From: Saprospiraceae bacterium
GTDB taxonomy: Bacteria > Bacteroidota > Bacteroidia > Chitinophagales > Saprospiraceae
DNA length: 34,806 nucleotides
Direction of reading: 5' to 3'
Assembly (NCBI GenBank): GCA_015490715.1
Contig: WFXH01000036.1
Coordinates: forward strand, 1 to 34,806
Shown here: one piece after another, positions 1-34,806 of the stretch
Layout of the letters: each line of letters begins with the position of its first letter
How positions within the stretch are numbered: position 1 is the first letter of the stretch
The notes under the pieces: model-generated
What the model saw: the letters and a program-made list of their open reading frames with translations, nothing else
What the model was told of the DNA's origin: nothing
Databases searched by the model: none
Position numbers and translations under genes: made by a program

Positions 1-975
1 AGCTACTGCACGCCGGGCATCGTACCCCAAGCACAAAACGACCACTTCCAACGGCTCTACCTCGATTCGGTCGTCCTCCTCGATTCGCCTGCGCTTATGG
101 GGTATGCACTCTTCAGTCAGACCATCCCTTCGATCGTTCAGCGTTGCGACAATGTGGAGCTCAAGGGGGTGATATCCTATCCCGACAATTACGCCGTAGC
201 GCTGTGGCTGGATGCCGATGCCGACGGTCAATTTAGTCCTTCGGAACGCTTAGCCATCCGTCGGCTGGTCCAACACGACAGCTTTACACTGCGCTTTGCC
301 TTAGGGGATGTCGTAGTGGGTGAACGCATGCGTTTGCGCATTGCGGTAAAATACCTCGGCTTCGACACGGCGGCGCCTTTGCCCTGTGGTGAAAACATCG
401 AATTTGGCCAGGTGCTCGATTTTTGTTTGCGCGTGGTCGATTCATGCCAAAAGGCGGTCCAACACCTGGTGGTCGATACGAGCACGACTGGAAGGGTCGC
501 CATCCGATGGAGCCCATGCAGTGCGGTCGACAGCTATTTCATACACTTGCAGTTCGACGGTTGGGACACCAGCTTCTCCAGTCTTGAGCCGTCGGTGCTC
601 GTAGAGCACTACCCGCGCTGTCAGCGAGGACAGCTGTCGATTCGAGGCCAATGTGCCGATGGTGAACAAACCGCAACATACACCGACTCTCTTCAAATGC
701 CCTGTGGCACCTACACCACTTGGGGAGGCTCCCCGCCTAAGGTGGCCTTTCGCTATGTGTCGCCATATTTGTACATAGACCTTGGATCCAACTATCGCTT
801 TGATCGTGTGGAGGTCTACGGTAGCGACGGGCGTGTGGTAGTACACCAAGCTATACCGAGGCAACGCCGAAATATGGTACTGTCCACGCACTCATGGGGG
901 GCTGGTGTTTTCTTCATCGTCTTACACAATGCACAAGGTAGGCGCATTGTAAACAAACTTTGTTTGCTGCAATAA
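1..975 (+). CDS. C-terminal part of a T9SS-secreted GEVED-domain protein (5' truncated by window)
   Basis: The frame is open from base 1, so the true start lies before the window; the first ATG at 97 is internal. About 324 residues are visible. The section around bases 170-440 reads like a GEVED domain: a WLDADADGQF acidic loop, then a strand-rich region ending in EFGQVLDFCLRV, which matches the family's usual GEVEDY ending. A fibronectin-like stretch with paired cysteines follows. The last ~75 residues (bases ~750-972) form a T9SS type A sorting domain: a beta-rich segment with YIDLG, VEVYGSDGRVV and a GVFFIVLHNAQGRRIVNKL ending. Such proteins are exported by Sec, moved across the outer membrane by T9SS, and released or anchored at the surface. 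The substrate or partner cannot be told from this fragment. It resembles the large protein at 27680-31162 in style but not in domain type. Confidence 0.85.
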   Translation, partial: SYCTPGIVPQAQNDHFQRLYLDSVVLLDSPALMGYALFSQTIPSIVQRCDNVELKGVISYPDNYAVALWLDADADGQFSPSERLAIRRLVQHDSFTLRFALGDVVVGERMRLRIAVKYLGFDTAAPLPCGENIEFGQVLDFCLRVVDSCQKAVQHLVVDTSTTGRVAIRWSPCSAVDSYFIHLQFDGWDTSFSSLEPSVLVEHYPRCQRGQLSIRGQCADGEQTATYTDSLQMPCGTYTTWGGSPPKVAFRYVSPYLYIDLGSNYRFDRVEVYGSDGRVVVHQAIPRQRRNMVLSTHSWGAGVFFIVLHNAQGRRIVNKLCLLQ

Positions 976-1026
976 ACGCAACACGCATTTCGTCCAGTAG
1001 AGCAGTGCCATCCGAGGCGAGCGCTG

Positions 1027-1034
1027 TACCTTTG
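1027..1034 (+). promoter_or_regulatory. Bacteroidota-type -7 box upstream of heme A synthase
   Basis: TACCTTTG matches the Bacteroidota housekeeping -7 consensus TAnnTTTG exactly and lies 17 bases before the ATG at 1052. I see no convincing TTG -33 element at the expected distance. The implied leader would be about 10 bases. Confidence 0.45.
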
Positions 1035-1051
1035 TACGTAAAGATACATTC

Positions 1052-2116
1052 ATGAAATCGTGCATCCCCACTGTGCGTCTTTGGCTCTTTGTCGGCGTGG
1101 TGATGGTCTTTGTACAGATCATCCTGGGCGGCATCACGCGATTGACGGGATCGGGTCTTTCGATCACGCGCTGGGAAATCGTCACAGGCACGATTCCACC
1201 TCTCAATGCAAAGCAGTGGCAAGAGGCCTTTGACCTGTACAAGCAGACGCCGCAGTACCACAAGATCAATTACGACATGGACCTTGAGGAGTTTAAGACC
1301 ATTTACTGGTGGGAATACGTACATCGCTTGTGGGCGCGCCTGATGGGATTTGTATTTTTGATACCTTTTCTCTACTTCTACTTCAAGGGGATGCTGTATA
1401 AGGGGCTTCTGCGTCGATTGGGCGTAGTGGTATTGCTGGCTGTACTGGCGGCCAGTATGGGGTGGATTATGGTCGCCAGTGGGCTTGTCGACCGCCCGTG
1501 GGTTAATGCGTACAAGCTCAGCTTGCACCTCGGCATTGGCATCGCCGTATTTGGGTATCTCCTGCGCACCGCGTGGTTTGAGACGCCTATGCCAGAGGTT
1601 GTTGTGCCCGATTCGCTTGTGCGTAGCTTAAAGATCTTTCTCGTTTTCCTCTTTTTGCAGATCCTCGTCGGTGGGGCCGTATCGGGCATGAAAGCCGCCA
1701 TTTACTATCCCACCTGGCCGCAAATGAACGGCGAGTGGATCCCTTCGGTGCTTCTCCAATTAGAGCACTGGACATGGGACAATCTCAAGGCCTACGACAC
1801 GCATCGCTTTGCGCCTGCACTCATCCAGTTTACACATCGCAGCATTGCCTACATTCTGTGGATAGCCGCCGTGTATTTCCTCATAAAATACCACAAGCGC
1901 GTCCCCCTGGAAGTACACCTCTTTCTACTCTTTCTCCTCATGGTCCTGACCATACAGCTGATATTGGGCATCTATACGGTGCTCAACAGCAGGGGATACA
2001 TACCCGTCACCTTAGGTGTGTTTCATCAAATGGGCGCTGTGGTGACGCTGGCGGTGTCTTATTCCCTCTATCATTGGGTGCGCTATCGAGGGGCTTGTGG
2101 TTTGGACAAGCTCTGA
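1052..2116 (+). CDS. ctaA: Heme A synthase, COX15/CtaA family
   Basis: This is a 354-residue integral inner-membrane protein with about eight hydrophobic helices. COX15/CtaA oxidises the C8 methyl of heme O to a formyl group, making heme A for aa3-type cytochrome oxidases. Family signs are the N-terminal QIILGGITRLTGSGLS stretch (residues 22-37), the EYVHRLWAR motif (E89, H91) and later helix histidines H159, H262 (THRSIAY) and H325 (FHQMGA). These give the two pairs of heme ligands expected of the duplicated four-helix fold. The long loop after helix 1 (WEIVTGTIPPLN) is typical of the COX15 type found in mitochondria and proteobacteria rather than the short Bacillus CtaA. The ATG at 1052 follows a good -7 box. 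No heme O synthase or oxidase subunit is adjacent, so it stands alone. Confidence 0.93.
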   Translation: MKSCIPTVRLWLFVGVVMVFVQIILGGITRLTGSGLSITRWEIVTGTIPPLNAKQWQEAFDLYKQTPQYHKINYDMDLEEFKTIYWWEYVHRLWARLMGFVFLIPFLYFYFKGMLYKGLLRRLGVVVLLAVLAASMGWIMVASGLVDRPWVNAYKLSLHLGIGIAVFGYLLRTAWFETPMPEVVVPDSLVRSLKIFLVFLFLQILVGGAVSGMKAAIYYPTWPQMNGEWIPSVLLQLEHWTWDNLKAYDTHRFAPALIQFTHRSIAYILWIAAVYFLIKYHKRVPLEVHLFLLFLLMVLTIQLILGIYTVLNSRGYIPVTLGVFHQMGAVVTLAVSYSLYHWVRYRGACGLDKL

Positions 2117-2141
2117 TGAATGCCGTTCAGCATTCCATCAG

Positions 2142-2177
2142 CGATTTTATACGGTATAAAATCGTTGTATAAAATCG
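2142..2177. repeat. Palindrome plus third copy of the GTATAAAATCG element
   Basis: Bases 2142-2164 form a perfect palindrome: arms CGATTTTATAC and its complement around a single G at 2153. A third copy, GTATAAAATCG, follows at 2167-2177. The element lies 26 bases after the heme A synthase stop and about 150 bases before the sigma factor. A one-base loop is too tight for a good RNA hairpin, so a dimeric protein-binding site is as likely as a terminator. It belongs to the dispersed family described in the findings. Confidence 0.75.
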
Positions 2178-2238
2178 TGAAGATCACGGCGTTTACCCCC
2201 ACTCAACCAGGGATGAACTCCTCTTTCGAAAATTTTCT

Positions 2239-2246
2239 TACATTTG
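2239..2246 (+). promoter_or_regulatory. -7 box upstream of the ECF sigma factor operon
   Basis: TACATTTG matches TAnnTTTG and lies 78 bases before the ATG at 2324. No clear -33 TTG is present. The rest of the 2117-2323 gap holds the palindrome at 2142-2177 and A/T-rich sequence with no further gene. Confidence 0.4.
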
Positions 2247-2323
2247 TTTAGTGGCCAGTTGCAAAAAAATTTAATACCTCAGGCAGCGAAAAGCCCGAAA
2301 AACTTATCCTTATATCAGTACCA

Positions 2324-2875
2324 ATGAGGCGTAAAAGCGACATATCCTCAATCCTTGAGGGATGTATGCGCGGCGATGAAAAATGTCAGAGGCAGCTCTA
2401 TGAGCTGTATTGCGAAGAGGCCTTTGGCATCTGTCGTCGGTACGCGCGCAACGATCAAGAGGCCGAGGATATGTTGCAAAGCGCCTTCGTCAACATCTAT
2501 CGATTTCTGCACAAGTTTGAGGGACGTGGGTCGTTTTCGTCGTGGATTCGGAAAGTCATCGTACACAATTGCATAGTCTACCTAAAGCAACACCGCCATA
2601 TGTACAGAACTATTGAGATTAGCGATCAGCACTACGCCACCGAAGCGGCCGATTCGGCTTTTTCGAATTTAGAAAAAGAGGATCTGCTTAAAATGGTACA
2701 ACAGCTACCCGACGGATATCGCGAGGTGTTCAATCTCTTTGCCATCGAAGGCTATAGTCACCGCGAAATTGCAGACAAGCTCGGCATCGCAGAAAGTACC
2801 TCGCGCTCTCAATTGACTAAGGCGCGCCGCCTATTGCGCAACCTCGTCATCAAAAGCAAAAACCTCGTGCTATGA
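2324..2875 (+). CDS. ECF-type RNA polymerase sigma factor
   Basis: The product is 183 residues, normal for an extracytoplasmic-function sigma-70 factor. Region 2 spans about residues 22-90: YARNDQEAEDMLQSAFVNIYRFLHKFEGRGSFSSWIRKV is a clear region 2.1-2.4 with the usual DxED-like acidic patch and aromatic melting residues. Region 4 spans about 130-178: LPDGYREVFNLFAIEGYSHREIADKLGIAESTSRSQLTKARRLL, with a helix-turn-helix. It would direct RNA polymerase to a small regulon in response to an envelope signal. The stop overlaps the next gene's start (ATGA at 2872-2875), so the two are translationally coupled. That next protein has an anti-sigma-like N-terminus and is the likely regulator. Confidence 0.93.
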   Translation: MRRKSDISSILEGCMRGDEKCQRQLYELYCEEAFGICRRYARNDQEAEDMLQSAFVNIYRFLHKFEGRGSFSSWIRKVIVHNCIVYLKQHRHMYRTIEISDQHYATEAADSAFSNLEKEDLLKMVQQLPDGYREVFNLFAIEGYSHREIADKLGIAESTSRSQLTKARRLLRNLVIKSKNLVL

Positions 2876-4284
2876 GTTACGACAAGCGTCAGTGGTTGGA
2901 CGATTATTTTCGTGCTCAACTCAAAGAGTACCGCTCCACACCGCCCTCCAAAGTTTGGGACAACATTCAGTCCCAGCTGCGACGGGACAAAAAATTCGGC
3001 TATACCCTGGGAGGACGCCTCTTAGCTGGACTGTTGGCCGCGATTTTGATCGGACTTTGGTGGTTTGATACTTCAGAGGGTGAACTCTCTACGGCTACTC
3101 AGTCAGTAGATCTATCACAGGAGAACACCACCACAATCGACGATCGCCATTCCCTCAACTCAACAGTAGTCCGTACGGAGGGCAACCCACAACCACTGCC
3201 CGCGCAGATAGCAGAACCCCCACAGGCCCCAACCAAAGAGCATCAACCCAACAGTGTCAACAAGGAAACAAAGCTGAAAGTCTACTCCCAATCTCCGCTT
3301 TTCCCATCCTCAAAGAGAGCTTCGCAGTTTGCCAGCTCTACTACACACACCGACGAGACACCTACGTACTCGTCCACGCATACACCTCTAATCGATGCCT
3401 CTTCACCGCACGCCACTGTTGTCGGATCAACAGCAAAGGCGATGACTTCGGGGTACTCATCGTCTGAAAGGAGCATATCGGACATAATCCATCTATTGCC
3501 ACCTTACCGCTATCGGCCAGTGCAAAGCATTACTGCTCCTGTGCAAGCACCGCTACCGATCGGTGGCTCCGATTGTATGAAGCTCGTCTATCGACCGTAT
3601 CAACACAGAAGTATTGAAATCGGTGTTGGTCCTTTTATATCGGATCGACTGCTCTACACTTTGGACTCCTCATGGCAAGGCCTCATCTTCAAGCGCAACG
3701 AGGCAGAATCGCAACGTCGGTCTTGGAATGCGAGCATCCTCTATCGCTGGTCCGTAGCAAGAGATGTGTACATCAAGAGTGGAATACAATTTCACATGCT
3801 TCGCGAACAATTCCGCTACCAAAACGGCATAGACGTCAAGTACATTATCAACAGCAATGGCGACACGATCAAGCGAATCGAAAAGCCCCACTACGATATC
3901 TTCACCAATCGCTATACCTTCTGGGACATACCCCTCTACATCTCCTACACCTGGGGCATCCATCGCATATTTGTTGATCTCAACTCGGGCATAACTTTCA
4001 ACTTTTACAGCCAGCAGAGGGGATATCTCTACGATTATGAAGGCAAGGCCAGACCCATGCATGCCCTTTTGGAAGGCGGGAAGGCCCCCTTTCGGCGTTT
4101 TGCCGGGTTGAGCCTGTCCCTCTCGCTCAATTTAGGCTATCAATTCCATTCCCAATTTGGCGCATTCGTAGAGCCGGGCGTACAGTATTTCCTCCGCCCA
4201 CTCTCGACAGAAGCCTATCCCATCAAACAGAAATACGTATTTTACCGTTTCAACTTAGGAGTGCGGTATACGCTCTTCGAATGA
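2872..4284 (+). CDS. Membrane-anchored beta-barrel protein with anti-sigma-like N-terminus
   Basis: The product is 470 residues. Residues 1-42 are cytoplasmic in character and contain PPSKVWDNIQSQL (24-36), a short motif common in Bacteroidota proteins encoded right after ECF sigma factors and thought to act like an anti-sigma segment. One membrane helix follows at about 44-65 (LGGRLLAGLLAAILIGLWWF). Residues ~68-215 are a low-complexity Ser/Thr/Pro/Gln linker. Residues ~235-470 are made of amphipathic beta strands with aromatic girdles, ending in YRFNLGVRYTLFE with a terminal aromatic, as in outer-membrane beta-barrels of the PorT/OmpW-like kind. One chain could therefore reach from cytoplasm to outer membrane. 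It is coupled to the sigma gene by ATGA overlap and ends 6 bases before the chelatase-like gene. The anti-sigma role is inference from position and motif. Confidence 0.8.
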   Translation: MSYDKRQWLDDYFRAQLKEYRSTPPSKVWDNIQSQLRRDKKFGYTLGGRLLAGLLAAILIGLWWFDTSEGELSTATQSVDLSQENTTTIDDRHSLNSTVVRTEGNPQPLPAQIAEPPQAPTKEHQPNSVNKETKLKVYSQSPLFPSSKRASQFASSTTHTDETPTYSSTHTPLIDASSPHATVVGSTAKAMTSGYSSSERSISDIIHLLPPYRYRPVQSITAPVQAPLPIGGSDCMKLVYRPYQHRSIEIGVGPFISDRLLYTLDSSWQGLIFKRNEAESQRRSWNASILYRWSVARDVYIKSGIQFHMLREQFRYQNGIDVKYIINSNGDTIKRIEKPHYDIFTNRYTFWDIPLYISYTWGIHRIFVDLNSGITFNFYSQQRGYLYDYEGKARPMHALLEGGKAPFRRFAGLSLSLSLNLGYQFHSQFGAFVEPGVQYFLRPLSTEAYPIKQKYVFYRFNLGVRYTLFE

Positions 4285-4290
4285 GTAGAC

Positions 4291-6207
4291 ATGCGTATTT
4301 CTTCGTTTGGGCAAAACGATCTCTACATAGGTCTCCACATCCTGGCAATTGAGCCGGCACTCAAAGGCTTGCTCATCGGCGGCGAATACGGTACGGGTAA
4401 GAGCAGTATTGTCCGGGCCCTGCGCCCGCTTTGGGGGGATAGGCCCTTTGTGGAAGTGCCTATCTCGTGTACGTCCGACCGACTCCTCGGCAGTATGGAT
4501 TGGGGTAAAACTTTGCAGGAGGGAAGGGCGCATTTTATGAAAGGATTGATCGCCCAGGCACACGGAGGCGTGCTCTTTTTAGACAATATTCACCTCTTCC
4601 CGCGCGAAATTCTCTTTCCCATCCTCTATACGCTTGAGACGGGACGTATTCCCGGCTCAGGCAGCCCAAGCGACAATGGAGCATCTATACAAATTTCGCT
4701 CATCGGCACTTACAATCCCTCCGAAGGGGTTTTGCCCGACTACTTAGCCCAAAAGATGGGCATGCACGTCTTTACGCGCACCATCACGCATTTGCCCATA
4801 CGGATGTACATGACCAAGCGGCGATACGATCTTCCGCCTCCCTCCCACGACGACATCCTCCGCATCGAACGCGCTCGTCGACTTCTCCCTGCGATACGTA
4901 CGTATCCGCAACATATACAGCTCATTGCTGAGCTCGCTCAGCGCATGGGCATCCAGAACAATGCTTCGGAGATATTAGTCTTGCGCGGAGCAAAGGCACA
5001 TGCAGCGCTCCATCTGCGCGAAGAGGTCAATGAGCAAGACATCTATTTAGCGGCACGGCTCATCTTTTCCGACAAAATCGCTGCTGTAGAAAAGCTCGGC
5101 TCTGAGCGCCCCTCCGATGGGCGCTCCCAACAGCAAGACGCCACCGTCGACGAGCGCGCTGAGAAACGCACCAATGCCGCTACGACCCCTTCTACAAAGT
5201 CCGGCCCCCAACCACCCGATGACGGCAGCGGACCCAATACCGGTGGTATCCACACCATTGCCCAACCGGATCGTCCACAACAGCATTCGTCATCGAAGAG
5301 TACCATCAAAGAGCTCTCAAGAGAAATCAATTACGAAGAGGGGGCTCCAATCGACCTTCCACCGATAGAGGGCAAACACCGAGGGGGCAGAAACGTCTTA
5401 TGCGGCTCCCACGTCCATACCCTTAACTATCGCCGAGGGCGCCACGTTCGCTCGGTACCCGGCCAGCCCAAACAGGGCAAGGTCGACATCATCGCCACCA
5501 TTCAGGCAGCTATTGCCGGCGGCGGACTATCGCCTTCGGCCGACAAGCCACTCCGTATTCGCCCCGAGCACTTTCGCATAAAACAATTTCGCCAAAAGAG
5601 CGGTTTACTCTTCATCATCGCCGTAGACGGCTCCGGCTCTATGGCCATCAACCGTCTCCATGCAGCCAGGAAATGCGTGGCGCATCTGCTGCAAAAATCG
5701 TACGTCTACCGCGACAAGGTAAGCCTGTTGTACTTTCGCCAGAGCGAGGCCCGATGGATACTCTATCCCGGCCAGAGCCTTACGCGTGCCCAACACACCC
5801 TGCAGAAATTCCCCGTCGGGGGGCGTACCCCCTTGAGCGATGCCCTGCTGAAAATCCACGCCATGGCCCAAAAGGCCCGCCAACATTGGCATGTAGCCGG
5901 CACCGTGTTGATACTCTTTACCGATGGCAAGGCCAATCAACCCCTGGCAGCCGTATCCCACAACGGCCGCAACGAAGTCATCGCCCGCCAGGAAATTCGA
6001 CGCCTCGCTCAAAATCTACAACCTCATCTGTTGAAAGCCGTTGTATTTGATACACGTTGTTATTATCAACGGGATAGCGAAGCGCGCGATGTGGCAAGGT
6101 GGCTGAGTGCCGATTATCATTACATGCCTAAACGCCAAAAAGACAGCGCTATACTACAAATTGTCGATAACTCAGTGGAGCAAATACGAAAGGGCCACAC
6201 ACCATGA
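4291..6207 (+). CDS. Magnesium chelatase subunit D-like AAA/VWA protein
   Basis: The product is 638 residues with the ChlD/BchD layout: AAA+ module, linker, VWA domain. Walker A is GEYGTGKS (31-38). The Walker B region is VLFLDN (94-99), with Asn instead of Glu after the Asp. Sensor 1 is IGTYNPSEG (138-146), close to the chelatase GNPEEG. The usual DRFG arginine finger reads QKMG (154-157). A Pro/Ser/Gln-rich linker runs from about 270 to 345, followed by the ChlD-like RRGRHVRSVPG and RIRPEH segments. The VWA metal site is intact: D446-G-S-G-S450, T513, D545. In chlorophyll synthesis, ChlI and ChlD drive Mg insertion by ChlH. No H subunit or other pigment gene is present, so the substrate is unknown. 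Cobalamin-type or other metal-insertion ATPases are alternatives. The stop overlaps the radical SAM start (ATGA). Confidence 0.85.
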   Translation: MRISSFGQNDLYIGLHILAIEPALKGLLIGGEYGTGKSSIVRALRPLWGDRPFVEVPISCTSDRLLGSMDWGKTLQEGRAHFMKGLIAQAHGGVLFLDNIHLFPREILFPILYTLETGRIPGSGSPSDNGASIQISLIGTYNPSEGVLPDYLAQKMGMHVFTRTITHLPIRMYMTKRRYDLPPPSHDDILRIERARRLLPAIRTYPQHIQLIAELAQRMGIQNNASEILVLRGAKAHAALHLREEVNEQDIYLAARLIFSDKIAAVEKLGSERPSDGRSQQQDATVDERAEKRTNAATTPSTKSGPQPPDDGSGPNTGGIHTIAQPDRPQQHSSSKSTIKELSREINYEEGAPIDLPPIEGKHRGGRNVLCGSHVHTLNYRRGRHVRSVPGQPKQGKVDIIATIQAAIAGGGLSPSADKPLRIRPEHFRIKQFRQKSGLLFIIAVDGSGSMAINRLHAARKCVAHLLQKSYVYRDKVSLLYFRQSEARWILYPGQSLTRAQHTLQKFPVGGRTPLSDALLKIHAMAQKARQHWHVAGTVLILFTDGKANQPLAAVSHNGRNEVIARQEIRRLAQNLQPHLLKAVVFDTRCYYQRDSEARDVARWLSADYHYMPKRQKDSAILQIVDNSVEQIRKGHTP

Positions 6208-7295
6208 CGCAGAGCTTGCGCACATACCTCCAGGATCCACTCCTCCACACGCTCTATCAGCGCGTGCGTGCAGCGGGTCCGATACGGAGCATTTCCCTCG
6301 ACATCACCCACAAGTGCAACCTGCGCTGTATCGGATGCTATTACTTCAACGAAGACATGGACCGCCACTATACCGAGGATGATGCCGATCTCGATGCCTT
6401 CATCGAGCGCGAACTCCAGCGCGGTACCAATTTTATCACCATCGTCGGAGGCGAACCTTCCATCGCCCTACGGCGCCTGCGCAAGCTCTACCGCCATTTT
6501 AAGCTCAGCGTAGCCACCAACGGGGTCAAACGCATTCCCAAAGAGGGACTCGAAGAGCTCCCCATCGGTATAGCCCTTTGGGGCGACCCCGAAACGGATA
6601 AGTTCCTCCGCGGAGGAGGCAAGATCGACATCTTCTCCAAAGCCCTGCGCCACTACAAAGACGACGAGCGTGCATTTTGGTACTTCACCGTTGCTCCTGG
6701 CCAGGCCCATGTCATCCCTGAGGTCGTGCCGCGTCTGCTGGACAACGGCAACATGGTGCTCTTCAACTACTACTCCGATCTCGCTGGGCTGGGCGGCCCC
6801 TACGACTATCGACAGGGTTTCGACGCAGTGCGCGACCAAATCGACCGCATGATTGAGCGCTACCCCGGTCGCATCCTCATGACGCCTTATTTCAACAAGG
6901 TCATCGCCACGGGCAAACTCTTCGACATGACCTGGGGATACGAAGTCTGTACCAATGTGTCGACCAATCTCGAGATGAATGCCGAGCGAATGCAAAACGG
7001 CTACCCCTACAACCGCCACTTCCGCGCTTACAATGCCGACTTTAAAACGACGCGCCGATGTTGTACGGGACACCAGCGCGATTGCGCTTCCTGCTTTGAC
7101 ACCTGGGAACACTTTTCGTGGATCATGGTCCACGCCAAAAAGCATCTGCGCAGCTTTGCGCATTTCACCGGCTGGCTCACCACCGTCTATCTCTTTTACT
7201 TCATCAATCGGCTGGTCGACTTTCAAGAGGGCAAGCAGCTCCTCTATCGCATCCACAAGCATCCCGCCTTCGCCAGTCTGGTAGCACCCGAATAA
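6204..7295 (+). CDS. Radical SAM enzyme with extra C-terminal cysteines
   Basis: The product is 363 residues. ISLDITHKCNLRCIGCYYF carries the CX3CX2C cluster motif at C38, C42 and C45. GGEPS follows at the usual SAM-binding position (the GGEP motif), and FKLSVATNG is a beta-strand/loop typical of the radical SAM barrel. The enzyme should reduce SAM to the 5'-deoxyadenosyl radical. More cysteines occur at C249, C286, C287, C294 and C297; the CC-x6-C-x2-C pattern in RRCCTGHQRDCASC suggests an auxiliary iron-sulfur cluster of SPASM/twitch type, though I cannot assign it to a named subfamily. A hydrophobic stretch near residues 325-340 (WLTTVYLFYFINRLV) may touch the membrane. It is translationally coupled to the chelatase-D-like gene (ATGA at 6204-6207), so the two probably act on the same pathway. 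The substrate is unknown. Confidence 0.87.
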   Translation: MTQSLRTYLQDPLLHTLYQRVRAAGPIRSISLDITHKCNLRCIGCYYFNEDMDRHYTEDDADLDAFIERELQRGTNFITIVGGEPSIALRRLRKLYRHFKLSVATNGVKRIPKEGLEELPIGIALWGDPETDKFLRGGGKIDIFSKALRHYKDDERAFWYFTVAPGQAHVIPEVVPRLLDNGNMVLFNYYSDLAGLGGPYDYRQGFDAVRDQIDRMIERYPGRILMTPYFNKVIATGKLFDMTWGYEVCTNVSTNLEMNAERMQNGYPYNRHFRAYNADFKTTRRCCTGHQRDCASCFDTWEHFSWIMVHAKKHLRSFAHFTGWLTTVYLFYFINRLVDFQEGKQLLYRIHKHPAFASLVAPE

Positions 7296-7298
7296 CCT

Positions 7299-8108
7299 TT
7301 ACCAGCTCCCCCCCGCTCCACCACCACTAAATCCGCCACCGCCAAAACCTCCAAAGCCTCCAAAGCCACCCCCTCCACCGGAGCCAAAACCTCCCCATCC
7401 GCCACCTGTTATGACGATGGTGCGGTCGCCATAGCGCCGATACGTGCCTCCGCCAAAATACCCTCCTCCACGCGCAACTTCACACTTGCCCGATCGATGG
7501 CAGTACCACAGTAAGCTCAGAATAAACAAAAAGATGAGAATGATGAAGAGAAAAAACAGCTTTTCGGAAAGGCCAAACTCCGACCGATGTCGCCATTGAT
7601 CCGGCTGAAATTGGCCACTGAGCAGCTCGATGATGACATCTACTGCACGGTCGAGGCCTTCGTAAAATCTACCGCGGCGAAAGGCGGGCACCATGATGTT
7701 TTCAATGATACGCTTGACGAGGGCATCGGGCAAGGGTCCCTCGACGTTGTTGCCCGTATGAATGAAGATCTTCCGATCACCTATCGAAAGGTAGATTAAA
7801 ATGCCGTTGTCTTTGCCCCTTTGACCTATGCCCCAGCTCTCGGCTATGCGAAATGAATAGTCGAAGATGTCTTGGCCGTGTAGAGTGCTGTCGATGACAA
7901 TGGCTATTTGTGTGGAGGTGGTGTCGGCATAATCCACCAACTTCCGCTCGAGGCGTGCTTCTTCGGCAGGATTCAATATATCTGCCCAATCGTTGACCAG
8001 GCGATCGGGAGGAGGGGGTATGTCTTGTGCCCGTACGGCTACCGATAGGATGGCCAACCCATAGAGCAGGTATTGCCACACCCAACTATTCGCCGTAGCT
8101 AATCTCAT
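7299..8108 (-). CDS. TPM-domain membrane protein with glycine-rich tail (YgcG-like)
   Basis: The chosen start is the ATG at 8108; a GTG lies one codon earlier. The product is 269 residues. An N-terminal signal sequence ends near SVAVRAQ (about 28). The TPM (Psb32/MOLO-1) domain follows: LVNDWADILNPAEEARLERKL, TQIAIVID, DNGILIYLSIGDRKIFIHTG, and a helix containing AFRRGRFYEGL. One membrane helix lies at about 188-207 (LFFLFIILIFLFILSLLWY). The tail is rich in Gly, Ser and Phe (GGGGFGGFGG type) and ends at the C-terminus. Such proteins are periplasmic domains anchored in the inner membrane and occur with LemA; their biochemical role is poorly known. It overlaps the upstream TPM gene by 23 bases and ends 3 bases from the convergent radical SAM gene. 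Confidence 0.9.
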   Translation of the reverse strand: MRLATANSWVWQYLLYGLAILSVAVRAQDIPPPPDRLVNDWADILNPAEEARLERKLVDYADTTSTQIAIVIDSTLHGQDIFDYSFRIAESWGIGQRGKDNGILIYLSIGDRKIFIHTGNNVEGPLPDALVKRIIENIMVPAFRRGRFYEGLDRAVDVIIELLSGQFQPDQWRHRSEFGLSEKLFFLFIILIFLFILSLLWYCHRSGKCEVARGGGYFGGGTYRRYGDRTIVITGGGWGGFGSGGGGGFGGFGGFGGGGFSGGGAGGSW

Positions 8109-8526
8109 CACTCAACTCGTTGACATCTCCCTCCACGGGGGGAAAGTGCTTGGCCATTTCGTCGGCAATGCGCTTGATGGCAGCACAAAGGCCCTCAGCC
8201 CATTTCTTCTGGATGAAGTAGCTTTCGATGAGGCGGGCCACCTCGTCCCAAAAACCCTCGGGCACCAACGAATGAATGCCCTTATCACCGATGACGACAA
8301 AGCGACGCATACGCGGTGCAATAAATATCAACACCCCGTTGCGCCTTGCGGTCTGATGCATGCCGAGAAGCTCAAATACGCGCTTGGCCTCCGCAAACAC
8401 ATCGCCTTCGGCTATGGCATCAAAATGCACGCGTATTTCGCCACTCGTACGACGCTCTGCCTCGCGTATGCATTCGACGACCCTGCGGTCGTCTTCGGCA
8501 CTGAGCATCACATGGGGGTAAAACAT
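8086..8526 (-). CDS. Second TPM-domain protein, soluble form
   Basis: The product is 146 residues with no signal sequence and no membrane helix. It has the TPM fold signs: SAEDDRRVVECIREAERRTSGEIRVHF at the start, then ARRNGVLIFIAPRMRRFVVIGDKGIH, and a closing helix IESYFIQKKWAEGL. It sits between lemA (1 base after the lemA stop) and the longer TPM gene, which it overlaps by 23 bases. The three-gene order lemA, short TPM, long TPM with Gly-rich tail is a common Bacteroidota arrangement, probably an envelope-stress or membrane-maintenance unit. The function is not established. Confidence 0.9.
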   Translation of the reverse strand: MFYPHVMLSAEDDRRVVECIREAERRTSGEIRVHFDAIAEGDVFAEAKRVFELLGMHQTARRNGVLIFIAPRMRRFVVIGDKGIHSLVPEGFWDEVARLIESYFIQKKWAEGLCAAIKRIADEMAKHFPPVEGDVNELSDEISYGE

Positions 8527-8527
8527 A

Positions 8528-9118
8528 TCAAAACTCTACTTTCGGCGCCTCTTGTGCTCCCTCTTCTGCTTCGAAATAGGGCTTCGCTCCAAAGCCGAAA
8601 ATCGTAGCGTAGATATTTTCGGGAAACTTCCGCACGAGGGCGTTGTAGGCTTGCACGGCCTGATTGTAGCGATCGCGCGCGACTTTGATGCGGTTTTCCG
8701 TGCCTTCGAGCTGGGCCTGTAGTTCAAGGAAGTTTTTATTGGCTTTGAGTTCGGGATACCGCTCTACCGTCAGGAGCAGTCGCCCCAGGGATTTGCTCAG
8801 AGCGTTTTGCAGCTGGCTGAAGCGCTGGATGTCTTCGGCGCTGAGCTTTTCAGGATTGATCTGAATAGAAGTAGCTCGGGCGCGTGCTTCGATCACTTCG
8901 CGCAGGGTGGAGCGCTCAAAATCTGCCGCTCCCTTGACCGTCTCCACGAGGTTGGGGATGAGGTCGGCACGGCGTTGGTAAGCGCTTTGCAGATTGGCCC
9001 ACGCCTGCTTGACCTTCTCCTCCTCTCCGACGAAGGTGTTGTACGCGCCACAGCCCTGAAAGAGCCCTAATAGCACAAATAGCCCGATTCCGATGATCAG
9101 TATCTGCCTCTTTGTCAT
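8528..9118 (-). CDS. lemA: LemA family membrane protein
   Basis: The product is 196 residues, the usual LemA length. One N-terminal membrane helix (ILIIGIGLFVLLGLFQG, about 5-21) is followed by a helical periplasmic domain with family motifs: YNTFVGEEEKVKQAWANLQSAYQRRADLIPNLVETVKGAADFE, the LGRLLLTVERYPELKANKNFLELQAQLEGTENRI signature, and VQAYNALVRKFPENIYATIFGF. The cysteine after the helix (QGC) is a weak lipobox at best. It is first in the minus-strand operon with the two TPM genes. A copy of the GTATAAAATCG element lies on its coding strand, 10 bases before the ATG. Its cellular role is not well defined. Confidence 0.95.
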   Translation of the reverse strand: MTKRQILIIGIGLFVLLGLFQGCGAYNTFVGEEEKVKQAWANLQSAYQRRADLIPNLVETVKGAADFERSTLREVIEARARATSIQINPEKLSAEDIQRFSQLQNALSKSLGRLLLTVERYPELKANKNFLELQAQLEGTENRIKVARDRYNQAVQAYNALVRKFPENIYATIFGFGAKPYFEAEEGAQEAPKVEF

Positions 9119-9127
9119 GATCCATTA

Positions 9128-9138
9128 CGATTTTATAC
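9128..9138 (-). promoter_or_regulatory. GTATAAAATCG element 10 bases before lemA start
   Basis: On the lemA coding strand the sequence reads GTATAAAATCG, then 9-10 bases, then ATG at 9118. The same spacing is seen before ssb and the SDR gene. It could be an A/U-rich translation enhancer of the Bacteroidota type, or part of a promoter. The rest of 9119-9320 holds the RRM terminator and no gene. Confidence 0.5.
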
Positions 9139-9267
9139 CTCGCACAAAAAACACCTTTCGACGAGGTAATATACGGATTTTCGACGGTGTGCCAATGCGC
9201 ATACCGTATCCTCGCATGAGGCACACTCCAAACACTGCTGTGCAGCGAACCGATACTTGCAGAAGGG

Positions 9268-9307
9268 AATAAAAAATGTGGGGAGGACCGTCGAGCGTGT
9301 CCTCCCC
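9268..9307 (-). terminator. Rho-independent terminator after the RRM gene
   Basis: Bases 9280-9288 (GGGGAGGAC) pair perfectly with 9299-9307 (GTCCTCCCC) around a 10-base loop. On the minus strand the stem is followed by a T-rich run (ACATTTTTTATT, complement of 9268-9279). It starts 13 bases after the RRM stop codon at 9321, so it ends that transcript and separates it from the lemA operon. Confidence 0.85.
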
Positions 9308-9320
9308 GTCGGTGAGGCAC

Positions 9321-9566
9321 CTATCTGGTGGGCTCGGATACCTTGACGACGATCTGGCTACCGTCAAATTCCGACCCATTGAGTGCTTCGATAGCTTGCA
9401 GGGCCTCTTCGTCGTTGGGCATCTCTACAAAGCCGTAGCGCTTGGAATTGCCCGTTTCGCGATCCATGATGACCTTGGTGTACGATACTTCACCATATTG
9501 GCTGAAGAGCTCACGCAAGTCATCGGCAGTCGTATAACGACCCAATCTTGCAACAAAAATGTTCAT
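9321..9566 (-). CDS. Small RRM-type RNA-binding protein
   Basis: The product is 81 residues and consists of a single RNA recognition motif. RNP2 is IFVARL (3-8) and RNP1 is KRYGFVEM (43-50), with the aromatic residues that stack on RNA in place. Between them lies DDLRELFSQYGEVSYTKVIMDRETGNSKRYGF, the standard RRM helix-loop-strand. This matches the cold-inducible glycine-rich RRM proteins common in Bacteroidota and cyanobacteria, but here the Gly-rich tail is missing. It likely binds single-stranded RNA as a chaperone. The 106-base upstream gap could hold its promoter, which I cannot define. It ends in a strong terminator. Confidence 0.95.
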   Translation of the reverse strand: MNIFVARLGRYTTADDLRELFSQYGEVSYTKVIMDRETGNSKRYGFVEMPNDEEALQAIEALNGSEFDGSQIVVKVSEPTR

Positions 9567-9672
9567 GATAAAACGATTTAAAAGTGAAAAAATCCTATGT
9601 GAGACCCCAGGTGAGCGGGTGCCTTACGGCGGCAAGGTACGACAAATCTTTTAAATCACCCTGTGGAAGTGC

Positions 9673-10725
9673 TCATTTCACTTTTGGGATCAACTCCAAC
9701 ATGCGCTCGATCTGTTCTTTTGTGCCGATGACGATGATGGAGCTGCCGGCCACAATGGGTGTATCGGGGGAAGGATTGACGACAAAGGTTCCGTCGGGCA
9801 TGCGCACGGCAATGATATTGACTCCCGTGCGATTGCGGAAGTTGAGATCGCGTATGGATTTGTCGCGAAAGGGCTCAGGTAGTTCGTCGTAATGGTATTC
9901 CTCAAAAGTGATTTCTGCATGGGGCTCTTTGGCCAATACGGATAAAAACTCTACGGCGTCGGGGCGAGTCACCAGTGCCGCCATGTAGAATCCTCCGATT
10001 TTCATCGGCAGCACGACATGGGAAGCACCCGCCAAGCGGAGTTTCTCAGCCGACTTGTTGTCCTGGGCACGGGAGATGATGTTGAGCTTTTGATTGATAT
10101 GACGCGCGCTCAGTACTCCGTAGAGATTGGTCGTATCGTCGTGCACTGCGGTGATAAAGGCCTTAGCTTGCTCGATACCGGCCATGCGCAACACCTCATC
10201 GCTCGTCGCATCCCCTTCGACGAACAACATCATGGGGTCGCGCTTTAACTCTTCGACGACTTCGGGATCTTTTTCGACGACGACAAAGGGGATGTCCATC
10301 TCGCGGAGGTGCTGGGCTACTTCTCGACCAAAACGACCATAACCCACCACAATGACGTGATCCTGCAGTTTTTGAATGCGTCTCTCCATGTCGCGTTTCC
10401 ACATTTTATGAAATAGTGCACCTTGTACGATCCAATACGTAAAGGCCGTGGCCGTATACGTAAACACACCGATATTGACGACGATCAATACGGAGGTAAA
10501 AATCTTACCCGCATCGCTGAGAGGAGCGACTTCTCCATATCCCACGGTAGAAATAGTGATCACCGTCATGTAGAGGGCATCGATCAGCGAATATCCCTCC
10601 AACCACATAAAGCCCCCAACGGCAGCGAACAGCTCAATGACGATGAGCCATATTGCGATTTGCATTTTCAGCACATCGGCCGTGATAAACTGAAAGAGCC
10701 ACCGCTTCCAACGACTTGTGTACAT
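9673..10725 (-). CDS. Two-helix potassium channel with RCK (TrkA-N/TrkA-C) domains
   Basis: The product is 350 residues. An outer helix at about 21-40, a pore helix and the selectivity filter TVGYGE (60-65) are followed by an inner helix at about 74-100. The cytoplasmic part starts with a Rossmann RCK_N domain (VIVVGYGRFG, 125-133, with an acidic VVVEKD at the end of strand 2) and ends with an RCK_C domain at about 270-350 (NIIAVRMPDGTFVVNPSPDTPIVAGSSIIVIGT). This is the MthK-like layout: an inner-membrane K+ channel gated by nucleotide or ion binding to the RCK ring. It lies 15 bases downstream of pdxH on the same strand, so they are probably cotranscribed, though no functional link is obvious. 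Confidence 0.94.
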   Translation of the reverse strand: MYTSRWKRWLFQFITADVLKMQIAIWLIVIELFAAVGGFMWLEGYSLIDALYMTVITISTVGYGEVAPLSDAGKIFTSVLIVVNIGVFTYTATAFTYWIVQGALFHKMWKRDMERRIQKLQDHVIVVGYGRFGREVAQHLREMDIPFVVVEKDPEVVEELKRDPMMLFVEGDATSDEVLRMAGIEQAKAFITAVHDDTTNLYGVLSARHINQKLNIISRAQDNKSAEKLRLAGASHVVLPMKIGGFYMAALVTRPDAVEFLSVLAKEPHAEITFEEYHYDELPEPFRDKSIRDLNFRNRTGVNIIAVRMPDGTFVVNPSPDTPIVAGSSIIVIGTKEQIERMLELIPKVK

Positions 10726-10740
10726 CTGCGCTGTTTTACC

Positions 10741-11373
10741 TCACGGAGCCAGTCGATAGCGCTTCCAACGATCCTGTTCGAGTACGTAGAGAATGCGGTC
10801 GTGCAGGCGATTTTCCCGACCTTGCCAGAATTCGACGCGCTGGGGACGCACGCGGTAGCCTCCCCAAAAGGCGGGCGCTTGCAGAGCCTCCGTACCCTTG
10901 CGACGAAACTCCTCCCACCATCGGAGCAATACTTCACGCGATTCGATGATTTTGCTCTGCGGCGATATCCACGCTGCAATCCGACTACCGCGTGGACGCG
11001 ACATGAAGTATTGGACGCTCTCCGCACGCGTCACCTTTTCGACCACACCTTCGACACGCACTTGTCGTTCGAGCTCTTTCCAGTAAAAGAGCAGGGCCGC
11101 ATGGGGATTGGCTTGAAGCTCGCGCGCCTTTCGACTCTCGTAGTTGGTGTAAAAGACCAGGCCATGTTCGTCAAAATATTTCAGCAAGACCATCCTGGCC
11201 GAGGGCTTACCATCGGGCGTGGCAGTCGCCAAACACATGGCATTGGCCTCTTCAATGCCCGCCGCAAGGGCCTGCTGCATCCACTCCTCAAACTGGCGCA
11301 TGGGGTGCGCATGTGTGTGCGCAAGGTCGAGTTTTGCCTTTTTATACTCCTTACGCATCTTGCTCAAATCCAT
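10741..11373 (-). CDS. pdxH: Pyridoxamine 5'-phosphate oxidase
   Basis: The product is 210 residues, the normal family length. PdxH uses FMN and oxygen to convert pyridoxamine or pyridoxine 5'-phosphate to pyridoxal 5'-phosphate. Visible signs are an N-terminal MRKEYKKAKLD helix, the FMN-binding core NAMCLATATPDGKPSARMVLLKYFDEHGLVFYTNYESRKARELQ, ALLFYWKELERQVRVEGVVEKV, and the C-terminal signature VRPQRVEFWQGRENRLHDRILY with the substrate-binding Arg and His. The start ATG at 11373 lies 22 bases after the gldE stop, within an ssb-gldE-pdxH-channel run. It is a cytoplasmic enzyme. Confidence 0.96.
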   Translation of the reverse strand: MDLSKMRKEYKKAKLDLAHTHAHPMRQFEEWMQQALAAGIEEANAMCLATATPDGKPSARMVLLKYFDEHGLVFYTNYESRKARELQANPHAALLFYWKELERQVRVEGVVEKVTRAESVQYFMSRPRGSRIAAWISPQSKIIESREVLLRWWEEFRRKGTEALQAPAFWGGYRVRPQRVEFWQGRENRLHDRILYVLEQDRWKRYRLAP

Positions 11374-11395
11374 CCTCCCGTTGCGTTTTTCCTAC

Positions 11396-13117
11396 CTACG
11401 TCTTTTGTCGCCTACCGGCCGACTTCTCAGAGGAGTTGGAGGGATGCTCCTCGGCCTCATCCGCATCCGTACCTTCCCGGCGTGCACCACCCTCAATGTT
11501 TATATCGCTCCGTTTCAAAATATCATCGGTGGTACTGTCGCCACTATCAAGAGCGACGAAAGGTGCACTTTTTCGGTGGCCCATCGGATGATTGGTGGGC
11601 TCTTCACTAATGTCGGCAGACCCTTTCTGCTCTCTTTCCCCTTCACCATCCGGCAAGTTAGGTTCCAGGAGGGTGACCTTTACTTGCTCTATACGGCCAT
11701 CGCGCATCTTTATCACTTGCGCCAGTAGCCGCTCATCGATGCGGATGGGAGTATTTATCGGTGGGAAGTCGCCTGTGTGTTCTAAGATCAAGCCCGCCAC
11801 GATATTGGCTTTTTCTTCGAGTCGCTTGCGCTCCTCTTCTGTCAGATTCAACTTATTGGTTAGCTCTTCTATGCTTTCGGTGCCGTCTACAATGGTGGAG
11901 ACACTTCCCTCGCCCTGGTTGTCTACATACTTTGATGACCTGGGGGCGTTGCTATGGCGTTCTTTGCCCGGGTCAAACTCGTCGCGGATGTCGCCAACGA
12001 CTTCTTCCAGCACGTCTTCCAAGGTAACGATGCCCTGGGGCACACCGTATTCGTCGACGACGATGGCGATGTGTTTTCGCTCGCGCTGGAATTCGCGCAA
12101 CAGGTCGATGCCTTTCTTTTGCTCGGGCACGTAGAGGACATCGTCGACGATGAGTTTTTGCCATTTTAGCCTTTTGCGAGAGCGGTCGTAGAGGGTGTTT
12201 AGCAAGTCTTTGACATATAAAATGCCCACGATTTTATCAAAGCTGCCGTCGATGACGGGCAAGCGGGAGAATTTGTATTGTCGGACTTTTCTCAATACGG
12301 TATCGAGGTCGTCATGGACATCGACGGTGGCCACCTGGCTACGATGGGTCATGATTTTACGCGCCGTGACATCGTCCAGACGAAGAAGCCCTTTGATGAG
12401 CTTGACCGCCGGACGATACTGGGATTCGTGCTCCAGAGATTTTTGCACCATTCGGACGACTTGTCTCTTAGAAGGCTTGGGCGTACGTATAAAAGGTCGA
12501 AAAATCCACGACGCCACATCCGCCATCAGCTCGAACATCCACACAAAGAGCATAAACACATACGTAAGTAGGCGCAAAAACCATCCCGTGTAGCGTATAA
12601 ACTGTACGTTCTTAGCCTGTGCGATGAGCTTGGGGGTAATCTCGCCAAACATGAGCAGGAGGAAAGTCACCCCGATCACTGTGACTATAAAATTGAAGAC
12701 CTTTCCCAAAACTTCAGCGCTCACAGACAAGTTTGTAGTAGAGAGGATGTCTTCACTGAGGCGGACAAACACCTGTTCGCCGCCGAGCTTCCAGAGTAAC
12801 AGCTCAACAGCCAGCACGATGGCGACATTGACAAAGGTGTTGGCGATGAGTATGGTGGCCAGCAGCCGATCCGTATCCCGCAGCAAATAGACGAGCATGC
12901 GGTAGAGCCCAGGCGAACGCGAGCGCAGTTCACTCAAATCGCTCTTCTGAATCGAAAACAGAGCCACCTCCGAGCCCGAAATGGCACCCGAGAGAATCAA
13001 CAGAAAGACGATGATCAGTGCAATCCCCCACCATTCACTAAACGGAAAGGGCATCCAAAGTACCGACAAAAGATAGGCCCGATATAGCAGGCTGGCACCG
13101 GCAGGGTCAGTGTCCAA
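11396..13117 (-). CDS. gldE: Gliding-motility protein GldE / CNNM-CBS-CorC-type transporter
   Basis: The product is 573 residues. A DUF21/CNNM membrane domain spans about 28-220 (SGAISGSEVALFS, LATILIANTFVNVAIV, FGEITPKLIAQ). A CBS pair follows at about 250-370 (VMTHRSQV-like KIMTHRSQVATVDV, FSRLPVIDG, HIAIVVDEYGVPQGIVTLEDVLEEVVGDI), then a CorC_HlyC domain to about 490 and a disordered Ser/Glu-rich tail of about 80 residues beyond the usual end. In Bacteroidota this family next to ssb is GldE, needed for gliding and linked to T9SS lipoprotein partner GldD. Here gldD does not follow; pdxH does. The TTG start at 13117 gives DTDPAGASLL, which resembles known GldE N-termini as I recall them; an ATG at 13054 is the alternative. 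General Mg2+/Co2+ efflux is a possible alternative role. Confidence 0.88.
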   Translation of the reverse strand: MDTDPAGASLLYRAYLLSVLWMPFPFSEWWGIALIIVFLLILSGAISGSEVALFSIQKSDLSELRSRSPGLYRMLVYLLRDTDRLLATILIANTFVNVAIVLAVELLLWKLGGEQVFVRLSEDILSTTNLSVSAEVLGKVFNFIVTVIGVTFLLLMFGEITPKLIAQAKNVQFIRYTGWFLRLLTYVFMLFVWMFELMADVASWIFRPFIRTPKPSKRQVVRMVQKSLEHESQYRPAVKLIKGLLRLDDVTARKIMTHRSQVATVDVHDDLDTVLRKVRQYKFSRLPVIDGSFDKIVGILYVKDLLNTLYDRSRKRLKWQKLIVDDVLYVPEQKKGIDLLREFQRERKHIAIVVDEYGVPQGIVTLEDVLEEVVGDIRDEFDPGKERHSNAPRSSKYVDNQGEGSVSTIVDGTESIEELTNKLNLTEEERKRLEEKANIVAGLILEHTGDFPPINTPIRIDERLLAQVIKMRDGRIEQVKVTLLEPNLPDGEGEREQKGSADISEEPTNHPMGHRKSAPFVALDSGDSTTDDILKRSDINIEGGARREGTDADEAEEHPSNSSEKSAGRRQKT

Positions 13118-13180
13118 AGCTCTTTGTTTTGGTATTCCGTTTATATGTATAATGCGTCGAAGAGGACCATGGTTTTTCGT

Positions 13181-13645
13181 TCAAAAAGGCAGGTCGTCAT
13201 CCTCTAAGGGGATGTCGGTGTCTTCAGCGACGGAAGGTGAGGGATCCTTGAGCCCCATGACTTCTCGATCCGAAGGATAGGTGGAGGGCATTTCACCCAT
13301 GCCTTGTTTGGCTTCCAGGCGCTGTTGGCGGGAGAGCAGACGGCGCACACTGCGCACTTCAATCTCGGTCTTATCGCGGATATTGCCTTCCTGATCCGTC
13401 CAACGATTGTAGCTCAATTTGCCCTCTACATAGAGCAGATCTCCTTTATGAAATTGTTCGGCGCGCTCGGCAAGCTGACGCCAAAAGACCAGGTTGTGCC
13501 ACTCCGTAATCGAATCCCACTGCTCTCCGCGACGAAAATTATACGTCGTCGCCATGCGCACGCGCGCTACCTTGACTCCTGTGTCGAGCATGCGCACCTC
13601 GGGATCCCCTCCCAAATATCCGACTAAAATCACTCGATTTACCAT
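13181..13645 (-). CDS. ssb: Single-stranded DNA-binding protein
   Basis: The product is 154 residues. The OB fold fills about residues 1-110: MVNRVILVGYLGGDPEVR, TNFRRGEQ-like TYNFRRGEQWDSITEWHNLVFW, and FHKGDLLYVEGKLSYNRWTDQEGNIR. A flexible acidic tail ends in EDDDLPF, the conserved tip that recruits replication and repair proteins. It protects single-stranded DNA in replication, recombination and repair. Gene order ssb then gldE is conserved in Bacteroidota. The upstream region has a TATCTTTG -7 box and a GTATAAAATG element 11 bases before the ATG. Confidence 0.97.
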   Translation of the reverse strand: MVNRVILVGYLGGDPEVRMLDTGVKVARVRMATTYNFRRGEQWDSITEWHNLVFWRQLAERAEQFHKGDLLYVEGKLSYNRWTDQEGNIRDKTEIEVRSVRRLLSRQQRLEAKQGMGEMPSTYPSDREVMGLKDPSPSVAEDTDIPLEDDDLPF

Positions 13646-13656
13646 CTCTTGGTTCG

Positions 13657-13666
13657 CATTTTATAC
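13657..13666 (-). promoter_or_regulatory. GTATAAAATG element in the ssb leader
   Basis: On the ssb coding strand GTATAAAATG is followed by 11 bases and then the ATG. If the -7 box at 13679-13686 is used, the element lies inside the short leader, not in the promoter. That favours a role in translation start. Confidence 0.45.
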
Positions 13667-13678
13667 ACTATACAAATA

Positions 13679-13686
13679 CAAAGATA
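13679..13686 (-). promoter_or_regulatory. -7 box for ssb-gldE operon
   Basis: Read on the minus strand this is TATCTTTG, an exact match to TAnnTTTG. It would start transcription near 13672, about 27 bases before the ssb ATG. No -33 TTG at standard spacing is evident. Confidence 0.45.
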
Positions 13687-13829
13687 CGCCTTTCGAGGCA
13701 ATGATGCACCTCCAATTTCCACCACTACACAACACCCCTCCCCATCAACACATCATCTTTGCCCTTTAATTTTTATTAAAACGGCATGATGGCGAAATAG
13801 TATATTTACCCTTTGAAATGTGTACAATC

Positions 13830-15173
13830 ATGGAGTGGACAGATATCCTATGGCAGTGGAGTCGGGCAATCTTCGGCATGGCGGCATTGATAGGCATTAC
13901 GTATCTCTTTAGTTTGAAAAAGCAACATATCGACTGGCATCTGGTGTGGAAGGGCCTGGTCTTACAGCTCGTCTTGGCCTTTTTGATGTTGAAGGTGCCC
14001 TTCATCAGCGAGTTCTTCAATTGGGTAGTCAAGGTATTTGTGTGGATGATCGACTCGACGGTCGATGCGGCGCGCTTCATGTTTGGAGATCTGGCCAATG
14101 CCGCTGTCGGCGAAAAGTTTCGCGATACGGGCATTCAGATCACCTTTGGCTTTGCCTTTTTCGTGTTGCCGACCATTTTGTTCTTTGCGGCCTTTTCACA
14201 GGTATTGTACTACTACGGAGTGTTGCAGCGCGTGGTGGAGTTATTTGCGCGTTTTATGCGGCGTTTTATGCGCATGACGGGGGCGGAGAGCCTGGCTGTC
14301 GCGGCCAACGTATTTATCGGACAGACAGAGGCGCCTCTCGTCGTCAAGCCCTACCTCGAAAAGATGAGCCGCTCGGAAATCATGCTCCTCATGACGGGCG
14401 GTATGGCCACGATTGCGGGGGGCGTCTTTGGGGCCTATATGAGCATGTTGGGCGGTACCGACCCCGAACAGCTGCGCCTGTTTGGCAAACACCTCCTTAC
14501 TGCCTCCATCATCTCTGCCCCTGCTGCTGTCGTTGCGGCCAAGATCATCCTACCTGAGACGGAAAAAGACGTCTTGCGCGAACAGGATGCGCGCATACCG
14601 CGCGACATTGCCGGATCAAACTTTCTGGATGCCCTCACCCGGGGCACCACCGACGGACTCCGTCTTGCCGTCAACGTCGGCGCCATGATCATCACCTTCA
14701 TGGCCCTGGTCTACCTGTCCAACCGCATCCTTCACTTCATCGGGGAGGTCACTCCCATCAACGACTGGATCGCTCAGGCTACCAACGGAACGTTCAAGGA
14801 CCTGTCTTTACAATCGATCTTCGGCTTGTTGTTCGCTCCTATCGCCTGGCTCATCGGCGTCAACGGCGCCGACCTGCTCTACGCCGGCCAAATGCTCGGC
14901 GAAAAGATGGTGCTCAATGAGTTTTTTGCCTACTACTCCCTCAGTGAACTCAAACATCAGGGCATCCTAGACCCGCACACCATCATCATCATGACCTACG
15001 CGCTGTGTGGATTTGCCAACTTCGGTAGCATTGGCATTCAAATAGGCGGAATCGGGGCGATCGCCCCGGGCCAACGCCAAAACCTCGCCCGACTCGGATT
15101 TTTGGCGATGATTGGAGGTACCCTTGCCTGTCTGTATACCGCGACCATCGCAGGGATGCTCCACTTGATGTGA
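13830..15173 (+). CDS. Concentrative nucleoside transporter (NupC/CNT family)
   Basis: The product is about 447 residues from the ATG at 13830; an ATG at 13818 would add four residues. It is an integral inner-membrane symporter that brings in nucleosides with H+ or Na+. Family motifs are clear: FFAAFSQVLYYYGVLQ, ANVFIGQTEAPLVVKPYLEKMSRSEIMLLMTGGMATIAGGVFGAYM, then ISAPAAVVAAKIILPETE and the C-terminal ALCGFANFGSIGIQIGGIGAIAPGQR. The GQTEAPL and TGGMATIAGGV segments line the nucleoside site. A TTACCCTTTG sequence at 13807-13816 resembles a -7 box and would give an almost leaderless message. It sits upstream of pyrD on the same strand, fitting pyrimidine salvage next to synthesis. Confidence 0.95.
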   Translation: MEWTDILWQWSRAIFGMAALIGITYLFSLKKQHIDWHLVWKGLVLQLVLAFLMLKVPFISEFFNWVVKVFVWMIDSTVDAARFMFGDLANAAVGEKFRDTGIQITFGFAFFVLPTILFFAAFSQVLYYYGVLQRVVELFARFMRRFMRMTGAESLAVAANVFIGQTEAPLVVKPYLEKMSRSEIMLLMTGGMATIAGGVFGAYMSMLGGTDPEQLRLFGKHLLTASIISAPAAVVAAKIILPETEKDVLREQDARIPRDIAGSNFLDALTRGTTDGLRLAVNVGAMIITFMALVYLSNRILHFIGEVTPINDWIAQATNGTFKDLSLQSIFGLLFAPIAWLIGVNGADLLYAGQMLGEKMVLNEFFAYYSLSELKHQGILDPHTIIIMTYALCGFANFGSIGIQIGGIGAIAPGQRQNLARLGFLAMIGGTLACLYTATIAGMLHLM

Positions 15174-15191
15174 ATCGCACCGCAACGCGTA

Positions 15192-15222
15192 CGATTTTAT
15201 ACTTGCACGCACGATTTTATAC
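15192..15222. repeat. Tandem pair of the CGATTTTATAC element
   Basis: ACGATTTTATAC occurs twice, at 15191-15202 and 15211-15222, exactly 20 bases (about two helix turns) apart in the same direction. The pair lies 18 bases after the transporter stop and 57 bases before the proposed pyrD start. A two-turn spacing on one DNA face would suit cooperative protein binding; that is inference. Confidence 0.7.
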
Positions 15223-15278
15223 CAAATGGAAGACCACATGCATAGAACACAGCTCTTCGTATCTTGGCCGTCAAAACG

Positions 15279-16331
15279 GTGGAGCGCTTGTACCGCTGGC
15301 TCATTCGACCGCTGTTGTTTTTACTGCCTGCTGAAGTGGCCCATCACTTCACTGCCGAGCTGCTGCGGTGGCTCTTATACATACCCGGCTTTCGCACGAT
15401 ACTGAAAAAGTGCTGTGCCCCGCCGCCATGTCGTGTGAGCTGTCTGGGCTTGACGTTCGAAAATCCCGTCGGGCTCGCTGCGGGGTTTGACAAAAACGGC
15501 CGCTATGTGCGCGTGGCCGAAGCTCTTGGCTTTGGCTTTATCGAAGTGGGCACGGTCACTCCAAAGCCGCAACGGGGCAATTCGCGTCCGCGACTGTTTC
15601 GCCTCGTCCGCGACCGCGCACTCATCAATCGCATGGGTTTTAACAATCATGGAGTACACGCGATGAAGCGCCATCTGCCGCGCACCCGCCGCATCATCGT
15701 CGGCATCAACATCGGCAAAAACAAGGACACACCCAACGAAGAGGCGTGGCGCGATTATCTCTACTGCTTCGAACAGCTCCACGAGCTGGCCGACTTCTTC
15801 GTCGTCAACGTCAGCTCGCCCAATACGCCCGGGCTCCGCGCTCTGCAAAGCGCACACGCTCTCGAACGCATCCTCCACCCCCTACAACGCGCCAACCAAC
15901 AGCGCTCGAAGCCACTACCCATACTCGTCAAGCTGGCTCCAGACATCGATCCCGAAACTTTGGAAGCCCTCGTACAGTGCTGTCGACGCTACGACATCGC
16001 AGGCATCATCGCGACCAATACGACGATCGACCGACCGTCTCTGCAGACACCCACACACATCGTCCAAGCCATCGGCCCAGGAGGCCTCAGCGGTGCACCC
16101 CTACACCAAAAGAGCGTATACATTGCCCAACAGCTCGGCGGCATGTTGCCTTCTTCGATGACATTGATCGGCGTAGGAGGCATCCTCTCTGGCAGTGACG
16201 CTCTTGATTTTCGCAGGGCAGGGGCATGCCTCGTCGAAATATTCACGGGTTTTGTCTACCGTGGCCCTGTTCTCCTCCGTGAAATCACCTTGCAGTGGTG
16301 CCGCTCTCCAAAGGAGATCCCACCCCACTAA
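15279..16331 (+). CDS. pyrD: Dihydroorotate dehydrogenase, class 2 (quinone-dependent)
   Basis: The product is about 350 residues. It oxidises dihydroorotate to orotate in pyrimidine synthesis, passing electrons to quinone at the inner membrane. The N-terminal helices RLYRWLIRPLLFLLPAEVAHHFTAELL are the class 2 membrane-association segment. Then come FENPVGLAAGFDKNG (FMN and substrate), GFIEVGTVTPKPQRGNSRPRLFRL, INRMGFNNHG, VVNVSSPNTPGLR (with the catalytic Ser of class 2), and IATNTTIDRP, GPGGLSGAPL and GVGGILSGSDAL. No in-frame ATG exists upstream. GTG at 15279 fits the family N-terminus best; TTG at 15264 is possible. It ends 72 bases from the convergent SOD gene. Confidence 0.94.
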   Translation: MERLYRWLIRPLLFLLPAEVAHHFTAELLRWLLYIPGFRTILKKCCAPPPCRVSCLGLTFENPVGLAAGFDKNGRYVRVAEALGFGFIEVGTVTPKPQRGNSRPRLFRLVRDRALINRMGFNNHGVHAMKRHLPRTRRIIVGINIGKNKDTPNEEAWRDYLYCFEQLHELADFFVVNVSSPNTPGLRALQSAHALERILHPLQRANQQRSKPLPILVKLAPDIDPETLEALVQCCRRYDIAGIIATNTTIDRPSLQTPTHIVQAIGPGGLSGAPLHQKSVYIAQQLGGMLPSSMTLIGVGGILSGSDALDFRRAGACLVEIFTGFVYRGPVLLREITLQWCRSPKEIPPH

Positions 16332-16364
16332 TGCAGCGCAATGGCGCCGACTAAGGCTCACACC

Positions 16365-16390
16365 TTCAAAGGGTCACAACGCCCTTTAAG
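16365..16390. terminator. Possible bidirectional terminator between pyrD and SOD
   Basis: AAAGGG (16368-16373) pairs with CCCTTT (16382-16387) around an 8-base loop, with CTT/AAG extending the stem past a bulge. It sits midway between convergent genes. There is no good T-run on either strand, so the call is weak. The rest of 16332-16403 shows nothing else. Confidence 0.3.
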
Positions 16391-16403
16391 CCACCATCTA
16401 CTC

Positions 16404-17015
16404 TTACTGCATGGCTTCGGCGTAGCGCCGCTCGACTTCGTCCCAGTTGATGACGTTGAAGAAGGCCTCTACATATGCGGGACGGCGGTTTTGATACCGC
16501 AAGTAATACGCATGCTCCCAAACGTCTAGACCCAGAATCGGTATGCCGCGGCACTCCACGAAGGGCATGAGCGGATTGTCTTGGTTGGCCGTAGAGCAGA
16601 CCTCAAGGCCTTTGGCGTCGTTGACGATGAGCCAGGCCCAGCCCGAACCAAATCGACTCTTGGCCGCATTGGAAAAGGCCTCTTTAAAGGCCTCAAAAGA
16701 GCCAAAGGCTGTGTTGATGGCCTCTGCCAATGCTCCTTTCGGCGTCCCCCCGCCGTTGGGCGACATGATTGCCCAGAAGAGATTGTGGTTGTAGTAACCA
16801 CCTCCGTTGTTGCGCACCGGCGCGTTGGATGGCTCCAGCGAGCCGAGTATCTCTTCGATGCTCTTCGAGGCCAGCTCTGTCCCTTCGATGGCACTGTTGA
16901 GCTTGTTGGTATAGCCCGCGTGATGCTTGGTATGATGGATCAGCATCGTGCAGGTGTCGATATAGGGCTCCAGTGCATCGTAGCTGTACGGTAGTTCTGG
17001 TAGTTTAAATGCCAT
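16404..17015 (-). CDS. Superoxide dismutase, Fe/Mn family (Mn-type features)
   Basis: The product is 203 residues, the normal length. It converts superoxide to oxygen and hydrogen peroxide. Metal ligands are in place: H27 (MLIHHTKHH), H77 (YYNHNLFW), D164 and H168 ([11 protein letters not shown]). The segment [10 protein letters not shown] carries the Gln seen in manganese enzymes, where iron enzymes usually place a Gln elsewhere in the chain; metal use could still be mixed. No signal peptide is seen, so it is cytoplasmic. It lies between the convergent pyrD gene and the kynurenine monooxygenase on the same strand, 60 bases downstream of the latter's stop. Confidence 0.96.
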
Positions 17016-17075
17016 AGTCGCACAATTTTACTTGTACAACATCACGCATATGAAATTGTTTTCCTATACAAGTTG

Positions 17076-18491
17076 TCATTCACGCTTGACGGACGACATA
17101 CAAGTCCCTTTGGGAGTGCCGCAGGCTTTGCGTATCTGTTTGAGTAAGGTGGCCAAATCGATGTGTTCAACGGTTTCAAGGCGCAAATTGCTGCTAAATT
17201 CCATAAGGTAATCGTCCTGGCAATGACCCAGGCGCTGGGCAACGCGATAGGGCACCTCGTCGCAATAGGTGACCAGCGAATACTTGGAGTGAAAGTCGTC
17301 AAACGTTTGCTCTAAGGCGAGCTCCAGTTTGCGTTTGATGATAAAGGTGGTATCCTTGACGTACTTGCGCATTTCGTAGTAATTTTCTTCCGCCATGTCG
17401 GCGATCGCATCGGCGTCGGGCTTGCGCAAGCGCTCAAATTCCGTAAACAACTTCCTCCAATCGCCGTCAAAATCCTCGCCCATCATGTCGTCTAAGATGC
17501 GCACATCTTCAAAGGCTGCGTTCATGCCCTGCCCGTAAAAGGGCACCACCGCATGGGCCGCATCGCCAATGAGTAAGGTCCTCCCATAGGTCTTCCACGG
17601 ATAGCACTTGATGGTCGACATCGTGCCGGTGGGATTGCGAAAAAAGTCGCCTTCTAAATCTTCGATGTGCATGACGACATCGGCAAATTCCCGCTCGAAA
17701 AAGCGCCGCACCGCCTCTGGCGTCTGTAGCGTAGCAAAGCTCACCTCTCCACCCTCCATCGGCAAGAAGAGGGTAACCGTAAAGCTGCCATCCGCATTGG
17801 GCAGCGCGATGAGCATGTATTCGCCTTTGGGCCAGATGTGCAAGGCATTGGCATAGATGCGATGGCTACCATCACCTGATGGAGGGATGCGCAACTCCTT
17901 ATACCCGTGGTCGATAAATTTCTGCATGTAGTTAAACCGAAGGGTGCTACTGTGTTGGAGCATGCTGCGTCGCAGTGCCGAACCAGCCCCGTCGGCACCA
18001 ATGACCACCTCGGCCTCGATTTGCCGCTCTTGGCCGTCTTTGGTGTAGTACACCACAGCGCGCTGGAGATCCACATGGGTACACGTGGCCTGAAAAAGTA
18101 TGTCGACCCTACCCGTACCCTCGGCAGCATCGAGGAGCAAGGCGTTGAGATCACCGCGCTTGACGGAGTAATTGCAGAGATTTTTGCGCCCGCTGTAGAG
18201 CTGCAAATCCGTATTGCCCCTGTCGTCGTGTACCATTCTGCCATAGACGGGGATCGTCGTCTGGAGGACGGCATCGGTGATGCCGATTTTGTCGAGAGCT
18301 CGGATGCCGCGGTTGGAGAGCGCGAGGTTAATTGATCTGCCCGCCGAGATATCGGTGGTACGGAGGTCCGGTCGCTTTTCCAGGAGGATGACGCTGAAGC
18401 CGCGCTGCCCCAGCACGGTTGCCATAAGTGCACCACTCAACCCCGCACCGATGACCACCACGGGCTTTTGAGGCCTATACGCACTTGCCAT
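17076..18491 (-). CDS. kmo: Kynurenine 3-monooxygenase
   Basis: The product is 471 residues from ATG 18491; a GTG three codons earlier is less likely. It is an FAD- and NADPH-dependent hydroxylase making 3-hydroxykynurenine in tryptophan breakdown or the kynurenine route to NAD. The Rossmann motif is VVVIGAGLSGALMA with EKR at the end of strand 2. RSINLALSNRGIRALDKIGI, the FAD/NADPH motif VIGADGAGSALR, and GDAAHAVVPFYGQGMNAAFEDV are all typical of KMO. The C-terminal helices (RKYVKDTTFIIKRKLE) match the membrane-association region. No kynureninase, tryptophan dioxygenase or 3-hydroxyanthranilate dioxygenase is adjacent. It is divergent from the OsmC-like gene. Confidence 0.95.
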   Translation of the reverse strand: MASAYRPQKPVVVIGAGLSGALMATVLGQRGFSVILLEKRPDLRTTDISAGRSINLALSNRGIRALDKIGITDAVLQTTIPVYGRMVHDDRGNTDLQLYSGRKNLCNYSVKRGDLNALLLDAAEGTGRVDILFQATCTHVDLQRAVVYYTKDGQERQIEAEVVIGADGAGSALRRSMLQHSSTLRFNYMQKFIDHGYKELRIPPSGDGSHRIYANALHIWPKGEYMLIALPNADGSFTVTLFLPMEGGEVSFATLQTPEAVRRFFEREFADVVMHIEDLEGDFFRNPTGTMSTIKCYPWKTYGRTLLIGDAAHAVVPFYGQGMNAAFEDVRILDDMMGEDFDGDWRKLFTEFERLRKPDADAIADMAEENYYEMRKYVKDTTFIIKRKLELALEQTFDDFHSKYSLVTYCDEVPYRVAQRLGHCQDDYLMEFSSNLRLETVEHIDLATLLKQIRKACGTPKGTCMSSVKRE

Positions 18492-18612
18492 AACCTCCAC
18501 ATTTGCTTCGGGACAAACTTAAGGAAAAATTTACGCCACCTACCGATAGAAGGGCGGTTTTTATGCCATTCTCCCTACCTTCGCCCCTGAAAGGATTAAA
18601 CCTTACTGCTCT

Positions 18613-19059
18613 ATGGCACATCGCGTCGTAATGGAACACGTCTCAGGGCTTCACTTCGAGGTAGAAACGCTCGGCGGAAAGATATCCCTCGATGGAGATG
18701 AAAAATTAGGAGGGCGCGGCATGGGCGTACGCCCCAAACCCCTCATGCTCACCGCACTCGGCGGATGCATGGGCATGGATATTGCCTCCCTGATGCCCAA
18801 ACTGCGCGCCGAAGCAGAAGTCCAGCGCTTTTGGATCGAAGTAGAAGGCCAACTCACCGAAGAGCACCCCAAAACCTACCACACCGTCCGCGTCGATGTC
18901 TTCTTCGAGGGCCAAGACCTCAAAAAAGACCGCCTGCTCAAAATCGTCCGCATGTCGCGAGAGCGCTATTGCGGTGTCTATGCCATGTTTGAAAAGTTTG
19001 CCCAAATGCAGCTGAAGGTGCACTTCTTACCCGAAGGCACTGAAGAACTCATTCCTTGA
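18613..19059 (+). CDS. OsmC-family peroxide-resistance-like protein
   Basis: The product is 148 residues. The OsmC fold shows as GLHFEVETLGGKISLDGDE (N-terminal strands), GVRPKPLMLTALGGCMGMDIASLMPKLRAE with the first conserved Cys (C52), and KIVRMSRERYCGVYAMFEK with the second (C120). The two cysteines form the thiol peroxidase site in Ohr/OsmC proteins. This branch is the YhfA-like group, where substrates are less certain. A TACCTTCG sequence about 38 bases upstream is a one-mismatch -7 box. The last 11 bases overlap the convergent prmA gene. Confidence 0.93.
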   Translation: MAHRVVMEHVSGLHFEVETLGGKISLDGDEKLGGRGMGVRPKPLMLTALGGCMGMDIASLMPKLRAEAEVQRFWIEVEGQLTEEHPKTYHTVRVDVFFEGQDLKKDRLLKIVRMSRERYCGVYAMFEKFAQMQLKVHFLPEGTEELIP

Positions 19060-19909
19060 TCGACCGAACAAAAGTGTCGCAACACCACTCCCCTTCACGC
19101 TCTACATGGATACAGCTCATGCCCACCGCTTGCGCCGCGCGTTCGATCACGTACCGCTCCGTGGCAAAATACCCCGAACACACCAGGGTCCCGCCACTTC
19201 GCAGATAGGTATCGATTTTTTGTATGAAATCGTGCACCACCTGCCGATGGATGTTGGCGAGGACTATGTCAAAGGGACGCAGCGGCTTCCAGCAGAGAAT
19301 GTCTGCCTGAACGAAGTGAATCCCGTCGATACCGTTAAGGCGGGCATTGTGCTGTGCATTGTCAATAGCTTCTTTTTGACGATCGACAGCGGTGACCGAC
19401 CGCGCACCCTCCATCATTGCCGCTATGGCTAAAATGCCCGAGCCCGTGCCGGCATCCAACACCTCCTTGCCGCTTAGCTCTAAGCAGCTGAGCGCGCGCA
19501 GCATCATGCGCGTCGTTTCGTGATGCCCTGTGCCAAACGCCATGGCGGGATAAATGTATATGCGCTTGCCCATACCTGGCAGGTCCTCCGTCGCGTGACC
19601 GACGGGCACGATGAGCCATGCATCATCTACAGCTACAGGCTGTATGGATTCAGCCCAGCGTGCATTCCAATTTTCTGCGCGAATCCACTGACTTTGCCAA
19701 CGCGCGCCAAGATGGCGGAGATCCTCCGCCACCGGGCGAAGGATGTCTTCCACCGATGAAGTGGAGGAATAATAAGCCAACAACTCGCCTTCGCGCTCTT
19801 CTACGCCAAGGGGAGAGCTGCGCTCGAGGATGCCGAGGAGTGCATCGGCATGTTCAGGTCGAAGGTAGAAGCGCACGCACCAGTACCCACGCTCACTGGC
19901 ATCTCCCAT
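19049..19909 (-). CDS. prmA: Ribosomal protein L11 methyltransferase
   Basis: The product is 286 residues from ATG 19909; longer readings would run into the upstream gene. PrmA uses SAM to methylate ribosomal protein L11. The N-terminal L11-recognition domain covers about 1-90. The methyltransferase domain has the PrmA-specific PAMAFGTGHHETTRMML (121-137), the SAM loop LDAGTGSGILAIAA (151-164), VTAVDRQKEAIDNAQHN, and the catalytic-site LANIHRQVV. It is last in the minus-strand cluster from coaX, 11 bases after the DUF3108 gene, and its stop overlaps the OsmC gene tail to tail. Confidence 0.95.
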   Translation of the reverse strand: MGDASERGYWCVRFYLRPEHADALLGILERSSPLGVEEREGELLAYYSSTSSVEDILRPVAEDLRHLGARWQSQWIRAENWNARWAESIQPVAVDDAWLIVPVGHATEDLPGMGKRIYIYPAMAFGTGHHETTRMMLRALSCLELSGKEVLDAGTGSGILAIAAMMEGARSVTAVDRQKEAIDNAQHNARLNGIDGIHFVQADILCWKPLRPFDIVLANIHRQVVHDFIQKIDTYLRSGGTLVCSGYFATERYVIERAAQAVGMSCIHVEREGEWCCDTFVRSIKE

Positions 19910-19920
19910 ATTCCGACACT

Positions 19921-20760
19921 TTACAGCCTGGAATACAGCGGATGGCGGAGATTCTTGTAGTCGATGAGATAGGCCTTGACCGAGCCGACCTTGATAGGAC
20001 TTTCGATGACGACGGGTATGCGATTGGCATCGTCGCTCACCCATACGTACATTTCATCCCCCTCGTTGAAAATGTTACCCGCAATGAGCTGGGGCGTAAT
20101 CTTATGGGTGCGAAACCTCCCCTGGTAATAACTGTCCTTGATCTCCATGCCTCGATAATAGACGCGCACGTCGTACACTCCATCTTCGAGGAAAACCTTA
20201 ATGGGCAATACTCCCCTGCGTCGCATGGTGGTAATGTCTTGATTGCGCAGTCGATAGAGTACCGACAACACATCGGACACGCAACCTCCAAGAGGAAAGC
20301 TACCAGTGGTTTGCACACCGTTTTTCGTCACGGTATTGTGCGCCGTATTCGTCTGGTGATCAAAGACCACGATTTCATCAATCCGATAATCCCCCTCCTG
20401 CACATGGCGCTCAAAGCGCAGGGGAAGCAAAGTGCGCTTTTCGACTACGGCCTTAAATTCGTCGTACACCTTAAAAAACCACTCATACGAGGCATAGGTC
20501 TTGCCGATAGCGGTGAGATACCAGTAATTGGAATCCTCTCGAACGGAAAAACGCACTGTCCCCGCAGGAATCCACAGCAGCCCCCAGTTGTAATACACCT
20601 TGTAGAGCAAGTATTCGCCCTCGCGAAAGCTTCGGTTGTCGATAGCACAGGGCCTCTCACTTCCGAGGGCGGAAGCATCGCTCTGTGCCGTCATCTTCGG
20701 TACAAAGGCAAACATTATCGCAATAAGAAGTGTACTCCTATAAAATTGAGGACTATGCAT
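19921..20760 (-). CDS. DUF3108 secreted protein
   Basis: The product is 279 residues from ATG 20760. A signal peptide (FYRSTLLIAIMFAFVPKMTAQS) ends near residue 26. The body matches DUF3108: FREGEYLLYKVYYNWGLLWIPAGTVRF near the start, WFFKVYDEFKAVVEKRTLLPLRFERHVQEGDY, a YRLRNQD helix, and the closing EMYVWVSDDANRIPVVIESPIKVGSVKAYL. The pattern suggests a periplasmic or outer-membrane-facing beta-sheet protein; no enzymatic function is known for the family. The start overlaps the stop of the flippase-like gene by 8 bases (20753-20760), so translation is coupled. Confidence 0.9.
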   Translation of the reverse strand: MHSPQFYRSTLLIAIMFAFVPKMTAQSDASALGSERPCAIDNRSFREGEYLLYKVYYNWGLLWIPAGTVRFSVREDSNYWYLTAIGKTYASYEWFFKVYDEFKAVVEKRTLLPLRFERHVQEGDYRIDEIVVFDHQTNTAHNTVTKNGVQTTGSFPLGGCVSDVLSVLYRLRNQDITTMRRRGVLPIKVFLEDGVYDVRVYYRGMEIKDSYYQGRFRTHKITPQLIAGNIFNEGDEMYVWVSDDANRIPVVIESPIKVGSVKAYLIDYKNLRHPLYSRL

Positions 20761-21736
20761 GTACCGTCCGTATTGTCGGGGCTTGTAGGGCAAACCATAC
20801 ACTCCCTACCAACGCAGGCACCAACAGATTTAGTACCCAGGTCAATGCGCTGGCCAGCGCGATGCCCTCCACCTCTGCTCCGTAATGCTGCAAGAGGAGC
20901 ACCGCCCACTCGATACGCGCAGCAAAGCCCAGCCAGCCCGGTATGGGTACGACCGTCTGTAAAAAAAACACCAAAGGCAATGCCTCCATCCAGTGCATCA
21001 CCGATGCCCCCGGTATCATCACGTCCAACAGATAGGCAAACAGGGTCAGATACGTCAGGTAGCGCAGCCCAGCCAATACACCGACCACAGCCAATTGCCT
21101 CAGCGTGGGAGGCTCACCTATCCGCCGACGCACCACAGTCCACCGACGGGCCATGGATGCCGACACTGCACGCCACACCAAATACCCCACTCCCAATAGC
21201 GCGAAGACTCCCAAAAGCATCCACCCAGCCTTAGACGAAAGCCCGACGGGGATTACAAACAATCCATCTGAGGACGACAAGAGGTAAAGCGCCGGCAGCG
21301 CTCCAGCCATGGTTACTGCGGTCTGAATCAGCGAATTCCACCCCATGCGCTGTAGCCCCATGGCACGTGCGTGCGAGGGGAGCAACATCGGCCGACCGAC
21401 CAACTCGCCCAACCGATACGGGGTGAGCAGCCCCATGCCCCAACCCAGTAGCACATCCCGCACGCAGTCTCCCCACCGTCGATCCATCACACCTCTGAGC
21501 AACCAATACCACTTACTGCCCTCCAGGAGAACATTGATGGCCACAAGCCCTATGACCATGCCCAGCGAAGAGCATGTGAAAAGTGATTGGAGCCGCCCCA
21601 CAACCTCCAATGTCCACCCGTTGTCGACAATTGTCGTCCAGAGTTTATAGCCCAAAGCGCCGGTCAAGACAAGCCCCACGGCTCGCGTTACGACGCTGCG
21701 CCGCGCGAGGAGGCGTCTAATTTCGTCGACACTCAT
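20753..21736 (-). CDS. Flippase-like (LPG synthase TM / UPF0104) membrane protein
   Basis: The product is 327 residues from ATG 21736, which clears the upstream TPR gene by 22 bases. There are about eight hydrophobic helices. The pattern GLVAINVLLEGSKWYWLL, LLGWGMGLLTPYRLGELVGR and VPIPGWLGFAARIEWAVLL matches the lysylphosphatidylglycerol-synthase transmembrane family, where the conserved polar TPxRxGE and PxPGxxG segments are thought to handle lipids. The catalytic cytosolic domain of true MprF is absent, so this is the stand-alone membrane domain. The substrate is unknown. Overlaps the DUF3108 gene by 8 bases. Confidence 0.88.
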   Translation of the reverse strand: MSVDEIRRLLARRSVVTRAVGLVLTGALGYKLWTTIVDNGWTLEVVGRLQSLFTCSSLGMVIGLVAINVLLEGSKWYWLLRGVMDRRWGDCVRDVLLGWGMGLLTPYRLGELVGRPMLLPSHARAMGLQRMGWNSLIQTAVTMAGALPALYLLSSSDGLFVIPVGLSSKAGWMLLGVFALLGVGYLVWRAVSASMARRWTVVRRRIGEPPTLRQLAVVGVLAGLRYLTYLTLFAYLLDVMIPGASVMHWMEALPLVFFLQTVVPIPGWLGFAARIEWAVLLLQHYGAEVEGIALASALTWVLNLLVPALVGSVWFALQAPTIRTVHA

Positions 21737-21758
21737 GAGGGTGAAAAACTGCTCCTGC

Positions 21759-23216
21759 TCAGTTGTACCGTACAATGACCGTTTCGCCAATCCAGCAGTT
21801 GACCTTTACCTTTTGGCCTTCCTTGATCTTGCGCATGAAGCCCTCTTCTTTGGGAGGTCGCAGCTTGGCATAGCGGGCGATTTTGCGATTGGCTTCTTCA
21901 CGCACCTCGGGATCGATCGACTTGGCATAGGCATATTTGTCGATAGCGGCGAGGATAGCCAAACGTTGGTTCCACAGATCCCCGCAGTGTCGAGCCGTCG
22001 ACGCGTACATATCGCCGATGAGCATGTACGGACGCCCCCAGCCCTTCTTCAGTGCGGCTGCGCGCAGCGCCTCGCGTCGCGCATCGACGTGTTGCTTCAA
22101 CTTTCGAAAGAGAATAGAGGCAATGGCAAAGTGATAACGCGCCTTGTCTTCATCGCTCTCCGCCTTGTCGATGGCCAGGCGGTATTTTTCGATAGCTTCC
22201 CTAAACTTCGCCTTCGCCTCCTGGGTTTTGCCCTCCTCTTGCGCCTGTACACCTTCGTCAAACAGCCGCTTGGCGGCAATATGGGGATTTTTGGCCTCAA
22301 ACTCGGCGCGGAGCTTGAGGTTTTCCGTCGTCGCATAACGCTCCCAGCGTCGCTCCAGCCGACTCAAAAAGGCATTACCCTGCTCATCACAACCGGCCTT
22401 CTTCATCTTGGCAATCATATACTTGACCCGCTCCATGTTGTTGGTGTCGGCTTCGTATTCGGGTCGAAACTTTTTCTCGAAATAGTCGCAGTCGTAGAGT
22501 TTCAACTCAATTTCGCCAAACTTGGCTTCTGCGTGCTTTAAGGACTGATCGTAATACTCCGCCCACTCGTCCTTCTTAGCGATGTTGTATTCGGCAATCT
22601 CTCGAATGCGCTGATGGATGCGCCGCGCCTCCTCGGCCGATATCTTGCCCTTGTCGAATAGATAGACTGCTACTGTGGCATACGGAATGATGACCGTGTA
22701 CAGTGAGTGCACACCGGCCTTGTCGACAGCCTCGTCGAGCACTTTTTTGAGCTTCGAATACGGCGTGCGCAAGTAGTAAAACATGTGAAAGGCCTTATCG
22801 CCAAGTATCTGTCCGAGCTTGATGCGGTAACACGAATCGGTCGTACACCCCGACTCAAGTCGCATCTTTTTTGAAGCATAGCACCGATAATAATCGTCGA
22901 ACACCTGGAGAATGCGCTGCTTCCACTCCTCCTTTTTGGCAGGGTCTTGCTCCTGTTCGAAGAGTTTGGTAAGGATTTCAATGCCCGATGTAAAATTGTA
23001 GGGTTTTACGCCGTCATAAGCGGGTGCGATTTCATACGCCAGCTTCCAGTTTTCATACGCCAGCGCGTAATCGCCTTGATCCATAGCATCTACATAAATG
23101 GAATACGCATCGAGGCCCTCTTCCTTGCGTCCCGATTCATCCAATGTTGTGCATTGCGCCCCGATCGTGCCATAGGCCACTATCCACAACATTGCAGGTG
23201 CTGTCCATTTCATCAT
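21759..23216 (-). CDS. Exported tetratricopeptide-repeat protein
   Basis: The product is 485 residues from ATG 23216. Signal peptide: MMKWTAPAMLWIVAYGTIGAQ. The mature part is nearly all helical and lysine-rich. TPR-like helix pairs include DAMDQGDYALAYENWKLAYEIAP (near the start), AAKRLFDEGVQAQEEGKTQEAKAKFREAIEKYRLAID and KARYHFAIASILFRKLKQHVDARREALRAAALKKGWGRPYMLIGDMYAS. It ends in a small beta segment (KVKVNCWIGETVIVRYN). Neighbours are an outer-membrane protein and coaX, an arrangement I recall as recurrent in Bacteroidota. It probably acts as a periplasmic scaffold for outer-membrane work; this is inference. Confidence 0.88.
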   Translation of the reverse strand: MMKWTAPAMLWIVAYGTIGAQCTTLDESGRKEEGLDAYSIYVDAMDQGDYALAYENWKLAYEIAPAYDGVKPYNFTSGIEILTKLFEQEQDPAKKEEWKQRILQVFDDYYRCYASKKMRLESGCTTDSCYRIKLGQILGDKAFHMFYYLRTPYSKLKKVLDEAVDKAGVHSLYTVIIPYATVAVYLFDKGKISAEEARRIHQRIREIAEYNIAKKDEWAEYYDQSLKHAEAKFGEIELKLYDCDYFEKKFRPEYEADTNNMERVKYMIAKMKKAGCDEQGNAFLSRLERRWERYATTENLKLRAEFEAKNPHIAAKRLFDEGVQAQEEGKTQEAKAKFREAIEKYRLAIDKAESDEDKARYHFAIASILFRKLKQHVDARREALRAAALKKGWGRPYMLIGDMYASTARHCGDLWNQRLAILAAIDKYAYAKSIDPEVREEANRKIARYAKLRPPKEEGFMRKIKEGQKVKVNCWIGETVIVRYN

Positions 23217-23233
23217 AAGCGCTTCTTTTATCC

Positions 23234-24586
23234 TTAAAAGAATTTCCGCTTTCGAAACCAAGTATTATCGTTAAACGTCACACCGAGCGAAAATTGCATG
23301 TACGATTTCATGAGGGATTGGGGTACCCACATTTGCCCGATTACCATGCCGAAATGGATGTGCGATATTTGCCGCAAGTGGTACACCGGCAATGTGATGC
23401 CAAGCGGCAATTCCCACTTGCGCACGTGTTCCTCACCAAGCAGACGCGGCTCCACCTGGTACACGAAGCCGGCCCGATAGTGTACCCTGCGCAATAGGGC
23501 AATGGCTCCGAGCTCGGGAATGTAAAATCCCCCCACACTAAAGGCCCAACCACGACCATAGCGCACCCCGGCACCCTCAATGAGCACAGAAGCATCGACA
23601 GCGGTCCAATCTTCTATCTTAAAATCCAACCCCCAACCCCACTGTTCGCTCCTCCAATAGCTCACGCCCAAGCCCCACTCCATCGGCGATCTCCCTATGC
23701 GAAGAGCACTGGACTGGTACAACAAGGTATCCCGGATAGCATTGCCCGAGCCAAAAACGGGCCTCCTCGTCCAGTACAAGCGCTCCAATTGAGCACGCAT
23801 AGCCAGCGAAGGGGTAAAATATACCCCCGCCGTCACATAGCGCTTCCGCGCACTGGGTATGTCCTCGGCCGATAAAAGGCGCCGATATTGTAGTCCCACA
23901 CGCACATACCAACCGGTAAAGTCCAGTTGGTCGTCGAAAAAAGCCTGATTGGGGTTGAGCCTTAGGGGCGGCAGGATCTCGCGCTCCTTGGAAATGTGCC
24001 CAAAGATTTTACCCACGCTCAATCCTCCACTCCAATCCCCTACCTTGACGGCATTGGTCCACAACAGCTGATAACTACCCCCCTTACCTTTGAGGCGCTG
24101 CTCCACCTCGAAGGAATCTCTATAGAGAGTGGTAGACGACACACTGTATTGCACTGTCGTGTAGGGAATGAGCGAAAAACCCATACCCCAGTGAAAGCGC
24201 GCTTCGCGCTTGCGGAAGAGTTCCTGTATGAAATTGCGCATCGGAAAGGCCAGATCCAATCGCTGGGCACTGCCCAACCGTACCACTGCCGTGGAATCTC
24301 CCTCCTTCAATCGCGCCATCTCAAACTGCCCTCCGCTCTCGAAAGCCGTCCACTGCAGCGAAGCGAGCGAGGCCGGATTGTCGACATTGAGCAGCGCCGG
24401 ATGCTGCCACGAAGCGCGCAAATTGCCGCTGTAATACACCGATGCATTCGCCCGCTGCACCACATTGCCCAACCCCAAGATGGAATATGGCTGTTCGTTG
24501 GCCACTTGTGCCCACAGCCCATGGGCCACCATAAAAGCTATAAGAGCGCTAAATCTCACTATACAAGTGCGATCACAATAGAGCAT
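23234..24586 (-). CDS. Outer-membrane beta-barrel protein next to coaX
   Basis: The product is about 450 residues from ATG 24586; an ATG at 24604 is also possible. Signal peptide ends at VAHGLWAQ. The mature start, EQPYSILGLGNVVQRANASVYYSGN and then PALLNVDNPASLASLQ, has the pattern seen in FadL/PorV-like Bacteroidota barrels, where PYS.GLG and NPA motifs are common. Many alternating aromatic strands follow, ending at GVTFNDNTWFRKRKFF. The 3' end is 17 bases from the TPR gene and the 5' end overlaps coaX by 14. The transported or bound molecule is unknown. Confidence 0.85.
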   Translation of the reverse strand: MLYCDRTCIVRFSALIAFMVAHGLWAQVANEQPYSILGLGNVVQRANASVYYSGNLRASWQHPALLNVDNPASLASLQWTAFESGGQFEMARLKEGDSTAVVRLGSAQRLDLAFPMRNFIQELFRKREARFHWGMGFSLIPYTTVQYSVSSTTLYRDSFEVEQRLKGKGGSYQLLWTNAVKVGDWSGGLSVGKIFGHISKEREILPPLRLNPNQAFFDDQLDFTGWYVRVGLQYRRLLSAEDIPSARKRYVTAGVYFTPSLAMRAQLERLYWTRRPVFGSGNAIRDTLLYQSSALRIGRSPMEWGLGVSYWRSEQWGWGLDFKIEDWTAVDASVLIEGAGVRYGRGWAFSVGGFYIPELGAIALLRRVHYRAGFVYQVEPRLLGEEHVRKWELPLGITLPVYHLRQISHIHFGMVIGQMWVPQSLMKSYMQFSLGVTFNDNTWFRKRKFF

Positions 24587-25313
24587 TATACTGCAGTATT
24601 TCATACAATCCTTCTAAGACCAGATGCGGGCGTATTTCGGAACGTCGTGCAATATGCGCTTGTAGCAACCTTGCATCCCCGCCTGTCAAGATGAGCGCAA
24701 AGTTAGGAAATTCTCGCTCCAGTACACGACAATACCCCTCGATTTCAAAGGCCATTCCGCGCAAAGCACCCGCCTGCATCGCCTCCTCAGTAGTCTGCCC
24801 CAACAACGGTACTTCCCCCGACAGCTCCACCTGCGGCAAAGCACTGGTAAACCGATGCATGGCCTCTAAGCGCATGCGCACTCCCGGTGCAATGTTGCCC
24901 CCGCGATGCACCCCCTCCGCATCCAACACATCGCACGTCATACAAGTACCCGCATCGACCACCAGCACCGCCCTCCCACTACTGCGATACCTCGCCCCCG
25001 CCAGCGCAGCCACGCGATCCCTACCCAACTGGGCACGTTGGTATTCCGTATGAAACGGTACAGGCGTGGCAGCATCCAAACGCAAGTACAGCGGCGAGCT
25101 GCGCACGAGCTCTGCCGGCAACTCAAACTCCTCTACTACAGAGGATACGACGATGGGCCTGCCCTCTACAAAAGCCGGTATGCCCCGCTCTGCCCACTCC
25201 GCATGAGTGTATACCTCGAGATCCACCATCGTCCCTCCCTGAAAATGGGCAAACTTCAACCGCGTATTGCCCACATCGATGGCCACAGCTTCTCGTAATT
25301 CCTCCGCTACCAC
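24573..25313 (-). CDS. coaX: Type III pantothenate kinase
   Basis: The product is 246 residues if GTG 25313 is used. GTG 25286 (giving MAIDVGNTRLKF) and GTG 25355 are alternatives; no ATG is available. The enzyme phosphorylates pantothenate as the first step to coenzyme A. Family motifs are AIDVGNTRLKF (phosphate 1), QLGRDRVAALAGARY, VVDAGTCMTCDVLD (phosphate 2), GGNIAPGVRMRLEAMHRFTSALPQV and LTGGDA. The final residues overlap the outer-membrane protein gene by 14 bases, starting the six-gene minus-strand cluster. It is divergent from the DUF4056 gene, and the 25391-25416 hairpin lies between them. Confidence 0.93.
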   Translation of the reverse strand: MVAEELREAVAIDVGNTRLKFAHFQGGTMVDLEVYTHAEWAERGIPAFVEGRPIVVSSVVEEFELPAELVRSSPLYLRLDAATPVPFHTEYQRAQLGRDRVAALAGARYRSSGRAVLVVDAGTCMTCDVLDAEGVHRGGNIAPGVRMRLEAMHRFTSALPQVELSGEVPLLGQTTEEAMQAGALRGMAFEIEGYCRVLEREFPNFALILTGGDARLLQAHIARRSEIRPHLVLEGLYEILQYNALL

Positions 25314-25390
25314 GGTGATACAATATTTTGCCGGCGTGTACAAGACCAAACGCACAAAAGGAGAAAGAACGTCTCTACAAGTAAAAACTA

Positions 25391-25416
25391 TTAATTTTAC
25401 CCTTTGGTAAAATTAA
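25391..25416. promoter_or_regulatory. Perfect 11-bp inverted repeat in the coaX/DUF4056 divergent region
   Basis: TTAATTTTACC (25391-25401) is exactly complementary to GGTAAAATTAA (25406-25416), with the loop CTTT. It sits between divergent genes, 27 bases before the DUF4056 start and 77 before coaX. Its left half includes TTACCCTTTG, the same string found before the nucleoside transporter. An operator for both promoters is plausible; a transcript hairpin is also possible. Confidence 0.6.
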
Positions 25417-25442
25417 CGCACCAAAATTCGGCCGATACGCAA

Positions 25443-26513
25443 GTGATACGGCAGAAATATCGCCCCGTGTTTGTCGTCGTCATCGTCTTGCTGTGCGCAG
25501 CTGCAGCAGGATGGGCATGGCGACATTGGGACGCCGGTGCGCTCAAAGCACCAGGAAGCAAAGTCATCCGCACTTGCTGCCAATTTGGCTACGACGTGCC
25601 CTACTTCATCTGGCCCTTCGGAAGCGCCGAAAAACTCACCAGCTTCGACCAACTCGGCCCACACGTCTACCTCGGCGATAACTCTGAAAACAACGGCATC
25701 CTCTACACCCACCGAGGAGGATTTATCGATATGGGGCACTTGCGCGACTACGCCGATTGGACCTACTACCTCCACCACCAAATCCGCAAAGCCATCGACG
25801 ACCACCGCGATACCCTCGTACTCTACCTCGGCACCGAAGGCGGCGAAAAATACCTCTTTGTCTTCCTCGACAGCTTCCCCGTCACCGACGAAAACACCAT
25901 CCGCCTCGCCGGCTACATGGCCTTCCAATTGGGCATCTGGCACGAAATAGCCACCTGGTACGGCGTGTCCTTCATCCCCTTTATCCCCGAACAGTACTCC
26001 AGCTTTAGCCCCGAAGACCTCTACTCCAACGGACTGGGCGTTGAGCTCGGCACAAAAGCACTGCACACCCCCGGCGACTACACCAAAAACATGACCCAAC
26101 TCATCCACACCACCCTGCTCGACCTATATCCCGTTTCGACTATCGACGATACCAAGCGAGCCATGGACAAGGTCGAAGGCCTTTGGTGGAACAAAGACGT
26201 CTACCTACCCAGCGGAGCACTCCTCATACGCCGCTATTACGATATCCACCCCCCGCTCTACCCCTGGCGCCTGCCCGAAGACGAAGACCAATACCCACCC
26301 CATGCTGTCTACTTCGACACCACCACCACCGACGGCACCCCACTCGACCACTTCTTCCGATTTGAAATACGCACCAACGAAAAAATACCCGTCACCAGAA
26401 TCTTCGGCTACCCCAAGACCGTCCTCACCCATCGCGATTTCGATACCATCATCGCACAAATCCAAAGAGAAGAACAAAGCGGTGCCCACCTACAAAAACA
26501 CCAACCGCAATAA
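25443..26513 (+). CDS. DUF4056 domain protein
   Basis: The product is 356 residues from GTG 25443; a TTG at 25404 would place the start inside the hairpin and is unlikely. A membrane/signal segment (VFVVVIVLLCAAAAGWAW) opens the protein. Then come DUF4056 signs: VIRTCCQFGYDVPYF, GPHVYLGDNSENNGILYTHRGGFIDMGHLRDYADWTYYL and QLGIWHEIATWYG. The recurring His and Glu (HEIATWYG; GHLRDYADW) hint at a metal or catalytic site, but the family has no known function. The C-terminus is rich in Asp, Tyr and Pro. It is exported or anchored at the inner membrane. It is convergent with THX. Confidence 0.9.
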   Translation: MIRQKYRPVFVVVIVLLCAAAAGWAWRHWDAGALKAPGSKVIRTCCQFGYDVPYFIWPFGSAEKLTSFDQLGPHVYLGDNSENNGILYTHRGGFIDMGHLRDYADWTYYLHHQIRKAIDDHRDTLVLYLGTEGGEKYLFVFLDSFPVTDENTIRLAGYMAFQLGIWHEIATWYGVSFIPFIPEQYSSFSPEDLYSNGLGVELGTKALHTPGDYTKNMTQLIHTTLLDLYPVSTIDDTKRAMDKVEGLWWNKDVYLPSGALLIRRYYDIHPPLYPWRLPEDEDQYPPHAVYFDTTTTDGTPLDHFFRFEIRTNEKIPVTRIFGYPKTVLTHRDFDTIIAQIQREEQSGAHLQKHQPQ

Positions 26514-26548
26514 ATCCCTCCCCTCTACAGGGCTGCCTTCCCTATAGT

Positions 26549-26559
26549 GTATAAAATCG
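26549..26559. repeat. GTATAAAATCG element between convergent genes
   Basis: Exact copy of the 11-base element, 36 bases after the DUF4056 stop and 20 bases before the THX stop. As both flanking genes run towards it, a start-codon role is excluded here. Confidence 0.7.
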
Positions 26560-26579
26560 AGGATGCATGCCCTCTGAAT

Positions 26580-26684
26580 TCAGTCCCCTTTGGCCTTCTT
26601 CTTCTTTTTCTTCTTGGGACGCGTATTGCCGTAACTACCCAGAAAAAACTTCCCGCGACGCGTCCTGCGATCTCCTTTGCCCAT
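26580..26684 (-). CDS. Ribosomal protein THX (bS31), 34 residues
   Basis: A small gene hidden in a longer open frame. From ATG 26684 it encodes MGKGDRRTRRGKFFLGSY and then a lysine-only run (PKKKKKKKAKGD). This is the standard Bacteroidota THX: MGKGD start, TRRGK, GSYG, and a basic tail. THX sits in the head of the 30S subunit and binds 16S rRNA. The gene is too short for most length cut-offs. It lies 59 bases from the SDR stop, on the same strand. Confidence 0.93.
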   Translation of the reverse strand: MGKGDRRTRRGKFFLGSYGNTRPKKKKKKKAKGD

Positions 26685-26743
26685 ACAACTCAGTGATTTT
26701 GATAAATAGGTCTGCAAATATCGAAAAAATCGCGCACTTCCAC

Positions 26744-27529
26744 CTATACACACCGCGTACGCCCCCCATCGACGGGGAGATTGACGCCGTTGAGATACGA
26801 TGCCCAAGGCGAAGCCACAAAGGCCACTACGTGCGCGATTTCCTCCGGCTCAGCAAAGCGCTTGAGCGGTATGGACTCCTCCATCTGGCGCGCCAAAGCA
26901 TCTGCCGATATTTTACGCCGCTCTGCCCAAGTGCGTATCAATGAAGACAAGCGCTCGGTAGCTGTAGCTCCCGGCAATACCGTGTTGACCGTAATGCCGT
27001 GTGGACCCAATTCCACCGCCAACGTCTTCGCCCAATTGGCTACGGCGGCACGCACCGTATTGGATACACCCAACCCGTCAATGGGCGCCTTGACCGACGT
27101 CGACGCAATATTGATAATCCGACCATAACGCGCCGATTGCATGCCCGGTACAAAGACCTTTGTCAAGATGTGAAAGGCAAGCAAATGCCTCCGCATAGCC
27201 CTCTCAAAATCTCCAACCTTCGCCTCCAACAACGGCGCCGAAGGCGGCCCACCCGTGTTGTTGACCAAAATGTGTACTACCGATACCTCCGCAAGAATTT
27301 CGCACGCCACCGCCTCCACCTCCACCACATCTTCAAAATCCACCACCCGATAGCCGTGCCCTCCCGACCCCACCACCTCCAACTCCTCTACGAGCTGCTG
27401 CAACAACTCCTCCGACCGCGCTAACGCAATCACGCGCGCACCCCATGCCGCCATCACCCGAGCTACCGCCCGCCCTATACCCTGACTCGCTCCTCCCACT
27501 ACCGCCGTCTTACCGCGTAAAATGTCCAT
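26744..27529 (-). CDS. Short-chain dehydrogenase/reductase with altered active site
   Basis: The product is 261 residues from ATG 27529; ATG 27541 is also possible. The cofactor motif is GGASQGIG (12-19), followed by the SDR markers LVNNTGGPP (near 89) and RIINIAST. The catalytic Ser is kept (S143), but the Tyr and Lys of the YxxxK motif are replaced: position 143+13 is S156 and the Lys site is R160 (SNTVR). The late motif GPHGITVNTVLPGATATERL and the C-terminal YLNGVNLPVDGG are normal. Reductase activity by the usual proton relay is therefore doubtful. This SNxxR variant occurs in a known subset annotated as FabG-like. A GTATAAAATG element sits 9 bases before the ATG. It is divergent from the large T9SS protein. 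Confidence 0.92.
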   Translation of the reverse strand: MDILRGKTAVVGGASQGIGRAVARVMAAWGARVIALARSEELLQQLVEELEVVGSGGHGYRVVDFEDVVEVEAVACEILAEVSVVHILVNNTGGPPSAPLLEAKVGDFERAMRRHLLAFHILTKVFVPGMQSARYGRIINIASTSVKAPIDGLGVSNTVRAAVANWAKTLAVELGPHGITVNTVLPGATATERLSSLIRTWAERRKISADALARQMEESIPLKRFAEPEEIAHVVAFVASPWASYLNGVNLPVDGGRTRCV

Positions 27530-27538
27530 AACACCAAC

Positions 27539-27548
27539 CATTTTATAC
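27539..27548 (-). promoter_or_regulatory. GTATAAAATG element before the SDR gene
   Basis: On the coding strand, GTATAAAATG is followed by 9 bases and ATG 27529; the ATG within the element (27541) is the alternative start. Same spacing as in lemA and ssb. Confidence 0.45.
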
Positions 27549-27601
27549 GAGAGCGAACTTACATAAAATCTGCCGTTCACAACCCACTGTCGCGGGTCCA
27601 C

Positions 27602-27611
27602 CATTTTATAC
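27602..27611. repeat. Further GTATAAAATG copy in the SDR/T9SS divergent region
   Basis: Exact 10-base copy. The 27530-27690 region also has close variants (CATAAAATC near 27555, TTATAAAAT near 27633, GTTTTATAC near 27669, ATTTTATAA near 27687), making it the densest stretch of this sequence in the window. Confidence 0.6.
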
Positions 27612-27649
27612 AAAAAACGACAACAAACAGATTATAAAATTTTTTAATG

Positions 27650-27657
27650 TATATTTG
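27650..27657 (+). promoter_or_regulatory. -7 box for the large T9SS protein
   Basis: TATATTTG matches TAnnTTTG. It implies a start of transcription near 27664, which rules out the first in-frame ATG (27647) and supports 27680 or 27698 as the start codon. Confidence 0.5.
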
Positions 27658-27679
27658 CAGTGTCTTCTGTTTTATACAC

Positions 27680-30600
27680 ATGAAAACATTTTATAATATG
27701 AAAAGGGATTGCAAACATCGCGCTACGATGTACGCGCTGCTCCTCTGGGTCCTTACCGCCATGGTCGCTCGAGCACAGCAGCGCGCCTGTCCCATCATCG
27801 TGCCTGCTGCTCCGACCACCCTCTATGCCATTGAGCGCACCCCAGCTACTGTGCGCAATCTCCCCTGCCAGCAGCACGGTACACCTTGGCAGCACCCCGA
27901 ACGTGTCCGTCGCGAAGACGGCAGCTATGCCACTCTCCTAATGCCTCAAATGGGATGGACGCAGTGCTTGTACGCCAGCGACTTTCGCTTTGATCTGCCC
28001 CCTCATGCCATCGTCACGGGTGTCGAACTCATCGTCAAAGGACATGTGAAGGGCACTGCCGTACGCGACCTGCGCATACAACTGGTCGATACCAGCGGGA
28101 TGCCGTACGGTGTCAACCTACAGTCCACCGCGCAGCAGCACGCCTGGCAATCGCGTAGCGATACGATTTGGACGTACGGAGGCAAAAACACTACATGGCA
28201 AACCACGTTGTCCCCCGACGTGATCAACCATCCACAGTGGGGTGTGCTCATCCAATTGTTGCACCCCGGCATGGATTCTACCGCTGAAGTGTACGTCGAC
28301 GTGCTTCGCCTGAGGGTGTACTTTCGGCTCTATCCGGAGCTGTGCCGCGACTTGCCGGCGGAGTTTATCGTGCGCCCCCTTGCTCATGCGCGGCGCTACC
28401 ACTGGCAAATTCCACCAGGAGCGGAAATGCTCACCATGGACGACAGCAGCAACGCCATTGCTCTCAACATCCGTCCCCTGGCCAACGGACTACACCGCAT
28501 CTGTGTGCGCACAGAGACCAACCTGGGCCTCAGCGATCCGTGTTGTACGTATTTCTTCAAGTCCACGCCCTGTCGTGGCGCGCAATGGAGTGGTACCGTC
28601 TGGCTCGATGCCGATGGCGACGGCTTGCGACAGGCTGCCGAGCAGCGCCTGGCAGGTATTGAGGTCGAGCTGTATAAAATCGTACGAGGGCGTGCTCGCC
28701 TCATAGCCCAGACTCACACAGATACGGCTGGAACCTATCGGTTTGATGGACTTGCAAGTGGACTGTATTACGTGTGGTGGAAGGTACCTACCGATTTACA
28801 GCCCACCTCTCCACACCGCGGTGCACCCAATCGCGACAGCGACCTGACGGAAGCCAACGGGCCGGGGACGAGCTCGACGCGATGGGTTTCGGCTGCCCAT
28901 CCGGCCCAACGGATCGATGCGGGACTCCTATCGAGCTGTATGGTAATGGCCTCCAAGCCACATCTCCAAGCCCTCGAAGGCGGCTGTGACACACATAGAC
29001 CGTGGGAAGTGGTACTCCGAGATGCACCCACGACACATATCCCCCCCGGCTACCGCCGCTACACATTGATCGCCGATACCCGCGACAGCATCGTGGCCGT
29101 TGTAGCCGACTTGCAGTTTGTTTGGACGCTTCCCGGCCAATACCGACTGTACGCCGCCGTCGTCGACGGCGACAGCAGTTCACCCGATTACGTCGACCCT
29201 TCGCTGTGGGGCACGCAATGGAAGACTATCGACGCGTGGCGATCCTACCTGCAGAGCAAGGGCCTTTGTGCTGCCCTTAGCGACGATGCGCTCGTCCTCG
29301 ATATTAAGCATTGCGGCGCTATTGAAGGGATCATCTGGCGCGACGCCAACGCCAACGGCTTGCGCGAGCCCTCCGAAGAGCCCCTCACCGACATCGAAGT
29401 CTTTCTCCACGACGTAACGACCGGGCGCCTGTGGACCACAAAGACCAACGGCCAGGGCAGCTATCGATGGCATTACCTCCACGACGGACCATACGTGGTC
29501 GAAATACAGCCCCCTGCAGATTTGCGGCTGACGGTCAAAGATGCCGGCGCCGACGATATCGACAGCGATTTCAACTACGACGGCCGATCGGATACCATAT
29601 TGGTACAGATGGATACCCACCACATCGACGCCGGCCTGCGCAGCATGTGCTTAGTCGAAGCTCCCCCCCTGATGGTCGTACAAATGGGCAGTCCCTGTTT
29701 TGACGGCACACCCTACAACGTGGAGCTGGCGCCCATCTTTATGCCTCCTCTCCCCGCCGGCTATGTCGTCGAATACATCGTCATCGATCGCCTCACAGGT
29801 GTCATGCTCTACCGCAGTACCGTACCTCGATTTACCCTCCGTTCGGATGGAGCCTACGACGTGCGTGCAGTGGTCTATCATCCCCAGGTAGGAAATCGCG
29901 GCTACATCGACTGGTCGCGCTTCACATTGGGTAGCTCCACCATTGATCAGCTGTTGCAGTACATCGAAGACGGCGACATCTGCGCTGCGGTGAGCGATCA
30001 AGCAGCTCAACTGGACGTCCCGCGCTGTCCGTTTATCGCCGGACGCGTCTGGTGGGATGCCAACGCCAACGGCATTCAAGAGCAGGGCGAACGCGGCATA
30101 GCCGACTACGAGCTGTGGATACTCAATGACCAAGGCGATACCGTCGCGCACCTCAAGACCTTAGCCAACGGCACCTATACCCATACCCTCCTCAGGGAGG
30201 GGCAGTATCGCATCGCCGTGCGCGCCCTCGAAGGGCACCGATTCTCACCCAAAGATGTCGGCCTCGACTTCTCCGACTCCGACGTCGACTCGACCGGCCA
30301 TAGCGACTTGTATTTGCTCCAGTACGGCGACCGACTCATCCTCGACGCCGGCATCTACGCCGATTGCCCCTTCCCGGAAGACCTCACCCATTTTACCCTT
30401 CAGCTCGACACACCGGGTTGCATACGAGCCAATCGAGGCGTGCGCCTCTGGACCTCGGGGCAATTTTCTCCACCGTATACCAACCTCTCCTACCGTTTCA
30501 TACTCACTACGTCCCAAAATCCCTGGCGCTACATTGCGATACAACCCACCGACACCTTTGTCGTCGACTCGCCCGGTGCGTACATCGTGTGGGTCTTGCG

Positions 30601-31162
30601 ATGGTTTGATACGTCCGTTCACCTGCTGGCGTTCGATGGCGACTCCCTCGTGCGCAGCCACCGCTCAGTCGCCTCGTTGATCAATGCACTACAATCCCTC
30701 GACGCCTGCTTGCAGTTCGACAGTAGCGATCACGCCGTAGAAATCGAGCGGTGTACAAACTCCTTCAAGGACGTGCTTACGCCTTCCGATGCACTGCCGT
30801 ATAGGACTTTTACGAGTTTTGGCGGCGGTGCACCGAGGGGTGACGGCCGCAACGATCTACTACACAGCTCTCACAATGCTGAAAGTACCACTCACGACGA
30901 CGCTGCTCCCTGGATGGACGTCTTTCCCAATCCTGTCGGGGGCACCTTATATCTGCGCGCTCGAGTCGCACGGGGCGTACCAGTCCAGGTCCAACTCCTC
31001 GATCCCACCCGACGTCCGCATCTCCGCATTGTGCTTCCTCCTGCCCGTGAGGGGAGGGTGGAGCTACGACTATCGGTTGAGGAGCTCCCCCCCGGCACCT
31101 ACCTGCTGGTGCTCACCGACGGGAGGCATCAGCTGCAGCGCACCTTCGTCAAGCTGCCGTAG
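27680..31162 (+). CDS. Large T9SS-secreted protein with three SdrD/Cna-B-type modules
   Basis: About 1160 residues from ATG 27680 (ATG 27698 also possible). Signal peptide: YALLLWVLTAMVARAQ. A ~200-residue beta-sandwich-like N-terminal region follows (FDLPPHAIVTGVELIVKG ... VYVDVLRLRVYF), then an Ig-like segment. Three SdrD_B/Cna-B domains start near 28588, 29323 and 30037: WLDADGDGLRQAAEQRLAGIEVELYK, WRDANANGLREPSEEPLTDIEVFLHD and WWDANANGIQEQGERGIADYELWILN. Each is followed by a ~130-residue cysteine-edged domain, so a ~240-residue unit repeats three times. The acidic D-x-D/N-x-D/N-G loops probably bind calcium. The C-terminal ~85 residues (MDVFPNPVGGTLYLRA ... LPPGTYLLVLTDGRHQLQRTFVKL) are a T9SS type A sorting domain. 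It is likely a surface adhesin or scaffold. Confidence 0.9.
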   Translation: MKTFYNMKRDCKHRATMYALLLWVLTAMVARAQQRACPIIVPAAPTTLYAIERTPATVRNLPCQQHGTPWQHPERVRREDGSYATLLMPQMGWTQCLYASDFRFDLPPHAIVTGVELIVKGHVKGTAVRDLRIQLVDTSGMPYGVNLQSTAQQHAWQSRSDTIWTYGGKNTTWQTTLSPDVINHPQWGVLIQLLHPGMDSTAEVYVDVLRLRVYFRLYPELCRDLPAEFIVRPLAHARRYHWQIPPGAEMLTMDDSSNAIALNIRPLANGLHRICVRTETNLGLSDPCCTYFFKSTPCRGAQWSGTVWLDADGDGLRQAAEQRLAGIEVELYKIVRGRARLIAQTHTDTAGTYRFDGLASGLYYVWWKVPTDLQPTSPHRGAPNRDSDLTEANGPGTSSTRWVSAAHPAQRIDAGLLSSCMVMASKPHLQALEGGCDTHRPWEVVLRDAPTTHIPPGYRRYTLIADTRDSIVAVVADLQFVWTLPGQYRLYAAVVDGDSSSPDYVDPSLWGTQWKTIDAWRSYLQSKGLCAALSDDALVLDIKHCGAIEGIIWRDANANGLREPSEEPLTDIEVFLHDVTTGRLWTTKTNGQGSYRWHYLHDGPYVVEIQPPADLRLTVKDAGADDIDSDFNYDGRSDTILVQMDTHHIDAGLRSMCLVEAPPLMVVQMGSPCFDGTPYNVELAPIFMPPLPAGYVVEYIVIDRLTGVMLYRSTVPRFTLRSDGAYDVRAVVYHPQVGNRGYIDWSRFTLGSSTIDQLLQYIEDGDICAAVSDQAAQLDVPRCPFIAGRVWWDANANGIQEQGERGIADYELWILNDQGDTVAHLKTLANGTYTHTLLREGQYRIAVRALEGHRFSPKDVGLDFSDSDVDSTGHSDLYLLQYGDRLILDAGIYADCPFPEDLTHFTLQLDTPGCIRANRGVRLWTSGQFSPPYTNLSYRFILTTSQNPWRYIAIQPTDTFVVDSPGAYIVWVLRWFDTSVHLLAFDGDSLVRSHRSVASLINALQSLDACLQFDSSDHAVEIERCTNSFKDVLTPSDALPYRTFTSFGGGAPRGDGRNDLLHSSHNAESTTHDDAAPWMDVFPNPVGGTLYLRARVARGVPVQVQLLDPTRRPHLRIVLPPAREGRVELRLSVEELPPGTYLLVLTDGRHQLQRTFVKLP
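28672..28682 (+). repeat. GTATAAAATCG inside the T9SS coding sequence
   Basis: The only exact copy within a gene; it encodes LYKIV in the first SdrD module. Probably chance or coding constraint. Confidence 0.4.
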
Positions 31163-31244
31163 CCAGATATGCGGCGAATGCGCTAACTTCGCTGATGGCA
31201 GAAAAAATATTTTGGTGCTGCAGCAACGGAAAAAAGTATGGCGC

Positions 31245-33863
31245 CTATTCTTCCCTATGTTCTATTATGGTAATTTGCCTGTTGTGCAATTCATCTAAGA
31301 TAGACCTTTGGTACTCACTATACTTAATCTCTCCATCACTGGCATCAATGATGACATTAATTTTTATCTTGTTAAACTTTTCCAACAAATTTGTGACAAT
31401 ATGATGAATATCTGAGAATTTTCCGGTGACATCGCCGAGATGGAGATACACTTTTTGGAAATACTTTTCGGGGGGTACATCAATTGGCGGCTCTTGCACA
31501 TGATTGGGACCTTTCGGAATACTTGTTATTTTACCTCCATTATTATCATTGTCCACATCGATTATCGTGTTTATGGTTTTTTCACACAGATCTGACCGTA
31601 TGATGATTTCGTCTTCGGTCAGGTGGATAGAGGGTTCTTGTTTATACCATTTACACCGTATTTTCCCCTCGTCGAAAATGCCCGCACCAAATAAACCATC
31701 CCTTACACCCTCTTTGATACAATCAACAAATACCTTCGCTGAAGCTAACCTCAACTCGCCGGGGGTTTTCAGAAAGCTATCGTAAATCTTTTTCACCTCC
31801 ACACAGTCTTTGCTCTTGAGATATCGCTCCTTTATTCTAATTGGAGTGAGCTTTTCCAGTATTTTATGCGTCGACCGTAAAAAGCCATAGATTTCCCTAT
31901 CCAGCCTTTGGTCTTTGCCAATTGACGGTATGCCGAGATCTAATGGCTTAAGCTGTCCCCCTTTTTCGGGTACATAGAGACGACGATAGAATTTGCGCAA
32001 CTTTTCATATCTTATTTGTCGTTTTTCACGATACATCTTTTTCAGCCGTTCCTTTTGCTCTTCCGTGAATTCCCAATGATTATTTCCCTTGATTTTTTCC
32101 AGGGCAATGAGCTCTTTAAGGTACTCTTCGAATTCCAGCTTTTCTATATCCGACCCACATAAAAAGAACATTGTGTTGCGATATGTTCGCGGGCGGTCAC
32201 CACAAATGATAAAAAACTCCGCTCGGAGATCGTCGAATACAACGAGCTTGAACTGCGGATCATCGGGTATATCTCTTGTGTTGTTCGGATAGAGATAGGT
32301 TTTTAAAATTGGATGATCACCTGAGACCATTGCTTTAATGAGTTCCCTCTTTCGAGCCTCGACATCCCGGATTTGGACATTTTCCTTCTCATTGCGGATA
32401 ACGGTATTCAAGGTAGCTTTGGTAGTAAAAAAGTATCCTTCGTCAGACAGGTAATACAACTCCCTCTTTAAATGATCCAAGACGTTTTCTATAACAGCTT
32501 TGGTAAGATCTTTGGTCAGCACATAGCGGGCAATTTTTTCCTCGGTGTGGTGATGAGGTTCTCGACCGGTAATTTTCAATATGGGAAAGGAATTCATAAA
32601 GATGGTAGTGCTCACTACAGTGCCGAGTCGGTGTTTTTCATACGAATCACCGAGTAATTTATCGACCTTCATGGCGCCCGATATGCGCCTTTCCTCGTCT
32701 GATTTGCCATCTTCAGTTTTCAATTTGTGGGCGGTAATGTCTTTAGCGATGATGCTGTCCCAGTTGCTCCCAATATGCTCGATGAGCTCTTTCCTCAGTG
32801 TTTCGTTTTTGAGGGGAAAATCTCCAAGACGAATAAAGGGGATTTGCTTTTTGAGCATGGAATGAGTGACGATCGATAACAGCCGCAATACACCGCGCGT
32901 ACGCTGAAACGTCGGTATTACTCCCCACTGTGTATACAACACGTCGATTACCTCGGGTTTAAAGGGATAGCTCTCAAGGAACTTTTCTTTGTACACCGAA
33001 CGCATATCGGATTTCAACACACCTTGAGCCTCAGCGTGCTCTACAAACTCTTCGACTATTGCTGCAGCTTGATCTTCATCAATGGTTTTGAAGAGCCGCT
33101 TACGGATGATGGCTGCAATTTCATTATCGCTGACGGGTGTGATGTTTTTCTTGACACGACCAACTACTTTGCGCAATTTATCGAAAGCTTCAGAAGCATC
33201 GTCACCGAAATATTCTAAATTACTCGATGGCAAGGTCACGACCAACAGTGCATTGTCCATTGATGAGACGGCACCTGTGAGCTCCTGGATAAAGGCATAA
33301 GTCTGTGCCGCAAGGGTGGTTGCACCAACATTAACCCCATCCGCCTTGACGATATAAGTGAGGAGCTCATCAATGAGTATCAATACAGGGCCGTGTTGGG
33401 CGAGGATCGATTGGAGCTTTTCCTTTCCTGGGGAGGTCATTCCTTTGGTCAGCGTTACCTTTCCCGTGAGCTGACGTTCGAGCTCCTCCCACAGCCGTAC
33501 CTCTGTTGCATCAAAGGCCGTTCCGTCGATGACAACAATATTGACCTTCCATTGACGCGCCTTGTGATAAAGAGCGATGAGCGTATGTGTCTTACCACCT
33601 CCGAACGAGGTTTGAAGCTCATATACGGAATCTACCCCTTCACCACGAAAGCGATCCTTCACCTCATTTAGTATGGACCGCAGGCCTTCTGTCATATAGG
33701 TCTTAGCAAAGAAGAGATCCGCATTTTGGTAGACCTCAGGTGCTTTCCCCTTTACCACTTGCCATAAATCTGCGGCGTAGATGTCCATCTCCACCCGACC
33801 AGCCACCACATCTTCGTGGGGTATGGCAATCTCATAAAAGGGCTTCACACGAACCGTATCCAT
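31245..33863 (-). CDS. DUF499-family defence-associated ATPase
   Basis: The product is 872 residues. The N-terminus shows the family pattern: KPFYEIAIPHEDVVAGRVEMDIYAADLWQVVKGKAPEVYQNADLFFAKTYMTEGLR. The P-loop is SFGGGKTHT (86-94) and Walker B is LILIDELLTY (161-170). FQRTRGVLRLLS (middle) is another family mark. The C-terminal part has a PPEKYFQKVYLHLGDVTGKFS segment. DUF499 ATPases are part of anti-phage systems with a DUF1156 DNA methylase and are distantly related to BrxC/PglY of BREX/Pgl. Role: probably an ATP-driven motor or signalling part of defence. It follows the DUF1156 gene with a 259-base gap. The chain is shorter than the ~1000 residues I recall for the family. Base composition is more A/T-rich than the rest of the window. 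Confidence 0.9.
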   Translation of the reverse strand: MDTVRVKPFYEIAIPHEDVVAGRVEMDIYAADLWQVVKGKAPEVYQNADLFFAKTYMTEGLRSILNEVKDRFRGEGVDSVYELQTSFGGGKTHTLIALYHKARQWKVNIVVIDGTAFDATEVRLWEELERQLTGKVTLTKGMTSPGKEKLQSILAQHGPVLILIDELLTYIVKADGVNVGATTLAAQTYAFIQELTGAVSSMDNALLVVTLPSSNLEYFGDDASEAFDKLRKVVGRVKKNITPVSDNEIAAIIRKRLFKTIDEDQAAAIVEEFVEHAEAQGVLKSDMRSVYKEKFLESYPFKPEVIDVLYTQWGVIPTFQRTRGVLRLLSIVTHSMLKKQIPFIRLGDFPLKNETLRKELIEHIGSNWDSIIAKDITAHKLKTEDGKSDEERRISGAMKVDKLLGDSYEKHRLGTVVSTTIFMNSFPILKITGREPHHHTEEKIARYVLTKDLTKAVIENVLDHLKRELYYLSDEGYFFTTKATLNTVIRNEKENVQIRDVEARKRELIKAMVSGDHPILKTYLYPNNTRDIPDDPQFKLVVFDDLRAEFFIICGDRPRTYRNTMFFLCGSDIEKLEFEEYLKELIALEKIKGNNHWEFTEEQKERLKKMYREKRQIRYEKLRKFYRRLYVPEKGGQLKPLDLGIPSIGKDQRLDREIYGFLRSTHKILEKLTPIRIKERYLKSKDCVEVKKIYDSFLKTPGELRLASAKVFVDCIKEGVRDGLFGAGIFDEGKIRCKWYKQEPSIHLTEDEIIIRSDLCEKTINTIIDVDNDNNGGKITSIPKGPNHVQEPPIDVPPEKYFQKVYLHLGDVTGKFSDIHHIVTNLLEKFNKIKINVIIDASDGEIKYSEYQRSILDELHNRQITIIEHREE

Positions 33864-34122
33864 AAAGCTAATTTGATTTTAATATTTCTATGTAAATATA
33901 ACCCACTTGTCAAGATACATGGTGCACGCAGCCACCGATAACTTCATCATGCAATCAAAGCAATGATAAAGCTCACAATCTCCAAAAACCCACCTCAGCA
34001 GAGTTGATAAAGTTGCGATCGGCACGATAACATCTCCAACCCACCCTATAGATAGCTTCTGTCACGGACATTCATCCCATGTCAGTATCTCATTCTGATT
34101 TCTCACGCATAAACCCTACTGA
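33864..34122. other. 259-base non-coding gap between the two defence genes
   Basis: No reading frame longer than about 25 codons is found on the minus strand. A TATATTTA -7-like box (33893-33900, minus) lies 30 bases before the DUF499 ATG. Two imperfect direct repeats occur: ATCTCCAAAAACCCACC at 33978-33994 and ATCTCCAACCCACC at 34032-34045, plus two GATAAAG copies. The gap is odd for genes usually packed together. It may be a decayed remnant; I see no intact element. Confidence 0.4.
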
Positions 34123-34806
34123 CTATTCTTCACTGCCATCGAAATCCATTTCTCTCTGCATACCATGTGTTTTATCAAAGTAAAACGATGCTCTACTACC
34201 CAAAAAGCCTTCCAATAGTTTGCGCTCCTTACTCTCCATGGGGAGTGTCTCGGCGATGGCCTGGGCCACTCGAAAAAAGGCATCGTTGGTATGGTATCCC
34301 GTTTGATATAGTGTTTGAGGTATTAAATGTCGTCGCCCATCCGACCAAAGCTTGACCACCTTGTGGAGTACATCAATCAATTCTTTCGCATCCTCGAGAT
34401 CATCGTGTTTTCGCTCCTGTGGGCCGAGCAGGCGGATAAGGTTTTTGTCCTTTTGGATAAATCCGCGGTTCCACTCCCGTTCCAGATCGACTCCGGCGGT
34501 TTGTGCGAGCTTGCGCGCATCGTCAAACTGTAAGGCTCTCTCCTTATAGGCCCATCGCCAGAGCAGGTAGAACTTCGTCAATGGAGAGAGTTCGCCTGCG
34601 AGGCCGTTGTGGAGGATTTGACGCACGGCGTGATCCGTCACTACCTGCCGTACGTAGTCCAAAAGCGCGGAGATGGGCACTTCATTGCCTTCGTTGTCCA
34701 ACACCCTGCGGTACTTGCCGAAGATTTCGATGGCAGCGCCAAAGGCGGAGATGAGATAGTCTGCTCCGCTCAATCCCTCCTTCCACAACATCTCCAACCT
34801 CCGAGG
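34123..34806 (-). CDS. C-terminal part of a DUF1156 adenine-specific DNA methylase (5' truncated by window)
   Basis: The frame is open to the window edge at 34806; the TTG at 34797 is internal. The last ~227 residues are visible. They match the DUF1156 C-terminal region: LSGADYLISAFGAAIEIFGKYRRVLDNEGN, LLDYVRQVVTDHAVRQILHNG, SPLTKFYLLWRWAYKERALQFDDARKLAQTAGVDLEREW, LLGPQERK, and FFRVAQAIAETLPMESKERKLLEGFL. The methylase catalytic motifs (FxGxG and DPPY) would lie upstream, outside the window. The protein modifies DNA in a DUF499-DUF1156 anti-phage system, here encoded directly before the DUF499 gene. Whether the other usual parts (DUF3780, HerA-type helicase, nuclease) are present cannot be seen. 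Confidence 0.9.
   Translation of the reverse strand, partial: PRRLEMLWKEGLSGADYLISAFGAAIEIFGKYRRVLDNEGNEVPISALLDYVRQVVTDHAVRQILHNGLAGELSPLTKFYLLWRWAYKERALQFDDARKLAQTAGVDLEREWNRGFIQKDKNLIRLLGPQERKHDDLEDAKELIDVLHKVVKLWSDGRRHLIPQTLYQTGYHTNDAFFRVAQAIAETLPMESKERKLLEGFLGSRASFYFDKTHGMQREMDFDGSEE

Follow-up and report, generated by a model that had tools for sequence, protein, structure and literature searches.

The sulfur-oxidising heterodisulfide reductase-like (sHdr) system is a cytoplasmic sulfur oxidation route of bacteria and archaea; to our knowledge, the assembly of its complex is not settled. According to the available part of its description, the type II sHdr-LbpA arrangement brings shdrC1-B1-A-H-B3 and etfAB together in a single syntenic cluster (PMC11582611), and sHdr group III carries EtfBA (accessible text of PMC6067878). 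In the available portions of the literature on these clusters (PMC11582611 and PMC6067878 among them), the pair of lipoyl synthase proteins are the only radical SAM enzymes mentioned, and a chelatase does not appear. The motor of class I chelatases, ChlI-ChlD (BchI-BchD, with CobS-CobT as counterpart), combines an AAA+ subunit, ChlI, with an AAA+/VWA subunit, ChlD, bearing Walker and MIDAS motifs. AAA+/VWA pairs act in metal insertion, and for the MoxR-type pairs (NorQ-NorD, CbbQ-CbbO; RavA-ViaA) it has been proposed that an AAA+ ring and a VWA/MIDAS protein together remodel a metalloenzyme client (PMC13036017, in the extracts available). Dma is a dual membrane-spanning anti-sigma factor encoded beside the ECF21 sigma factor Das, with a cytosolic N-terminal part, a membrane helix, a long disordered tether and a C-terminal barrel (PMC13088901, in the sections accessible).

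The window, by which we mean the whole 34,806-nucleotide stretch analysed, comes from a Saprospiraceae bacterium and contains an array of four plus-strand genes downstream of ctaA (Table 1). When the junctions are read directly, ATGA overlaps join the sigma gene to the barrel gene (2872-2875) and the ChlD-like gene to the radical SAM gene (6204-6207), and 6 bases (4285-4290) separate the barrel stop from the ChlD start. The open reading frame calls agree, confirming the layout given in the first-pass annotation, and domain matches bear out its identification of a metal-chelatase-like ATPase and a radical SAM enzyme. We favour, with moderate confidence, a reading in which the array consists of two modules set end to end: a separate sigma/barrel module, and a ChlD-like/radical SAM pair that supplies accessory factors to the type II sHdr/LbpA/EtfAB/EMO pathway. 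This accessory role is probably one of maturation.

Table 1. Genes of the array and the gene preceding it, with positions in the window.
Feature	Coordinates	Strand	Length and evidence
ctaA/COX15 heme A synthase	1052..2116	+	Pfam COX15-CtaA 289.3 bits
ECF-type sigma factor, Das-like partner	2324..2875	+	183 aa; Sigma70_r2/r4; TIGR02937 100.7 bits
Barrel protein, Dma-type architecture, putative anti-sigma	2872..4284	+	470 aa; AlphaFold2 model, Foldseek
ChlD-like AAA+/VWA subunit	4291..6207	+	638 aa; domain matches, motifs, alignment
Radical SAM enzyme (rSAM), SPASM/twitch-like	6204..7295	+	363 aa; alignment, structure model

The radical SAM domain of rSAM scores 27.0 bits, under Pfam's 29.5; the CX3CX2C motif is nonetheless present (C38/C42/C45) and nearly invariant in an alignment of 30 sequences, two of which are fragments without this part. 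Five further cysteines (C249, C286, C287, C294, C297) are invariant in the same alignment and may bind one or more auxiliary clusters. The structure model (pLDDT 88) finds its best fold matches in BlsE, anSME, SkfB, SuiB and viperin, which we take to represent the SPASM/twitch class; by predicted fold, rSAM is SPASM/twitch-like, an assignment that gives no substrate. It shares with anSME, SuiB, SkfB and BlsE the CX3CX2C motif and invariant extra cysteines, but among the 25 NCBIfam families listed it exceeds the cut-off of no named radical SAM family (viperin, PapB, MoaA, NirJ and others), the best score being 35.2 bits against 180 for viperin_w_prok. Assignment to a known family by sequence was dropped, the matches being only weak. 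Distant relatives, 28-36% identical, occur in 16 plasmid records, of which one matches only in part and is annotated NirJ. In two of the three records inspected, rSAM stands between genes for PaaA/PaaC diiron and hotdog-fold (MaoC/PaaI) proteins, and in the third it lies beside ACP, dioxygenase and NRPS genes; a literature search on the plasmid gene trio found nothing.

Gene order places rSAM, and in some genomes ChlI and ChlD, within sHdr loci. In G093, LbpA2-LipS1-sLpl-LipS2-EtfB-EtfA-EMO-ChlI-ChlD-rSAM follows HdrC1-B1-A-H-B3, and ChlI-ChlD-rSAM closes this type II locus. The sHdr locus of G206 contains EMO-ChlI-(one gene)-ChlD, rSAM directly follows EMO in G190 and G210, and in the one-contig genome G228 it separates a lipoate-ligase-like gene from SoeB inside the locus. 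All five genomes carry shdrC1-B1-A-H-B3 and etfAB in synteny on single contigs (G093, L105; G206, L104; G190, L103; G210, L110; G228, L124), the arrangement by which type II is defined in the available text of PMC11582611. Like the published type II cluster, the rSAM/ChlID loci hold hdrC1-B1-A-H, a fused C2B2 (B3), lbpA, a lipoate ligase, LipS1/LipS2 and etfBA; they differ in having one more radical SAM enzyme, the third, to which some Bacteroidota add ChlI and ChlD. The genome from which the window derives also possesses all type II sHdr genes, on two other contigs, C9 and C55, whose ends both lie inside LipS2 and share 151 identical bases. The two contigs are very probably contiguous, in which case the sHdr genes would form one cluster. 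In this lineage the rSAM-ChlD pair lies outside the sHdr locus, and the gene after EMO is presumably DNA polymerase I-like. Of the 29 rSAM loci, most of which come from MAGs, 17 show genes of sHdr, lipoate, ETF or SoeAB-like type within the stretch retrieved.

The co-occurrence counts depend on a small number of positives, and the samples are related, overlap one another and contain the genome of the window itself, from which the queries were taken. Within the order, full-length rSAM occurs in 3 of 198 genomes and sHdrB1 in exactly the same three (Fisher 7.8e-7; 5.2e-5 without the window's genome). At E<=0.001 the order search had listed 19 of the 198, and the 16 partial matches (E 7e-7 or weaker), being other radical SAM proteins, were dropped; for the genome samples that followed, tighter limits (1e-30, 1e-40, 1e-60) applied throughout. 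In the phylum sample, rSAM is present in 2 and sHdrB1 in 3 of 395 genomes, both rSAM genomes being among those three (0.005 without the window's genome). ChlD, at E<=1e-40, is found in two of the 198 order genomes, and each of these also carries rSAM and sHdr (ChlD against rSAM, 0.01 without the window's genome). Among the 29 rSAM genomes, gammaproteobacteria included, sHdrB1 is present in 26; of the three in which it was not found, two contain genes of sHdr type at their rSAM locus. In G305, which carries an sHdr/ETF locus, the search for rSAM gave no match. In the class-wide gammaproteobacterial sample around G212 the only rSAM match (1/219) is the centre itself, so this sample is uninformative. 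By co-occurrence and co-location, with exceptions, rSAM appears to behave as an sHdr accessory gene.

The same counts could also reflect a shared lifestyle, with rSAM and ChlID making a product useful in sulfidic, low-oxygen habitats, such as an acyl-derived lipid or a small molecule, and not acting on sulfur-oxidation proteins. This would account for co-occurrence through sulfidic habitat, and it accords with the 10 of 29 rSAM loci, among them all five gammaproteobacterial ones, that have no sHdr, lipoate, ETF or SoeAB-like marker nearby. The plasmid contexts (three of 16 records inspected) hint at acyl-thioester chemistry in the wider rSAM family, which we treat as a lead only since the context of these relatives differs. 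However, MAGs of Bacteroidota, KSB1 and Acidobacteria repeatedly have rSAM embedded within the sHdr locus, in positions that differ between them, and it occurs in the identical set of order genomes as sHdrB1. We consider a link through lifestyle unlikely.

The ChlD-like protein consists of an AAA module (about residues 1-264) with an AAA lid, a linker and a VWA domain with MIDAS-type DGSGS / T / D residues. Its best NCBIfam matches are BchD-ChlD (345.4 bits, under the cut-off of 499.55) and Cob-chelat-sub (322.6 bits, under 779.45). In alignment, Walker A (GTGKS) is kept, and Walker B reads DN in the window, DQ in G093 and DE in four more distant ChlD sequences. The matching AAA+ subunit, ChlI, is encoded elsewhere in this genome, on a different contig (L078:7295-8344), and scores 441.4 bits against the TIGR02030 cut-off of 466.95, which makes it family-like but under the equivalog level. 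The pair is thus of ChlI/ChlD type by sequence, not MoxR, and in contrast to the MoxR-type pairs its partner is a radical SAM enzyme. ChlD is present in 9 of the 29 rSAM genomes, each of which also has a ChlI-type gene, and absent from 20, so the motor is not required for rSAM everywhere. On a tree of the 29 rSAMs (L046, a fragment, was left out) the ChlD label needs 4 changes (4-5 in bootstraps), 2 of them forced by well-supported branches alone, and ChlD therefore seems to have been gained or lost more than once. Among the genomes seen, rSAM directly adjoins ChlD only in the window, L020 and G093.

Both ChlI and ChlD being present with recognisable motifs, they might power tetrapyrrole metal insertion in a genuine class I chelatase whose catalytic subunit has escaped recognition, rSAM modifying the ring. 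The tetrapyrrole gene closest to the array is ctaA, upstream of it in the window, but in G093 ctaA accompanies the sigma and barrel genes and not ChlD. The first-pass annotation had noted no ChlH, ChlI or cobalamin gene alongside, which holds among the nearest neighbours scanned, and had called for a search for a ChlH/CobN-like subunit elsewhere. PF02514 (ChlH/BchH/CobN) matched in none of the 29 rSAM genomes, the window's included, with a working positive control (5/14), and no pigment or cobalamin cluster was recognised by eye in the ChlD and rSAM neighbourhoods, where most open reading frames had no library scan. A chlorophyll, photosynthesis or cobalamin context was rejected on these grounds, and a true chelatase appears very unlikely. 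The likeness to the class I motor is thus one of subunits and motifs, and differs from it in the missing ChlH/CobN-type match and in scores below the equivalog cut-offs. Together, the synteny, the co-occurrence of rSAM with sHdrB1 and the lack of a ChlH/CobN match make ChlD and rSAM look like sHdr accessory factors.

The sigma/barrel half follows a different pattern. The barrel protein has no Pfam match; its AlphaFold2 model contains helices at residues 5-18 and 26-67 (one long), a low-confidence region (64-241) and a confident barrel (246-468), residues 1-60 having a pLDDT of only 52-64, and Foldseek places it closest to small outer-membrane barrels. The modelled layout corresponds to that of Dma, running from a cytosolic N-terminus through a membrane helix and an extended disordered tether to the barrel at the C-terminus, and an ECF sigma gene adjoins the barrel gene in the window and in 9 loci taken from relatives, in keeping with the regulatory pair first proposed. 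Unlike the Dma-Das pair, that of the window precedes unrelated metabolic genes, its anti-sigma role is putative and its sigma factor is assigned as ECF-type. The Dma-type design of the pair is common in Bacteroidota.

The first-pass annotation had read all four genes as a single operon: a signal from the envelope, relayed by the sigma factor and the barrel protein, would switch on ChlD and rSAM, which would make a metal-cofactor or tetrapyrrole-like modification. The junctions are tight and the order ctaA-sigma-barrel-ChlD-rSAM is kept in L020, a second species of the genus, so a single transcript may now span all four genes. Scans for promoter-like sites (8 against 4.1 expected, sd 1.9) and terminator-like sites (8 against 5.3, sd 2.3) are no guide to cotranscription. 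The two halves nevertheless lie on different contigs in G093, each with its own context: ctaA-sigma-barrel has the same order as in the window (sigma 42% identical), and the genes after it include no chelatase or radical SAM gene. Barrel homologues occur in 71 of 148 relatives, often as the barrel part only, and none of nine inspected sigma-Dma loci carries sHdr or ChlI/ChlD markers. Conversely, the stretches retrieved for ChlD in the seven remaining genomes with this gene (those besides the window's and L020), several on short contigs, contain no sigma or Dma match, and among the 29 rSAM loci only that of L020 has sigma/Dma beside it. ChlD and rSAM thus occur largely without the sigma and barrel genes, an outcome that the first-pass annotation had itself named as speaking against its proposal. 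A single functional operon is accordingly quite unlikely; the envelope signal finds no support, whereas a cofactor- or maturation-type role for the last two genes stays plausible. Judged by synteny, ctaA is an anchor of the sigma/barrel pair, outside the chelatase/rSAM module, and the sigma and barrel genes look like chance neighbours of ChlD-rSAM.

In the accessory role that we favour for ChlD and rSAM, the separately encoded ChlI would join ChlD in an AAA+ ring of the class I chelatase type that lacks the chelatase subunit. The VWA/MIDAS face of this ring would dock on a sulfur-oxidation client, and ATP would be used to open it; rSAM would then carry out a radical modification, or the insertion or repair of a cofactor, on that client. 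Candidate clients are LbpA with its lipoyl arm, and sHdrB1/B3 or EMO with CCG-type clusters. At present chlD-rSAM may be transcribed together with the sigma pair, but the pair would stand outside the machine. More tentatively, and at somewhat less than even chances, the chelatase-less ChlI/ChlD and a new radical SAM family may form a dedicated machine that builds or repairs a cofactor or modified residue in sHdr-LbpA, of which some sulfur oxidisers keep the rSAM part only.

The literature searched, in the portions available (PMC10332631, PMC6067878, PMC12423496, PMC12345210, PMC11582611, PMC13384644), contains no link of ChlI/ChlD to sHdr and connects no radical SAM protein besides LipS1/LipS2 with this system. 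If the reading is correct, rSAM, which tracks sHdr in MAGs of several phyla, would be a new part of sHdr assembly, as would the chelatase motor that occurs without its chelatase in nine rSAM genomes. AAA+/VWA remodelling by ChlI/ChlD would then extend beyond tetrapyrroles.

The four plus-strand genes of the array stand as the first-pass annotation described them: the sequence shows ATGA overlaps at two junctions and six bases between the genes at the third, and a near species has an identical order (L020: ctaA-sigma-barrel-ChlD-rSAM, the last being the radical SAM gene). The further proposal that an envelope signal drives the last two genes draws no support from comparison. In G093, a genome of the same family, ctaA, sigma and barrel keep their order (55, 42, and 41% identity to the window genes, respectively) and are followed by genes other than ChlD-rSAM; a sigma gene adjoins the barrel gene in all nine hand-picked relatives' loci, and none of the nine contains ChlI, ChlD or markers of the sulfur-oxidising heterodisulfide reductase-like (sHdr) pathway. 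The barrel protein had no match in the Pfam scan. Alignment with nine relatives and a structure model indicate N-terminal helices, one of them long, then a stretch of some 180 residues modelled at low confidence, and at the C terminus a barrel, to which high model confidence is limited and whose closest structural matches are small outer-membrane barrels. This predicted architecture agrees with that given, in the accessible text of PMC13088901, for Dma anti-sigma factors, whose genes adjoin ECF21 sigma factors. Homologues of the barrel protein, which often align over nothing but the barrel, are present in 71 of 148 relatives; the count includes the near species and the window's own genome.

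Genes of the array and other features of the window
Feature	Position	Strand	Remark
ctaA	1052-2116	+	COX15-CtaA, 289.3 bits; 5' of sigma gene
ECF sigma factor gene	2324-2875	+	
Barrel protein gene	2872-4284	+	
ChlD-like gene	4291-6207	+	
Radical SAM gene (rSAM)	6204-7295	+	
Two TPM-domain genes and lemA		opposite to rSAM	downstream of rSAM
DUF4056 gene	25404-26513	+	48% identity to gene immediately 3' of G093 rSAM (L021:9317-10378)
DUF499 gene (PF04465)	31245-33863	-	long; close to window end
ORF after DUF499 gene	34123-34806		no Pfam match at 1e-4

The DUF4056 gene, with its counterpart in G093, may be a remnant of gene order once shared around rSAM.

The rSAM family is strongly conserved: 28 loci (19 Bacteroidota, 2 KSB1, 2 Acidobacteria, 5 Gammaproteobacteria MAGs) were confirmed out of 192 pattern-matching stretches in a genome-collection scan that picks up close relatives only, and mean column identity across 30 aligned sequences is 67%. 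The protein carries CX3CX2C and five further invariant cysteines, and its model (pLDDT 88) has SPASM/twitch-type radical SAM enzymes as top fold matches (Z ~15). Distant relatives on Alteromonas and Burkholderia plasmids (L172:7159-9514, L173:7243-9640) have a diiron gene of PaaA/PaaC type on one side and a hotdog gene (MaoC or PaaI) on the other, a diiron-rSAM-hotdog trio common to both. The ChlD-like protein, whose closest PDB sequence matches are ChlI and both subunits of BchI/BchD structures, retains Walker A and the MIDAS signature DGSGS/T/D; Walker B is DN in the window's protein and DQ in that of G093, with DE in the alignment's four more distant ChlD rows.

With locus L124 added to the scan, 29 rSAM loci could be compared. 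Genes for sHdr, lipoate assembly, EtfAB/EMO or SoeAB-like proteins lie near rSAM, within the fetched stretch, in 17 of them; one (L024) counts solely via SoeA/SoeB markers derived from itself, without which the figure is 16/28. One further locus has sigma/Dma with ChlD (L020), another has ChlD only (L026), and ten have no marker, including all five gammaproteobacterial loci. The Soe name is our assumption (of the subunits, only the Fe-S/NrfD one was scanned for domains), and the gene with Fer4 and CCG domains in the sHdr loci is presumably EMO. The G093 locus runs HdrC1-B1-A-H-B3-LbpA2-LipS1-sLpl-LipS2-EtfB-EtfA-EMO-ChlI-ChlD-rSAM, a single small ORF separating sLpl from LipS2. G206 resembles it as far as ChlI, followed by one gene and then ChlD, with rSAM on a separate contig; rSAM is immediately 3' of EMO in G190 and G210, and inside the locus, adjoining SoeB, in the one-contig genome G228. 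By the definition in the accessible text of PMC11582611, the sHdr loci of these five genomes are type II sHdr clusters.

In the window's own genome, contig C9 carries ArsR-DsrE3-Lpl-DsrE3b-LbpA1-HdrC1-B1-A-H-B3-LbpA2-LipS1-sLpl-LipS2 and contig C55 (LipS2 end)-EtfB-EtfA-EMO. The two radical SAM genes of lipoate type there have LipS1 and LipS2 as top NCBIfam matches, with scores below cut-off. Because the contig ends, both within LipS2, have 151 identical bases in common, C9 and C55 are very probably contiguous. The gene next after EMO is one we take to be DNA polymerase I-like, so ChlD-rSAM is separate from the sHdr locus in this genus. ChlI is a separate gene on contig C8, about 6 kb downstream of an ECF sigma gene with merely 23% identity to the window sigma. 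At L078:5252-8344, ChlI begins about 20 bases past a large, presumably PpiC-like gene, an order also found in the near species (L087).

Full-length rSAM occurs in 3/198 genomes of the order, 16 weaker partial matches having been discarded; exactly these three have the marker sHdrB1, and two of them are the only order genomes with ChlD at E<=1e-40 (2/198). The phylum sample gave rSAM in 2/395 and sHdrB1 in 3/395, with an overlap of 2. Fisher values, which serve as guides only, the samples overlapping and the genomes being related, are 7.8e-7 (order) and 3.9e-5 (phylum) for rSAM-sHdrB1 and 1.5e-4 for ChlD vs rSAM in the order; minus the window's genome they become 5.2e-5, 0.005 and 0.01. Among the 29 rSAM genomes, 26 have sHdrB1 (misses: G204, G205, G221), and in G205 and G221 sHdr-type genes adjoin rSAM despite the miss (L028, L045). 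Other genomes count against the link. G305 has sHdr and ETF genes and no rSAM match, and the stretch taken there (L125) gave no matches to LbpA2, LipS1/2, sLpl or HdrH; from this locus, rSAM may be tied to the LbpA2/LipS part rather than to the whole of sHdr. No sHdr markers adjoin the gammaproteobacterial rSAM genes. The sHdr clusters of these genomes are type I-like: in the two that were read (L118, L120), C2 and B2 are individual genes, and rSAM is on a different contig from the cluster; a class-wide sample around one such genome had rSAM in 1/219, the sample centre itself.

ChlD is present in 9/29 rSAM genomes, full length or in two pieces (G211), each time with a ChlI-type gene, and directly beside rSAM in only three genomes seen. 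Its label needs four changes on the rSAM tree, which suggests that the ChlI/ChlD motor is an optional partner of rSAM. At first pass no ChlH gene was noted next to the pair, and none of the 29 rSAM genomes gave a match to the ChlH/CobN-type subunit (PF02514, 0/29). By analogy with class I chelatases, ChlI and ChlD most likely form an ATP-driven ring, which, because no catalytic subunit was found, would act on a client other than a chelatase subunit. A true class I chelatase, in which ChlI/ChlD still power metal insertion into a tetrapyrrole through an unrecognised catalytic subunit, seems improbable, even if slightly strengthened by the Fisher values minus the window's genome and by ctaA. For the ring acting on another client, NorQ-NorD-type AAA+/VWA pairs offer a parallel: according to the accessible text of PMC13036017, a metalloenzyme is remodelled for metal insertion via a MIDAS-bearing VWA protein. 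As the sHdr locus of G093 ends in ChlID-rSAM, the client probably belongs to the sHdr machinery; it could be LbpA with its lipoyl arm, sHdrB1/B3/EMO with their CCG clusters, or a different protein. Of three distant plasmid relatives of rSAM inspected, two lie beside hotdog-fold genes and the third beside ACP/NRPS genes, a weak hint that the substrate is acyl-bound, in line with lipoyl-LbpA.

Our literature search found no paper linking ChlI/ChlD or rSAM to sHdr. On gene content and order, we lean, a little less firmly given the Fisher values minus the window's genome and ctaA, toward an accessory role of the ChlD-rSAM pair in sHdr sulfur oxidation rather than toward an envelope-signal system.
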